Below, piece after piece: positions 1-64,000 of a stretch of DNA of 64,000 nt. Within the stretch, counting starts at the first letter, position 1. Each line of letters starts with the position of its first letter. Under the pieces are notes generated by a model that was not told where the DNA came from, made no database searches, and was given only the letters and a program-made list of their open reading frames with translations. Source of the stretch: an uncultured Pelagibacteraceae bacterium (GTDB lineage: Bacteria; Pseudomonadota; Alphaproteobacteria; Pelagibacterales; Pelagibacteraceae). The stretch covers positions 124,001 to 188,000 of the forward strand of contig CACMYJ010000002.1 of the NCBI GenBank assembly GCA_902617895.1, written 5' to 3'. A program made the translations under genes and the position numbers.

Positions 1-860
1 CAGTTGGTGGAATGGTAGTTCCAGCGTTAATATATGTATTTATAAACCTGGGAGATGGAGAAACATTGAAAGGTTGGGCAATACCTTCAGCTACAGATAT
101 AGCTTTCTCATTAGGTGTATTATCATTATTGGGTAAGAGAGTGCCACTCTCACTAAAAGTTTTTCTAACAGCCTTAGCAATTATAGATGATTTAGGAGCA
201 ATAGTTATAATAGCTCTATTCTATTCTGGTGATTTAAGTATTAAATATTTATCTTTAATGTTGTTAACATTTATTATTCTATTAGTTATTAATAAATTTA
301 AAATAAAAAAATTTCTCCCTTATTTGATAGTTGGAATTTTCCTTTGGGATTTTACTCATAACTCAGGAATTCACGCAACTATAGCTGGTGTATTACTAGC
401 AATGACAATTCCTCACAGAAAAAAAGATAAAGATTTTTCACTTTTGATTAAAGTAGAGCATGCAATAAGTCCTTATGTTGCATTTGGAATAATGCCTATT
501 TTTGCTTTTGCAAATGCTGGCGTGTCTTTAGAGGGTTTATCTTTTTCGTCATTATTAGATAAAGTTCCATTAGGTATTGTTTTAGGGTTATTTGTTGGAA
601 AACAATTAGGCGTTTTTGTTTTTTCATACATATCGATTAAATTAAAAATTGCCCAAATGCCTAGTAATACCAGCTGGTACAATTTTTATGGTGTCGGTGT
701 TTTAACTGGAATTGGTTTTACAATGAGTTTATTTGTTGGAAATTTAGCGTTTGCAGAAAGTATGCAATACATGGATGGTGTAAAAATTGGGGTTCTAACT
801 GGGTCATTATTATCCACTTTATTTGGGTACTTTTTAATACTACTTACACCAAATAAATAA
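1..860 (+). CDS. nhaA: Na+/H+ antiporter NhaA, 5'-truncated by window edge
   Basis: NhaA-like IPSATDIAFSLGVLSLLG and ALAIIDDLGAIVIIA motifs; frame is open to the left edge. Confidence 0.93.
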   Translation, partial: VGGMVVPALIYVFINLGDGETLKGWAIPSATDIAFSLGVLSLLGKRVPLSLKVFLTALAIIDDLGAIVIIALFYSGDLSIKYLSLMLLTFIILLVINKFKIKKFLPYLIVGIFLWDFTHNSGIHATIAGVLLAMTIPHRKKDKDFSLLIKVEHAISPYVAFGIMPIFAFANAGVSLEGLSFSSLLDKVPLGIVLGLFVGKQLGVFVFSYISIKLKIAQMPSNTSWYNFYGVGVLTGIGFTMSLFVGNLAFAESMQYMDGVKIGVLTGSLLSTLFGYFLILLTPNK

Positions 861-868
861 TTAAAATA

Positions 869-1417
869 ATGAAAAATCTTCTAGTAATTGTAGTAACTAT
901 AGCTATGTTTTTTTTTAAAAATTCATCTCATGCTGATTATGAAAAAATCTTTTATGACTTCAAAATAAATAGTATTTCAGGCGACATAATTGATTTAAAT
1001 GACTTTAAAGGTAAACCTGTTTTAGTAGTGAATACTGCTAGTTATTGTGGATTTACAAAACAATATGATGACATGCAAGAGTTATGGGAAAGATATAAAG
1101 ATAAAGGGTTGATTGTGCTTGGCATACCATCAAATTCTTTTAATCAGGAAAAAAAAGTAAATAGTGAAGTAAAAAAATTTTGTGAGGTTAACTTTAATAT
1201 TAACTTTCCGCTTACTGAAATAACTGATGTAAAAGGTGATAATGCACATGAAATATATAAATGGGCCAAAGAAAACTACGGTAAATCTGCTGTACCGAAA
1301 TGGAATTTTTATAAAATTTTAATAAATAAAGAAGGTATAATTGAAGATACATATGCATCTTTAACTAACCCAACATCAAAAAAAATTACAAAAAAAATTG
1401 AAAGTTTATTAGATTAA
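869..1417 (+). CDS. glutathione peroxidase family protein, exported (Cys-type)
   Basis: VLVVNTASYCGFTKQYDDMQELW and GIPSNSFNQE motifs; N-terminal signal-like hydrophobic stretch. Confidence 0.9.
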   Translation: MKNLLVIVVTIAMFFFKNSSHADYEKIFYDFKINSISGDIIDLNDFKGKPVLVVNTASYCGFTKQYDDMQELWERYKDKGLIVLGIPSNSFNQEKKVNSEVKKFCEVNFNINFPLTEITDVKGDNAHEIYKWAKENYGKSAVPKWNFYKILINKEGIIEDTYASLTNPTSKKITKKIESLLD

Positions 1418-2182
1418 TACTGTTAATCCATCATGTGCGGGAATTACATTTTTGGGTAATTTTTTTTTTATTTCATTATAATCGATTTCATTACTTAAAT
1501 TTGTAAGAATTGCTTTCTGAGGTTTAACTTTTCTAATTAATTTTAGCACATCATCTAAATTAAAATGTGTTGGATGATAATTATATCTTAAACAATCAAT
1601 AATAAAATATTTTAAATTTTTTAAATATCTTAAATCTTTACTATCTATATAGTTAACATCAGGTGCATAAGCACATTTTCTATTAATGATATAACAAATA
1701 CTTTTTATTGACCCGTGATGAACCTTTAATGATTTAATAACAATCTTACTATTTTTATCATTTAATATGTGTTTATTCTTTAAAGTTTTTGCATCAAGTA
1801 TTGACGGATAATTTTTGTAATCTTCAAAACAATAACCAAAGGTATTTATAAGACTTCTTTTTGTGATTAAGTCAGCATAAATAGGTATTTTTTTTCTATT
1901 TTTTAATGAGAACACTCTTAATTCATTGATTCCATGTGTTTGATCTGCATGAGCATGTGTATAAAAAACTTTATCAATATTTTTAACTTTATTTGCTAAT
2001 AATTGAGATTTTAGATCTGGAGAAGTATCAATTAGTATGTTTAAATTTTTAGATCTTATTAAAGCTGAACATCTTGTACGTACATTTTTCTTATTATTGG
2101 GATCGCAGTTTCCATAATAACCGTCAATTCTAGGTATACCTAGGGAACTACCACATCCTAGAATGGTAAATTTTAATGTCAT
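1409..2182 (-). CDS. PhnP-like metallo-beta-lactamase fold hydrolase
   Basis: LGCGSSLGIPRIDGYYGNCDP, THAHADQTHG; adjacent to tatD and metG as in other alphaproteobacteria. Confidence 0.8.
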   Translation of the reverse strand: MTLKFTILGCGSSLGIPRIDGYYGNCDPNNKKNVRTRCSALIRSKNLNILIDTSPDLKSQLLANKVKNIDKVFYTHAHADQTHGINELRVFSLKNRKKIPIYADLITKRSLINTFGYCFEDYKNYPSILDAKTLKNKHILNDKNSKIVIKSLKVHHGSIKSICYIINRKCAYAPDVNYIDSKDLRYLKNLKYFIIDCLRYNYHPTHFNLDDVLKLIRKVKPQKAILTNLSNEIDYNEIKKKLPKNVIPAHDGLTVLI

Positions 2183-2949
2183 TTGTTAAAAAATAATCTA
2201 TTAAAATTTTCTGTAGTTATTTTATCAAGTTCTTGGGCTTCAATATTTTTTAACTCTGATAGTTTTTTTAAGGTGTAACGTACAAAAGATGGTTCATTTT
2301 TCTTACCTCTCATTGGCTCGGGTGCTAAAAAGGGACTATCTGTCTCAATTAGTAATCTATCTAAAGGTAATTGTTTAAATGTATCTTGAAGATCATTGCT
2401 ATTTTTAAATGTAATAATGCCACTGGCTGAAAAATAAGAATTTAGCTCCAATAATTTTAAAGCAAATGAAAGAGAGCCTGTGAAACAATGCATCAGAATT
2501 TTTAAATTCTTGTCTGAATTTTTTAATATTTCATAAGTTTCATCTTCAGCATTTCTTGAATGAACAATTAAAGGAAAGTTTAATTCTAATGCAGCATTAA
2601 TATGATTTTTAAAACTTGTAATTTGTTTATCTTTATCACTATTATTGTAATAAAAGTCTAAACCTGTCTCTCCGACTCCAATAATTTTACTATTTGATTT
2701 AATTTTACTTATTATTTCATCTTTAGAAACTTGATCAGTGTTTGTTTCATGGGGGTGTATCCCAAAAGTTCCAAATATCATTTCATCTTTATTAACAATA
2801 TCCAAAATTTTTGGGAAACCACTTAACGTTGTAGAAATTGTTAATACTTTATTAATTCCTTCTTTTTTGCATCTTGATAAAACATCTTGAATATTTCGGG
2901 CTAAAGGTTCGTGATCTAGGTGGCAGTGTGAATCAATCATTTTTTTCAA
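2179..2949 (-). CDS. tatD: TatD family metal-dependent hydrolase
   Basis: MIDSHCHLDHEPL, GVGETGLDFYY, HSRNAEDE, ETDSPFLAPEPMRGKKNEPSFV. Confidence 0.93.
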   Translation of the reverse strand: MKKMIDSHCHLDHEPLARNIQDVLSRCKKEGINKVLTISTTLSGFPKILDIVNKDEMIFGTFGIHPHETNTDQVSKDEIISKIKSNSKIIGVGETGLDFYYNNSDKDKQITSFKNHINAALELNFPLIVHSRNAEDETYEILKNSDKNLKILMHCFTGSLSFALKLLELNSYFSASGIITFKNSNDLQDTFKQLPLDRLLIETDSPFLAPEPMRGKKNEPSFVRYTLKKLSELKNIEAQELDKITTENFNRLFFNK

Positions 2950-4471
2950 TCTTTTTAAATAAGATATCTAATTTACTCAATTTGAGACCTTTTTTAAGAT
3001 AATTGTTTTCTTTTATAGTTACAAAATTAATTTTTTCTTCTTTTATACCAAATATACCTAAAACTTTTAGAGATGATGATGGTATAATAGGATAAAGTAA
3101 TATGGTTACTTTTCTTATTAATTCCAAAGAAACATAAATAATTGTATTCATTCTTAATTTATCATTCTTTTTTTTCCAAGGTTCTTGATCATTAAAATAC
3201 TTATTTGCTGAAAATAGCTGCTCAACAATAAAATTTATGTATGAATTTACATCTTGATTATCTGAATACTTTACTAAATCATCATAATATTTAGAGTATT
3301 GATCTAAAATAATCTTATCATCCTCTGTTAGATTATCTACTTCAGGAACTTCCAAATTAGCATTCTTATCACAAAATGCCAAAACTCTTTGACACAAATT
3401 TCCATAATTATTGGCTAAATCACTGTTAATACAAGACTCTAATTTTTCTTGTGAGATATTTCCATCATTACCAAATGAAACTTCCTTGATTAAATAGTAT
3501 CTTAAAGGGTCCAGACCATAATTTTCTATAATCTCAAGTGGGTCTAAAATGTTACCTTTGGATTTAGACATTTTTTCATCACCAGAAAGTATCCATCCAT
3601 GACCGAATACTCTTTTTGGAGGTTCTATATCAGCAGCCAGCAAGAAAGCTGGCCAATAAATAGCATGAAATCTTAATATATCTTTTCCAATTAGATGTAG
3701 ATCTGCAGGCCAAAAAGATTTGTATAAATCATCGTTATCATTTGGGTAATTTAAGGCACTTAGATAATTTGTTAAAGCATCCAACCAAACATAAATAACA
3801 TGGTCTCTATTAGATGGAACTTTTATACCCCAATTAAAAGATTTTCTACTTACAGATAAATCTTTTAATCCTGATTTAACAAAACTGATAACTTCATTTT
3901 TTCTTGTTTCAGGTAGTATAAAATTTGGATTTTTGTTATAAAACTCAATTAATCTATCTTGCCAATTTGATAATTTGAAAAAATAAGACTCTTCTTCTAC
4001 CCACTCTACTTTAGAACCTGAACTAATTGATTTTTTTGTACCGTCTAAGTCTTCAATTTCATTTTCTGTGTAAAATGCTTCATCTGATACTGAATACCAA
4101 CCAGAGTATTTGGATAAGTAAATTTCACCTTTTTTTTCTAAAATATTCCAAAGATTCTCAACGGATTTAGAATGTCTTTTCTCAGTAGTTCTTATGAAAT
4201 CATTATTAGATAAATTTAATGTATCAGATAAATCTCTAAAGGTTTTACTAATTTCATCACAAAATAATAAAGGATCCATTTTTTTTTCTTCTGCAGCTCG
4301 TTGTATTTTTTGTCCATGCTCATCTGTTCCCGTTAAAAAATAAACTTTAAAACCCTGTATTCTTTTTAATCTTGCAAAAAAATCAGCAATAATACTTGAA
4401 TAAGCATGGCCCATATGCGGTTTTGCAGATGGATAATAAATTGGTGTTGTAATGTAGTAATTTTTATTCAC
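2933..4471 (-). CDS. metG: methionyl-tRNA synthetase
   Basis: TTPIYYPSAKPHMGHAYSSIIADFFAR and KMSKSKGN motifs. Confidence 0.97.
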   Translation of the reverse strand: MNKNYYITTPIYYPSAKPHMGHAYSSIIADFFARLKRIQGFKVYFLTGTDEHGQKIQRAAEEKKMDPLLFCDEISKTFRDLSDTLNLSNNDFIRTTEKRHSKSVENLWNILEKKGEIYLSKYSGWYSVSDEAFYTENEIEDLDGTKKSISSGSKVEWVEEESYFFKLSNWQDRLIEFYNKNPNFILPETRKNEVISFVKSGLKDLSVSRKSFNWGIKVPSNRDHVIYVWLDALTNYLSALNYPNDNDDLYKSFWPADLHLIGKDILRFHAIYWPAFLLAADIEPPKRVFGHGWILSGDEKMSKSKGNILDPLEIIENYGLDPLRYYLIKEVSFGNDGNISQEKLESCINSDLANNYGNLCQRVLAFCDKNANLEVPEVDNLTEDDKIILDQYSKYYDDLVKYSDNQDVNSYINFIVEQLFSANKYFNDQEPWKKKNDKLRMNTIIYVSLELIRKVTILLYPIIPSSSLKVLGIFGIKEEKINFVTIKENNYLKKGLKLSKLDILFKKIEKND

Positions 4472-5384
4472 TTAATAATTTATCATTAAATTCTAGAAAA
4501 AAAGACTCAAAATCTAAGTTATATTTTTTAACAAAAGAAAGTTTTAGATAAAAATATTTTTTTATTTTAAATGAAATTTTCTTAGATATGTTTATATTTT
4601 TATAGAAAAAAAGTTCAATAAATAAATTTAAATATTCCTTTATAAAATCATTTGATGTGTATGATTTATTTTTTATTATATAGGACAATAGATCCTCTAT
4701 AGAGTTATCTTTAATTGATAAATCATTACTTTCTAAAAAGTTTACTAATGATATTAAAAAAGATGGAGAGTTATAATAGTTAACAAAATCTAAATTAATA
4801 TCCTTATATATATCATTATTAAAGTGGTAATTTACAATCTCTATTACTTCTTGATTTAGTAAATTTAATTTAAATTCTTGACATCTTGATTTAAGAGTTT
4901 CCAAAGTTTTAAATTCTGAATTATTGATTAAAATAAAGTATATTTTGTTATTTGGTTCTTCAATTGATTTTAATAAAGCATTAGCAGAGTTAATTCCTAA
5001 TAGATTAATATTTTCAATAATTATAAACCTTCTGCCGTTATTGAAAGAAGTTTGATTAGTAAATTGAGTCATATCTCGAATTTGATCTATATCAATTATT
5101 TTTTTATCGTTTTTTTTATAAATCCTGAGAACATTTGGATGTGAGTTAGAGGATATAAGTTTAGATATATCATTACTCAAATTATATTCATAATTTTTTA
5201 AATTATAAGATAGTTTGCTATCTTTTAAATAAAAATAATTTAAAAAGTGATTTACAAATAGTTTTTTTCCAATTCCTTTTGGACCATTTAATAAAATTTT
5301 ATTGGGAAATTTTTGTATCTGATCAAGATAAATAAATTCATTAAAAAGAGACTTATGACCAATTATTTTACTTATCTCACTCAT
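4464..5384 (-). CDS. holB: DNA polymerase III delta' subunit
   Basis: P-loop GPKGIGKK, SANALLKSIEEPN, position between tmk and metG. Confidence 0.88.
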   Translation of the reverse strand: MSEISKIIGHKSLFNEFIYLDQIQKFPNKILLNGPKGIGKKLFVNHFLNYFYLKDSKLSYNLKNYEYNLSNDISKLISSNSHPNVLRIYKKNDKKIIDIDQIRDMTQFTNQTSFNNGRRFIIIENINLLGINSANALLKSIEEPNNKIYFILINNSEFKTLETLKSRCQEFKLNLLNQEVIEIVNYHFNNDIYKDINLDFVNYYNSPSFLISLVNFLESNDLSIKDNSIEDLLSYIIKNKSYTSNDFIKEYLNLFIELFFYKNINISKKISFKIKKYFYLKLSFVKKYNLDFESFFLEFNDKLLSE

Positions 5385-6008
5385 TTACTTTAAAATTTTC
5401 TTAATTTTATCAATTAATTTATTTTCAATTATTTTTATATTATCTTTATTTGTATCTAAGATTAGATATTTAGACTTATTTTTATTAGCAATTTTTAAAA
5501 AACCTCTTTGAACTTTATTATAAAAATTATAATCAAAATTATCGTATTTATTTTTATTTTTTCTCAACTTTAGTCTATTCAGCATATTTTTTTTATTTAC
5601 AATACTTAAGAAAGTAAAGTTTGGTCTTAGATTGCCTAATAAAAAATTGTTCATTTTTAAAATTAAATTTTTATCTAGTTTCATTCCATAATGCTGATAA
5701 GCTAATGTTGAGTCTATAAATCTGTCAATTAATATAACTTTTTTTTTATAATTTTCTTTTAGAATTTTATCTATATTTTCTGATCTAGAAGCCATTAGCA
5801 AAAATAAATCTGTTTTATTGCTTAATGCTGATTTTTTATTCAGCATTAAAGATCTTAATTTCTCAGATAGATTTGTGCCGCCCGGTTCTCTAAAGGATAA
5901 ATATTTAATTTTGTTTGTTTTTAAATATTTAATCACTTTTTTTAAGCTAGTGGATTTTCCTGAAGCCTCTATACCTTCAAATACTATTATGGGATATTTA
6001 GACATCAC
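5385..6008 (-). CDS. tmk: thymidylate kinase
   Basis: FEGIEASGKST, REPGGTNLSEKLR, DRFIDSTLAYQ. Confidence 0.95.
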   Translation of the reverse strand: MMSKYPIIVFEGIEASGKSTSLKKVIKYLKTNKIKYLSFREPGGTNLSEKLRSLMLNKKSALSNKTDLFLLMASRSENIDKILKENYKKKVILIDRFIDSTLAYQHYGMKLDKNLILKMNNFLLGNLRPNFTFLSIVNKKNMLNRLKLRKNKNKYDNFDYNFYNKVQRGFLKIANKNKSKYLILDTNKDNIKIIENKLIDKIKKILK

Positions 6009-7152
6009 CCCAGATTAAGAAATTTATAGAGGAAATAAATCTAGAGAAAATATTTTGTCTTTTTACATCTTCAAAGGCTAATAGATCGTATTCTCCTATC
6101 TCGTTGTCTTTATATAATATTTTAACTTTACCTATTATTTCATTTTTTAATATTGGAGCTTTTATGGGTCCTTTATAATTAACTAATACTTTTAAATATT
6201 TTTTTTTTGCTTTGGGAATTGTTTGATATACATCTTCATTTATATACGATTTAATTTTTTTTTGTGTTCCCTGCCAAACATCTAATTCATCAAATATTTC
6301 CTCTTTTTTTGCAATATTGATTGTATCAAAATTTGTCAAACCATATGTTAGTAATTTAAGTGACTCTTTTGATCTTGAATTTTTTGATACAAAACCACTC
6401 CCAACTGCAATTATTCTTCTTTCATTCCTTTTTATAGTCGAGGCTAGTGAATACTTTTCATACGCAAGATATCCGGTTTTAATTCCATCAACTCCAATAT
6501 TTTTATAAAGTAGAGGATTACGATTACCTTGTTTAATTGGATCACCTCCGGTTCTATCCCATGTAAATTCGGTTTCTTTGTAATAGTCATAATAATTTGG
6601 GTAATTCTTTATCAAATAATTTGACATAATTAATATATCTCTAACAGTTGATAAATTATCTGGGGCATTTATTCCTGATGAATTAGAAAAGTTAGTATTT
6701 TCCATACCAATTTCCCTAGCTTTTTCAGTCATCATAATTGCAAACTCTTCCTCTGTTCCAGCAATACCTTCAGCGAGTGCAATACAAGCATCATTACCTG
6801 ACGAAACAATGATTCCTCTTAATAAATTTTCCACAGATATTTCATCTCCAACCATTATAAACATTGAGGAATATCCTGCTTGAGACAATCTCCATGCATT
6901 TTCAGAGACTAAAAACTTATCATCTAAAGATAATTCACCACTTTTAAGTAAATCAAAAGCTATAATCGAAGTCATAATTTTTGTCATAGACGCAGGAAAA
7001 ATTTGTCGGTCGGCATCTTTTTCATACAATATTTTGCCTGACAAATAATCTTGAACAATGGCAGTTCTTGCATTTACATCAAAGTTAGCAAAAACTGGTT
7101 TTATCAAGAATGATAAAATTATTAATGTTAATGACAAATTCTTTATTCTCAT
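5998..7152 (-). CDS. D-alanyl-D-alanine carboxypeptidase (penicillin-binding protein 5/6 family)
   Basis: FPASMTKIMT (SxxK), SSGNDACIA (SxN), DGIKTGY (KTG). Confidence 0.95.
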   Translation of the reverse strand: MRIKNLSLTLIILSFLIKPVFANFDVNARTAIVQDYLSGKILYEKDADRQIFPASMTKIMTSIIAFDLLKSGELSLDDKFLVSENAWRLSQAGYSSMFIMVGDEISVENLLRGIIVSSGNDACIALAEGIAGTEEEFAIMMTEKAREIGMENTNFSNSSGINAPDNLSTVRDILIMSNYLIKNYPNYYDYYKETEFTWDRTGGDPIKQGNRNPLLYKNIGVDGIKTGYLAYEKYSLASTIKRNERRIIAVGSGFVSKNSRSKESLKLLTYGLTNFDTINIAKKEEIFDELDVWQGTQKKIKSYINEDVYQTIPKAKKKYLKVLVNYKGPIKAPILKNEIIGKVKILYKDNEIGEYDLLAFEDVKRQNIFSRFISSINFLIWGDV

Positions 7153-7976
7153 AATTTAATTATTTCAATACTATCAAATTCAAGATTTTCGACGTTTTGA
7201 AATCCTTTCTTTAATTTTTCAAAATCTTTATATGGTCCTTTATAAACTCTAAAATTATTTTGTGACAACTTTTTGATTAAGATATTCTCAATCTTATATT
7301 CTTCAAATAACCTTTTTTTTAACATAACAGCAGAATCTTCAAAATAAAAATCAGCAAATTTAATTATATAATTAAAATTTGTTACAAAATTATTAGTTTT
7401 AGACTCTTTAATTTCAGTTTCTAGACTTATGCTCTGAACCATTATATCATCAACTGGAGCTTTATTAGCAACTTGTTTCTCTTCATCAAATGTTTTTACA
7501 TCATTTGCAACATATAAATTGTTAGAATTGATAGTTTCAATATACACATAAGGTTCATTAGGATTGATCGATAGTTCACTAACAATCCTCTTTGTTATTA
7601 CTGAATTATAAAAAGCAGGCAAATCAGTTTTGTTTTTAACAATAGTCATTAAAGATTTTCCATTAATTATATTAGTTATTCTAACAGGTGTACCAGTAGG
7701 TAGGTTAGGACTTAATATATTTAGTGATGTATTATCTAAATTATTTTCCAAAGAGTTATTTACATCCTCATCATATATCAATGCAAAACCTTTATTAGAA
7801 TAAACAATATTAATTATTTCTTTTTTTTCATTTTTGTCTGATGACAGTTTAATTTTATCTTTTTTAACAACTTTTTTTATATCTACAGGTTTATTTTTAA
7901 TATTTATATTTTTTGAATGATGCTCACAGGCAAATAAAGTTAAAAGTAAAAGATATAAAATATATTTAAATTGCAT
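7149..7976 (-). CDS. RlpA-like lipoprotein with C-terminal SPOR-like domain (divergent)
   Basis: LFACEHH lipobox; GTPVRITNIINGKSLMTIVKN resembles the RlpA DPBB core; C-terminus SPOR-like; between mltB and dacC. Confidence 0.7.
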   Translation of the reverse strand: MQFKYILYLLLLTLFACEHHSKNINIKNKPVDIKKVVKKDKIKLSSDKNEKKEIINIVYSNKGFALIYDEDVNNSLENNLDNTSLNILSPNLPTGTPVRITNIINGKSLMTIVKNKTDLPAFYNSVITKRIVSELSINPNEPYVYIETINSNNLYVANDVKTFDEEKQVANKAPVDDIMVQSISLETEIKESKTNNFVTNFNYIIKFADFYFEDSAVMLKKRLFEEYKIENILIKKLSQNNFRVYKGPYKDFEKLKKGFQNVENLEFDSIEIIKL

Positions 7977-8964
7977 TTTTGAATTTGTTTTTTAGTGTGC
8001 ATACAGCTAATGCAAATCTTAAAGATCTATTCCATTTTAAAATTAATTCATAATTATCAAAAACTAAATAGGCTGGAGTTAATTTTTGTGCATCAGGTAT
8101 AATGTCATAATCAGGGGTCACAATTGCAGCTTTCAAATTATCAAGGTCATTAAGTTTTTCACTATTTTTAATATACTTCTTTAAATAGGAAATTTTATTT
8201 TTATGCTTAATTTGTTTTGCAGATGTATTTAGATATTTATGGGGTGTTTCGTCAACAAGCTCAACTTTGAAAAAACATGGAGCGCTGTTATCCCAGCCTA
8301 TCTTATTTAAGTAATTAGCAGCAGAAGCAAATGAGTCTTCGATACTCTTTAAATTTATAGTTTCATCTTTATTATAATCGATTGCATAGTTTTTAATTGT
8401 AGAAGGCATAAATTGAAAATTACCAAAGGCTCCTGCCCATGAACCTAAGTAATTATTTGGATTTATAATTCCCTTATCAAATAAAATTAAAAGTGTAAGT
8501 AGTTCTGATGTGAAGAATTCACTTCTTCTTTTATCATAACTTAAAGTTGCTAATGATGAGACTATATCCATTTTGCCTAAATAATTACCAAAATTTGTTT
8601 CAATACCCATAAGTGATAAAAGTAAACTCTTATCAACAGAAAATTCTTGAGTAATTTCATCAATTTTTGTTTTGTTAATTTTGTAAATTTTTAAACCAGA
8701 ATTTACTTTTTTATTATTAGCTCTTTTTGAAATATATGTTTTAGTATCTTCATAGAATTCTGGTTGGTATCTATCATATTGTATAACATTTTTTAAAAAA
8801 ATAGATTTATCAACGGTACTTTCGATTATTTTTAAACTCACCCCTTTTTCTAAAGCAATTATTTTAAAATTTTTTTTCCATTCATTGAATTCAGAGTCAT
8901 TTGCATAAGCATTTAAGTTAATTAAAATAAAAAGAAAAAAAACATAAATTTTAATTTTTTTCAT
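7966..8964 (-). CDS. lytic murein transglycosylase (MltB family)
   Basis: LSLMGIETNFGNYLGKMDIVSSLATLSYD, SWAGAFGNFQFMPST. Confidence 0.93.
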   Translation of the reverse strand: MKKIKIYVFFLFILINLNAYANDSEFNEWKKNFKIIALEKGVSLKIIESTVDKSIFLKNVIQYDRYQPEFYEDTKTYISKRANNKKVNSGLKIYKINKTKIDEITQEFSVDKSLLLSLMGIETNFGNYLGKMDIVSSLATLSYDKRRSEFFTSELLTLLILFDKGIINPNNYLGSWAGAFGNFQFMPSTIKNYAIDYNKDETINLKSIEDSFASAANYLNKIGWDNSAPCFFKVELVDETPHKYLNTSAKQIKHKNKISYLKKYIKNSEKLNDLDNLKAAIVTPDYDIIPDAQKLTPAYLVFDNYELILKWNRSLRFALAVCTLKNKFKNAI

Positions 8965-9832
8965 AAATATCTTTCAGATATATAAATACAGCAATCCATA
9001 TTAAAATAAAACTAACTAACTGATTTATATTAAATTGCTCATTATAAATGAAAAAGCCAAGAATAAATTGCAAAGTTGGAGTAATATAAAAAATCATTCC
9101 AGCCGGACCCAGGCCCGCCAATTCAACACCTCTTACATACAAAAAAAGAGGAATCACCGTCATTGGGCCCGCCAACATTAGCAATGGCATCAAAGAAGGA
9201 TTTGATAAACTGAAATCGTTGTAATTATTTATAGTTATAAAATAAAATGCAACTAATACAAAAGGAAGTATATACAAACTTTCTACAAGAAGTCCAGTAT
9301 CAGTTTCTACGTTAATTTTTTTTCTAAATAAATTATAAAAACTCCAACTTAAGGCTACAATTAAACCTACCCATGGAATTGAATTAAAATCTATTATCAA
9401 TAAATAACTGACAGAAATAATTACTATCAAAATCGAAATTTTTCCTTTTTTTGTAATAGGTTCTTTAAAAAAAAAATTGCCTAGAAAAACACTTATGATA
9501 GGCATGATAAAATAACCAAAGCTTGCATCGATTATTTTATCCACGCTAACAGCATAAATCCATACACCCCAATTTATAAAAATTAAAAAACCAGAAACAA
9601 ATAGAATAAATAATTTCTCTTTATCATTAAAAATTTTTTTTAAAATTCTCCATTTAGAAAATAAAAAAGTAGTAATTATTAATACACAAGTTGTCCAAAC
9701 ACTTCTATGTATTAATACTTCTACGTGCCCCGCAAAAGAAATATGTTTGAAGTAAATAACACCGAAAAAACCCCACCAAAAAGAACCAAAGGATGTAAGT
9801 AAAACTCCTTTATTAAAATTTTTATTGTTCAT
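8951..9832 (-). CDS. rarD: EamA/RarD family transporter
   Basis: multi-TM; GSFWWGFFGVIYF, SFGYFIMPIISVFLG typical of RarD. Confidence 0.88.
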   Translation of the reverse strand: MNNKNFNKGVLLTSFGSFWWGFFGVIYFKHISFAGHVEVLIHRSVWTTCVLIITTFLFSKWRILKKIFNDKEKLFILFVSGFLIFINWGVWIYAVSVDKIIDASFGYFIMPIISVFLGNFFFKEPITKKGKISILIVIISVSYLLIIDFNSIPWVGLIVALSWSFYNLFRKKINVETDTGLLVESLYILPFVLVAFYFITINNYNDFSLSNPSLMPLLMLAGPMTVIPLFLYVRGVELAGLGPAGMIFYITPTLQFILGFFIYNEQFNINQLVSFILIWIAVFIYLKDIYEKN

Positions 9833-9916
9833 TTTTAAATATCTGAATATTTTGACTTAATACTTAAGTCATTTTATTGTTGAAATATATATTAATAATA
9901 ATAAAACCTTGCACAC

Positions 9917-10006
9917 GGAGAGATGGCTGAGCGGTTGAAAGCATCGGTCTTGAAAACCGACAAAGGGGCAACTCTTTCCTGGGTTCGAATCCCAGTCTCT
10001 CCGCCA
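9917..10006 (+). tRNA. tRNA-Ser(UGA)
   Basis: cloverleaf with long variable arm, anticodon loop CTTGAAA, GGTTCGAATCC T-arm, encoded CCA. Confidence 0.97.
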
Positions 10007-10007
10007 T

Positions 10008-10253
10008 TCATTTAAAATCAATCAACATCTTTAATATTTGATTATTTTTAAATATCATTTTCTTCTTTGAAATTTTAATAATGTCTTCATCACTCATATT
10101 AACTAATTTATCTAGATCAACTAAATCATCAAATGATAATGAATCAATAATAGATTTTACAAAACTACTGACAAATATATCCATTTCTTTTGTACCTCGA
10201 TATTGAGATCTATAAATAATCTTATTAATTAAATTTTGTTTGTTTGAATTCAT
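10008..10253 (-). CDS. sdhE: succinate dehydrogenase assembly factor 2 family (SdhE)
   Basis: YRSQYRGTKEMDIFVSSFV matches the SdhE RGxxE motif; divergent from recG. Confidence 0.85.
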   Translation of the reverse strand: MNSNKQNLINKIIYRSQYRGTKEMDIFVSSFVKSIIDSLSFDDLVDLDKLVNMSDEDIIKISKKKMIFKNNQILKMLIDFK

Positions 10254-10279
10254 TCTTTATAAACATATATATATATTTA

Positions 10280-12322
10280 ATGAGTAATTTTGAATATTTA
10301 TTGTCACCTATTAATAAAATTAAGGGTGTTGGTAAAAAAACATTAAGTTCATTCAACAAAAAAAAAATTTTTACAATTTTTGACCTATTATGGCATTTAC
10401 CAATATCAAGAATTGAAACTGCTGAAGATACAGAGATTGATAATTTGCAAGTAGGAAAAAATTACAATATTAAAGTAATACCAATTAAATATAATTTTCC
10501 TCGAATTAGAAATTTACCCAATAAAGTAATATGTGAAAAAAATGGAGTAAAATTAGACTGTATTTTTTTTAATAGTTACGAAGGTTATATAAAGAAAATA
10601 TTACCATTAAATGAGGAAATAATAATACATGGTAAGGCAAATAACTTTAGAAATAAATTTCAATTTGTAAACCCAACAACAAAAAAGACTAATGATTTAA
10701 ATATTACAAATGAAGATAGTAAATATAGTCTTTCTGATGGGTTAACATTAAATAAATACAATCAAGTAATAAATAGTGTTTTTCAAAATTTACCTGAATT
10801 AGAAGAATGGTTGCCAAAAGAAGTGTCAGATTTATTTGATAATTTATCATGGAGGGAATGTATTATCAAAATTCATAAGGAGGAAATTACAAAAATTAGA
10901 GATACAAAATATTTTAAAAGACTTGTTTTTGATGAGATATTTGCAAATTTTTTACTTTCTTCTGATATCAGAAATAAAATTAAAAAAATAAAAAAAAAAA
11001 ATAAAATTTTAGACTTTAAGTATCAAAACAAACTAATTAGTACTTTAAAATTTAAACTCACAACTGATCAAATAACTGCGTTAAATAATATAAATAAAGA
11101 TATGCAGTCAAAACAAAAAATGTTTAGATTATTACAAGGAGATGTGGGATCAGGAAAAACAATAGTGTCTGTAATAGCTGCATTAAATGCTATAAAAGCT
11201 GGCTATCAAGTTGCAATAATGGCTCCAACAGAAATATTAGCTATTCAACATTATAAATTTATATTAGAAAATTTTAATAACTTTTGTAATCCTGAAATTT
11301 TAACGAGTAAAACTGAGTATAAAAAAAGAAAAAATATTTTAAATGATCTCTTAAATAATAAAATTGATATATTAATTGGCACTCATTCGCTTTTTCAAGA
11401 AAAAATTGCTTACTTTAATTTGGGATTAATTATTATTGATGAACAACATAAATTTGGTGTTAATCAAAGAAAAAAACTCTCAGATAAAGGAGGCAAAGAT
11501 TGTGATGTACTTGTTATGTCAGCAACTCCTATTCCAAGAACAATGATGATGACTATTTATGGAGATATGGATATTTCTTTAATAAAATCTAAACCAAAAA
11601 ATAGAAAACTAATTAAAACATATAGTAAAAATGAGACTAAAATTAATGAAGTTCTTAATTTTATTAAAAGTGAAATTTCAAAAAATAATCAAGTTTTTTG
11701 GGTTTGTCCCCTTATCAAAGAATCGAAAAAAATTGACCATCAGTCTGCTATAGAAAAATATAAATATTTAAGTAAAATTTTTAATGATAAAGTTGATATT
11801 ATTCATGGAGCAATGAGAAAGGAGGAAAAAGATAAAGTATTAAATAAGTTTAATGATAGAAAGATAGATATATTGGTTTCAACTACAGTAATAGAAGTTG
11901 GTATCGATTTTCCGAATGCTAATGTAATCGTCATTGAAAATTCAAATAAATATGGTTTATCTCAGCTACATCAATTGAGAGGACGAGTTGGTAGAGGTAA
12001 CAAAGAGTCATCGTGTATACTTATGTTTAAAGCAGGATTGAGTGAAAATGCACGCAAGAGAATAGCAATTCTCAAAAATACTAATGATGGCTTTAAAATT
12101 GCTGAGGAAGACTTAAAAATTAGAGGATATGGCGATATCTTAGGATTTAAGCAAAGTGGTTTAAAAAAATATAACCTAGCAGATCCTCTTCAACACGAGG
12201 ATCTTTTCGATATTGCAGAAAAGGAGGTTAAAAAAATTGAAAAAAATAACATTAAAATAAATAACTTCAATAAACTTATCAAACTTTACGACAAAGTTGC
12301 TGTAATTAATGAGACTATTTAG
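10280..12322 (+). CDS. recG: ATP-dependent DNA helicase RecG
   Basis: LLQGDVGSGKTIVS, IIDEQHKFGVNQR, QLRGRVGRG; MSNFEYLL start preferred over the ORF-track start at 10244. Confidence 0.96.
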   Translation: MSNFEYLLSPINKIKGVGKKTLSSFNKKKIFTIFDLLWHLPISRIETAEDTEIDNLQVGKNYNIKVIPIKYNFPRIRNLPNKVICEKNGVKLDCIFFNSYEGYIKKILPLNEEIIIHGKANNFRNKFQFVNPTTKKTNDLNITNEDSKYSLSDGLTLNKYNQVINSVFQNLPELEEWLPKEVSDLFDNLSWRECIIKIHKEEITKIRDTKYFKRLVFDEIFANFLLSSDIRNKIKKIKKKNKILDFKYQNKLISTLKFKLTTDQITALNNINKDMQSKQKMFRLLQGDVGSGKTIVSVIAALNAIKAGYQVAIMAPTEILAIQHYKFILENFNNFCNPEILTSKTEYKKRKNILNDLLNNKIDILIGTHSLFQEKIAYFNLGLIIIDEQHKFGVNQRKKLSDKGGKDCDVLVMSATPIPRTMMMTIYGDMDISLIKSKPKNRKLIKTYSKNETKINEVLNFIKSEISKNNQVFWVCPLIKESKKIDHQSAIEKYKYLSKIFNDKVDIIHGAMRKEEKDKVLNKFNDRKIDILVSTTVIEVGIDFPNANVIVIENSNKYGLSQLHQLRGRVGRGNKESSCILMFKAGLSENARKRIAILKNTNDGFKIAEEDLKIRGYGDILGFKQSGLKKYNLADPLQHEDLFDIAEKEVKKIEKNNIKINNFNKLIKLYDKVAVINETI

Positions 12323-12938
12323 TTTTAGTGTCCGATGTACCAGCCGAGACAATAAATTTTGATGCCTCTTCAAATGTCATATCTAGATATACAATCTCAC
12401 TCTTAGGAAACATTAATAAAAACCCACTAGTTGGATTTGGCGTTGTAGGAACAAAAACATTTACTAATTCTGTGTTGGTTTTTTTGGAAATTTCACCTTT
12501 ATTTTCTTTTGTAGCAAAACCAACTGCCCATGTACCTTTTCGAGGGTATTGAATTAGAACTACACTTTTTTTTGACCCCTTTTTAGGAGCAAATGTTTCT
12601 GTCATTTGTCCAATAGCAGAATATATAGTTCTTAAAATTGGAATTTTTTTTAATAAATCATTGAAGAGCTGTAAAAACTTCTTACCAATAAAAGAGAGTG
12701 ACAAACCTCCTACAAGAGTAATAAAAATTACTGAAAGTAAGATTTCTAAACCTGGTATTGCAAAAGGTAAATAGCTATTTGGATTTATTCCTTGTGGAAT
12801 TAGTTTTGATGAAATTGATATAAAAAATGTTGTAAGATATAATGTTATTCCTATTGGGACTAGGACAACAATTCCTGTAATAAAATAATTTCTTAGTCTT
12901 GCAATAAATGAAATTCTTTTTCTTCTTAGTTTAGACAT
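12315..12938 (-). CDS. DUF502 family membrane protein
   Basis: TGIVVLVPIGITLYLT, IPILRTIYSAIGQMTETFAP, FVPTTPNPTSGFLLMFPKSEI. Confidence 0.92.
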   Translation of the reverse strand: MSKLRRKRISFIARLRNYFITGIVVLVPIGITLYLTTFFISISSKLIPQGINPNSYLPFAIPGLEILLSVIFITLVGGLSLSFIGKKFLQLFNDLLKKIPILRTIYSAIGQMTETFAPKKGSKKSVVLIQYPRKGTWAVGFATKENKGEISKKTNTELVNVFVPTTPNPTSGFLLMFPKSEIVYLDMTFEEASKFIVSAGTSDTKTK

Positions 12939-12984
12939 ATCTTTAATTGATTATAAATTACATGTAATATAAATATTAAGAAAA

Positions 12985-13806
12985 GTGAATAGAAGAAATT
13001 TTATATATTTAATGGGTTGTGGATGTCTTTCTGCAGGGTTACATGCATGTACTACCGCTCCGATAACAGATAGAAGGCAATTAAAATTAATTCCAGAATC
13101 AAGATTAAATGCTCAAGCTGCTCAATTATATGAAAAAGTAAAACAAAAAGCTAAATTAAGCGATGATAAAGAGAGTTTAGATAAAATTATTGGAATTGGA
13201 TCGAAAATAGAAACATCAATATCAGAATACTTTTACAAGAATAATATGGATGACCCAACAGTAAACTTTTCATGGGAGTATATTTTAATTGATAATAAAA
13301 AAGTTAAAAATGCATGGTGCATGCCTGGAGGAAAAATTGCTGTTTATACTGGGATGTTGGATATTACTAAAAATGATGATGGTTTAGCAGCAGTGATGGG
13401 TCATGAGATTGCTCATGCTGTTGCAAAACATTCAGTTGAGAGAGCAAGTAGAACAGTATTATTAAATACAACAACAGGAATAATAGATATTGCTACTGGT
13501 GGTAAGTTATCTCAAGTTAATAGAACGACTGGTATGAATACAGTCGGCTTGTTATCACAAATTGGAATAATGAACCCTTTTACAAGAAAACAAGAGAGCG
13601 AAGCTGATTATTTGGGATTAATTTTTTCATCTTTATCTGGTTACGATATTAGAGAAACTACTAAAATATGGGAAAGAATGAAGAAAGCAAACAAAGGAAA
13701 GGAACCACCTGAGTTTATGAGCACACATCCATCAAATGACAGGAGAATTGAACAAATTAACAATTGGACGAACGAAATTATATTAAAATACCCACCAATT
13801 GCTTAA
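12985..13806 (+). CDS. M48 family metalloprotease, lipoprotein-like, GTG start
   Basis: MGHEIAHAVAKHSVER (HExxH), ESEADYLG; MGCGCLSAGLHACTT N-terminus. Confidence 0.92.
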   Translation: MNRRNFIYLMGCGCLSAGLHACTTAPITDRRQLKLIPESRLNAQAAQLYEKVKQKAKLSDDKESLDKIIGIGSKIETSISEYFYKNNMDDPTVNFSWEYILIDNKKVKNAWCMPGGKIAVYTGMLDITKNDDGLAAVMGHEIAHAVAKHSVERASRTVLLNTTTGIIDIATGGKLSQVNRTTGMNTVGLLSQIGIMNPFTRKQESEADYLGLIFSSLSGYDIRETTKIWERMKKANKGKEPPEFMSTHPSNDRRIEQINNWTNEIILKYPPIA

Positions 13807-13811
13807 TGTAT

Positions 13812-13887
<76 letters not shown>

Positions 13888-13937
13888 AACACGAAAATTC
13901 TTATATTGATTTTTTTATATTTGGCAATGGTAAAAAT

Positions 13938-15053
13938 TTACAAAATATTAATATACTTATCATGAAACTGGTCGAAAGTTCCCATTTTGATATTTTTTCG
14001 AATTTCATACATAAGCTCTTGATAAAAATTTATATTATTTAATGTCAAAATCATAGATGACAGCATCTCATTGGTATTGTGAAGGTGGTTTAAATAATTT
14101 TTTGAGTATTTATTTAAGTCAAACTTTGTGGCATTACTATCTAGAGGTGTATTATCGAATTTATTTTCAGAGTTTCTTATTTGAATTCTACCATTCCACG
14201 TAAAAGCTAAACCAGTTCTTCCAGATCTTGTTGGAAGAACACAGTCAAACATATCAATGCCACGCTTAACTGCTCCCAATATATCAGAAGGAGTTCCTAC
14301 ACCCATTAAATATCTTGGTTTATCAATTGGTAGTCTATCTTTAATACCATCTAACACGTCAAACATTTCTCTCTGAGTTTCTCCAACTGCTAGACCACCA
14401 ATGGCATATCCATCAAATTCTATATCTAGTAACTTATCAAGGGATTCATTTCTTAAGTCCTTGAATAAGCCCCCTTGAACAATACCAAACAGAGCTTTGT
14501 GAGGATTTTTTCCAAACTCTTCTTTAGACCTTTTTGCCCACTCTGAGGACAATTCCATGGAAATTTTTATTTTATTATAATCTTTGGTATTTTTTGGACA
14601 CTCATCCATTACCATAACAATGTCTGAATTAAGTTTTTTTTGTACTCTGATGCTTTCCTCAGGACTTAAAATAAAGGTTTTTCCATCAATATGTGACTGA
14701 AATATTGCTCCTTTATCTCTATCAATTTTATTAAACTTAGACAAAGACATCACTTGATAACCACCTGAGTCTGTCAAAATAGGAAGTTTACAATTCATAA
14801 ATTTATGTAGGCCACCAACTGACTCTATCCTCTCTGTTCCAGGTCTAATCATTAAGTGGTAAGTGTTAGAAAGAATTATTTCACTTCCTGTTTTAATAAT
14901 ATCATCAATAAAAACACCTTTAACAGTAGCTTGAGTTCCTACTGGCATAAATGCAGGAGTATTTATTTCTCCACGATGTGTTTGAATTAATCCAACACGA
15001 TAATTTTTATTTTGATGTTTTACGCTAAAAGAAAAATTCTTTATATCTTCCAT
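13938..15053 (-). CDS. tgt: queuine tRNA-ribosyltransferase
   Basis: NTYHLMIRPG, DSGGYQVMSL, GGLAVGE, CVLPTRSGRTG; the usual zinc-site cysteines appear replaced in the C-terminus. Confidence 0.96.
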   Translation of the reverse strand: MEDIKNFSFSVKHQNKNYRVGLIQTHRGEINTPAFMPVGTQATVKGVFIDDIIKTGSEIILSNTYHLMIRPGTERIESVGGLHKFMNCKLPILTDSGGYQVMSLSKFNKIDRDKGAIFQSHIDGKTFILSPEESIRVQKKLNSDIVMVMDECPKNTKDYNKIKISMELSSEWAKRSKEEFGKNPHKALFGIVQGGLFKDLRNESLDKLLDIEFDGYAIGGLAVGETQREMFDVLDGIKDRLPIDKPRYLMGVGTPSDILGAVKRGIDMFDCVLPTRSGRTGLAFTWNGRIQIRNSENKFDNTPLDSNATKFDLNKYSKNYLNHLHNTNEMLSSMILTLNNINFYQELMYEIRKNIKMGTFDQFHDKYINIL

Positions 15054-15063
15054 CCATTAAATT

Positions 15064-15621
15064 CTACTCAGATTTAAAGCTAATTATTTTATCTGGGTTA
15101 GAAACAGATCCATTGGGTCCATCACCTTTTGTAATCATGTCAACAAACTCCATGCCTTCAATTACTTTTCCAAATACAGTATATTGTCTATCGAGATGCG
15201 GTGTAGGACCAAAACATATAAAGAACTGACTATTTGCACTATTCGGATCTGAAGATCTTGCCATGGATAACGTTCCTCTTTCATGAGGTAAATCATTAAA
15301 CTCTTCTTTAAGATCTGGCATATCTGAACCACCCATGCCAGCTCTGCTTAAGTTAAAATCGTTAGAAGATGAATTTCCAAATTGAACATCTCCTGTTTGA
15401 GCCATAAAGCCGTCGATTACTCTGTGAAAAACAACACCGTCGTATTTTCCACTATTAGCCAGTTCTGTTATTCTTTTAACATGGTTTGGGGCCACATCTG
15501 GAAATAATTCAATTTTTAAATCTCCATCTTTTAATTTTAGTATCATTGTATTCTCCTTTGCATTTAAAGCTGTTGTTAATAAAAATATTGATAAAAATAA
15601 AATACTAATTTTTTTAAGCAT
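15064..15621 (-). CDS. cyclophilin-type peptidyl-prolyl isomerase, exported
   Basis: FHRVIDGFMAQTGD, ANSQFFICF, YTVFGKVIEGMEFVD; signal peptide. Confidence 0.95.
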   Translation of the reverse strand: MLKKISILFLSIFLLTTALNAKENTMILKLKDGDLKIELFPDVAPNHVKRITELANSGKYDGVVFHRVIDGFMAQTGDVQFGNSSSNDFNLSRAGMGGSDMPDLKEEFNDLPHERGTLSMARSSDPNSANSQFFICFGPTPHLDRQYTVFGKVIEGMEFVDMITKGDGPNGSVSNPDKIISFKSE

Positions 15622-16108
15622 AAGCTTCTTTAAGTGACTTGATGGTACTTTTAGTTGTAAATTTTTTTAAATCACCCTTATGAAGGGCTATTTCTTTAAC
15701 AAATCTCGAGGAAATAATTTGATTTTCAACATCGGACATAAGAAACACTGTTTCTACTTTATTGTTTAATTTTCTGTTCATTCCAGCTAACTGAAACTCA
15801 TATTCAAAATCTGAAACAGCTCTTAAACCTCTTAGAATTAAGTTTGAATTGTATTTTTTACACAATTCTGTTGTAAGAGAATTGAATTTAATAACCTGAA
15901 TTTTATTTTTTGAAAGTTTCAAGTCTCCATATAAAGCCTTTGAAACAATTTTTAATCTTTCATCTATTTGAAATAAAAAATTTTTCTCATTTCCATCAGA
16001 TATACCTACAATTATTTTGTCTACCAATTTTAGAGCTTTTTTAATGACATCTATGTGGCCGTTTGTTATTGGATCAAATGTACCTGGATATATAGCTATA
16101 TTTTTCAT
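15614..16108 (-). CDS. coaD: phosphopantetheine adenylyltransferase
   Basis: YPGTFDPITNGHIDVIKKA, LRGLRAVSDFEYEFQ, SSRFVKEIA. Confidence 0.97.
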   Translation of the reverse strand: MKNIAIYPGTFDPITNGHIDVIKKALKLVDKIIVGISDGNEKNFLFQIDERLKIVSKALYGDLKLSKNKIQVIKFNSLTTELCKKYNSNLILRGLRAVSDFEYEFQLAGMNRKLNNKVETVFLMSDVENQIISSRFVKEIALHKGDLKKFTTKSTIKSLKEAYA

Positions 16109-18690
16109 TAAACCAAATTATCATCTAATTTAATTGAAGAGACAACCTTTTCATCACCAGTTAATTTAATAATTCTTACTCCTTGGGTATTTCTTCCGGC
16201 AATTCTTATTTCTGTCACTGCAGTTCTAATAACTCTACCTTTATTGGTAGAAATTAATATTTGATCACCCTCAAAAACAGGAAAAGATGAAGATACATTA
16301 CCGTTTCTTGGGGAATTAACTATACCAATTATTCCCTTTCCACCTCGATTTGTAACTCTAAAATCATAATGGGATGTTCTTTTTCCATAACCATTTTCTG
16401 TAATAGATAAGATATATTTTTCTTTAGCTTTCACTTCAGATTTTTCATCTCTAGTCTTGCTTTTGTTTTTTTTAATATCATCTTTATCAATAATAGATAA
16501 CGAAACAATTGTATCTTGTTCTGAAAGATTAATTCCTCTAATACCTTTAGATGATCTGCCCTTAAAAACTCTGAGTTTTTTAGTCTCAAACCTTATGCAT
16601 TTACCAAATTTTGTGTTTAACATTATATCCTGATCATCTGTACATATTTTTACCCCAATAATCTTGTCATCAGAGTCTAATTTCATTGCAATTTTTCCAG
16701 AGGCATTAATAGATGAAAAATCTTCTAAATTATTCTTTCTAATTTTCCCCTTGCTAGTTGCAAATATGATGTGCATATTTTTTTTATCAACATCTTCATC
16801 AGGAAAAGGCATAATTGAACTTATAGACTGATGGTTTTTTAAAGGTAATATATTAAAGAGAGATTTACCTTTAGAAGAAGCAGAACCTTCTGGTATTTTC
16901 CAGGCTTTAACTTTGTAAGCCAAACCCTCTGTTGAAAAGAATAATAGTGATGTATGTGTATCAACAGATAATGTCTGAACTACCGAGTCTTCTTCCCGTG
17001 TTTTAATTCCTGTTTTACCTTTGCCACCCCTTTTTTGTTGTTTAACACCACTTAGGGCGCCTCTTTTTATATATCCTTGTAGTGTTATAGTTATAATAAC
17101 TGACTCTTTTTGTATTGTTTCTTCTATGTCATAATTTAAAACAGCATCGATAATTTTTGTTCTTCTAGGAACCGAAAATTTGTCTTTTATCATCTGCAAA
17201 TCACTGCTTATTACCCTTAATAGCTCGTTTTTGGAATTTATTATTTTTTTATACTTGGAAATCTCCTCAGCTAATTTTTTAATTTCTACCTCTATTTCGT
17301 TTATTCCTATGGCAGTTAATTTTTGAAGTCTTAGTTCCAATATAGAGATTACTTGATCATTAGATAATACATATTTTCCTTTATAGTTTTTACTATCAAC
17401 TAATTTAATAAGTTTTGATGACTTGTTTATTTTCCAAGTTGTTTTTAAAAGAGAATTTTTTGCTTCATCGGGATTTTTAGATGATCTAATTATTTTAATT
17501 ACTTTATCAATATTTTCAACACTAACAGATAGTCCTAATAAAATATGAACTCTCTCTTCAGCTTTTTTAAGATCAAATTTAGTTCTTTTTATAACTACAT
17601 CTTCTCTAAACTTTAAAAAGTTTTCTAAAAAATCTTTTAAATTACAAGTCTTTGGTTTTTGATCAACAATTGCTAAAGAATTAAACCCGAATGATGATTC
17701 TATTGATGTATATTTGTATAATTGTCTTTTGACAGTTTCAGGCTCAACATTTCTTCTTAAATCGATTGAAACTCTTATTCCCTCACTATTTGATTCATCT
17801 CTTATATCACTTATGCCCTCAATTTTTTTATCCCTTACTAGTTCTGCAATTCTTTCATTCAAGTTAGACTTATTAATTTGGTAAGGTATTGATGAGACAA
17901 CAAGTCTATCTTTACCATTTTTTAAATTTTCTACTGAAATTTCTCCACGAATTTTAAATGACCCTCTTCCAGTTTTGTAGCCTTGTTTAATTATATCTTT
18001 ACCAATTATTAATCCTCCTGTTGGAAAATCTGGACCTGGGATATGTTTCATTAGCTCATTAATTTTAATATCTTTGTTTTTAATTAAGGCTAAAGTGCCA
18101 TCTACAACCTCGCCCAAATTATGGGGCGGAATACTTGTCGCCATTCCGACAGCAATTCCACCTGCACCATTAACTAAAAGATTCGGATATTGAGCAGGTA
18201 ATACAATGGGCTCTTGCTCTGTTTCATCATAATTACTTTTAAAAGATACGGTATTTTTTTCTATATCATCAATTAAAAACTGTGAAACTTTTGCAAGTTT
18301 AGTTTCAGTGTATCTCATTGCAGCTGGTGGATCTCCATCAATAGATCCAAAATTACCTTGTCCATCTACTAAGGGTAAGCTCATCGAAAATTCTTGGACC
18401 ATTCTAACTAAAGCATCATAAACAGCTTGATCTCCATGTGGATGATATTTACCAATAACATCTCCAACAATTCTTGCAGATTTTCTAAATTGTTTTGACC
18501 AATCAAAACCACCTTTATGCATGGCATAAATAATTCTTCTATGAACAGGTTTTAATCCATCTCTAATATCAGGCAATGCCCTACTTACTATAACGCTCAT
18601 AGCGTAGGACAAATATGAAGAACTCATCTCATCATACATTGAGATTGGTTTAATATTATTATTTATTTTTGGAATTTCGTTTTTTTCCAT
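16108..18690 (-). CDS. gyrA: DNA gyrase subunit A
   Basis: [46 protein letters not shown]-terminal beta-pinwheel repeats. Confidence 0.97.
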
Positions 18691-18695
18691 ATTAA

Positions 18696-19145
18696 TTAAA
18701 ATGGAATATCGTCGTCTAACCCACTTTGATCTGGTACAGGCGCATCATCAAAATTTTGTTTTTTATCTTGTGATGTAATATTATTTTGATTACCGCCTCC
18801 AAGCATTGTTAATGATGAGTTATAACCTTGAATTAAAATTTCAGTTGAGTATTTGTCTTGACCACTTTGTTCATCTTTCCACTTTCTTGTTGAAAGTTGA
18901 CCTTCAACGTATACTTGTGCACCTTTTTTTAAATATTGCTGAACAACATTTACCAAACCTTCGTTAAAAACCACTATTCTATGCCACTCAGTCTTTTCTT
19001 TTTTTTCTCCTGTATTTTTATCTTTCCAGGACTGGCTTGTAGCTAGACTAAGTCTTGCAACGCTTTTACCATTCACCATTTGCTTGACTTCTGGATCTGC
19101 GCCCAAACGACCAATTAATAATACTTTATTTAAACTACCAGCCAT
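18696..19145 (-). CDS. ssb: single-stranded DNA-binding protein
   Basis: [25 protein letters not shown], acidic DDDIPF tail. Confidence 0.97.
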
Positions 19146-19226
19146 AATATTTTAATATTTAAGAATGTTTATTATATCACTTATTAACTTGAATATTAAT
19201 TTTATTAATCTAAAGCAACAAAAATT

Positions 19227-22103
19227 ATGCTTAAAAAGATAGTTATTAAGGGCGCAAAAGAGCACAATTTAAAGAATATAACGCTTGAGATTCCAAAAGA
19301 AAAATTTGTAGTAATCACAGGTTTATCTGGATCAGGAAAATCATCTTTAGCATTTGATACTGTTTATGCTGAAGGACAGAGACGATACGTTGAGAGCTTG
19401 TCAGCTTATGCAAGACAGTTCTTAGATAAAATGAAAAAACCAAATGTAGATTTAATAGAAGGTTTAAGTCCAGCGATCTCAATTGAACAAAAAAACACAT
19501 CAAAAAATCCAAGATCCACAGTTGCAACAGTTACAGAAATTTATGACTACATGAGAGTTCTTTATGCAAGAGCTGGTATTCCCTACTCTCCATTTACAGG
19601 GCTACCAATCACTTCTCAAACAATAAGTCAAATTGTTGATAAAATTAAAACACTGCCAAAAAAATCAACAATTTTTTTATATGCACCAGTTGTTAGGGGA
19701 AGAAAAGGAGAATATAGAAAAGACATACTTGGCTACAAGAAAAGAGGATTTAGAAAAATTAAAGTTGATAATAAACTTTATGATATTGATGACGTTCCAG
19801 AATTAAATAAAAAATTGAAACATGATATTGCAGTTCTTGTTGATAGAATTGTTTTAAATGCTTCATTAGGTAACAGGTTAGCTGAAAGTGTTGAAACAGC
19901 AGTTAACCTAGCAAATGGATTAATGTTTGTAGAATATGAAGATGAAACACTACCAAAAAAATTTAGAAAGACTGAAAATTTGATATTTTCAACTAAGTTT
20001 GCCTGTCCTGAAAGTGGTTTTACAATTGAAGAAATAGAACCAAGGCTTTTTTCTTTTAATAGCCCTTATGGTGCCTGTGAGGAATGCGAGGGTATTGGTG
20101 TTAAATTAAATGTGGATCCAAAATTAGTTGTGCCTGATGAAAAGAAAACAATTGCAGATGGAGCTATTGAGCCTTGGTCAAAGTCTTCCTCTTTATACTA
20201 TGCTCAAACTTTAGCATCAATTTCGAAACATTATGGTTTCTCATTAAATGATAGGTGGTCAAAATTACCAAAAAAAATTAAAGATGTAATTTTATTTGGA
20301 TCTGATGAAGAAGAAATCAAATTTTCATATGATGATGGATACGAAAAGTATTCACATAAAAAAACTTTCGAAGGGGTGGTTAATAATTTAGAAAGAAGAT
20401 TTTTAGAAACTGATAGTGATTGGAAAAGAGAAGAAATATCTCAATATCAATCAGATACAAAATGTGAAAGATGTAATGGGCATAGACTTAAAGATGAGGC
20501 TCTTTGTGTTAAAATTAATGAACTTAATATTAGTGAAGTAACTGAAAAATCTATATTTGACGCAAAGGAATGGTTTAGATCGCTTGAGACAAAATTAGAT
20601 AAACGTCAACTTAAAATTGCTCAGCATATTTTAAAAGAAATTAACGAAAGATTGAATTTTCTCTTAAATGTCGGTCTTGACTACTTAACTTTATCAAGAG
20701 AATCTGGAACTTTATCAGGTGGCGAAGCTCAGCGAATAAGACTGGCTTCTCAGATAGGTTCTGGATTAACTGGAGTTTTATATGTTCTTGATGAACCATC
20801 TATTGGTTTACACCAAAAGGATAATGTTAAATTAATAAATGCATTAAAAAGACTTAGAGATTTAGGAAATACAGTCATAGTTGTAGAACATGATACTGAA
20901 ACAATGGAAAATGCAGATCATATAATCGATCTTGGACCAGAAGCTGGAAACAAAGGTGGTGAAGTAATTGCCCAAGGATCTTATAAAGATATATTAAATA
21001 ATAACGATAGTATTACTGGAAGATACTTATCAAACAAAAGTTTCATACCAATACCAAGAACTAGAAGATTAGCAAAAAATGGAAGGTTTTTAGAAATTAA
21101 TGGAGCAAGTGGTAATAATTTAAACAATGTAAATCTTAAAATTCCACTTGGGAGTTTTACTTGTGTAACTGGTGTTTCTGGAAGCGGTAAATCAACATTA
21201 ATACTTCAAACACTTTATAACGCTCTAAATCTTACACTTAATAATAACAAATCAAGAAAAATACCAAAACCTTTTAGAGGTTTTAAAGGTATTGAATTAG
21301 TAGATAAAATTATTGATATAGATCAATCCCCTATTGGAAGAACTCCTAGATCTAATCCGGCTACTTATACGGGAGCATTTGGTCCAATAAGAGACTGGTT
21401 TACTAATTTGCCTGAGTCAAAAAGCAGAGGCTACAAACCTGGAAGGTTTTCATTTAACGTTAAAGGTGGAAGATGTGAAGCTTGTGAAGGAGATGGGGTA
21501 ATAACGTATGAAATGCACTTTTTACCAGATGTTTATATAACTTGTGATGAATGCAAAGGAACTAGATACAATAGAGAAACATTAGAAATTAAATTTAAAG
21601 ATAAAAGTATTGCAGACGTTTTAAATATGACAGTAGATGAGGGTTGTGAATATTTTGAAAACATCTCTAATATAAAAACGAAATTGCTTACACTTAAGAA
21701 AGTTGGATTAGGCTATATAAAAATTGGTCAACAAGCCACTACTCTATCAGGTGGTGAAGCTCAAAGAATAAAATTAGCAAAAGAATTATCTAAAAGATCA
21801 ACAGGAAGAACAATATATATATTGGATGAACCAACAACTGGACTGCATCAACATGATATTAAAAAATTATTAGAGATATTACATACATTTGTTGCAACTG
21901 GAAATACTGTAGTTGTAATAGAACATAATTTAGATGTGATTAAAACAGCTGATTATATTGTTGATATGGGCCCAGATGGTGGTGTAAAGGGAGGAAATAT
22001 CATAGCAGAGGGAAAACCTGAAGAAATTATCAATGCTAAAGATAGTTATACAGGTAAATTTTTAAAACCAATGTTGGACAATAAGTTCAAAAAAACTGCT
22101 TAA
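19227..22103 (+). CDS. uvrA: excinuclease ABC subunit A
   Basis: [35 protein letters not shown], two ABC signature motifs, zinc-finger CxxC pairs. Confidence 0.98.
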
Positions 22104-22137
22104 ATTTTAATTAAAAATGTTATAAATTATAAATATT

Positions 22138-22740
22138 ATGACTTCGATTCTTCAATCATTATCAAAAACAGTTCATATCTCTTTAGCTTTATCCATTTTG
22201 CTGTTTTTAGGTTTATATTTTGGAAATGGTGGTTTTGATATCGACCTGGTGTTTTGGAGTTGGTTATTTAGATATATACATGTCATTGTTGCAATAATGT
22301 GGATTGGTTTACTATGGTATTTTAATTTCGTTCAGATACCAAATATGGCAAAAATACCTGACGAACAAAAACCAGCTATTGGAAAAGTAATAGCTCCTGC
22401 AGCTCTGTTTTGGTTTAGATGGGCAGCTTTAGTTACTGTAATATCAGGTCTGATCTTAGCTTATTTAAACGGTTATGTTCATCAAGCTATGACATTAGGA
22501 ATTGGATCAGGTGGTGGAAAAGCAACAGCTATAGGTATTGGCATGTGGTTAGGAATTATAATGGCATTTAATGTTTGGTTTGTGATTTGGCCAAATCAGA
22601 AAAAAGCTTTAGGCATTATTGAGGTTGAAGCTGAAGTTAAAGCTAAATCTGCAAAAACAGCTATGTTATTTTCGAGAACAAATACGCTTTTATCCTTACC
22701 AATGCTTCTGACGATGGTAATAGCACAAAACCTTTATTAA
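22138..22740 (+). CDS. urate hydroxylase PuuD-like membrane protein (short, membrane domain only)
   Basis: WLFRYIHVIVAIMWIGLLWYFNFVQ, FNVWFVIWPNQKKALGI. Confidence 0.75.
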   Translation: MTSILQSLSKTVHISLALSILLFLGLYFGNGGFDIDLVFWSWLFRYIHVIVAIMWIGLLWYFNFVQIPNMAKIPDEQKPAIGKVIAPAALFWFRWAALVTVISGLILAYLNGYVHQAMTLGIGSGGGKATAIGIGMWLGIIMAFNVWFVIWPNQKKALGIIEVEAEVKAKSAKTAMLFSRTNTLLSLPMLLTMVIAQNLY

Positions 22741-23630
22741 TCTTTTTCTTCTTTAATTATTGTTCGTTGGCTGACCTTGAGTGCAACCAAAATAGGATTT
22801 GCGATATATATTGAAGAGTAAGTTCCAAAAATAACTCCTAATATCATTGCTAATGAAAATCCTTTGAGTATTTCACCACCAAAAAAGTAAATTGATAGCA
22901 GAGCTAATAATGTAGTCACAGAGGTGATAATTGTTCTAGATAAAGTTTCATTAATTGAAATATTTGTTAAGTCAAAAATTTTAATATCAGAGTATTTTCT
23001 TAAATTCTCTCTCACTCTATCAAATATTACAACGGTATCATTCATAGAGTAACCAACAATAGTTAAAACAGCTGCAACTATAGAAAGATTTATCTCAAGT
23101 GAAAAAATTGAAAATATGCCCAATGTAATAATAACATCATGAAATATAGCCAAAATAGCACCTAAACTAAATTGCCATTCAAATCTTATCCAAATATACA
23201 ATAGCATTGCTGCAAGCGACAAACTTATAGCTATAATTCCAGATTTTAAGAGTTCTGAGCTTACTTTAGGACCAACATTTTCTACTCTTCTAAAGTCGAC
23301 ATCACCAATAGAGCTAGATAATTTATTCTGAATATTTTTAATAAATTCAGGATCATTTGAATTTTGCTTTTCAAATTTAACAATAAAATCTGTTTCATTG
23401 CCAAATTTTTTGACAGATACATCTCCTAAATTCATTTGATTAAAGCTGTCTCTAATAAGACTAATATTGTTAGTTTTATCTGTAGTTCTTAATTCAATTA
23501 ATGTACCACCTTTAAAATCAACACCATAATTTAATCCTTTAAAAATTAAAAATACTAAAGAGACAGCAATAAGAATTAATGATAATACATTAAATTGTCT
23601 ATAAAATTTATTGAAAGAAATATTTGTCAT
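22737..23630 (-). CDS. secF: protein translocase subunit SecF
   Basis: GVDFKGGTLIELR, NDTVVIFDRVREN. Confidence 0.96.
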   Translation of the reverse strand: MTNISFNKFYRQFNVLSLILIAVSLVFLIFKGLNYGVDFKGGTLIELRTTDKTNNISLIRDSFNQMNLGDVSVKKFGNETDFIVKFEKQNSNDPEFIKNIQNKLSSSIGDVDFRRVENVGPKVSSELLKSGIIAISLSLAAMLLYIWIRFEWQFSLGAILAIFHDVIITLGIFSIFSLEINLSIVAAVLTIVGYSMNDTVVIFDRVRENLRKYSDIKIFDLTNISINETLSRTIITSVTTLLALLSIYFFGGEILKGFSLAMILGVIFGTYSSIYIANPILVALKVSQRTIIKEEKD

Positions 23631-23631
23631 T

Positions 23632-25185
23632 TTATAATAGCTGTTCCTTTTCTTTATTTCTTACCACATAAAAAGAAGTTAATAATCTTGCTATAAAATA
23701 AACTGAGAACAATGTAGTTAATATTCCAACACCTAATGTTACTGAAAAACCTTTTACAGGCCCCGACCCCATAAAAAATAAAATGAATGCTGCAATTAAT
23801 GTTGTGATATTGGCATCTAAAATAGTTGTTCTTGATTTTGTATATCCAGCATCAAAGGCTATTATAGGATTTTTCTCATTTTTAGTTTCTTCTTTAATAC
23901 GCTCAAAAATCAGAACATTTGCGTCTACTGCCATACCCACTGTTAAGATAATACCTGCGATTCCAGGTAAAGTTAATGTTGCTTCAAACAAAGTTAAAAT
24001 ACCAATTAATAAAAAAAGATTTGAAACCAGAGCTAAATTAGCAATTAAACCGAATGTTCTATATTTATAAATCATAAATAGAATAACCAATAAAAAACCA
24101 ATAATTAAAGATAAAATACCAGCATCTATTGAATCTTGACCTAAGTCAGGCCCAACCGTTCTTTCTTCAATGATATTTAAAGGCGCAGGTAAGGCTCCTG
24201 ATCTTAATAACAACGCTAGATCAGTTGCTGATTGAAATGTGAAACCACCAGAAATTTGTCCAGAGCCACTAATTATAGGCTCTCTAATTGTTGGAGCACT
24301 AATTATTTTTCCATCTAGCACTATTGCTAACTGTTTACCAACTCCAGTACTAGTTGCTCTACCAAATTTTTTAGCTCCTACTCTATCTAAACTAAAAGAA
24401 ACTACTGTTTCATTAGTTTCTGTGTTCATTGTTGGTTTTGCATCAATTAAGTTATCACCACTTAAAATTATCCTTTTACCAACTATTGCGTCTCTGGAAC
24501 CATCTTCAAAAGATAATTTTTCAGTTCCGAACGACTCTTCATTATTTTGTGAAATAAACTGAAAAGTAAGATTTGCTGTCTTTCCTAATAGTGATTTAAT
24601 TCTGTTAGGGTCATCTAAACCAGGCAATTCAACCAAAATTCTATCATTTCCTCTTTTTAAAATATTGGGCTCATTCGTTCCAACTTCATCTACTCTTCTT
24701 CTTACGATTTCAATAGCTTGATCTAATGAGGAATTTTTTAGTAAAACTAATCCATATCTTGAATATGTTAAATTAAAAAAATTTCCATTTTCTGATACAT
24801 CAAACTCGTGTGATTTATATTGTTGATAATATGCATTAATATCACTTTCTTTATCATTTAAGATATTTTTAACATTTTCAAATTCGTTATCTGATGCCTC
24901 AAATAAAATTGTGTTTTCTTTTAATGAAAAATTTTTTAAACTTATTTCTTTTTCTTTAAAATATCTTTTTAGTTCAATTATTTTTGCTTGTAATTTTTGA
25001 GTAATTACTGGCTGATTATCTATTTCAAGAAGTAGATATGAACCTCCTTGTAAATCCAAACCTAAATTAATATTTTTTGAAAAAAATTTATCATCAAATT
25101 TAATAAAATTTGAAAAAGCAAAATAAGAAAAAATAATTGTAAAAATAATTACTGAAATTATTCTTAATTTTGAAAAGTATAACAC
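23632..25185 (-). CDS. secD: protein translocase subunit SecD
   Basis: LGLDLQGGSYLLLE, VGMAVDANVLIFERIKEE. Confidence 0.97.
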   Translation of the reverse strand: MLYFSKLRIISVIIFTIIFSYFAFSNFIKFDDKFFSKNINLGLDLQGGSYLLLEIDNQPVITQKLQAKIIELKRYFKEKEISLKNFSLKENTILFEASDNEFENVKNILNDKESDINAYYQQYKSHEFDVSENGNFFNLTYSRYGLVLLKNSSLDQAIEIVRRRVDEVGTNEPNILKRGNDRILVELPGLDDPNRIKSLLGKTANLTFQFISQNNEESFGTEKLSFEDGSRDAIVGKRIILSGDNLIDAKPTMNTETNETVVSFSLDRVGAKKFGRATSTGVGKQLAIVLDGKIISAPTIREPIISGSGQISGGFTFQSATDLALLLRSGALPAPLNIIEERTVGPDLGQDSIDAGILSLIIGFLLVILFMIYKYRTFGLIANLALVSNLFLLIGILTLFEATLTLPGIAGIILTVGMAVDANVLIFERIKEETKNEKNPIIAFDAGYTKSRTTILDANITTLIAAFILFFMGSGPVKGFSVTLGVGILTTLFSVYFIARLLTSFYVVRNKEKEQLL

Positions 25186-25199
25186 TTTTTTTTATTATG

Positions 25200-25484
25200 T
25201 TATTTTTTTGGTTCGATGGTAGTGACTAAACCTTGAATTCCAGTTGCTCTGACAACTTCGACATTCACATTATCAGAAATTTTTACCTCAACTTTTTCGT
25301 TATCAATTATTCTTTCAACGGTACCAACTATTCCTCCAGAGGTAATAACTTTGTCTCCTCTTTTAAGTGCTTCCACCATGGCTTTGTGGTCTTTTACTTT
25401 TTTCTGTTGAGGTCTAATTAGAAAAAAATAGAAAATAACAAAAATTAAAACTAATGGTATAAATTGTCCAATTCCAGCATCCAT
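25200..25484 (-). CDS. yajC: preprotein translocase subunit YajC
   Basis: FYFFLIRPQQKKVKDHKAMVEALKRGDKVITSGGIVGTV. Confidence 0.97.
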   Translation of the reverse strand: MDAGIGQFIPLVLIFVIFYFFLIRPQQKKVKDHKAMVEALKRGDKVITSGGIVGTVERIIDNEKVEVKISDNVNVEVVRATGIQGLVTTIEPKK

Positions 25485-25539
25485 AACGTATCCTATTAAG
25501 TTAAGGCTATTTATCCTATCTATTATTCAAACTCAACTC

Positions 25540-26799
25540 TTAATTGATAGAAATTTTATCTATATTTGGCATATATGGCTTAAGAACATCAGGTATCAAA
25601 ATAGATCCATCTTCAGTTTGATAATTTTCCATAATAGCAATCATAGTTCTACCAACCGCTAATCCACTACCATTAAGTGTACCAACAAATTCTTTTGAAT
25701 TGTTTTGTCCTTTGTATCTAGCTTTCATTCTCCTTGCTTGGAATGAACCACAAGATGAACAGCTAGAAATCTCTCTATACTTATTTTCAGATGGAAGCCA
25801 AACTTCAATATCATAAGTTTTTTCTGCACTAAAACCCATATCACCAGTACATAAAACAATTTTTCTATAAGGAAGTTTTAACGCATCCAATATCATTGTA
25901 GCAGAGTTAGACATCCTTTCTAACTCCTCTAAACATTTATCGTTTTCTACAATACTTACAAGTTCCACTTTATAAAACTGGTGCTGTCTAATCATACCTT
26001 TGGTATCTTTACCATAACTACCTGCCTCTTTTCTAAAACATGGTGTTGTCGCAACTACTCTTATAGGTAATTCTTTCTTATCCAAAATTCGATTTTTTAC
26101 AATATTTGTCAAAATTACTTCAGCTGTTGGTATTAAAAACTTTCTTTCTTCACCTTCATCAAGTTTGATTTCAAACTGATCATTTTCAAATTTTGGTAAT
26201 TGTCCAGTGCCAAACATTGTTTCGGCAGTTGCAATTAATGGAGGCGATATTTCTGTATAACCATTTTTTTGCGTATGTGTATCAATCATAAAATTTGATA
26301 TTGCTCTTTCTAATTGAGCTAATTCTTTTTTAACAAATACAAATCTAGAACCAGTTGTTTTTGTTGCTAGGTCAAAATCAAGCATATTTAATTTATCTCC
26401 TAATTCATAATGAGATTTAGGTTTAAAATTAAAATCTATTATTTCACCCTTTTTTTCAATTTCTTTATTAGAATTTTCATCTTGTCCTATTGGGACATCA
26501 CTTAATGGGATATTCGGTATAGAAGATAAAATATCAGTAATCTGCCTTTGTAATTTTATTTGATTTTTGTTAATTTCCTCAATTTTTAACGAGAGTTCTT
26601 TTGATTTTTCAAATAAACTTTGGTCTTTGGATTTTGAAATAGTCTTTTTTTCCATTTCAGATTTTTCTTTTTCTTGAATAAGCTTTCTGTTTTCCTCATC
26701 TAAACTTATTATGTTATCAAGGCTTATATCAATGTTTCGATTTTTAAGTTTTTCCTTAAAGTTTTCGAAGTCATTTCTGATATCTTTAATATTGTGCAT
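25540..26799 (-). CDS. serS: seryl-tRNA synthetase
   Basis: MHNIKDIRNDFE start; PTAEVILTN, FRKEAGSYGKDTKGMIRQHQFYKVE, EISSCSSCGSFQARRM, NGSGLAVGRTM. Confidence 0.97.
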   Translation of the reverse strand: MHNIKDIRNDFENFKEKLKNRNIDISLDNIISLDEENRKLIQEKEKSEMEKKTISKSKDQSLFEKSKELSLKIEEINKNQIKLQRQITDILSSIPNIPLSDVPIGQDENSNKEIEKKGEIIDFNFKPKSHYELGDKLNMLDFDLATKTTGSRFVFVKKELAQLERAISNFMIDTHTQKNGYTEISPPLIATAETMFGTGQLPKFENDQFEIKLDEGEERKFLIPTAEVILTNIVKNRILDKKELPIRVVATTPCFRKEAGSYGKDTKGMIRQHQFYKVELVSIVENDKCLEELERMSNSATMILDALKLPYRKIVLCTGDMGFSAEKTYDIEVWLPSENKYREISSCSSCGSFQARRMKARYKGQNNSKEFVGTLNGSGLAVGRTMIAIMENYQTEDGSILIPDVLKPYMPNIDKISIN

Positions 26800-27556
26800 T
26801 TTTTTCTGCCGCTTTCTTTTCAATTATTCCTACAGATATTATTGATAATTCATATAAAATTAATAAGGGTATACCTAATCCAATTTGTGTGATTGGATCT
26901 GGTGGCGTTAAAATAGCTGCTGCTGCGAATATAATTACAACAACGTATTTTCTTCTCTCTTTAAGAAATGTAGAATTCACAACTCCAATTCTAGCTAATA
27001 AACTTAATACTACTGGTAATTGAAAACTTAATCCAAATGCAAAAATAAGCTTCATTACTAATGATAAATACTCGTTTACTTTAGCTTCTAGTTGAATTGG
27101 TAAATTTGTGGCTGCCCCTAAACTCTCAAAGGATAAAAAGAACTTTATAGCTAAAGGCATTATTAGATAATAAACCAACAATCCTCCAAGCAAGAATAGG
27201 ATTGGAGTCACCACTAAGTAAGGCATTATAGCTTTCTTTTCATGATTATACAGTCCAGGTGCTATAAATTTCCAAATTTGGATTAGTATAAATGGGCTTG
27301 TGATAAAAAAAGCAGCAAAAAAAGAAACCTTTAAGTATGTTAGAAATGTTTCTTGAAGAGCAGTAAATATTAATCTTCTATTTGTATCGTCATCTTTTAC
27401 TGCATTCGCATATGGTTCAACTAAAAATCCATAAATGTACTCAGAAAAATAATAACAAATTACAAATAAAATAGCTAAAAATATAAATGAATTTATTAAT
27501 CTTTTTCTTAATTCAGTTAAATGACTTATGAAACTACCCTCTTTATTTTTACTCAT
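26786..27556 (-). CDS. tatC: Sec-independent translocase TatC
   Basis: SFISHLTELRKRL; six-TM pattern; in tatABC order. Confidence 0.97.
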   Translation of the reverse strand: MSKNKEGSFISHLTELRKRLINSFIFLAILFVICYYFSEYIYGFLVEPYANAVKDDDTNRRLIFTALQETFLTYLKVSFFAAFFITSPFILIQIWKFIAPGLYNHEKKAIMPYLVVTPILFLLGGLLVYYLIMPLAIKFFLSFESLGAATNLPIQLEAKVNEYLSLVMKLIFAFGLSFQLPVVLSLLARIGVVNSTFLKERRKYVVVIIFAAAAILTPPDPITQIGLGIPLLILYELSIISVGIIEKKAAEKNAQY

Positions 27557-27782
27557 CTTTTTTTTTCTCTTGATTTTCTGACTTAGGTTTTTCGTCTAAA
27601 TCAGTATTTAAAGTTTCATTTGTTAAATCACCAACTTGTCCTTGCACATCACGAACATATCTCTTTGCTGTACCGATCCATGAACCGATTTTTTTTAACA
27701 TGTAAGGAAAATCTTTAGGACCTACGACTATAATTGCTATTGAGACTATGATTAGTATTTCTAGCCAGCCAATTGACGGCAT
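27549..27782 (-). CDS. tatB: Tat translocase TatB
   Basis: IGWLEILIIVSIAIIVVGPKDFPYMLKKIG. Confidence 0.94.
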   Translation of the reverse strand: MPSIGWLEILIIVSIAIIVVGPKDFPYMLKKIGSWIGTAKRYVRDVQGQVGDLTNETLNTDLDEKPKSENQEKKKDE

Positions 27783-27785
27783 TTG

Positions 27786-27983
27786 TTATTCTTTTTTATT
27801 AGAGTCTTGATTCTCTGAAATATTTTTAGTTTGGTCATCATCAGTAACATCTGTAGCCATACCTTTTTTAAAACTTTTGATACCTTTAGCAACATCACCC
27901 ATCAGGCTAGAGATTTTTCCTCTGCCAAAAAGTAACACTACTAAAATTACTACAATTGCTATTTGCCAAAATCCTATACTCAT
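27786..27983 (-). CDS. tatA: Tat translocase TatA
   Basis: [39 protein letters not shown]. Confidence 0.96.
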
Positions 27984-28026
27984 AAATTATTTATAACCTT
28001 ATTATTGATTTATTAAAAGTGATTTT

Positions 28027-28716
28027 TTAAGTTTCGTCAGATTTAAGGGTACTACTCAACATTTCATCAATATCAGAATAAATATTTTCCTTTTTATCAA
28101 CTTGTTTTTCTTTAAAAAATTTGCCTGTTCCAAATATTGAAGAGTCTACACTTGATGTATCAATTAGGCCTGCCGAACCTAATTCATTAACAGTTGGCAA
28201 ATCAGATAATTTTTGTAGATTAAAATGACTTAAAAATTCATCTGTAGTCCCGTATTGTATTGGTTTGCCTGGAACATTTTTTCTACCTTCATGTTTAACC
28301 CAATTTAACTCCATTAGAATTTCCAAGGTATTAGTTCCAAAAGCTACACCTCTTATCTCCTCAATTTCAGATCTTGTAACAGGTTGATGATAGACAATAA
28401 TAGCAAGAGTTTCGATTGCAGCTCTAGATAATTTTTTTTCAACAGTTTTTTGTTCTGACATTAAAGAGGATAAATTAACTGCAGTTCTAAATGACCATTT
28501 ATTAGATATGCAAATCAAATTAATACCTCTATTTGAGTAAAAATCTCTTAACTTTTCCAGTGATTGCTGAATATCTGTTTGTTTAGATAATTTTGACTCT
28601 ATTGTTTCAACTGAAAGAGGTTCAGCAGCAGCGAATACAATAGCCTCAATCTCTCTTTCTACATCGGTGAGTTTAGTTGGAAAACTTACAATATTATTTT
28701 TTTTAATTTTGTTCAT
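28027..28716 (-). CDS. scpB: segregation and condensation protein B
   Basis: EAIVFAAAEPLSVETIE, RAAIETLAIIVYHQPVTRSEIEEIRG. Confidence 0.96.
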   Translation of the reverse strand: MNKIKKNNIVSFPTKLTDVEREIEAIVFAAAEPLSVETIESKLSKQTDIQQSLEKLRDFYSNRGINLICISNKWSFRTAVNLSSLMSEQKTVEKKLSRAAIETLAIIVYHQPVTRSEIEEIRGVAFGTNTLEILMELNWVKHEGRKNVPGKPIQYGTTDEFLSHFNLQKLSDLPTVNELGSAGLIDTSSVDSSIFGTGKFFKEKQVDKKENIYSDIDEMLSSTLKSDET

Positions 28717-29450
28717 TAATTTTCCTTAACATAGATATCATCGAATAATTCTTTTTGTTTAAGAGATATATTTCCTTCTTTTACCAATTCTAAAGAGCCA
28801 GCAAAAATTCCTGCTCTACCTGTTCTTTTTAAATTAGGAGACTTTTTAAATCCAGGAGGAACCAACTCAGACAAATTTTTCCAATCATTGAGCGAGCCAA
28901 AGAACTCTTTTATTCTTTTAATAGCATCTTCAGTAGTAAAAACAGGAAGTTTAGGTATGTTCATAGTATGAAAATCTTTAGTCATGACTATCCCTGAGTA
29001 TGCCTTTAATAATTCAAATAATGTTAAAGAAACTTTTTTGTCGTATATCGACTTTACACCACTTTTAGAGCCACGCATAAAAACATCTCTACCTAATCTT
29101 TTTCTATTTAACATTTGAGACGATAATAATCTAATTAATTCTAATTTTTTTAATTGTAATTTAAGTTTCTCAGCAACTTCAAAAGCTTTAAACTCCTCCT
29201 CATCAGTTTCAGGAAGTAATAATTTTGATTTCAAATAAGTAAGCCAAGTTGCCATTAACAAATATTCAGAAGCTATTTCTAAATTTATATTTTCTTTTTC
29301 TGTTAGATATTGATGAAATTGATCAGCAAGTTTTGTAATAGAAATTTCTTCTAAATCAACTTTTTGCGACTTAGCAAGATCGAGCAATATTTCAAGGGAA
29401 CCACTGAAATTATTTAAATTTACATTAAAGTCTAAAGAATCATTGGACAT
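28716..29450 (-). CDS. scpA: segregation and condensation protein A
   Basis: GSLEILLDLAKSQKVDLEEISITKLADQ, EYLLMATWLTYLKSKLLLP. Confidence 0.96.
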   Translation of the reverse strand: MSNDSLDFNVNLNNFSGSLEILLDLAKSQKVDLEEISITKLADQFHQYLTEKENINLEIASEYLLMATWLTYLKSKLLLPETDEEEFKAFEVAEKLKLQLKKLELIRLLSSQMLNRKRLGRDVFMRGSKSGVKSIYDKKVSLTLFELLKAYSGIVMTKDFHTMNIPKLPVFTTEDAIKRIKEFFGSLNDWKNLSELVPPGFKKSPNLKRTGRAGIFAGSLELVKEGNISLKQKELFDDIYVKEN

Positions 29451-29461
29451 TTTAAATTACT

Positions 29462-30415
29462 CTAACCTATAATTTTTATTAATTGTGATGTTTTTTTTGT
29501 TACGAATTTGTCTAATTTTGGTGAATTTTGTGCAACTGTAACCATTTCACTTAAATTTCCATTGCAATGTAAGGCTAAATTGCATCCTGCTAAAAAAGAT
29601 TTTTTTACTCTAACATCAAGTTTATCTTTTAAAGCTTTCATTGAAAGATCGTCTGTTAAAATTAGATTTTTAAATTTTATTTTATTTCTTATTAAATTAA
29701 TAATTTTTTTTGAATGGGTAACATTATTTTGTGGATCAATTTTATGAAATAGCAAGTGGCCTGTCATTGCTATCAATGCTTTCTTGTTTCTAAAAGTATA
29801 AAAATCATTTTTTACTAAATAATCCTCATTTTTGGTTATTTTGGGAAGATTTTTATGACTGTCGACTTTAGCTAAGCCATGCCCTGGTATGTGTTTCATC
29901 ACTGTTGCAACACCGTTTTTATGAAAATGATTGATACAAATATCTCCCATTGTTGATACTATTTTTTTGTTACTTGAAAATGATCTGTCATCAACAATCT
30001 TATGAAAATTTTTTCTTTTAAGGTCCAGAACAGGAACAGTATTAATATTTATACCTAATAATTTTAATAGGTATGATATTTGTTTAACATAGACATTATA
30101 ATATATATTAAATTTTTTTTTATCTTTATTAAATAATTTACCAAAATATTCTGCTGAAAAAATAGAATTATCAATAAATTTTCTTAATCTACTAACTCTA
30201 CCACCCTCCTCATCTATCAAAATAGGATAATTTTTATTTTTAAAAATTTTTTTAATGGAATTTGTTAATTCTTGAGTTTGATTTATAGAATTTATATTTC
30301 TAGAAAATAAAATAATTCCCCATGGTTTATATTTTTTTAAAAAACTTATTTCCTTTTGGGTAAGATATTTACCTTTTATTCCACATATAAAAGATCTATG
30401 AGATTTATTTGTCAT
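29462..30415 (-). CDS. nagZ: beta-N-acetylhexosaminidase (NagZ, GH3)
   Basis: LIDEEGGRVSRLR, VMKHIPGHGLAKVDSHKNLP, ILTDDLSMKAL. Confidence 0.93.
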   Translation of the reverse strand: MTNKSHRSFICGIKGKYLTQKEISFLKKYKPWGIILFSRNINSINQTQELTNSIKKIFKNKNYPILIDEEGGRVSRLRKFIDNSIFSAEYFGKLFNKDKKKFNIYYNVYVKQISYLLKLLGININTVPVLDLKRKNFHKIVDDRSFSSNKKIVSTMGDICINHFHKNGVATVMKHIPGHGLAKVDSHKNLPKITKNEDYLVKNDFYTFRNKKALIAMTGHLLFHKIDPQNNVTHSKKIINLIRNKIKFKNLILTDDLSMKALKDKLDVRVKKSFLAGCNLALHCNGNLSEMVTVAQNSPKLDKFVTKKTSQLIKIIG

Positions 30416-30668
30416 TATAAAGAAGTTCCCAAAAAGAATATTTATTTTTTTTCTTATTATTTTTAAATTCTACATATTCAATAATATTTTCTGTATCATT
30501 TTCTAATAATATAAGATCTTTTTCTATATTATTAATTTTTTCATTAATTGAAGAAAGTGATCTGTAAGATTTCTTAATATTTTCATCAGAAAAATAATAT
30601 CTGGCAGTAAAAAAAATAAAGAAGAAAATTATAATAAGAAAAAAAAGATACTTTAGTTCTTTAATCAT
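30405..30668 (-). CDS. short membrane-anchored protein at the usual SPOR-protein locus (argS-nagZ)
   Basis: N-terminal TM (LFFLIIIFFFIFFTARYYF) followed by coiled-coil-like tail; stop/start overlaps with both neighbours. Confidence 0.6.
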   Translation of the reverse strand: MIKELKYLFFLIIIFFFIFFTARYYFSDENIKKSYRSLSSINEKINNIEKDLILLENDTENIIEYVEFKNNKKKNKYSFWELLYNDK

Positions 30669-32398
30669 TACATTTTTTCAGGGGTGTCTACACCCAAAAT
30701 ATTCATACCCGTTTTCAGAGTATTGGCTATAGATTTTAGGAAAACTAGTTTTTCTATTTGAATTGTATTATCTTGATCGATAAATCTTTTAGAAACATCT
30801 TCCTTGCCCTTATTCCAATAGGAATGGAACTCAGAAGCTAAATCATATAGATAAACTGAAATTCTATGTGGTTCTAATTTTTCTGAAGAAACTTCAACAC
30901 ATTTAGGCCATTCACTAATTTTTTTGAATAGCTTTATTTCTTCATTGCCGAAGTTAAAATCTGAATTCTTTGTCTCAAGATTATTATTTATATCATTTTG
31001 GGTATTTCTAAACACAGACGAAATTCTAGCATATGCATACTGAACATAATAAATTGGGTTTTCTTTCGATTTTTCTTTTACTTTGTCAAAATCAAAATCA
31101 ATTTCTGCATCACTACTTCTGCTTAACATAATAAACCTTGTTGCATCCTTACCAACTTCATTAATAAGATCCTCTATAGTGATATAATCTCCTTTTCTTT
31201 TTGACATTTTAAAAGGTTTTTTATCCTTAATGAGTTTTACTAACTGACTTACTTTGCAAATTAATTTATTTTTCTCACCTGATAATGCCTCAACCACTGA
31301 AGTAATTCTTTTAATATAACCAGCGTGATCAGCGCCAAGAATATTTATAAGAATATTAAAATTTCTTTTTAATTTTGTATTATGATATGCAACATCACTT
31401 GCAAAGTATGTCCACGATTTATCTTCTTTTTGTAGAGCCCTATCTTTATCATCGCCAAAGTCTGTAGATTTAAACAATAATTGCTCTCTTTCTACCCAGT
31501 TTTCATTACTTTCTCCCTCAGGTGCTTTAATTTTTCCTTCATAAATATATTTTTTTTCTTTTAAATTTTTTATTACTTCATCAACTTCATTATTATTTAT
31601 TACATCAGTTTCACTTGCAAAATTGTCATGCTTTATACCAAGATTTTCTAAATTTATTTTTATTAATTTTAAAGATTCTTGTATTGAAAGTTTTTTTAGT
31701 TTTTCTGAAACTGATTCAAAGTTTTTGAAATCTAAATCTTTATTTTTTGAAATTATTTTTTTTGCTATATCTATAAGGTAGTCTCCAGGATATAATTCCT
31801 TATCGTCTATCGGAAAAGTTTCATCATAAAGAATTTCTTTTATTCTTAAATAAACAGATTTTGTAAAATGAGAGATTTGATTTCCATAATCATTAACATA
31901 ATATTCTTTGGTAACTTTATGACCGTTGAAGGATAAAAGATTAGATATTACATCTCCAAGTATGGCACCTCTTGAATGGCCTACGTGTAAAGGTCCAGTT
32001 GGATTTGCAGATACAAATTCTACTAAATAAGTATTTTTTTTTCCACTAGTGCTACTTCCATATGATGAATTATTTAAGACATCTAGTATAAAGCCATTCC
32101 AAAATTCATTTTTAAATTTTAGATTAATAAAACCTGGTTTTTCGATGCTAATTTCATCAATATTGTTATCACTATCTTTTATTAAGTCAGCTATCTGCTT
32201 AGCAAGTTCTAGCGGAGTTTTTTTATTAATTTTGGATAAAACCATTGCAACATTTGTGGAAATATCTCCAGTAAATTTTGCAGGTGGTATATCAACATTG
32301 ATACCTGATAAATTATCTGGCAACTCTAACAAATTATCTTTGTGGGCAGATTTAATAATTTTTTCTATCTTTAATAAATAATTTTCAAATATATTCAT
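30668..32398 (-). CDS. argS: arginyl-tRNA synthetase
   Basis: EFVSANPTGPLHVGHSRGAILGD, FKMSKRKGDYIT. Confidence 0.97.
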   Translation of the reverse strand: MNIFENYLLKIEKIIKSAHKDNLLELPDNLSGINVDIPPAKFTGDISTNVAMVLSKINKKTPLELAKQIADLIKDSDNNIDEISIEKPGFINLKFKNEFWNGFILDVLNNSSYGSSTSGKKNTYLVEFVSANPTGPLHVGHSRGAILGDVISNLLSFNGHKVTKEYYVNDYGNQISHFTKSVYLRIKEILYDETFPIDDKELYPGDYLIDIAKKIISKNKDLDFKNFESVSEKLKKLSIQESLKLIKINLENLGIKHDNFASETDVINNNEVDEVIKNLKEKKYIYEGKIKAPEGESNENWVEREQLLFKSTDFGDDKDRALQKEDKSWTYFASDVAYHNTKLKRNFNILINILGADHAGYIKRITSVVEALSGEKNKLICKVSQLVKLIKDKKPFKMSKRKGDYITIEDLINEVGKDATRFIMLSRSSDAEIDFDFDKVKEKSKENPIYYVQYAYARISSVFRNTQNDINNNLETKNSDFNFGNEEIKLFKKISEWPKCVEVSSEKLEPHRISVYLYDLASEFHSYWNKGKEDVSKRFIDQDNTIQIEKLVFLKSIANTLKTGMNILGVDTPEKM

Positions 32399-33513
32399 TT
32401 GTATGACTTATATAATTGTATTGCGTATCTGTCAGTCATTCCTGATATATAATCAGAAATTGCTCTATATTTATTTTTATCTATAAATTTATTAATAATA
32501 AACTTTTTCGGTTTCTTTTCTATTATTTTAAATAAATTTTCTACTATTTTTTTTCCACGATTATTTTTCAATTGTACAGTCTTATTATTATACATATTTA
32601 TTTTTAAAAAATTTTTAACCTCTTTTTCTATTGATAAAAATTTACTAGAGAAATTAATTATTTTATCTTTGTACATTTGAACGTCTCTTTTAGTATTGAT
32701 CTTATTTATCTTTAAATTTTTAATACTATTTTTAATTACATCTTGCACCATTAAATTTATAGAGTCTCTTATAATTTGATAAACTATTATATCTTTATTT
32801 GAACGATTAATTTTTGTTTTATAGGATTCATAAATTTGTTTAAAAAAATTAATTTCACATAATTGATTTAGTGAAAATAATTTAGCCTTAATTCCATCTT
32901 GTATATCATGATTATTATAGGCTATGTCATCAGATATAGCTGCAATCTGTGCCTCAAGAGAAGAATTGTTTTTAAAATTAATTTTTTGTTTAAATTGTTT
33001 GGCTCCAATTATTCTATTTATTTTATCAATATTACTTATTGGTCCGTTATGTTTTAAAAGACCATCCAGTGTTTCAATTGTTAAATTTAAACCCTTAAAT
33101 TTTAAATATTTATTTTCTATGAACATAACTATTCTTAAGGTTTGAAGATTATGATCAAAACCACCATGCATGGTCATTGATTCATTCAAGGCTTCTTCAC
33201 CAGCATGTCCAAATGGAGTATGTCCCATATCATGGGCTAGACTTAGTGTTTCAACTAAATCATCATTTAAATTCAAATATCTAGATATTGATCTTGCAAT
33301 TTGAGCAACTTCTAATGAATGAGTTATTCTCGTTCTATAATGGTCACCTTCTGTATTAACAAAAACTTGGGTTTTGTGCTTTAATCTTCTAAAAGATGCG
33401 GAATGAATAATTCTATCCCGATCTCTTTGAAATGGCGTTCTAAAGATGCTATTTGGCTCAAAAACTAAACGACCTTTTGATGTAAAAAAACCTAATTTTG
33501 AGTAATTATTCAT
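32395..33513 (-). CDS. dgt: deoxyguanosinetriphosphate triphosphohydrolase-like protein
   Basis: FQRDRDRIIHSASFRRLKHKTQVF, RITHSLEVAQIARS, LAHDMGHTPFGHAGE. Confidence 0.95.
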   Translation of the reverse strand: MNNYSKLGFFTSKGRLVFEPNSIFRTPFQRDRDRIIHSASFRRLKHKTQVFVNTEGDHYRTRITHSLEVAQIARSISRYLNLNDDLVETLSLAHDMGHTPFGHAGEEALNESMTMHGGFDHNLQTLRIVMFIENKYLKFKGLNLTIETLDGLLKHNGPISNIDKINRIIGAKQFKQKINFKNNSSLEAQIAAISDDIAYNNHDIQDGIKAKLFSLNQLCEINFFKQIYESYKTKINRSNKDIIVYQIIRDSINLMVQDVIKNSIKNLKINKINTKRDVQMYKDKIINFSSKFLSIEKEVKNFLKINMYNNKTVQLKNNRGKKIVENLFKIIEKKPKKFIINKFIDKNKYRAISDYISGMTDRYAIQLYKSYK

Positions 33514-33563
33514 TCTTTAAAAATGGCAAATATTAATTATATTAGTAATAACAGCGATAAATA

Positions 33564-33881
33564 ATGATTAAAGAAATTAAATTTACAGATAATGCGTTAA
33601 AACAAATCAATAACCTTTTATCAACGAAGGATGAAGGTTCTTTTTTTAGAATCGCTATCAAAGGTGGTGGATGCTCAGGGTTTCAGTATGATTTCTCATT
33701 TGATAAAACACCTCAAGACGACGATTTAAGACAAGATAATATTTTAATTGATAAAACTTCAGCTGATCTATTGAAAGGATCAGAGGTTGATTTCGTAAAA
33801 GAATTAATCGGAGACCAATTTAAAATTAGTAACCCACAAAGCAAATCATCTTGCGGTTGTGGTGTTTCATTTTCTCTTTAA
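33564..33881 (+). CDS. erpA: iron-sulfur cluster insertion protein (ErpA/HesB family)
   Basis: RIAIKGGGCSGFQYDFSFD and C-terminal SSCGCGVSFSL. Confidence 0.94.
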   Translation: MIKEIKFTDNALKQINNLLSTKDEGSFFRIAIKGGGCSGFQYDFSFDKTPQDDDLRQDNILIDKTSADLLKGSEVDFVKELIGDQFKISNPQSKSSCGCGVSFSL

Positions 33882-34657
33882 TGATCATTAGCTCATGGAA
33901 TGTAAATTCTATTAGGGCAAGAATATTAAACGTTCAAGAATACTTAAAAAAGTTCAATCCTGATATCGTGTTAACCCAAGAAATAAAAACTCAAGAGGAA
34001 ACTTATCCGTTTGATGATATTAAAAAATTAAAATACGAAAGTTATGTATTTGGACAAAAAGGTTACAACGGTGTTGCAATACTTTCCAAAAAAAAATTAG
34101 ATAAAATCGAAAAAGATATTTTTAAAGATAAAAACAAACAATCGAGAATAATTACAGCAGATACAAAGTATAAATCTAAAACTATTAAAATTATAAATAT
34201 CTATACGCCAAATGGTAACCCAGTAGATACAGAAAAATATGATTATAAATTATATTGGCTAAATAGTTTAATTAAAAAAATTAAAACACTTTTAAAAAGT
34301 TATGATAATATAATTATTGCGGGTGACTTTAACATAATACCTTCTGCTGAAGATGTTCACGACCCTAAAGGATATGAAAATGATGCTCTTTTTAGAATTG
34401 AGATTAGAAAAAAATTAAGAGAAATGTTTAATTTAGGATTTCACGATGCATTTAGATATATTTATCCAGATAAAGAGGAATATACTTTTTGGGATTATAC
34501 AAGTGGTGCTTGGCAAAAAAATAATGGAATGAGGATTGATCACTTTTTAGTGACTAACAGTTTACTGAATAATATTAAAGATGTTAAAGTTAATAAATAT
34601 CCAAGAGGTAGAGAAAAACCATCTGATCATACTCCGATTGAATTAGAATTAGCTTAA
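33881..34657 (+). CDS. xth: exodeoxyribonuclease III
   Basis: ISSWNVNSIRARI, QEIKTQEE, IAGDFNIIPSAEDVHDP, MRIDHFLVT, PSDHTPI; TAATG coupling with erpA, so start is 33881. Confidence 0.94.
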   Translation: MIISSWNVNSIRARILNVQEYLKKFNPDIVLTQEIKTQEETYPFDDIKKLKYESYVFGQKGYNGVAILSKKKLDKIEKDIFKDKNKQSRIITADTKYKSKTIKIINIYTPNGNPVDTEKYDYKLYWLNSLIKKIKTLLKSYDNIIIAGDFNIIPSAEDVHDPKGYENDALFRIEIRKKLREMFNLGFHDAFRYIYPDKEEYTFWDYTSGAWQKNNGMRIDHFLVTNSLLNNIKDVKVNKYPRGREKPSDHTPIELELA

Positions 34658-35647
34658 TGATTTAATTTTATTAACTAGATCCTCATTAATATGTCTAGGT
34701 CCTTTATCTAATCTATTCTTGTGTCTTCTTTCACCAGGAAGTCTGACATCACCCATCGATTTCATTTTTTCAAAAAATTTTGATGAATGTTCGTCCCAAT
34801 TATTTTGTGATAATTTATCTGGAGATATGGCTAAAATGAACTCTCCACCACTTGGAGGACCTCCATCATTATTATCCTTCTCAGCTGTCTCATAACTGAA
34901 ATTATCTCCTACTAAGGCACCTGCAAGCAATTCGACCATCATCGCAATCCCTGAGCCTTTATAGCCACCGAAAGGCAATAAAACACCCCCATCTGCAATC
35001 TCAGCAGGATCAGTTGTATCTTTTCCCTCTTTTGTAAGTCCTGTTCCTAATGGAACTTTATGACCTTCTCTTTTAGCAACTTGAACTTCGCCCATAGCCA
35101 TTGATGCTGTTGCCATATCATAAACGACTGGAGGTTTGTTTTTTCTTGGCCAAGCAAATGATATTGGATTTGTTCCAAACAAAGGCTTAATTGCTCCAGC
35201 AGGTGCTACAGCAGGTTTGTAAGATGTGCATGCAAAAGCGACCAAACCTTGTTCTGCAATCATTTCAGTTTCAGGCCACATAGCTGCCATATGATGAGAA
35301 TTAGTTATAGCTAAAATCGCAACACCATTTTCTTTAGCAAGTTTAATTAGTTCTGGAATACTTTTTTTTAAAACAACAGGAGCTAAACAGTTATTACCAT
35401 TAGCTTTAATAACTGATGCTGATATTTTTTTTATATCTGGCTTCCCTTTGCCATTAATTTTTCCACTTTTTAATCCTGCTACGTAAGCTGGGACTCTGAA
35501 TAAACCATGCGATAAGGATCCATCCGTCTCAGCTTTAGTAACTAAGTCTGCCATTATAGTTGCTGTTTCATCATCACAACCACTATTTAAAAAAGTATTT
35601 TTTGCTAAATTATAAATTTCATCTAGCTCTAAAGATATATTGCTCAC
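34649..35647 (-). CDS. Ldh2 family (malate/lactate/ureidoglycolate) dehydrogenase
   Basis: SHGLFRVPAYVAGLKSGKI, FGTNPISFAWP, GYKGSGIAMMVELLAGAL. Confidence 0.92.
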   Translation of the reverse strand: MSNISLELDEIYNLAKNTFLNSGCDDETATIMADLVTKAETDGSLSHGLFRVPAYVAGLKSGKINGKGKPDIKKISASVIKANGNNCLAPVVLKKSIPELIKLAKENGVAILAITNSHHMAAMWPETEMIAEQGLVAFACTSYKPAVAPAGAIKPLFGTNPISFAWPRKNKPPVVYDMATASMAMGEVQVAKREGHKVPLGTGLTKEGKDTTDPAEIADGGVLLPFGGYKGSGIAMMVELLAGALVGDNFSYETAEKDNNDGGPPSGGEFILAISPDKLSQNNWDEHSSKFFEKMKSMGDVRLPGERRHKNRLDKGPRHINEDLVNKIKSLS

Positions 35648-35690
35648 ACATCTATTAGATATTATTTAAGATTTATTTCAAATAGAATAT

Positions 35691-36425
35691 TTATTTATTT
35701 TTATCTTCCCACTCAAAACGTGGAAAAGAATCAAAGATTTTAAAAATACCATTTGACCATTGATTACAGACTTTTGAATACTCATCATCAGTAAGATTTA
35801 AGCACTTTTGTGATGCAATTTTATATTGGTCTTTTCTATAAACCGTAAAATCAATTGGTGGACCAACTGTTAAGTCACTTTTTAATGTTGAGTCCATTGA
35901 TATTAAAGCACATCTTGATGCATCACCAACTGTGACTTCGGGTTTAATAACTCTATCTAAAATTGGTTTCCCGTATTTAACTTCGCCAATAACTAGATAT
36001 GGCTTGCTATCAGCGGGTCTTATATAATTTCCTTGAGGATAAACTAAGTATAATTCCATTGGTTGTCCCTTAATCTGACCACCAATAACAAAAGTAGATC
36101 CCAATAATACTGTGTCTGTGTTAATACCTTTAGGTGCTGAATGTTCAATATTTAATGAACCAATATATGAAGCAATCTGATCAAAATTTTCACAAGTATT
36201 TAAATTCATTATTCCAGTGGAATTCTTTAAATCATTTTGAATTGATTTATAAACTGCCTGAGAAGTTCCTAAATTACCTGACGTAACAATAATAATTGTT
36301 CTGTCGCCTACATCGTACGTGAACATTTTTGAATAAATATTTACGTTATCTAAACCTGCATTCGTTCTTGAGTCTGACGCAAATACCAATCCATCTTGTG
36401 CTTTAATGCCAATACAATAAGTCAT
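35691..36425 (-). CDS. Anbu (proteasome-type) peptidase
   Basis: MTYCIGIKAQDGLVFASDSRTNAGLDNV...KM, N-terminal Thr at position 2; LLGSTFVIGGQIKGQ. Confidence 0.92.
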   Translation of the reverse strand: MTYCIGIKAQDGLVFASDSRTNAGLDNVNIYSKMFTYDVGDRTIIIVTSGNLGTSQAVYKSIQNDLKNSTGIMNLNTCENFDQIASYIGSLNIEHSAPKGINTDTVLLGSTFVIGGQIKGQPMELYLVYPQGNYIRPADSKPYLVIGEVKYGKPILDRVIKPEVTVGDASRCALISMDSTLKSDLTVGPPIDFTVYRKDQYKIASQKCLNLTDDEYSKVCNQWSNGIFKIFDSFPRFEWEDKNK

Positions 36426-36537
36426 TTGAATAATTTACTATTGAATTATAACATTAATTAATAATCTATTAAAAGCATAACTGCTATATCTATTATGCAT
36501 TTGCTTATTCTATCCAATTATTAAACATTATCTCGTT

Positions 36538-37983
36538 ATGGTCTCTAAACTATGGAAAAACTATAATGCAAAAAATGCTTATGATGGTTATTTCACAAAA
36601 GAAAATAAGCTAAGAAAACACGCAACTATAATTTCAGGTATCCTAGAAAGATACGGTAAGAAAAAACTTCAGGAAATAGAAAAGAACTGCCAAAGTACAA
36701 TTAGTGCAAGAGGAATAAATTTTAGAGTTTATGCTGCTAACAATCGTGCGGAAGAAAAAAAATGGCCATTGGATATAATTCCTAGAATAATACCAAAAAA
36801 ACAATGGAACAAAGTTTCAAAAGGTTTGCAGCAAAGAGTAAAAGCTTTGAACCTATTTATAGATGATGTTTACAATCAAAAGAAAATTTTTAAAGATAAT
36901 GTAGTACCAAAAGAAATAATTTTTAAATCTCCATTCTACGTAAAAGAATGTGATGGATTTTCACCCAAACATAAAGCCTGGTCAAATATTTCAGGAGTTG
37001 ATTTAATAAGAAATACCAATGGTGATTATTTAGTTTTAGAGGATAATTTAAGAGTTCCATCAGGTGTTTCTTACATGCTTGAGAATAGAATGGTAATGAG
37101 AGATGTTTTTCCAGAATTATTTACAAGGTATAAAGTTGCTTCTATCCATCAATACACAAACAAATTATTTAATTGCATGGTTGAATGTATTCCTAAAAAA
37201 ACATCAAATCCTCATATGGTTGTATTAACACCTGGTATTTATAATTCAGCTTACTTTGAACATTCATTTTTAGCAGAGCAAATGGGTATAGCTTTAGTGG
37301 AAGGAAAAGATTTGTTTGTTGAAAATGATATTGTCTATATGAAGACAGTCAAGGGGCCCCTCAAAGTTGATTGTATTTATAGACGATTAGATGACAATTT
37401 TTTAGATCCAAAAGTTTTTTTTAAAGGATCATTAATTGGTGTTCCTGGACTTTTTAAAAGTTGGAGAAAAGGAAATGTTGGTATTATTAATGCGATTGGA
37501 ACAGGTGTAGCTGATGACAAAGTTGTTTATTCTTACGTAAATAAAATGATAGTTTATTATTTGGGAGAACAACCTATTTTAAATCAAGTAGAAACATACC
37601 TGTGTCATAACAAATCTGAAAGAGATTATGTAATCGAAAATATTGGTAAATTAGTTGTAAAGCCTGCAAATGCATCGGGTGGTTATGGAATTATGATTGG
37701 TCCAAAAGCTCCAAAAAAAGAACGAGAGGAAGTAATTGCCAAAATAAAGAAAAATCCAAGAGAGTATATTGCTCAACCATTAGAAACTCTTTCAACAGCT
37801 CCAACAATCACTGAAGATGATATAGAACCTAGGCACCTTGATTTAAGACCTTTTGTTTTAAGTGGAAAAACTATGTACGTAAGCACTGGTGGACTAACTA
37901 GAGTAGCTTTAAGAAAAGGCAGTACTATTGTAAATAGCTCTCAAGGTGGTGGTTCTAAGGATACACTTATTGTTGAAACATAA
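36538..37983 (+). CDS. circularly permuted type 2 ATP-grasp protein
   Basis: LVLEDNLRVPSGVSYMLENR, VKPANASGGYGIMIGP, REYIAQPLETLSTAPT, HLDLRPFVL. Confidence 0.93.
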   Translation: MVSKLWKNYNAKNAYDGYFTKENKLRKHATIISGILERYGKKKLQEIEKNCQSTISARGINFRVYAANNRAEEKKWPLDIIPRIIPKKQWNKVSKGLQQRVKALNLFIDDVYNQKKIFKDNVVPKEIIFKSPFYVKECDGFSPKHKAWSNISGVDLIRNTNGDYLVLEDNLRVPSGVSYMLENRMVMRDVFPELFTRYKVASIHQYTNKLFNCMVECIPKKTSNPHMVVLTPGIYNSAYFEHSFLAEQMGIALVEGKDLFVENDIVYMKTVKGPLKVDCIYRRLDDNFLDPKVFFKGSLIGVPGLFKSWRKGNVGIINAIGTGVADDKVVYSYVNKMIVYYLGEQPILNQVETYLCHNKSERDYVIENIGKLVVKPANASGGYGIMIGPKAPKKEREEVIAKIKKNPREYIAQPLETLSTAPTITEDDIEPRHLDLRPFVLSGKTMYVSTGGLTRVALRKGSTIVNSSQGGGSKDTLIVET

Positions 37984-38024
37984 TAATATTCATATTATTA
38001 AAAATTAATCAGCCTAAATTCATT

Positions 38025-38816
38025 TTGATGAAAAATAACATAATAATTTTTACAGATCTAGACGGATCTTTATTAAATACTAAAAATTTCAAATTCGAAA
38101 AAGCCAAATCACTTATTAAAAAAATTACTAAAGATAGTAATTTTATAATTCCTAATTCAAGTAAAACAGAGTTAGAGATAAGAGATTTTATTAAGAAATT
38201 AAAAATCAAGCTTCCTTTTATTAGCGAAAATGGTTCTGAAATTCATAATCTAAATATGATCGAAAGAAAGCTTCCTAAAAAAATTATAATAGCGCGTGAT
38301 AGAAATACAATTTTGAAAATTTTTTTAAAAAATATGAGTAAAGAGATTTTAATAAATTGTGATTTTTTATATAAAATGGACAATAAAAATAAATCTAAAA
38401 TTTTAGGTTTAAAAGGAAAAGATTTAATCGCTAGTTCAAAACGAAAATATACTTATCCTTTTATTTTTAAAGGAGATAATAAACTAAAAAAATTATTATT
38501 TAAAAAAACTTACAAGGTAGGTTTAGCTATTCAACAAGGAGGCAGAGTGATGAATTTAGGCGATAATGTAACTAAAGGCATGGCAATTAAAAAAACATTA
38601 AATTTTATTAAATCAGTTAATAAAAATAAGATTACAACCATTGCTGTTGGTGATAATCAGAATGATTTAAGTATGTTAAAAGTTGTGAAATATCCCTGTA
38701 TTGTTTCAAATAGATCCATCAAAATTAATAACAAAAATAAAATTTATACTAATAAAAAGGCTCCAGAAGGATGGATTGAGGTGGTCAAAAAGGCAATGGA
38801 TAAAATAAATAATTAA
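38025..38816 (+). CDS. gpgP: HAD-family mannosyl/glucosyl-3-phosphoglycerate phosphatase
   Basis: IIFTDLDGSLLN, NGSEIHNL, AVGDNQNDLSML; immediately upstream of gpgS-like gene. Confidence 0.8.
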   Translation: MMKNNIIIFTDLDGSLLNTKNFKFEKAKSLIKKITKDSNFIIPNSSKTELEIRDFIKKLKIKLPFISENGSEIHNLNMIERKLPKKIIIARDRNTILKIFLKNMSKEILINCDFLYKMDNKNKSKILGLKGKDLIASSKRKYTYPFIFKGDNKLKKLLFKKTYKVGLAIQQGGRVMNLGDNVTKGMAIKKTLNFIKSVNKNKITTIAVGDNQNDLSMLKVVKYPCIVSNRSIKINNKNKIYTNKKAPEGWIEVVKKAMDKINN

Positions 38817-38830
38817 ATTAATTTATAAAT

Positions 38831-40051
38831 ATGGGTGATTTTTCTCAAAACGGAATAGTAGCAAATCTTCACGATTTTTCGATACGAAGCACTGAGCAGA
38901 TTGAAAAAGACTTATTAAAATTTTCTAAAGAGAGAAAATTAGAATTAATTTTACCTTGTCTTTATTCGGAACTTGAAGGAGACGCATTACCAAACATAGT
39001 AAATGAAATAAGCAAAACTAAATATCTTAATCATGTGATAATTGGCTTAGATCAAGCTAATAAAGCACAAGCTAAAAAGGCATGGAAATTTTTTAAAAAG
39101 TTAAAAACTCCATTTTCTATTTTATGGAATGATGGTCCAAAATTAAAAAAATTAGATAAGGAATTAAAAGGTATAGATCTTGCGCCGAAACAAATGGGTA
39201 AAGGAAGAAATGTTTGGTATTGTATTGGCATGGCAATAGCTAGAGATGAAGCTAGATCTGTTGCTTTACATGATTGTGATATAAAAACTTATGATAGGAG
39301 GTTGTTAGCAAAACTTTTTTATCCTGTAGAAAACCCATTATTTAATTATGAATTTTGCAAAGGTTATTATCCTAGAATTGCTGATAATAAAATGCATGGA
39401 AGAGTAGCTAGATTACTTGTTAACCCACTACTAACGGCAATGGAAAAAACAATAGGGAAAAGTGATTATATAGATTTTATGAAATCATTTAAATATCCAT
39501 TGGCTGGAGAATTTTCATTTAGAAGAAATATTTTACCAGAACTAAGAATTTCATCAGACTGGGGGATTGAAATTGCTATTTTATCTGAAATGCAGAGAAA
39601 TTATTCATCAAACAACATATGCCAGGTAGAGTTAGCTGATAACTACGATCATAAACATCAGATATTATCTATAAAGGACAGCTCTAAAGGGTTATCTAAA
39701 ATGTCTATTGATATAATTAAAACATTAGTAAGAAAACTTGCAACACAAGGCTATTCATTTAGCAAAGAAACTTTTCGATCAATTAAAGCAACTTATTATA
39801 GATCCGCTTTAGATTTAATTGATATTTATAGAAGTGATGCTCAAATGAATGGTCTTAAGTTTGACTCTCACAATGAGGAAAAAACGGTTGAGTTATTTGC
39901 TTTAAATATTATGAAAGCTGGAGAATCATTTTTTGAAAATCCAATGGATACACCTTTTATACCAACTTGGCATAGAGTAAAAAGTGCTATCCCCGATTTC
40001 TTAGATAGATTTAAGGAAAGTGTTAAAGCGGACAATAAAGAGTTTAAGTAA
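38831..40051 (+). CDS. gpgS: glucosyl-3-phosphoglycerate synthase-like glycosyltransferase
   Basis: LILPCLYSELEGDALPNIV, MGKGRNVWYCIGMAIA, ALHDCDIKTYDRRLLAKLFYPV, PLAGEFSF. Confidence 0.85.
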   Translation: MGDFSQNGIVANLHDFSIRSTEQIEKDLLKFSKERKLELILPCLYSELEGDALPNIVNEISKTKYLNHVIIGLDQANKAQAKKAWKFFKKLKTPFSILWNDGPKLKKLDKELKGIDLAPKQMGKGRNVWYCIGMAIARDEARSVALHDCDIKTYDRRLLAKLFYPVENPLFNYEFCKGYYPRIADNKMHGRVARLLVNPLLTAMEKTIGKSDYIDFMKSFKYPLAGEFSFRRNILPELRISSDWGIEIAILSEMQRNYSSNNICQVELADNYDHKHQILSIKDSSKGLSKMSIDIIKTLVRKLATQGYSFSKETFRSIKATYYRSALDLIDIYRSDAQMNGLKFDSHNEEKTVELFALNIMKAGESFFENPMDTPFIPTWHRVKSAIPDFLDRFKESVKADNKEFK

Positions 40052-40066
40052 ACTTAATAGATTAGT

Positions 40067-40330
40067 TTAATGTTTGTGATTGTGCTCTTCATTTAAATTA
40101 TCAATATCAATTTCTTGAATTTCATTAATCGGCTTTGCTATACGCCAGTTCCTTACTTTCCCATCCTTTGCTCTCTCAGTTATTATTGTCTCTATAGGAG
40201 GGCAATTAGGTTCATGACAACTTAACTCAGCCATGCTTAAAATAGATTTTTCTGGAATTTTATGTTTTTTTGAAAATAAAAGTTTTAAATTTCTAATAGT
40301 TTCAGCATTAGGTTTTTTTTTATTAAACAT
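40067..40330 (-). CDS. conserved small protein, CHEPNCPPIET motif, His-rich C-terminus
   Basis: ORF tightly packed downstream of WD40 gene; candidate metal ligands CHEPNC and EEHNHKH. Confidence 0.65.
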   Translation of the reverse strand: MFNKKKPNAETIRNLKLLFSKKHKIPEKSILSMAELSCHEPNCPPIETIITERAKDGKVRNWRIAKPINEIQEIDIDNLNEEHNHKH

Positions 40331-40333
40331 AGA

Positions 40334-41377
40334 TTATTTTTTTTCCTCATCCCAGATTGATGTCCATAAAATATTTCCTCCCATGTCACCAATTAATAGA
40401 TGTGAGCAATCTTTGGTTACTGCAATTGCAGAAACTTCAAATTCTGTAAAACTTCGAATAATAATTGTATTGCTTGCTTTTTCGATTTCTGACAAAAAAA
40501 CTGAACCGTCACTTAACCCAGTTAAAATTGCATTTTCATTTGGGAATGGTTCAACGAATGTAACTAATTTATTGCCTACATAAGGAAGACAAATAGGTTC
40601 TCGGCCTACTGGTCCATCTCCATCGAATGGCCAACATACTGCTTCTTTAGCTCCCGATGTTGCTAAATATTTTGAGTCATCTACGAAGGCAAAACTTTTA
40701 ATTTTTGCACCATATCCAGACATTGCTGAGTCAATTTTGTCTTTTAATCGCCAAAAATGTAGTTGGTTTTCCTGCATTGATGTAACTAGGTATTTACCAT
40801 CAGGACTAAAAATTACTTTGTTATGAGAACCCTTCCAGTTTAATTCAGATGAATTCCATTTGTTGCTATAATCTTTTTTCCAAAGAGTTACTCCTCCGTA
40901 ACGAGAAACTGCCAATCTTCTGCCTTTTGCGTCAAATGCTATGCCGCCAATAGTGCTATTATGCTCAAATAATTTTGGCTCTTTATGATTTGGTGACCAA
41001 AGATAAACAATATTTCCGGATGAACAAACTAGACTTCCATTAAAAGCTGTAACATGGTCTACCCAACGCGTACCAAAGTTACCAATCTCACTAATCTTTC
41101 CATCAAGGGAAATGTTTAAAAATCGACCATCATCCCCACCAGTTAAAATATTATCACCATCCTTTGACATGCAGAGTACAATTCCTTTGTGAGCTTTTAA
41201 TGGCTCAGAACTTTTGCCAGATGTAAAAATTCTTACTGTACCATCACCAAATCCAACTGCTATTGAATTACCAACTGTAACCGCATTAGTTATAGGAATA
41301 CCAAGTTTAAACTCTGTTCCTCTTTGTTCAAATTTAGTCTTATCTAATTCTGGGAATTGATTTGTATCAGCCTTCAT
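40334..41377 (-). CDS. WD40 repeat protein
   Basis: repeats such as KAHKGIVLCMSKDGDNILTGGDDG, NSTIGGIAFDAKGRRLAVSRYGGVTLW; stop/start overlap with cobW. Confidence 0.85.
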   Translation of the reverse strand: MKADTNQFPELDKTKFEQRGTEFKLGIPITNAVTVGNSIAVGFGDGTVRIFTSGKSSEPLKAHKGIVLCMSKDGDNILTGGDDGRFLNISLDGKISEIGNFGTRWVDHVTAFNGSLVCSSGNIVYLWSPNHKEPKLFEHNSTIGGIAFDAKGRRLAVSRYGGVTLWKKDYSNKWNSSELNWKGSHNKVIFSPDGKYLVTSMQENQLHFWRLKDKIDSAMSGYGAKIKSFAFVDDSKYLATSGAKEAVCWPFDGDGPVGREPICLPYVGNKLVTFVEPFPNENAILTGLSDGSVFLSEIEKASNTIIIRSFTEFEVSAIAVTKDCSHLLIGDMGGNILWTSIWDEEKK

Positions 41378-42348
41378 GCCGATTTACAGTTTTCAAATCC
41401 TTCTTTTAAATTCATACTTTCAAGGTTTCGACCAATGAAGACTAGTCGAGAACTTCGTTCTTTACCTTCAGGCCATTTACCCATTGGTGAAGCATCCATA
41501 AGCATATGTACACCTTGAAATACATATCGATCACTTTCTCCTGTAAAGTCAAGTATACCTTTGGTTCTTAAAATATCCTGACCTTTGGTTTGTAATAGTT
41601 TGCTAAACCAATCTTGAAACTTTTCCATGTCTAAAGGGGTATCAGAGACAAATGATAAGCTAGTTACATCATCATCATGCTCATGGTCATGATCTGATGT
41701 TAGAAAATCAGGCTCAACATCTAAAACACGTTTTAAACTAAATGCATCAAGATTTAAAATCTCATTTAAAGATACTCCACATTTGGTTGTATTTATAATT
41801 TTTGCAAAAGGATTAATTTTTTTAATTCTTTCTTTAACAACTTCTAATCCACTTTCATCAACAAGATCTATTTTGTTTAATAATACAACGTCTGCAAAGG
41901 CAATTTGCTCCTCTGCTTCGTGATGATCTGTTAATTGTGTACTTAAATGAACAGCATCAGCAACTGTAACAATTGCATCTAACTTTGTACGATCAGCAAC
42001 ATCTTGATCTACAAAAAAAGTTTGTGCAACAGGAGCTGGATCAGCTAATCCTGTTGTTTCTACTATGATTGCATCAAGCTTATCCGCCCGTTTCATAAGA
42101 CCACTTAAAATCCTGATTAGGTCTCCTCTTACAGTACAACAAATGCAACCATTGTTCATCTCAAACACCTCTTCATCAGCATCAACAACTAAATCGTTAT
42201 CAATGCCCTGCTCACCAAATTCATTAACTATTACAGCATATTTTTTGCCATGCTGCTCAGTTAATATTCTATTTAAAAGAGTAGTTTTTCCAGCACCTAA
42301 AAAGCCTGTTAAAACAGTAACAGGAACTTGTTTGTTAGTTTCTTCCAT
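41374..42348 (-). CDS. COG0523/CobW family GTPase, zinc-associated
   Basis: VLTGFLGAGKTTLLNRILTEQHG, NNGCICCTVRGDL (CxCC), NKIDL, His/Asp-rich DHDHEHDDD. Confidence 0.95.
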   Translation of the reverse strand: MEETNKQVPVTVLTGFLGAGKTTLLNRILTEQHGKKYAVIVNEFGEQGIDNDLVVDADEEVFEMNNGCICCTVRGDLIRILSGLMKRADKLDAIIVETTGLADPAPVAQTFFVDQDVADRTKLDAIVTVADAVHLSTQLTDHHEAEEQIAFADVVLLNKIDLVDESGLEVVKERIKKINPFAKIINTTKCGVSLNEILNLDAFSLKRVLDVEPDFLTSDHDHEHDDDVTSLSFVSDTPLDMEKFQDWFSKLLQTKGQDILRTKGILDFTGESDRYVFQGVHMLMDASPMGKWPEGKERSSRLVFIGRNLESMNLKEGFENCKSA

Positions 42349-42356
42349 TAATTAAA

Positions 42357-43451
42357 TTAACATCCTTTAAAGGATTTTGACATATTTTTTATTAAATCAA
42401 AATATAAACCTTTTCCAGGAGTTAAAGTTGCACCCAACGGATCAACAATACCGGTTTTAATATTCATATCTTTTGCAACAGCTTTAATGATATCTGGATT
42501 AAATTGAGGCTCAGAAAATACACAAGCTACTTTATCGTGCTCAATTACTTCTCTTATCTCTGAAAGTTGCTCCGCACCAGGTAATACATCTGTGTTAACT
42601 GTAAAAGCACCTAATATGTTTACATTAAATCTTTTCTCAAAGTATTGGTAAGCATCATGAAAAACAATTGATGCAGTACTTTCATTAAGTTCTGCAGTTA
42701 CATCATTTGTAAGTTTATCAATTTCTTTATAAGCCTTACTTAAATTTGCTCTATAAGCAGCTTCATTTGTTGGGTCATTTTCAATTAAGTGCTTAGACAT
42801 TTCAAATAAAATAACTTTTGCATTAATTGGGTCTAACCAAATATGTGGATCAAATTCACCGTGGTGGTGTCCTTCGTGTCCATCATGATCATCATGCCCA
42901 TCTTCTTTTTTTGCATGATCGTCATGGTTGTGATCATCGTGGTCATCCTTTTTCTTATGTCCATGATCGTCATGATCGTCCTCTTTATGCCCATCTTCTT
43001 TTTTTGCATGGTCATGATCATCGTGATCATCTTTTTTCTTGTGTCCGTGATCATCATGATCATCGTGATCGTCATGGTCATCAAAAATATTTCTCTCTCT
43101 AAATTTTAACTTTACTAAACCTTTAATCTCTAATAACTCAATTTTTTCTGCCTCATTAGCAATTGAGTCTAACGGTTTTTCTAAAAAATTTTCTAAATCT
43201 TCACCTACCCAAAAAACAATGTCAGCATCTTGTAACATTTTTGCATGCGAAGGTTTCATGGCAAATCCATGTGGTGAAGCGTATCCTTCAACTATTAAAT
43301 CTGGTTTAGATACACCATCCATTAAATAGCTAGCTAAAGAGTGTATTGGCTTAATTGATGCAACGACTTTGATGTTGGCATTTGCTGATGTAAATAAAGT
43401 TAAAAATGATAGTATTGTTAAGATTATTGAAGATTTTTTTAGATTTTTCAT
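42357..43451 (-). CDS. znuA: zinc ABC transporter substrate-binding protein with expanded His/Asp loop
   Basis: IKPIHSLASYLMDGV, HGFAMKPSHAKMLQDADIVFWVG, (DDH)n loop, DPHIWLDPINAK, FHDAYQYFEKRFN. Confidence 0.95.
   Translation of the reverse strand: MKNLKKSSIILTILSFLTLFTSANANIKVVASIKPIHSLASYLMDGVSKPDLIVEGYASPHGFAMKPSHAKMLQDADIVFWVGEDLENFLEKPLDSIANEAEKIELLEIKGLVKLKFRERNIFDDHDDHDDHDDHGHKKKDDHDDHDHAKKEDGHKEDDHDDHGHKKKDDHDDHNHDDHAKKEDGHDDHDGHEGHHHGEFDPHIWLDPINAKVILFEMSKHLIENDPTNEAAYRANLSKAYKEIDKLTNDVTAELNESTASIVFHDAYQYFEKRFNVNILGAFTVNTDVLPGAEQLSEIREVIEHDKVACVFSEPQFNPDIIKAVAKDMNIKTGIVDPLGATLTPGKGLYFDLIKNMSKSFKGC
42894..43079 (+). repeat. two-copy ~93-bp tandem duplication inside the znuA His/Asp-rich loop
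   Basis: ATGCCCATCTTCTTTTTTTGCATG recurs at 42894 and 42987 (period 93 bp = 31 codons). Confidence 0.85.
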
Positions 43452-43472
43452 AAAATTTGGTTATTGTTAATT

Positions 43473-43503
43473 GTTATAATATAACGCTGTGTAATAATAT
43501 AAC
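43473..43503. promoter_or_regulatory. tandem candidate Zur operators between znuA and znuC
   Basis: GTTATA-A-TATAAC (43473-43485, perfect) and GTAATA-A-TATAAC (43491-43503, one mismatch), centres 18 bp apart. Confidence 0.7.
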
Positions 43504-43524
43504 ATATTTAAGTCAAGTGAATAA

Positions 43525-44271
43525 ATGAGCATGGGAAATAATATTTTAGTAAAATTAAACAATGTTGGTTTTCAACAAAATCAAAAGTGGCTTGTTCAAG
43601 GTGTTTCTTTGCAAGTCGAAAAAGGTAAAATTGTTACCTTAATCGGTCCTAATGGTTCTGGTAAAAGTACAACTGCTAAAATTGCTCTAGGTTTATTTAA
43701 AAATATTGAGGGTCAAGTTGAAAAATTCACAAATAATATTGGTTATGTTCCACAAAAAATATCAATAGATTGGACACTTCCTCTAAGAGTTAGAGATTTT
43801 ATGCTTTTAACGGATAATCTTACAGAAGACGTAATTGATGAGGCACTTTCATTAACTGGAGTAATTAATTTAAAGGATAAAAGTTTGGGAAATTTATCAG
43901 GTGGAGAATTTCAAAGAGTGTTACTTGCCAGAGCTATTTCAAAAAAACCTGAATTGTTAGTGCTTGATGAGCCAGTTCAAGGTGTAGATTTTACAGGAGA
44001 AATTGCCTTGTATGAATTAATTAAAGAAATTTCAGAAAAATTAAATTGCGGTATTTTATTAATATCCCATGACTTACATACAGTAATGAGCGCTACCGAT
44101 CATGTTGTTTGTTTAAATGGTCATGTTTGTTGTTCGGGTTCACCTAAAGAAGTTGCAAAAAATAGTGAATACAAAGCATTGTTTGGTGAACAAGCCGCTC
44201 AAACACTTTCAATTTATGAACACAAGCACGATCATGTTCATACTAATGATGGGGATATAAAAAAAAATTGA
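43525..44271 (+). CDS. znuC: zinc ABC transporter ATP-binding protein
   Basis: LIGPNGSGKSTTAK, NLSGGEFQRVLLARA, His-rich C-terminus. Confidence 0.95.
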   Translation: MSMGNNILVKLNNVGFQQNQKWLVQGVSLQVEKGKIVTLIGPNGSGKSTTAKIALGLFKNIEGQVEKFTNNIGYVPQKISIDWTLPLRVRDFMLLTDNLTEDVIDEALSLTGVINLKDKSLGNLSGGEFQRVLLARAISKKPELLVLDEPVQGVDFTGEIALYELIKEISEKLNCGILLISHDLHTVMSATDHVVCLNGHVCCSGSPKEVAKNSEYKALFGEQAAQTLSIYEHKHDHVHTNDGDIKKN

Positions 44272-44272
44272 T

Positions 44273-45076
44273 ATGTTTGACGATTTTTTTATAAGAGCCT
44301 TGGTTGCAGGTATTGGTATTGCTTTTGTTACGGGACCACTTGGTTGTTTTGTTGTGTGGAGGAGATTGTCTTATTTTGGAGATACACTCGCCCACTCCGC
44401 ATTACTTGGTGTAACAATTGCATATTCATTAGAATTTAATATTGCTGTTTCAATATTTTTAATTTCATCAGCAATTGCATTAATTTTAATTCAACTACAA
44501 AAAAAAACTAATCTACCAAGCGATGCGTTGTTGGGGCTATTGGCTCACTCATCATTGGCAGTTGGATTAGTAGTGATTGGTTTTTTAACCTTTATTAGAT
44601 TTGATATTATGGGATTGTTGTTTGGAGATATATTAGCAGTTAATAAAAAAGATTTGTTAACTATATGGGTTGGTGGAGCCTTAATTTTATTGGTTTTAAG
44701 ATTAATATGGAAACCATTATTAGCATCAACTGTAAATTATGAATTGGCACAGGCAGAAGGTCTAAATCCTGATAGAGCAAAAGCAGTCTTTACAGTCTTA
44801 TTGGCCGCAATAATTGCCATATCTATCAAATTAGTTGGAGTACTATTAATCACAGGAATGTTAATTATACCAACTGCTATGGCTAGAAATCTTTCAGATA
44901 ATCCACAAAAAATGGTAATCTTTGCGATAATTGGAGGATTGTTATCAGTGTTTATAGGACTGTTTTCTTCGTTAGAATTCAATACACCGTCTGGTCCTTC
45001 AATAATTGCTGCAGCTCTAGTGTTGTTTATTTTTTCATTACTTAAAGTTAAACAAACGATTCAATTGAAAAATTAA
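44273..45076 (+). CDS. znuB: zinc ABC transporter permease
   Basis: GPLGCFVVWRRLSYFGDTLAHSALLGV, NYELAQAEGLNPDRA. Confidence 0.95.
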   Translation: MFDDFFIRALVAGIGIAFVTGPLGCFVVWRRLSYFGDTLAHSALLGVTIAYSLEFNIAVSIFLISSAIALILIQLQKKTNLPSDALLGLLAHSSLAVGLVVIGFLTFIRFDIMGLLFGDILAVNKKDLLTIWVGGALILLVLRLIWKPLLASTVNYELAQAEGLNPDRAKAVFTVLLAAIIAISIKLVGVLLITGMLIIPTAMARNLSDNPQKMVIFAIIGGLLSVFIGLFSSLEFNTPSGPSIIAAALVLFIFSLLKVKQTIQLKN

Positions 45077-45100
45077 TGGAATATTATAAAGAATAATTAA

Positions 45101-45493
45101 ATGCAAAAACAAGAAACATTATCCAAAAACCAAAAAATAATTTTGGATTTAATTGAAAAATCTGATCAACCATTAAAAGCATATTCAATTTTATTTGATG
45201 TTAAAAAAAAAGGTATTAATGCTCCTTTGCAAGTTTATAGAGCTTTAAACAAACTAGTCAAAATTGGAAAAATTCATAAAATAGAAAGTAGAAACGCTTT
45301 CATCGCTTGTAAAAATTCAAAATGTCAAATTGCTAATGCTACTATTTTTTCAATTTGTGAAAGTTGTGAAGATGTAACTGAAATTCATGATCATAAATTA
45401 TCAGAACATCTAAGAGATTTTAAAGATAATAAAGGAATGAAATATAATAAATACAATTTAGAATTTTTTGGTCTGTGCAAGAAATGCGTTTAA
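45101..45493 (+). CDS. zur: Fur-family zinc uptake regulator
   Basis: Fur-like wHTH (VYRALNKLVKIGKIHKIESRNAFIAC), CESCEDVTEI, C-terminal CKKC; follows znuCB. Confidence 0.9.
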   Translation: MQKQETLSKNQKIILDLIEKSDQPLKAYSILFDVKKKGINAPLQVYRALNKLVKIGKIHKIESRNAFIACKNSKCQIANATIFSICESCEDVTEIHDHKLSEHLRDFKDNKGMKYNKYNLEFFGLCKKCV

Positions 45494-45496
45494 AAA

Positions 45497-46090
45497 ATGA
45501 AAATTGAATATTATTTTAGTGTTCTATCTCCGTTTAGTTATTTAGGAGCTGATAGATTTACAAAAATAGTAAGCAAATATAATTTAGAGGTTATAGAAAA
45601 ACCACTTGATTTAGTTGGTGAAATTTTTCCAAATACTGGTGGGTTGCCAGTTCCTAAAAGACATCCTGCTAGACAAAAATATAGACTTGTAGAACTGGAG
45701 AGAATTTCAAATAAACTAGGTTTACCAATTATTAAAAAGCCAAAGTTTTTTCCACCTAAAGACCCACACTTACCAGCAAAATTTGTAATAGCTTCAAATA
45801 AAATGGGCAATAAACTTCATTTTGGAAATGAATGTTTAAAATATTTATGGTCTATGGATAAAGATCTTTCTGATCACAATACACTTCAGGAAATTTGTGA
45901 AAAATTAAATTTAAACTTTGAAGAGATGATGAAGTTAGCTTTAACTGATGATGTAAACTTGGAGTATCAAAAGAATTCAAAAGATGCAGTTGATAACGAT
46001 GTATTTGGTGCTCCCTCATATGTCTTAAATAATGAGATTTTTTGGGGTCAAGATAGATTAGATTATCTTGAAGATGCATTAAATAAATAA
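45497..46090 (+). CDS. DsbA-family 2-hydroxychromene-2-carboxylate isomerase-like protein
   Basis: YYFSVLSPFSYLGADRF, VFGAPSYVLNNEIFWGQDRLDYLEDAL. Confidence 0.88.
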   Translation: MKIEYYFSVLSPFSYLGADRFTKIVSKYNLEVIEKPLDLVGEIFPNTGGLPVPKRHPARQKYRLVELERISNKLGLPIIKKPKFFPPKDPHLPAKFVIASNKMGNKLHFGNECLKYLWSMDKDLSDHNTLQEICEKLNLNFEEMMKLALTDDVNLEYQKNSKDAVDNDVFGAPSYVLNNEIFWGQDRLDYLEDALNK

Positions 46091-46165
46091 TTTAAAATTA
46101 ATAAATTTTATTAATAATTTAATTAAGCATTAATAAAAACTAATTTTAACAAATCTTTAATATAA

Positions 46166-46191
46166 TATTATCATAATTTAAAATGATAATA
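46166..46191. promoter_or_regulatory. operator-like inverted repeat upstream of the 79-aa membrane protein
   Basis: TATTATCAT-AATTTAAA-ATGATAATA, 9-bp perfect arms with 8-nt spacer. Confidence 0.35.
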
Positions 46192-46214
46192 AATTTAAAA
46201 AAAAAGGAGAGAAA

Positions 46215-46454
46215 ATGACTGCAAATATCAGAATATTAAAATGGACAAGCACAGTTTTGACACTTTTAGGAATATTAACTTTTTATTTAGATTACTATCC
46301 TTATAGCATGATACCTCACAGTTTAGGTATAATCGGTTGGACTTTTGTTGGTACCATTACAAAGGATAAACCTTTATTAACAAATTTTTCACTACAAATC
46401 CCGATAATGATTGCAGGTATAATTAAGTATTCTTATACAACTGGGTTATTTTAA
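46215..46454 (+). CDS. small multi-TM membrane protein of unknown function
   Basis: 79 aa, about 3 hydrophobic segments, strong Shine-Dalgarno AAGGAGAGAAAATG. Confidence 0.7.
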   Translation: MTANIRILKWTSTVLTLLGILTFYLDYYPYSMIPHSLGIIGWTFVGTITKDKPLLTNFSLQIPIMIAGIIKYSYTTGLF

Positions 46455-47590
46455 CTTACTTGGATTCCGTTTGACCAAACATTTTTTACAACTGGTAAAT
46501 TTTGATAAATTTTAAACCTTATTAAATCTGCTCTCTTATTATTGTCAATGGAACCCCTGTCATTTAAATTTGTAGCTATAGATGGAGCGTGACTAGCTGC
46601 TGCAAATGCTTTTGGAAGATTATCAATTTCTAAACCCCATTTGACAACAGATATAATTAATGATGATGGAATATAATCTGAGCTTAAGATATCTAAACAA
46701 TCATTTTCTAAGAGTTCTTTTGCAGATATATTGCCAGAGTGTGAACCTCCTCTAAGTAAATTAGGAGATCCCATCATAACTTTAATATTGTAATCTTTAG
46801 AAGTTTTGGCTGCTTCTAATGTTGTTGGAAATTCAGCCAATTTTACTCCATATTTATTTGAATTATGAACATCATTTTCTGTGGTATCGTCGTGACTAGC
46901 CAAAATACAATCATATGATGATTTAAATTCTAAAATTTTATCTATGTGTTTCTTGCTATTTTTTTTTTGAAGATTTTTTAAGTGATCAAAATGAATTTCC
47001 ATTTCATTTTCTGTCATACCGTGTTTAATTGAAAGATATTCTTTGTACTTATCTATAACTCTAAATTGCCTCTGACCTGGTGTATGATCCATTATACTAA
47101 TCAGTTTTACATCGTGAGTTTCATTGTATTCGTCTAATTCATCAATCAAATTCTCCGAACAAGTTTCAGCTCTTAAATGTATTTTGTGATCAATCTTGAG
47201 AATATTATCTTTTTTAAAACTTGAAATTATATCCGAACAGTTTTTTGCATATTTTTTATATTTTCCTGTTTTTTCAATAGAACCAACTCTTAATGCATCA
47301 AAAACTGTAGTTATTCCAACAGATGCTAATTCTCTATCATGAGATAAAATTGCATTTTCTACTGGAAATGAAACTTTAGGTCTTGGTGTCATGTGTCTTT
47401 CAAGATTGTCAGTATGTAATTCAACCAATCCTGGCGAAATATAATCTTTTTCGCAGTCTATAGAACTTTTGTTATTACTTAATCCACTACTTATATCGAC
47501 AATCTTGTTATCTTTAATCCTGATATGACCATGAACGATTTCATCTTTTTTAATTATCATGGCATTGTTTAAAATATATTCATGCATCAC
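46451..47590 (-). CDS. phnM: alpha-D-ribose 1-methylphosphonate 5-triphosphate diphosphatase
   Basis: SPGLVELHTDNLERHMTPRP, SIMDHTPGQRQFR, SHDDTTENDV, GSPNLLRGGSHSGN, LSSDYIPSSL. Confidence 0.96.
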   Translation of the reverse strand: MMHEYILNNAMIIKKDEIVHGHIRIKDNKIVDISSGLSNNKSSIDCEKDYISPGLVELHTDNLERHMTPRPKVSFPVENAILSHDRELASVGITTVFDALRVGSIEKTGKYKKYAKNCSDIISSFKKDNILKIDHKIHLRAETCSENLIDELDEYNETHDVKLISIMDHTPGQRQFRVIDKYKEYLSIKHGMTENEMEIHFDHLKNLQKKNSKKHIDKILEFKSSYDCILASHDDTTENDVHNSNKYGVKLAEFPTTLEAAKTSKDYNIKVMMGSPNLLRGGSHSGNISAKELLENDCLDILSSDYIPSSLIISVVKWGLEIDNLPKAFAAASHAPSIATNLNDRGSIDNNKRADLIRFKIYQNLPVVKNVWSNGIQVS

Positions 47591-47662
47591 TTTTTAATAC
47601 ACATGAATTGTTACAAATATTTTAAATTAGAGAAAATTTATATAAGTATTATAAGTTGAATT

Positions 47663-48376
47663 ATGAAAAAATATTCTAGATACGCTATTTATTATGCACC
47701 TCCAAAAGAGAGTAGTCTAGAAGAATTTGGCAGATATTGGTTCGGTTGGGATCCACTTAATGCAAAGTTAATAAATAACAAACATAGAATTAATTATCTA
47801 AACAGATTTGGAATTAAAAACTTAATAAACATAGATAAAAATGTTTTAATTGCAAAGAAATATGGGTTTCACGGCACACTTATTCCTCCTTTTAAACTAA
47901 ACAAAAATTATAGTACCAATACATTATTTAAAAAAACTGAGGAAATAGCAAAAAAATTCAAAAAATTTAAATTTTATAAATTTAAATTAAAAAAAATGAA
48001 TAATTTTTATGCTTTTGTTCAAAATAAAAGAAATAATAACATTAATAAGTTATCAAATAGACTAGTTAGAGAATTATTTAAATTTAGGTCACCTCTTACA
48101 AAAAAAGAAATTGATAGAAGAAATCCCTCTAAACTAAGTAAATTACAATTAAATATTTTATATAAATGGGGATACCCCTATTTAATGTCAGAATTTAATT
48201 TCCATATGACCCTTGCATCAGAGGTCACAGGAAACAAATTGTACCTTGAGTTAAAAAAAATTGAAAGAAACAAAGAAATCATTTTAAATGAAATAAATAA
48301 TTTTGATAAAATATATATATTTGGTGAAAACCAAAAAGGAATGTTTGAGAATTTAGAAAATTTTTCACTTAGCTAA
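47663..48376 (+). CDS. DUF1045 phosphonate-associated 2H phosphoesterase-like protein
   Basis: YAPPKESSLEEFGRYWFGWDP; HxT motifs FHGT and FHMT; inside the phn locus. Confidence 0.9.
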   Translation: MKKYSRYAIYYAPPKESSLEEFGRYWFGWDPLNAKLINNKHRINYLNRFGIKNLINIDKNVLIAKKYGFHGTLIPPFKLNKNYSTNTLFKKTEEIAKKFKKFKFYKFKLKKMNNFYAFVQNKRNNNINKLSNRLVRELFKFRSPLTKKEIDRRNPSKLSKLQLNILYKWGYPYLMSEFNFHMTLASEVTGNKLYLELKKIERNKEIILNEINNFDKIYIFGENQKGMFENLENFSLS

Positions 48377-48901
48377 AATTATTTTTTTCAATTTATTTGC
48401 ACCTATAGCTATTGATTTATTATTATTTATAGTAATTATATTTTTCGGTAGTAAATTAATTTTTCTTTTTATCCTTTTATTAATTGATTTTTTGTCTTCT
48501 CTAGCTCGATTTACAAGTCTCTTTTTAATAATTGTTGATGGGGCAATAATATTAATTATTTTAACGTTATTAACTTTTTTTTTTACTTTAAAAAGTACTT
48601 TTCTTGATCCATTAAAAATTACTGTTTTACCTTCCTCTATTTTTTTTATTTCCTTAAATGGAATACCGTATGAAAAACCATGAGCTTTCCAGTAAACAAA
48701 GAAATGTTTTTTTAAAATCTTATCTTCAAAATTTTTAATTGATATGCTGTAATGATCTTCATTTTTAATATCTTTTTTCCTAGTAATGTACCTTTTTACC
48801 AAAATGGAATTAGGAATTTTTTTAATTACTTTTTTTAATAAAGTATCTTTTCCTGATCCTGATGGTCCAACGACTACGATAAGCTGACCGTTATTTTGCA
48901 T
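48365..48901 (-). CDS. phnN: ribose 1,5-bisphosphokinase
   Basis: VVGPSGSGKDTLLKK, KRYITRKKD, HFFVYWKAHGFSYGIP. Confidence 0.93.
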   Translation of the reverse strand: MQNNGQLIVVVGPSGSGKDTLLKKVIKKIPNSILVKRYITRKKDIKNEDHYSISIKNFEDKILKKHFFVYWKAHGFSYGIPFKEIKKIEEGKTVIFNGSRKVLFKVKKKVNNVKIINIIAPSTIIKKRLVNRAREDKKSINKRIKRKINLLPKNIITINNNKSIAIGANKLKKIILAK

Positions 48902-49568
48902 CTGATATTTTTGTAATATCTATTTCCCTAGCATTTAAATATTTACGTGAATATTCATCATGAAAAATACCAATTATTGAAGATCCACTATCTTTTTTTT
49001 CATTAATCAAATTCAAAACAATATCTTTGTTAACACTATCTAAACTAGCAGTTGGTTCATCTAGTAATAAACATGGATAATTTCTAATCAGTCCCCTAGC
49101 AACATTAACTCTTTGTTGTTCTCCACCTGAAAAAGTTAGTGGCGATAAATTCCATAAGTTTTTATCTATATTAAGTTTTAGTAAAATTTTTTCAGCTTTT
49201 TCACGAACTTCATCTTTATCTGAATTTATTTCTAATAAGGGCTCCATAACAATTTCAATTGTAGGAACACGAGGTATCACTCTTAGAAATTGACTAACAT
49301 ATCCTATTATATTTTTTCTAAGTTCAATAATATTTCTCGGATATGTATGATCTATGTTGTGATTATTAATTTTAATTTGTCCTGATTGAAAAACATAGTT
49401 TCCATAAATCATTTTTAAAATACTAGACTTTCCAACACCTGATGGTCCTGTTAACGCTACAATTTCTCCAGGATTAATTTTCAAATTCAAATTATTAAAA
49501 ACTAATATGTTTGTTTTGCCCTGATTATGAAGTGTAAATTTTTTTGTAATTTTATTTAGTTCAATCAT
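48891..49568 (-). CDS. phnL: C-P lyase subunit PhnL (ABC ATPase)
   Basis: GPSGVGKSSILKMIYGNY, TIEIVMEPLLE, FSGGEQQRVNVARG. Confidence 0.95.
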   Translation of the reverse strand: MIELNKITKKFTLHNQGKTNILVFNNLNLKINPGEIVALTGPSGVGKSSILKMIYGNYVFQSGQIKINNHNIDHTYPRNIIELRKNIIGYVSQFLRVIPRVPTIEIVMEPLLEINSDKDEVREKAEKILLKLNIDKNLWNLSPLTFSGGEQQRVNVARGLIRNYPCLLLDEPTASLDSVNKDIVLNLINEKKDSGSSIIGIFHDEYSRKYLNAREIDITKISDAK

Positions 49569-49570
49569 TT

Positions 49571-50338
49571 TTAAACCTGTAATACTGAACTAACTAATAA
49601 CTGAGTATAAGAATGTTGCGGATCATCTAATACCTGATCACAAAGTCCAGACTCAACAGCCTCCCCATTTTTCATAACAATAATTTTATCAGCTAACAAT
49701 CTAATCACTGCTAAATCGTGAGAAACGATTACAACTGATAAATTTAATTCTCTAACTAATTTTCTTAACAAATCTAAAATTTTTGCTTGAACAGAAACAT
49801 CAAGACCTCCTGTTGGTTCGTCCATGAAAATTATTTTAGGACTCGTAACCAAATTTTTTGCTATTTGTAATCTTTGCAACATTCCACCAGAAAATGTTCT
49901 TGGAAAATCATCTACTCTACTTTTATCGATTTCTACTTTATCTAACCATTTAAAAATAGTTTGCCTAATATTTCCATAATTTCTTTGTCCAATCGACATT
50001 AATCTTTCACTAATATTTCCACCAGCACTTACATCTAATCTTAAACCGTCTCTAGGATTTTGGTGAACAAAAGCTAATTCAGTTCTTATCAATAACCTTT
50101 TCAATGACTCAGATATTTCTAGAAAATCAATCGTTTCATTACCTGTTTCAATTAAGATTTTTCCACTATCAGGAATAAGATTGCCTGATATGGAATTTAT
50201 AAAAGTTGTTTTTCCTGAGCCAGATTCTCCTACTACACCAACGACTTCCCCAGGATATAATGTCAAATTCATATTTTTGCATCCCACTTGATTACCGTAA
50301 TATTTGTTTAAATTATGAACTGACAAAATTGGTTGCAT
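49571..50338 (-). CDS. phnK: C-P lyase subunit PhnK (ABC ATPase)
   Basis: GESGSGKTTFINSISG, FVHQNPRDGLRLDVSAGGNISERLM, FSGGMLQRLQIAKNLV. Confidence 0.96.
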   Translation of the reverse strand: MQPILSVHNLNKYYGNQVGCKNMNLTLYPGEVVGVVGESGSGKTTFINSISGNLIPDSGKILIETGNETIDFLEISESLKRLLIRTELAFVHQNPRDGLRLDVSAGGNISERLMSIGQRNYGNIRQTIFKWLDKVEIDKSRVDDFPRTFSGGMLQRLQIAKNLVTSPKIIFMDEPTGGLDVSVQAKILDLLRKLVRELNLSVVIVSHDLAVIRLLADKIIVMKNGEAVESGLCDQVLDDPQHSYTQLLVSSVLQV

Positions 50339-51220
50339 TTAATTATTTTCCATTCTTTGATTACAATAATTTGTATCTGAACATATAAATGATCTATTAC
50401 CGTCATCATCAGTAATTATTTCATCTAAAAAACTCTCATTTGATCCACAAATAGAACATTTATGAGGTGCCTTTGAGGGATCAAATGGATAATCCTCAAA
50501 ATCAAGACTCGTTACTTCAGTATATGGTGGTATTGCATAAATTCTTTGCTCTCTTCCTGCTCCAAATAATTGAATAGCAGGGTTATTGTTCATTTTTGGG
50601 TTATCAAATTTTGGAATAGGTGATGGGTCCATTATATATCTTTCATTTGTCTTTACTGGATAAGCATATGCTGTTTCTATATGACCATTTTTGGTAATAT
50701 CTTCATATAACTTTACATGCATAATTCCATATTCTGATAGTGCATGCATTTTTTTAGTTTCTTGATATCTTGGTTCTAAAAACGCAAGAGGTTCTGGTAT
50801 TGGAACTTGATAAACAAGTATTTGTTTTTCTTTTAACTTTTCTTCTGGAATTCTGTGTCTTGTCTGAATTATCGATGCTTGGCTTGTTTTTTCTGTGGTC
50901 TCAATATTAGCAGTTTTTTTAAAGAAATTTCTAATTGAAACTGCGTTTGTAGTATCATCTGCTCCTTGATCAATAACTTTTATCACATCGTCAGTTGTTA
51001 AACATGACGATGTTACTTGAACCCCTCCTGTTCCCCATCCATATGGCATAGGCATTTCTCTAGATGAAAATGGAACTTGATAACCTGGTATACAAAGAGC
51101 TTTAATCAAAGCTCTTCTTATCATTCTTTTTGTATTTTCGTCTAAATAAGCAAAATTATAAATTTCATCTTGAGCTGCAACAGTATTTTTTTTATTTTTA
51201 AATTTAAGTACGTTGTTCAT
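50339..51220 (-). CDS. phnJ: C-P lyase PhnJ (radical SAM)
   Basis: YNFAYLDENTKRMIRRALIKALCIPGYQVPFSSREMPMPYGWGTGG; Cys spacing CX2CX21CX5C. Confidence 0.98.
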   Translation of the reverse strand: MNNVLKFKNKKNTVAAQDEIYNFAYLDENTKRMIRRALIKALCIPGYQVPFSSREMPMPYGWGTGGVQVTSSCLTTDDVIKVIDQGADDTTNAVSIRNFFKKTANIETTEKTSQASIIQTRHRIPEEKLKEKQILVYQVPIPEPLAFLEPRYQETKKMHALSEYGIMHVKLYEDITKNGHIETAYAYPVKTNERYIMDPSPIPKFDNPKMNNNPAIQLFGAGREQRIYAIPPYTEVTSLDFEDYPFDPSKAPHKCSICGSNESFLDEIITDDDGNRSFICSDTNYCNQRMENN

Positions 51221-52283
51221 TTTTTTTATACTCTTCTCTAATTTTTCTTACTAAATCCAATTCCGCCTGAAAATCTACATAATGAGGTAATTTGATATGT
51301 TCTAAAAAACCTGTGGCTTGAATATTATCACAATGAGATATAACAAATTCTTCATCTTGAGCAGCAACACCTAAGTACTCCTCACCAAATTCTTTCCATC
51401 TCATTGATCTATCAACTAAAGCCATAGAAATAGCTTTTCTCTCTAATTGACCAAAAACTAAACCATATCCACGGGTAAATTGAGCAGGTATTTTTTTACT
51501 ACCTTTAAATTGGTTTACTGACTCACACTCAGTAAACATGACATCAGCAATATTTATTTCTATACCTAATTCTGGAATTTCAAATTGAACCTCAACGTAA
51601 CCAGTTCTTAATTCACCAACAAATGCATGGTTTCTAGCATAACCTCTCTGTGTTGAGTAAGCTAAACCAAGAAGAAAACCCTCATCTCCTCTTGAAAGAG
51701 ATTGCAATCGTTCAGATCTTGTTAAAGGAAAATTAATTGGGTTTCTTGTAATATCTTTAGATGTTTTGCCACTAGGTATTTCTTTCTGAATTAATCCTTC
51801 TTTATTTAAAAAGCTTAAAACATGCGGGATTTCTTTATCATCATATTTTTCAATCTTAGCTTTTTCATACTCACCATCAGCAAGAAGTTTGAAGTCAAGT
51901 AAACGGTGTGTGTAGTCAAATGTTGGGCCTAACTTTTGTTTACCTGGGATATCTTTAAATGTTGCAGATATTCTTCTCAGGCATAACATTTTGCTAGTTT
52001 CGATAGGTTTGCTTGAACCAATTCTAGGTAAAGTAGTTCTATAGGCTCTCATTAGAAAAATTGCTTCAATCAAGTCACCTCTAGACTGTTTGATTGCAAG
52101 AGCAGACAAATCTTTGTCATATAAAGATCCTTCTGACATAACTCTATCAACACTTAAAGTTAGTTGTTCACTAATTTGTTTAATATTTAGTTCTGCTATA
52201 TTTACATCACCTCTTCTTATTTCAGATAACCAAGAATGTGCATTATTGATTGCCTTTTCTCCACCTTTTACAGATACATACAT
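51204..52283 (-). CDS. phnI: C-P lyase subunit PhnI
   Basis: MYVSVKGGEKAINNAHSWL, RAYRTTLPRIG, RRISATFKDIPGKQKLGPTFDYTHRLLDF. Confidence 0.97.
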   Translation of the reverse strand: MYVSVKGGEKAINNAHSWLSEIRRGDVNIAELNIKQISEQLTLSVDRVMSEGSLYDKDLSALAIKQSRGDLIEAIFLMRAYRTTLPRIGSSKPIETSKMLCLRRISATFKDIPGKQKLGPTFDYTHRLLDFKLLADGEYEKAKIEKYDDKEIPHVLSFLNKEGLIQKEIPSGKTSKDITRNPINFPLTRSERLQSLSRGDEGFLLGLAYSTQRGYARNHAFVGELRTGYVEVQFEIPELGIEINIADVMFTECESVNQFKGSKKIPAQFTRGYGLVFGQLERKAISMALVDRSMRWKEFGEEYLGVAAQDEEFVISHCDNIQATGFLEHIKLPHYVDFQAELDLVRKIREEYKKNEQRT

Positions 52284-52284
52284 T

Positions 52285-52839
52285 TTATAGTTCTCCTATT
52301 TTTAGTGATCTTGGTATTGAATAAAATTTATCATTATCAACAAAATAAAAATCAAGTCCTAATGGAAATTGCTGGTTATTTTTTTTTATAATCTCTCTAT
52401 CAGGTAAAAATATACTTTTAGAACTTTTAATACCAGGACCAGTAATTATGGCATTTGGTTTTTCAAATTTAGACTGGCAAATAATAGTGCACGATTGATC
52501 AGGATTTTGGTCGTCCCCTTTTTTAAATTCATCTAATGGTAAAAGATCATCCCAAATACCAATTGCAAAATTTGCATTTTTTTTATCTGTAATATTTGCA
52601 CCTGTATTAAATTTAATCCAATCAATAGTTTCTGGATTGTTAATATCACGACCTAAAAAAATATTCGAATAACTGTCACAAAAAGTTTTTATAATTGAAC
52701 AACTGGCTGAAAACATTTTCGAAGGCGAATTTATACTGTCTAATATTTCGATCGAACCAGGATATGAAGTTGCAAACAAAATACTTCTAAAATAATCAGC
52801 ACTTGTTTGAGAATTATTTTTTTTAGAAACAACTTCCAT
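52285..52839 (-). CDS. phnH: C-P lyase subunit PhnH
   Basis: FRSILFATSYPGSIEIL, ITGPGIK, FPLGLDFYFVD; position between phnI and phnG. Confidence 0.93.
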   Translation of the reverse strand: MEVVSKKNNSQTSADYFRSILFATSYPGSIEILDSINSPSKMFSASCSIIKTFCDSYSNIFLGRDINNPETIDWIKFNTGANITDKKNANFAIGIWDDLLPLDEFKKGDDQNPDQSCTIICQSKFEKPNAIITGPGIKSSKSIFLPDREIIKKNNQQFPLGLDFYFVDNDKFYSIPRSLKIGEL

Positions 52840-52842
52840 AAA

Positions 52843-53298
52843 TTATTTATCCTCACCTCTTACCAAGGTAAAAAAATCAACCTTAGTAGCTTCTGTTTTA
52901 GATAATATTTCATTTCTTTTGTTATTTTTATATTTAATTAATTTATCTATTATATTTCTTTTAATTATTTCTTTTTTTTCAGTTTGCATCAATGCATCAC
53001 ACAAAGCTGCAATTTTGGATTTATATTTATTTCTACCTTGAACATAACCATGGCCTTGGATTTTTTTATCTAAATTTAATGAACATCTCGTTATAGTTAC
53101 TTCTCCAACATTAAAATTATCACCTGTGGCGCCTACTTTTCCCTGAACCATAACACTGCCAATCTCAGGTTCTCTTAACCAATTATATTCTATTTTCATA
53201 TTTAAATTGTCCCAAAGCGAAATGAGATAATTTTCATCTGCTGTTGCTAAAGAACTTAACCATTGTTTTCTTGATTCATTTTGCATAATACTATACAA
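52843..53298 (-). CDS. phnG: C-P lyase subunit PhnG
   Basis: LREPEIGSVMVQGKVGATGDNFNVGEVTITRCSL, HGYVQGRNKYKSKIAALCDALMQ. Confidence 0.95.
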   Translation of the reverse strand: MYSIMQNESRKQWLSSLATADENYLISLWDNLNMKIEYNWLREPEIGSVMVQGKVGATGDNFNVGEVTITRCSLNLDKKIQGHGYVQGRNKYKSKIAALCDALMQTEKKEIIKRNIIDKLIKYKNNKRNEILSKTEATKVDFFTLVRGEDK

Positions 53299-53352
53299 CT
53301 AGACAAGTAACAAAATTAAAAAAAATTTCAATATATTATTTATTAAAATTTT

Positions 53353-54063
53353 ATGACAACAAAAGATTTGCTTTGGAAGGAAATATACAATTCAATCAAA
53401 AGAGAAATTGTTTTAAATAAGTACAAAATTAATAAAAAGTTAGATTCTGAGAATGACTATGCAAAACAATTCAATGTCAATAGACACACTATAAGAAGAG
53501 CTTTTAAAGAACTTAAAGATGATAATTTAATATATTCAAAAAGAGGTCTTGGAGTATTTGTTAAATCATCAAAAATTAATTACTCAATTAGTAAAAACGT
53601 ACGATTTACTGAGAATATACTTGAAGAAAACCAATCAGTAAGAATTGAAATAAAAAGTTTTGATATTGCTGAATGCAATCCTTTTGAAAAAAAAGAACTC
53701 AACTTAAAAAAAAATGACAAAGTTACACGCATAAATAGCATAGGTTTTGTCAACAATTCACCTTCTGTAATAACTTTCAGATCGATTCCTTATAAAAAAT
53801 TTCCAAAATTTATTAATTATTTTGTTAAAAAACAATCAGTAACCAAAGCTTTTAATTTATTGAATATCAAACTAATTAAAAGATCAAAAACTCTAATCAA
53901 TGCTGAAATTGCAGACAAAATAAAATCAAATTTATTAAATATAAATGAGGGGGAAGCACTATTAAAAACTACATCTGTTAATGTCGATTTTAAAAACAAT
54001 CCTATAGAGTTAAGTGAAAGTCATTTTATTGGATCTAAAATTCAATTTTTAATAAAAAATTAG
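53353..54063 (+). CDS. phnF: GntR/HutC-family regulator PhnF
   Basis: N-terminal wHTH (NDYAKQFNVNRHTIRRAFKELKDDNLIYSKRGLGVFV) plus UTRA-like effector domain; divergent from phnG. Confidence 0.92.
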   Translation: MTTKDLLWKEIYNSIKREIVLNKYKINKKLDSENDYAKQFNVNRHTIRRAFKELKDDNLIYSKRGLGVFVKSSKINYSISKNVRFTENILEENQSVRIEIKSFDIAECNPFEKKELNLKKNDKVTRINSIGFVNNSPSVITFRSIPYKKFPKFINYFVKKQSVTKAFNLLNIKLIKRSKTLINAEIADKIKSNLLNINEGEALLKTTSVNVDFKNNPIELSESHFIGSKIQFLIKN

Positions 54064-54170
54064 ATTTTCTACCTTAGGTTTAAATTTCATATAACTTAAA
54101 CAAAATTTAAAAGATTCATTAATAAAATTTTAACATTTATTAAAGATTAGAGGGTTAATGAATTCCTCAA

Positions 54171-54995
54171 ATGATTATTAAAAAAGTTAACAAATTTTTC
54201 GGTGATAATCATGCCGTTAAAAACGTTTCTTTTGAGGTTAACAAACCTCAAATGATAGGAATCATAGGTAGATCTGGGGCTGGTAAATCAACATTACTAA
54301 GAATTATAAATCGACTTACCGACGCAACAGATGGGTCGATTGAAATTGAAGGTCAAAATATTCTAGATTTAAAAAGTAAGGAAAAGAGATCATGGCAAAG
54401 AAACTGTGCAATGATTTTTCAACAATTTAATTTAGTCCCACGATTAGATGTTCTAACAAATGTAATATTAGGCAGATTAAATTATCAGGGCTCATTTAGA
54501 GCATCCTTAAAAATGTTTTCTCGAGATGAAAGAGCTGATGCTCTGATTTTACTCAATAACTTAGGTATGGCTAACACTGCCCTTCAAAGAGCTGAAACGT
54601 TATCTGGAGGTCAACAGCAACGTGTAGCTATATGCAGAGCTTTGATGCAAAATCCTAAAATGATTTTAGCAGACGAACCTATAGCATCTTTAGACCCAAT
54701 GAATGCAAGAATGGTAATGGAGTCATTAAGAAAAATTCATGATGAAAAAAATTTAACGGTCATTTCAAATCTTCATACCCTAGATACAGCAAAAACCTAT
54801 TGTGACCGTATTATTGGAATGAAAGATGGCGCAATTGTCTTTGATGATGTACCAGAAAAATTATCAGACAAACTTGCAAGAGAAATTTATGGTGCAGAAG
54901 CTGATGAAGCTTTTGAACCACAAGTAACATCCACTGAGCTTAAAACAAAAAAAAAGATAAATGGAGATGTTGAGAAAGAATTTGCAACTGCATGA
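54171..54995 (+). CDS. phnC: phosphonate ABC transporter ATP-binding protein
   Basis: [60 protein letters not shown]. Confidence 0.96.
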
Positions 54996-55055
54996 GATCA
55001 ATAACTCATCGTTACAAATAAGTCGTTAGACTAAAATTATAAAAAGGAGATAATT

Positions 55056-56006
55056 ATGTTTAATAAACTAACAAGAGTTATTGCACTTTTGGCTATGGTG
55101 TTTTTTTCAACTCAAGCTAATGCAGTAACTTACACAGGTCCAAAAATGGACTTAAGTAAATACCAACCAGAGTTTAGAGTTGGTTTTTTAGGTGACGAAG
55201 CAGCTCAAGATATTATAGCTAGAAATGAATGTTTCATGCCGTATATCGAAGCCGCTTATGGTGTACCAGCTAAATTTTTTACTTTTAAAGACTACGCTGG
55301 AACAATGGAGTCGATGCTAGGTGGTAATCTAGATTACACTTGGTTCGGTTCTTCAGGTTACGCAGGTATGTATTTAAAAGATCCAACTGCAGTAGTACCA
55401 GTACTAACAAGAATGCAGCCAACAGGTGATATGGGCTACTACTCTGTTGCAGTAGCAACTAAAGCATCTGGAATTAAATCAATGGCAGATCTTAAAGGTA
55501 AATCTTTTGGTTGGGCTGACCCTAACTCTACATCAGGTTTTTTAATTCCTTCAATTGAATTAAAGGCTATGGGTATGGACCCAGATACATATTTTTCAAA
55601 AACACAATTTTCTGGTGGGCATGAAAACAATGTATTAGCGGTAATGAATGGTGATGTTGATGCTGGTGTAACATGGGTATCTGGTGTTGGTAGCTGGGAA
55701 GAAGGATATTCGTCAGGGAATTTAAGAAAAATGGTTGATAAAGGGATTTTAAATATGGACGACATTGTTCAAATTTGGTCTTCAAAATTAATTCCTAATG
55801 GTCCAATTGTGATGCCTACTTTTTTACCTGTTAGAGCACACCAAGTAATGATTGGTTTAAAGCAATGGATACACGAGAACGATCCAAAATGTAGCGAAAA
55901 CGTTGCAAACGGGATTGTAAAAAAATGGGTTCCGGTGGATCATTCTTTTTACGAGTCAGTTGTAGCTGCAAGAAAAGCTAAAATTGAAGCGCAAAAAAAT
56001 AATTAA
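55056..56006 (+). CDS. phnD: phosphonate ABC transporter substrate-binding protein
   Basis: signal peptide, FRVGFLGDEAAQDIIARNECFMPYIEAAYGVPAKFFTFKDYAGTMESML; strong SD AAGGAG. Confidence 0.96.
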   Translation: MFNKLTRVIALLAMVFFSTQANAVTYTGPKMDLSKYQPEFRVGFLGDEAAQDIIARNECFMPYIEAAYGVPAKFFTFKDYAGTMESMLGGNLDYTWFGSSGYAGMYLKDPTAVVPVLTRMQPTGDMGYYSVAVATKASGIKSMADLKGKSFGWADPNSTSGFLIPSIELKAMGMDPDTYFSKTQFSGGHENNVLAVMNGDVDAGVTWVSGVGSWEEGYSSGNLRKMVDKGILNMDDIVQIWSSKLIPNGPIVMPTFLPVRAHQVMIGLKQWIHENDPKCSENVANGIVKKWVPVDHSFYESVVAARKAKIEAQKNN

Positions 56007-56019
56007 TTAAACCTCCTAT

Positions 56020-56056
56020 AATCAGAGGCAAAGACTGTAAATCTTTGCCTCTGATT
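56020..56056 (+). terminator. strong hairpin between phnD and phnE (attenuating terminator or 3'-end stabiliser)
   Basis: AATCAGAGGCAAAGA-CTGTAAA-TCTTTGCCTCTGATT, 15-bp perfect stem, 7-nt loop, followed by TATTTTTT. Confidence 0.85.
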
Positions 56057-56071
56057 TATTTTTTAAAAATT

Positions 56072-56926
56072 ATGACAAAAGCCTTACCTGCCAACCTAGA
56101 ACAAATTGAAGTTAATTTAAAAAAATTAACAAACCAGAGAACTAGGTCCTCGCTACTTGGAATTGCAATTCTAATATTAATTTTTTTTGGTGGTACCTTG
56201 GTATCGTTAGAAGCAAATGCAGGGTCTTTTGGAAGAGGTATAGCTAATTTTTTTAACTACCCTAGAGATTTATTTGTAGACACTTTTGAGATGGGATGGA
56301 AATATTGGCCAAGAGTTATTAAGTATATTCCTGAATTAATTATTACTTTAAATATTGCTTTATTTTCAACTTCGATCGGATTTGTTTTGGCAGTTATTTT
56401 TGCAATCTTCTCTAGTAGAAATTTAATAAGAAATAAAAGAGTTATTCAATTTACAAAATTTTTTATGGATGTGACAAGATCATTTCCAACATTAATAATA
56501 GCAATGGTGTTTTTATATTTGATGGGTAAATCATCTTTACCAGCAGTGATTGCTATTACGATACACACTGCTGGAGCACTTGGTAAATTATTTACTGAGG
56601 CTATAGAAAATTGTGATGGAAAACCTATTGAAGGTTTAAGTTCTGTTGGTGCAACCTGGACACAGAAGATAAGATTTTCAGTTCTTCCCCAGGTACTACC
56701 TTTGTTTTTAAGTTATGGAATATTGAGGTTAGAAATTAATGTTAGAGAATCTACAATATTAGGTTTTGTTGGTGCAGGTGGAATTGGAGAAATGTTAGCA
56801 GCTTTAATACAATGGAATTATGGAGCTGATGTTTTAGCGTGTATGTTCTTACTGGTTGGTACGATAATTGCATTAGATTATTTGTCTGCATATTGGAGAC
56901 ATAAATTAATTGGAGCAAATCAATGA
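56072..56926 (+). CDS. phnE: phosphonate ABC transporter permease PhnE1
   Basis: MTKALPANLEQIE start lies after the hairpin; GALGKLFTEAIEN, RESTILGFVGAGGIGEML. Confidence 0.95.
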   Translation: MTKALPANLEQIEVNLKKLTNQRTRSSLLGIAILILIFFGGTLVSLEANAGSFGRGIANFFNYPRDLFVDTFEMGWKYWPRVIKYIPELIITLNIALFSTSIGFVLAVIFAIFSSRNLIRNKRVIQFTKFFMDVTRSFPTLIIAMVFLYLMGKSSLPAVIAITIHTAGALGKLFTEAIENCDGKPIEGLSSVGATWTQKIRFSVLPQVLPLFLSYGILRLEINVRESTILGFVGAGGIGEMLAALIQWNYGADVLACMFLLVGTIIALDYLSAYWRHKLIGANQ

Positions 56927-58323
56927 GTTCTAGTTTAGCTATTCAAAGAGAAAATATTCGTAAATTATTTCCTGACACATTCAATCAAGCTAGAAAAAGT
57001 AGATTAAGAGGCCAAATAATTTTTTTTCTCGTCTTAGTATATTTAATAGTAGGTTTTTTTACTTTAGATGTTGTTGATATCCCAAAAAAATGGAAACCAC
57101 AAAATGCTGCTATGTTTGTCTTAGACACATATGCACACAAAGATCATGTAACAATGAAATGGGAAAATCATGAGGATATTAAAATAGCTTTTGAAGGAAA
57201 TTATAGAAGTGTTTATGGAATAGATAATCTTGATAAATCAATTCCAGATTGGTTTTATAAAAATTCTGATAAAGTTGGCAATGTAGTTGAGTTTAATAAT
57301 AAAGGTAAGGCAATATTATACAAAGATAAAGTCGAGATTGTAAATTTTCCAAAATATGAGAGAGATTTTACCATAAAATTAAATTCTAATGGTAAACCTT
57401 ACCTTGTAGGTTCAGAGGATTTGGTCATAGAAGATTTAAAAGGTTTTAGAATCACAGAAAATAGAGTTGAATTTAGACCAACTTTGTATGAGAGAATTCA
57501 AGTATATCCAAAAAAAGTTGAAATTCATCGTTACAGTATCGGATGGAAATATTTTTGGTTTGATTTCTCAAGTCCGTTAGAACCATATACCTTTTTCGAA
57601 GCATTAGGTTTGACTTTTTCTAAAGAAAGAGTTGTTCCTGAAATGTCTAATTTAAAACTTTTCTTAACAGAGATTAAGGATAATGAAGCATTTATGCACG
57701 GTAGAGTTTGGTGGGCAATGCTCGAAACAATAGTTATGGCTGTACTTGGGACAATGTTTGCTACGGTAATGGCTCTGCCCTTGTCATTCCTTGCTGCATA
57801 CAACGTTACACCTATTAAAGCTCTAAGATTTACGTTAAGAAGATTATTTGATACTTTAAGAGGAATAGACTTTTTAATTTGGAGTTTAATATTTTTAAGA
57901 GCTTTTGGTCCAGGACCCTTCACTGGTATTTTTGCGATTGGTTTTACTGATACAGGTACTTTAGGTAAATTATATTCTGAAGCAATTGAAAATACTGAGA
58001 AGAAACAACAAGAAGGAGTTAAATCTACAGGGGCTAGCAAATTTCTACAACATAGATTTGGTATAATTCCTCAAATACTTCCAATTTTTGTATCTCAATC
58101 CTTATACTATTTAGAGTCAAATACTAGAGGAGCCGTAATAATAGGTGCAATGGGCGCAGGAGGAATTGGTTTACAATTTTTAGGTGCACTAGGTACTGGA
58201 AATGATTTTGAAAATGTCGCCTACATGGCAATATTAGTTTTGGCTGTAGTAATATTTATGGATAGATTATCTGCTTGGCTTAGAAGAATATTAATTGGAT
58301 CAGATCAATTAATTGTAAGGTAA
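56923..58323 (+). CDS. phnE: phosphonate ABC transporter permease PhnE2 with large extra domain
   Basis: C-terminal permease motifs GTLGKLYSEAIENTEKKQQEGVKSTGA, GAVIIGAMGAGGIGLQFL; ~200-aa insertion after the first TM. Confidence 0.95.
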   Translation: MSSSLAIQRENIRKLFPDTFNQARKSRLRGQIIFFLVLVYLIVGFFTLDVVDIPKKWKPQNAAMFVLDTYAHKDHVTMKWENHEDIKIAFEGNYRSVYGIDNLDKSIPDWFYKNSDKVGNVVEFNNKGKAILYKDKVEIVNFPKYERDFTIKLNSNGKPYLVGSEDLVIEDLKGFRITENRVEFRPTLYERIQVYPKKVEIHRYSIGWKYFWFDFSSPLEPYTFFEALGLTFSKERVVPEMSNLKLFLTEIKDNEAFMHGRVWWAMLETIVMAVLGTMFATVMALPLSFLAAYNVTPIKALRFTLRRLFDTLRGIDFLIWSLIFLRAFGPGPFTGIFAIGFTDTGTLGKLYSEAIENTEKKQQEGVKSTGASKFLQHRFGIIPQILPIFVSQSLYYLESNTRGAVIIGAMGAGGIGLQFLGALGTGNDFENVAYMAILVLAVVIFMDRLSAWLRRILIGSDQLIVR

Positions 58324-58390
58324 ATAGAAAAAATACCTTTATCAAAAATTTTTCTAGAAATTTTAATTTAAGAATTTAAAAAGATAAAAA

Positions 58391-58819
58391 TCAATCTTTC
58401 CAGAATTTCCACCAAGGTTTTTCTTCCTTTGTTATCTCATTATTGTCAACAACAACTTTAGTTATAGATGGATCCTCTCCATCTACTAATCCTGCTCTAG
58501 CAGTTGTTTTAGCGTCTTCTAATTTTAGTTTTGCCTCAAAAACTCTGTTTTCATTACACAATTTCATGCCCTCTTTCATTAATGCTTCTGCCTCAGATGC
58601 TTTTTCGGGACTAGATCTTGAAATATCATTTTTAACAGTGGCTCTTAACATAAGTACGCCAGGGTCTTCACAATTCCCTATTTCATTTTTAAATGTATCC
58701 TCAGTATTTTGTGAATAACTACTGCCGGCTTGTTGCTCTGTTATTTTAGCATGATTGTCAGCTTGAGTAATAGAAATTGTGGATAAAGTTAATATAAATG
58801 AGATTAAGATTTTATTCAT
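58391..58819 (-). CDS. exported hypothetical protein
   Basis: signal peptide MNKILISFILTLSTISITQADN; helical body; EEKPWWKFWKD C-terminus. Confidence 0.65.
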   Translation of the reverse strand: MNKILISFILTLSTISITQADNHAKITEQQAGSSYSQNTEDTFKNEIGNCEDPGVLMLRATVKNDISRSSPEKASEAEALMKEGMKLCNENRVFEAKLKLEDAKTTARAGLVDGEDPSITKVVVDNNEITKEEKPWWKFWKD

Positions 58820-58873
58820 AATAATCTATTAACTTACTTTTGTTAAAAAAATGTTAAAGAAATAAAAAAATTT

Positions 58874-60046
58874 GTGAAATATTTGTCTGCATTTTTAATA
58901 GGTATATCAGTTACCTTTTGTTACAGCAGTTGTATGTATCTGTTCTCAGCGTTGTTGCTAACTTGGGAAAATGAACTTAGTATCTCAAGGAATAATTTAA
59001 CCTTTATTTATTCTCTAGGCTTAGTTGTGCATAGTTTACTTTTACCTTTTCTAGGTAAGATTGTAGATAGAAATCTAAGTTTTCCAATGATGTGGACCAG
59101 TCCTATACTGTTAGGACTAAGTGTAATTTATCTTTCATCAGTAGATACATATGGTGGATTTTTACTTGCTTGGATACTTGTCAGTGCAACCTCGGGTGGC
59201 TGTCTTTATACGATGCTTTTTAGTGTCATTACTATTAATTTAAAATCAAAGGCCAAAACATCTATTGCAATAATTACTTTATTTGCTGGATTTGCAAGCA
59301 CATACACATTTCCTACTGCTACTTATTTAACAGAACAATATGACTGGAGGTTTACTGTATTTATTTTTGGAATATTAAATATATTGATTAGTTCACCAGC
59401 TAATTATTTTGGTTTCAAAAATATAATTATAAAAGAATTTAAAAAAATTGAAAAGAAAACAGATCAAAATTCAAAGCTTAAAATAATACTTAAAGATTAT
59501 AGATTTTGGTTATTTAGTTTTTCATTGTTTGTTATTGGATTTAATATTGGTGCTATTACAACTCATGTAATTCCAATGTTGCAGGAAAAAGGGATGAGTC
59601 TATCCCAAGCTGTATTGACAGCATCTCTGTTTGGACCAGGACAAGTAATAGGTAGAATTTTAGTTATGATATATGGAGGTGATAAGTCAAATTTAAAATT
59701 ATTTGTAATTTGTTTTTACTCGATGGTAGTTGGAATGATATTTTTATACTTTATAAATATTAATCATTACTTAGCATTTTTATTTGTTTTATTTAATAGT
59801 TCAGCATATGGCAGTATGGCTATTTTAAAACCTTTGGTTCAAAATGATACTTTTGGCCAAAAAAACTTTGGCAATATTCATGGTATTTTAGCTTTGCAAT
59901 ATATGATTGGTAGTATTGCTGGTCCATGGATTGGTTCGTTGGTATGGAATGTAGGAGGATATGATTTGTTAATATTAGTATTTTTTGTTTTAGCAATATT
60001 TGGTAACTCGACAGCAATTTTTTTAAACAAAAAAAAGTTTATTTAA
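58874..60046 (+). CDS. major facilitator superfamily transporter, GTG start
   Basis: ~12 TM segments, MFS loop LGKIVDRNLSFP, GPGQVIGRILVM. Confidence 0.85.
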   Translation: MKYLSAFLIGISVTFCYSSCMYLFSALLLTWENELSISRNNLTFIYSLGLVVHSLLLPFLGKIVDRNLSFPMMWTSPILLGLSVIYLSSVDTYGGFLLAWILVSATSGGCLYTMLFSVITINLKSKAKTSIAIITLFAGFASTYTFPTATYLTEQYDWRFTVFIFGILNILISSPANYFGFKNIIIKEFKKIEKKTDQNSKLKIILKDYRFWLFSFSLFVIGFNIGAITTHVIPMLQEKGMSLSQAVLTASLFGPGQVIGRILVMIYGGDKSNLKLFVICFYSMVVGMIFLYFININHYLAFLFVLFNSSAYGSMAILKPLVQNDTFGQKNFGNIHGILALQYMIGSIAGPWIGSLVWNVGGYDLLILVFFVLAIFGNSTAIFLNKKKFI

Positions 60047-60593
60047 AGCTTCTCTCTACGTGTTTGTAAAAATAATTTATATTTGGAATTTCTAAATTTT
60101 CAATTTTAGCAAGATCATCATATTTTCTTAATCTAACTGCATCTTGCATAAAAGGTTGTTTAATAAATTCGTTTGCTTCCTCTTTGGAAAAACTTCCTCC
60201 TTGGACATCTAAACTTCGTTTTGAAGCAATAGATAAAGACTCATAATAACCTTTTTCACAATAAACCAAATATCTTTTAGCCGGAACATGTCCTTTAATT
60301 AATATTGTAACATCTTCTGGAAAAAATCTAGAAAGAAAAAGAGATCCTGAATTTTCATGCTTTTTATCTATTCCTTTTTTTATGGCTTCTTTGTCATTAT
60401 TAATTAAGTGACCAATATCATGGAATAGGGCTGCAGTAATAAAAAAATGGTTTTCATTATTTTTTTTTGCCAATAATGCGCATTGAATTGCATGTTCTAG
60501 TTGTGAAACTTTTTCATTTCCATATTGTTTGTCTGATCCAATTTCTTCTATAATTTTAAATAAATTGGCAATATTTGACATATTATCCATCAT
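60039..60593 (-). CDS. PhnZ-like HD-domain diiron oxygenase (phosphonate degradation-associated HDIG protein)
   Basis: QYGNEKVSQLEHA, AALFHDIGH, HENSGSLFLSRFFPEDV, GHVPAKRYL, SLDVQGG. Confidence 0.9.
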   Translation of the reverse strand: MMDNMSNIANLFKIIEEIGSDKQYGNEKVSQLEHAIQCALLAKKNNENHFFITAALFHDIGHLINNDKEAIKKGIDKKHENSGSLFLSRFFPEDVTILIKGHVPAKRYLVYCEKGYYESLSIASKRSLDVQGGSFSKEEANEFIKQPFMQDAVRLRKYDDLAKIENLEIPNINYFYKHVERSFK

Positions 60594-60688
60594 ATTCTTT
60601 TAAATTAAAAATGTTTCAGTTTTATTACAATTTAGATTTAGTACTCATTAAGTATAGAAAAAATATTTTATAGTAATAAAAGTTAAAA

Positions 60689-61144
60689 ATGAAAAAACTT
60701 TTATTTGTTTGTACTGGCAATTCTCACAGAAGCATATTGGCCGAAAGTGTAGTTAATAAATTTCATAAAAATAAATTTATTGGTTACAGTGCGGGTAGCA
60801 AACCATCTGGAATAATTAATAAATATGTCATTAAGTATCTAAATGAAAATAATTTTGATACAAAAAATCTGTCATCAAAAAACTTCAACAAATTCTTGAA
60901 TGAGAAAACAACCTTTGATCAGGTATTTACTGTATGTAACAATGCTAGTAATGAAGTTTGTCCAGTCTGGCCATCCCCTGAAAAAATAGTTCATTGGGAT
61001 ATTGAAGATCCTGTTTATATCATTAATGAGTTAGAGAAGAGTGATAAACCAAATAAAGAAGAGCTGATTTCAACAGAAATACATAAAACTTATTCCAATT
61101 TAGAAACAAGAATTAATGATTGGATAAAAAATTATGAAATATAG
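60689..61144 (+). CDS. arsC: arsenate reductase, low-MW phosphatase-like (thioredoxin-type)
   Basis: FVCTGNSHRSILAES (CX5R), FTVCNNASNEVCPVWPSPEKIVHWDIEDP. Confidence 0.92.
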   Translation: MKKLLFVCTGNSHRSILAESVVNKFHKNKFIGYSAGSKPSGIINKYVIKYLNENNFDTKNLSSKNFNKFLNEKTTFDQVFTVCNNASNEVCPVWPSPEKIVHWDIEDPVYIINELEKSDKPNKEELISTEIHKTYSNLETRINDWIKNYEI

Positions 61145-61811
61145 TAAGTTTTTTCTTGGAGAGTTTATTGGTAGTTGTTTCCTTGTAATGATTATTGTTG
61201 GCTCAGGAATAATGGCTGAAAATCTTACAAATGACACAGGTATTATGCTTTTAGCCAATACTATAGCAACTGGCGCAGGACTTTTTGTGCTAATAACTGT
61301 TTTTAGTGATGTTTCAGGAGCACATTTTAATCCATTTGTAAGTCTAGCAATGTTTCTTACAAAAAAATTAAAAGGAAATTTATTACCCACATATATATCT
61401 GCGCAAATTTTAGGTTGTTTGTTAGGTGTAGCACTTGCCAATTTCTTTTTCGAACATCAAATTTTTGAATTATCAACAAAATCAAGGGACGGAATAAATA
61501 TATTTACATCTGAAATTGTAGCAACATTTGGATTGATACTGATAATTTTTGGATCATTAAAGAAAGGAAGTGTGGTAGTGGCCTCATGTGTAGCTTTTTA
61601 TATCACTGCTGGTTATTGGTTTACATCATCTACATCATTTGCAAATCCTGCTGTAGCAATAGCGAGAACATTTACAGAAAGTTTTACTGGAATTAATTAT
61701 ATGTATACTCCAGTTTATATATTAGCAGAAATTATCGGTGCACTTTTTGCTGTATTTGTGGCTAAAAAAATGCTTTTCAATAACAGGACAAGAGATAAAA
61801 CTATCTCGTAG
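61134..61811 (+). CDS. MIP/aquaporin family channel, AqpS-like
   Basis: FLGEFIGSCFLVMIIVGSGIMA, HFNPFVSLAMF (first box NPF) and SFANPAVAIARTFTESFTGI (second box NPA); overlaps arsC by 11 bp. Confidence 0.9.
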   Translation: MKYSKFFLGEFIGSCFLVMIIVGSGIMAENLTNDTGIMLLANTIATGAGLFVLITVFSDVSGAHFNPFVSLAMFLTKKLKGNLLPTYISAQILGCLLGVALANFFFEHQIFELSTKSRDGINIFTSEIVATFGLILIIFGSLKKGSVVVASCVAFYITAGYWFTSSTSFANPAVAIARTFTESFTGINYMYTPVYILAEIIGALFAVFVAKKMLFNNRTRDKTIS

Positions 61812-61812
61812 A

Positions 61813-61845
61813 AAAATTGAACCTATAAGATTTAAGGTCAATTTT
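61813..61845. terminator. possible bidirectional terminator between aqpS and 2H gene
   Basis: AAAATTGAACC-tataagattta-AGGTCAATTTT, imperfect stem. Confidence 0.35.
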
Positions 61846-61921
61846 CTAAATCAGTTTTTAAAAAATTTATTGAATATTAAAGATTAAAATAATAATGAAG
61901 AATATCTATAAGTAAAAACTA

Positions 61922-62641
61922 TTACAGGCTAGAAGGATTAATACTTTCAAACTCCAGCATGTTTTTAAAGGTACACATTTCAGGTTTTGTTAAAGTAATT
62001 TTTGGAAATTTTTTATTAAAATCAGAGGATAATTGTTTATTAAATTTAATTAAATTTTTTATTTCAGTCTCATTAAGTTGTCTCAAGATATAAGCTAATG
62101 TAACATGGAAAGTATATCTTTGATGATTTTCAAATTTAATTTTCAATAAATTACTTAGTTCATCTCTACAATTTCTTAAAATTTTTTCGTCCTCCTCAGA
62201 AAAGGGTTCTAAAACAATGCTGTAACCACCAAAAAATGTTTTTAGTTTTAAATTGATTTCTTTTGGAAAATTATAGTTTTCAATTCTTTTATTTAATTGA
62301 ATAGCTATATCTTTGTAATCCAAATCAAGATCTATATCTGTTGGCCAATAATAAGTATTTTTTGTATTTAAATTACAACAGTCAAATAATGTCATATGAA
62401 AACTAGATGGAGGTAAATAGGAATAAGTTTTTTCAGGATTAAAATTTTCTAAATTTTTTTGAAAACCAATAATTTGATCAGATAAATATGTATTAAGAGG
62501 AATATTACAGATTATTGTGCACCCTGGAAATGGTAAAGGTTTTCCTTTATCGTCAAATTTATTTTCTGCACCTTTTAAAGTATACCCTCTAAGTTTACCT
62601 GCTAAAAATTGCTCTTGGTTATTAACTATATTTAAATCCAT
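61922..62641 (-). CDS. DUF1868-like 2H phosphoesterase superfamily protein
   Basis: HxT motifs SFHMTLFDCC and TFHVTLAYIL; downstream of GDPD. Confidence 0.8.
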   Translation of the reverse strand: MDLNIVNNQEQFLAGKLRGYTLKGAENKFDDKGKPLPFPGCTIICNIPLNTYLSDQIIGFQKNLENFNPEKTYSYLPPSSFHMTLFDCCNLNTKNTYYWPTDIDLDLDYKDIAIQLNKRIENYNFPKEINLKLKTFFGGYSIVLEPFSEEDEKILRNCRDELSNLLKIKFENHQRYTFHVTLAYILRQLNETEIKNLIKFNKQLSSDFNKKFPKITLTKPEMCTFKNMLEFESINPSSL

Positions 62642-62650
62642 TAAAATAAA

Positions 62651-63488
62651 CTAAAACCAGTTTATATTTTCTTTGTCACAAAGTTCTTTCAGCCTTAATG
62701 GATAGTCTGTCATGATACCATCTACACCATACTCAATCATTTTTAACATATCGTTCTCTTCATTAACTGTCCAAACGTTCACTGGCAAATCTTCTTGATG
62801 AGAAATATCTACTAGTTTTTTTGTAATATCTTTATGGTATGGATGCAAAGCCTTTCCACCTTGTGATTTTATAATTTTTGGTAATTCATATTTTTCAAAA
62901 AAAGGTAAGTAACTCATCCATGGAGATCTATTGTAAATTGTATTTTTAATTTTAATTCCTGCCTGTTGTTGAAAACTTAAATAAGCTCTTGAAATTTCAG
63001 GGTAAAGATTTTTGATTTCTGTCAGTGTTCTCCAATCAAATGAAGAAATGATTATTTTATTTTGTAAATTTGATTTATTTACTTCTTTCATAACAAGTTT
63101 TACCATTTCCTCTGGGGTTGGAGTTAAATTTTCCTCGTCAGGTGTAGATTTAATTTCTAAATTTATTAACAAATCTTCTTCCATATCTAGATAATTTATT
63201 TAAAGACCCAACATCAAATTTTAAAAGCTCATCGTAACTTAAGTCAAATATTATTATATTTTCATCCGTTATCCAATTTCCCTCATTATCTTTTGTAAAA
63301 CTTGGATCTAATCTAAAGTCATGTGTAATCACAGGAATAAGATCTTTGGAAATCAAAATATCTGTTTCGTATGCATTAATATTGTTTTTAAATAAATATT
63401 TAAAACTTTCTAAAGTATTTTCAGGAAGATCTCCTCTAGCGCCTCTATGGCCATAAATTTTAATATAATTTGGCTTTGATAAAATCAA
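62651..63488 (-). pseudogene. glycerophosphodiester phosphodiesterase split into two overlapping ORFs (63150-63488 and 62651-63184)
   Basis: N-half GHRGARGDLPENTLESFKYL, AYETDILISKDLIPVITHD; C-half LLINLEIKS, SFDWRTL, VNVWTVNEENDMLKMIEYGVDGIMTDYPLRL in a different frame. Confidence 0.75.
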
Positions 63489-63490
63489 AA

Positions 63491-64000
63491 TTAATTTACT
63501 CGATTACCATTAGATTTATCAAAAACATAATAATTGTTATCATTTATGTTCAAAGATAATTTACTTCCTTTTTTAATAATTTGACTTCCAGGACATCTAA
63601 AACAAAAATCTTTTTTATTTTTTATTTCTCCATAAATCAAATTATCTGAACCTAATTGTTCTACCAGATCTACAGATAAATTTATTAAACCTTTATCAGT
63701 TTGCGACATATGCTCTGGTCTAATTCCTAATATAACTGGTCCATTAAAATCACTTGTAACATTATTAATTTCAAAACCTTCTGAAGTAAGAGTTTTATTT
63801 TTTAATTCTCCTTCAAGAAAATTCATCTGTGGCGAACCTATAAATCCTGCGACAAACATAGATTTAGGATTATTATAAATTTCTATCGGTGTTCCAAGCT
63901 GCTCAATAAGGCCATTATTTATTACTGCCAGTCTATCAGCTAAGGTCATAGCTTCTACTTGGTCATGAGTTACAAATATACTTGTCACTCCAACTTTTTG
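63491..64000 (-). CDS. ugpC: sn-glycerol-3-phosphate-type ABC transporter ATP-binding protein, truncated by window edge
   Basis: [59 protein letters not shown]; frame open to right edge. Confidence 0.85.

Follow-up and report, generated by a model that had tools for sequence, protein, structure and literature searches.

A PhnZ-type oxygenase gene without a PhnY* partner in the phosphorus-acquisition island of a SAR11 bacterium, probably ancillary to C-P lyase

PhnZ-type oxygenases in described phosphonate pathways

In the mechanism described for PhnZ, the substrate pulls a tyrosine off Fe2, a glutamate holds the amino group and O2 binds, after which hydrogen is abstracted at C1 and the C-P bond breaks (PMC8177086, PMC10574752). 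The YxxE loop has been assigned a role in substrate gating (PMC8177086). PhnZ-type enzymes are normally paired with a hydroxylase that makes their substrate. PhnZ of the uncultured bacterium HF130_AEPn_1 (4MLM/4MLN) has the 2-AEP hydroxylase PhnY* as a partner, and the hydroxymethylphosphonate (HMP) dioxygenase of Gimesia maris and Prochlorococcus MIT9301, which belongs to the same family, has PhnY. HMP has been reported in marine DOM, and MIT9301 grows on it alone (PMC6581173).

In a second setting, phnZ supplements a phosphonate pathway of a different kind. phnZ genes without phnY* occur in phnWX clusters (15 of 1186) and in phnWAY clusters (24 of 75), with PbfA never present and (R)-1-hydroxy-2-aminoethylphosphonate (R-HAEP) as the proposed substrate (Zangelmi et al. 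2021, PMC8154272). PbfA, the (R)-HAEP ammonia-lyase, has the same proposed job, in that its pathway accepts a ready-made hydroxylated aminophosphonate (PMC8154272), but it is a PLP enzyme unrelated to PhnZ. In the sea, phnZ subclades have already been separated (PMC8316502), and Pelagibacterales account for 45% of marine phnZ in a survey that reads the gene as 2-AEP catabolism (PMC9381506). Thus, family, fold and chemistry are already known, as is the use of phnZ as an add-on enzyme of other pathways; in a search of the open literature that covered part of the published work, no description was found of a C-P-lyase-coupled, PhnY*-less PhnZ from SAR11.

The gene described here comes from a SAR11 bacterium (Pelagibacteraceae) whose genome comprises 1.17 Mb in 22 contigs and is 83.7% complete; the stretch of 64,000 nucleotides that was analysed is referred to as the window. 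The window PhnZ shares with the HF130 enzyme the fold (TM up to 0.92), all metal ligands and the phosphonate-site residues, with Y24 and E27 bearing the same numbers in both, but the two are 33-34% identical and fall in different clades, and the window enzyme has no PhnY*. The PhnY partner of the HMP dioxygenases is likewise missing. With TmpB (6NPA) it has in common the YxxE motif and the ligands at 34% identity, but no linkage to TmpA. The phnWX/phnWAY type, also a phnZ without phnY* added to another phosphonate pathway, is the type to which its nearest non-SAR11 relatives belong; in the window, however, the main pathway is C-P lyase, and phnX is present with no phnW above cut-off.

The window phnZ and its phosphorus island

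The features around the gene are as follows (window coordinates).

46451..53298, minus strand: C-P lyase operon, phnG-H-I-J-K-L-N and phnM
47663..48376, plus strand, opposite to the C-P lyase operon: DUF1045/TIGR03223 phosphonate-operon protein (174 bits, cut-off 249)
53353..54063, plus strand: PhnF-type GntR/UTRA regulator
54171..58323, plus strand: phosphonate ABC importer phnCDEE, made up of the next four genes
54171-54995, plus strand: phnC
55056-56006, plus strand: phnD
56045-56926, plus strand: phnE1
56923-58323, plus strand: phnE2
58391..58819, minus strand: small exported protein, no family match
58874..60046, plus strand: MFS transporter, 390 aa, convergent with phnZ with an 8-bp overlap
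60039..60593, minus strand: phnZ, predicted PhnZ-type HD-domain mixed-valent diiron oxygenase, 184 aa, ATG start (from profile, PDB, alignment and model)
60594..60688: divergent intergenic region between phnZ and arsC, 95 bp
60689..61144, plus strand: ArsC, an arsenate reductase-like protein of the LMW-phosphatase/thioredoxin type
61134..61811, plus strand: MIP-family channel

Beyond the MIP channel, on the plus side of phnZ, lie a DUF1868 gene, a glycerophosphodiesterase-like gene and the end of a ugp-type ABC transporter, and the contig continues past the window with the rest of this transporter, a glpD-like gene, phnX, ppx, ppk, phoB, phoU, pstB, pstA, pstC and pstS, several of the island names (e.g. 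glpD, phoU, pstA and pstC) being assigned from sequence and gene order rather than by a profile. The phosphonatase gene phnX is located 5.8 kb past the window end (L161:6879-7673; G000:C2, about 193.8 kb) and scores 278 bits against a cut-off of 220. The gene content on either side thus places phnZ mid-way in a phosphorus-acquisition island. No phnW was found above cut-off in the window genome, and no PbfA was recognised in the island. By its sequence context, phnZ appears to be ancillary, with no phnY* and with linkage to a different phosphonate pathway that is complete (C-P lyase with phnCDEE).

The small exported protein is conserved beside phnE2 in both SAR11 families, within their C-P lyase loci. 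The glycerophosphodiesterase-like gene consists of two overlapping frames in the window (62651-63488; 177 and 112 aa), is split likewise in loci L033 and L061, and forms a single 307-aa frame in L062-L067. A Pho-box scan of the region gave matches everywhere in the AT-rich DNA and was uninformative, and a search of viral contigs for close relatives returned none.

By motif, profile, fold and selection, the window protein is an intact PhnZ-type oxygenase, for which a mixed-valent centre and C-P cleavage are predicted. A preliminary description had read a PhnZ signature in Y24, E27, H34, H58, D59 and H62, with HE and HVPAKRY further on, and each of these was found in place. In particular, alignment with PhnZ identifies H34, H58-D59, H79, H102 and D159 as the diiron ligands, all six of which are kept, and Y24/E27 as the YxxE substrate-gating loop; K106, S124, R156 and K163, which like D159 had not been named in that description, are also aligned, the phosphonate-site residues are kept, and H79-E80 and HVPAKRY (102-108) are present. 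Across a 52-sequence alignment, H34, H58, D59, H62, H79, H102, K106, R107, S124, Q131, R156, D159 and K163 are invariant, and Y24 and E27 nearly so. The best of all NCBIfam models is TIGR03276, a hypothetical equivalog named 'phosphonate degradation HD-domain oxygenase' (Phn-HD), which matches residues 8-182 with an E value of 2.4e-60 and 203.1 bits, slightly below its curated cut-off of 214.6 bits; the models for HMP dioxygenase (NF052439, 155.7 bits) and TmpB (NF049941, 141.4 bits) stay far below their cut-offs of 300. Among PDB sequences, PhnZ is matched with an E value of 1.4e-28 and TmpB with 5e-27; like the TIGR03276 match, these lie well beyond what chance would give. In parallel, the AlphaFold model (pLDDT 91) has as its best Foldseek match the substrate-bound PhnZ 4mln_B (TM 0.92, rmsd 1.5), with PhnZ and TmpB structures at TM 0.82-0.92, MIOX at 0.54 or less and HD hydrolases below 0.5. 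The dN/dS of phnZ between SAR11 species is 0.09-0.16, which indicates that the gene is maintained under purifying selection.

Partner hydroxylases and the link with C-P lyase

The lack of a PhnY gene in the window, as first described, holds for the whole contig, which contains no PF05721 or PF02668 match, and a genome-wide search gave the same picture: with the PhnY* (2-oxoglutarate hydroxylase) model, nothing scored above cut-off in any of 101 genomes, those of the window bacterium (84% complete) and of 100 relatives. The window genome encodes two PhyH-family matches, one above the family cut-off, which are ruled out as PhnY* (22 bits against a cut-off of 500), and six TauD-family matches, none on the contig of phnZ. 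It also encodes a TmpA-like protein of 373 aa, which is present in 80 of the 101 genomes, mostly without a window-type PhnZ, and absent from a genome (G054) whose PhnZ is identical to that of the window; this distribution rules it out as a dedicated partner. On these searches the window PhnZ stands as an orphan, with no PhnY* or TmpA partner linked or co-occurring, in a genome whose 83.7% completeness means that a partner could be missing. The orphan state is no oddity, since phnZ without phnY* has been published beside phnWX and phnWAY (PMC8154272) and many of the nearest relatives are of the C-P-lyase-linked form.

These proteins form the basis of the strongest competing explanation, namely a normal two-enzyme pathway in which an unlinked 2-oxoglutarate oxygenase (the TmpA-like protein, a gamma-butyrobetaine-dioxygenase-like protein or a TauD-like one on C4) hydroxylates the phosphonate. 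One of the six TauD-family and two PhyH-family proteins could serve as the hydroxylase, which counts against reading PhnZ as dependent on ready-made substrate, and the TmpA-like protein scores higher for TmpA (339 bits, cut-off 400) than for gamma-butyrobetaine dioxygenase (255 bits). In addition, other Pelagibacter species have a different PhnZ copy between TauD-like and GMC oxidoreductase genes, a pair that is adjacent in the window genome without PhnZ. The occurrence of the TmpA-like gene irrespective of PhnZ, the lack of any linkage within the island and the 141 bits of PhnZ on a TmpB model with a cut-off of 300 speak against a hidden partner, which we consider unlikely.

The second Pelagibacter group itself is found in many genomes, in a carnitine/betaine locus where genes for a TauD-like dioxygenase and a GMC oxidoreductase resembling choline dehydrogenase flank it (e.g. 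L040:1660-3033, L042:8652-10033 and L045:7954-10901). There, TauD and PhnZ could act as hydroxylase and oxygenase on a betaine-like phosphonate, a pairing so far unrecognised. The corresponding empty TauD-GMC site of the window genome is in locus L141 (G000:C4, around 84166-84930).

The distribution of the window-type gene follows that of C-P lyase. Among 300 genomes of the genus, phnJ is present in 9, every one of which also has window-type PhnZ (at least 90% identical), and PhnZ of this type is present in 12 overall (Fisher p 5e-15); the three genomes with PhnZ and no phnJ are each 65-70% complete. When 101 relatives spanning the second SAR11 family are considered, 15 of 17 phnJ genomes have a PhnZ of the window type or of a second phn-linked type, and of the two exceptions one is on a 3.7-kb contig and the other has its expected phnZ position off the contig start. 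This tight co-occurrence backs a phosphonate role for PhnZ.

The second SAR11 family has a comparable order (phnF-GHI... / MFS / phnE2E1DC / phnZ / phosphatase-like gene / phnX), with a PhnZ that stems from a different branch of the tree. This protein (L034 type) is the highest scorer on the HMP-dioxygenase model, at 187 bits, and to judge from that score may prefer HMP. Phe replaces the gating Tyr24 in it (L034, L036, L037, L038, L051 and L052). A PTP-SAK/dual-specificity-phosphatase-like gene comes directly after phnZ in the second family and in phnW-linked alphaproteobacteria (L034:8186-8701, L051:9418-9933, L080:9562-10086 and L082:9565-10089); the window locus does not have it.

The 80 closest loci in named genomes, which are the nearest relatives of the window PhnZ and not a random sample, include 35 in which C-P lyase genes lie no more than 9 kb away (of these, 13 are of the window's own type), 8 with a PbfD-type FAD gene, 7 with phnW adjoining phnZ (marine alphaproteobacteria, often with phnA) and 7 with a PhnY*-type neighbour, all Poribacteria; C-P lyase and PhnY* are found together in none of the 80. 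The nearest relatives outside SAR11 adjoin phnW and have no PhnY*; the AEP-pathway genes for PhnA and phosphonoacetaldehyde dehydrogenase are often close by. In a tree with the PhnZ and TmpB structures as references, which include no proven HMP dioxygenase, the window type is sister to this phnW-linked group with moderate support (93/89). C-P-lyase-linked PhnZ recurs in cyanobacteria, Burkholderiales and alphaproteobacteria and does not form one clade, a single origin being rejected (AU p 1e-5). Together with the locus counts, this indicates that C-P lyase accompanied by a PhnZ lacking PhnY* is a recurrent arrangement. A single origin of both SAR11 groups is not rejected (p 0.26), and therefore no independent recruitment within SAR11 is claimed. 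In Nostoc-type cyanobacteria, the C-P lyase operon itself includes phnZ, with a phnM-like gene on one side and phnJ on the other (L084, L085, L086, L087, L088, L090 and L110).

The same association could be read as protection: if 1-hydroxyphosphonates were poor or inhibitory substrates for C-P lyase, PhnZ would clear them and the gain of phosphate would be secondary. The tight association in SAR11 and the recurrent placement in C-P lyase operons of other phyla, as in Nostoc, by genes that are not one clade would fit such a role, but PhnZ is also found in settings that do not involve C-P lyase, beside phnW, phnX or PbfD-type genes, and we regard this explanation as improbable.

Neighbouring genes, substrate and significance

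The convergent overlap with the MFS gene was confirmed at 8 bp (58874-60046 against 60039-60593). A role of the MFS neighbour as phosphonate importer finds no support: its closest named family is ArsK, of which it is a distant relative (127.1 bits on NF033733, cut-off 400), and arsC and the MIP channel follow. The MIP channel is probably the partner of ArsC, presumably for an AqpS-like exit of arsenite, and the two would fit protection against arsenate entering through phosphate uptake. Together with arsC-MIP, the MFS gene looks at least as much like a part of arsenic detoxification. Three ArsK-like MFS proteins, distantly related to each other (about 24% identical), are found in phn/PhnZ loci.

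It could then be asked whether the HD protein is part of an arsenic module, so that the compound it oxidises is not a phosphonate but an arsenic analogue, for instance a hydroxyalkylarsonate. In line with this, phnZ lies between the ArsK-like gene and arsC-MIP, the 12 of 300 genomes with the MFS gene are precisely those with window-type phnZ, the phnW-linked relatives also have arsC within a few genes of phnZ, and an ArsK-like MFS gene (224 bits) comes after phnZ in a Burkholderiales C-P lyase locus. However, most other homologues with readable context are in phosphonate loci without ars genes, ArsC-family genes are present in 155 of 300 congeners, mostly without window-type PhnZ, and ArsC is expected beside phosphate or phosphonate uptake because arsenate enters by the same routes; an arsenic substrate is therefore highly improbable. 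Just as little credit is given to a non-oxygenase phosphohydrolase resembling PhnZ by chance, since, although the HD superfamily consists mostly of hydrolases (PMC8177086) and Pfam recognises only a generic HD domain, this reading is rejected on fold and motif by the retained YxxE loop, H...HD...H...H...D ligands and substrate-site residues and by the clean Foldseek separation from HD hydrolases.

The explanation that we prefer, with a probability of about 0.7, is that the window PhnZ is an ancillary dioxygenase with which SAR11 obtains phosphate from ready-made 1-hydroxyphosphonates without C-P lyase; we infer its activity, its substrate, the uptake of that substrate and regulation by phosphate. 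PhnCDE or another importer would bring in a phosphonate already hydroxylated at C1, uptake being the simplest answer to the question of its source; the mixed-valent Fe(II)/Fe(III) centre of PhnZ would then use O2 to cleave the C-P bond, yielding phosphate and a carboxylic acid, and the remaining phosphonates would be handled by C-P lyase. All residues needed for the PhnZ mechanism are present. An independent route for pre-hydroxylated phosphonates beside C-P lyase, as initially suggested, is thus the best reading, with its phosphonate role backed by the co-occurrence with phnJ, but its substrate is not selectable from sequence. In particular, the YxxE motif does not permit a choice, as it is common to (R)-HAEP and (R)-OH-TMAEP enzymes.

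The favoured substrate, at somewhat less than even odds, is R-HAEP, which would be converted to glycine and phosphate; the tilt towards it comes from the sister position of the window type to phnW-linked PhnZ. HMP, giving formate and phosphate, comes second as a distinctly less likely candidate, and another 1-hydroxyphosphonate is slightly less likely still. To our knowledge, R-HAEP is scarcely documented in nature. Also against the preferred reading, phnX occurs without a phnW above cut-off, so that the logic of the AEP pathway is incomplete in the window genome.

SAR11 is the most abundant group of marine heterotrophs, and its C-P lyase is known to release methane from methylphosphonate. With a PhnZ alongside, such cells would have a further route, dependent on O2 and free of methane, by which hydroxylated phosphonates yield phosphate. 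The Pelagibacterales PhnZ genes in this analysis have no recognisable PhnY* and form at least three groups with different neighbours, which bears on surveys that read phnZ as 2-AEP catabolism (PMC9381506). Two terminal enzymes of the island lack the first enzyme that usually precedes them, PhnZ being found without PhnY* and PhnX without PhnW. It is conceivable, as a tentative proposal, that both run on imported or leaked intermediates and that C-P lyase-bearing SAR11 feed on the oxidised aminophosphonates of other organisms. If this were true, there would be a dissolved pool of hydroxylated phosphonates that is missed by phnZ surveys taking the gene as a marker of 2-AEP.
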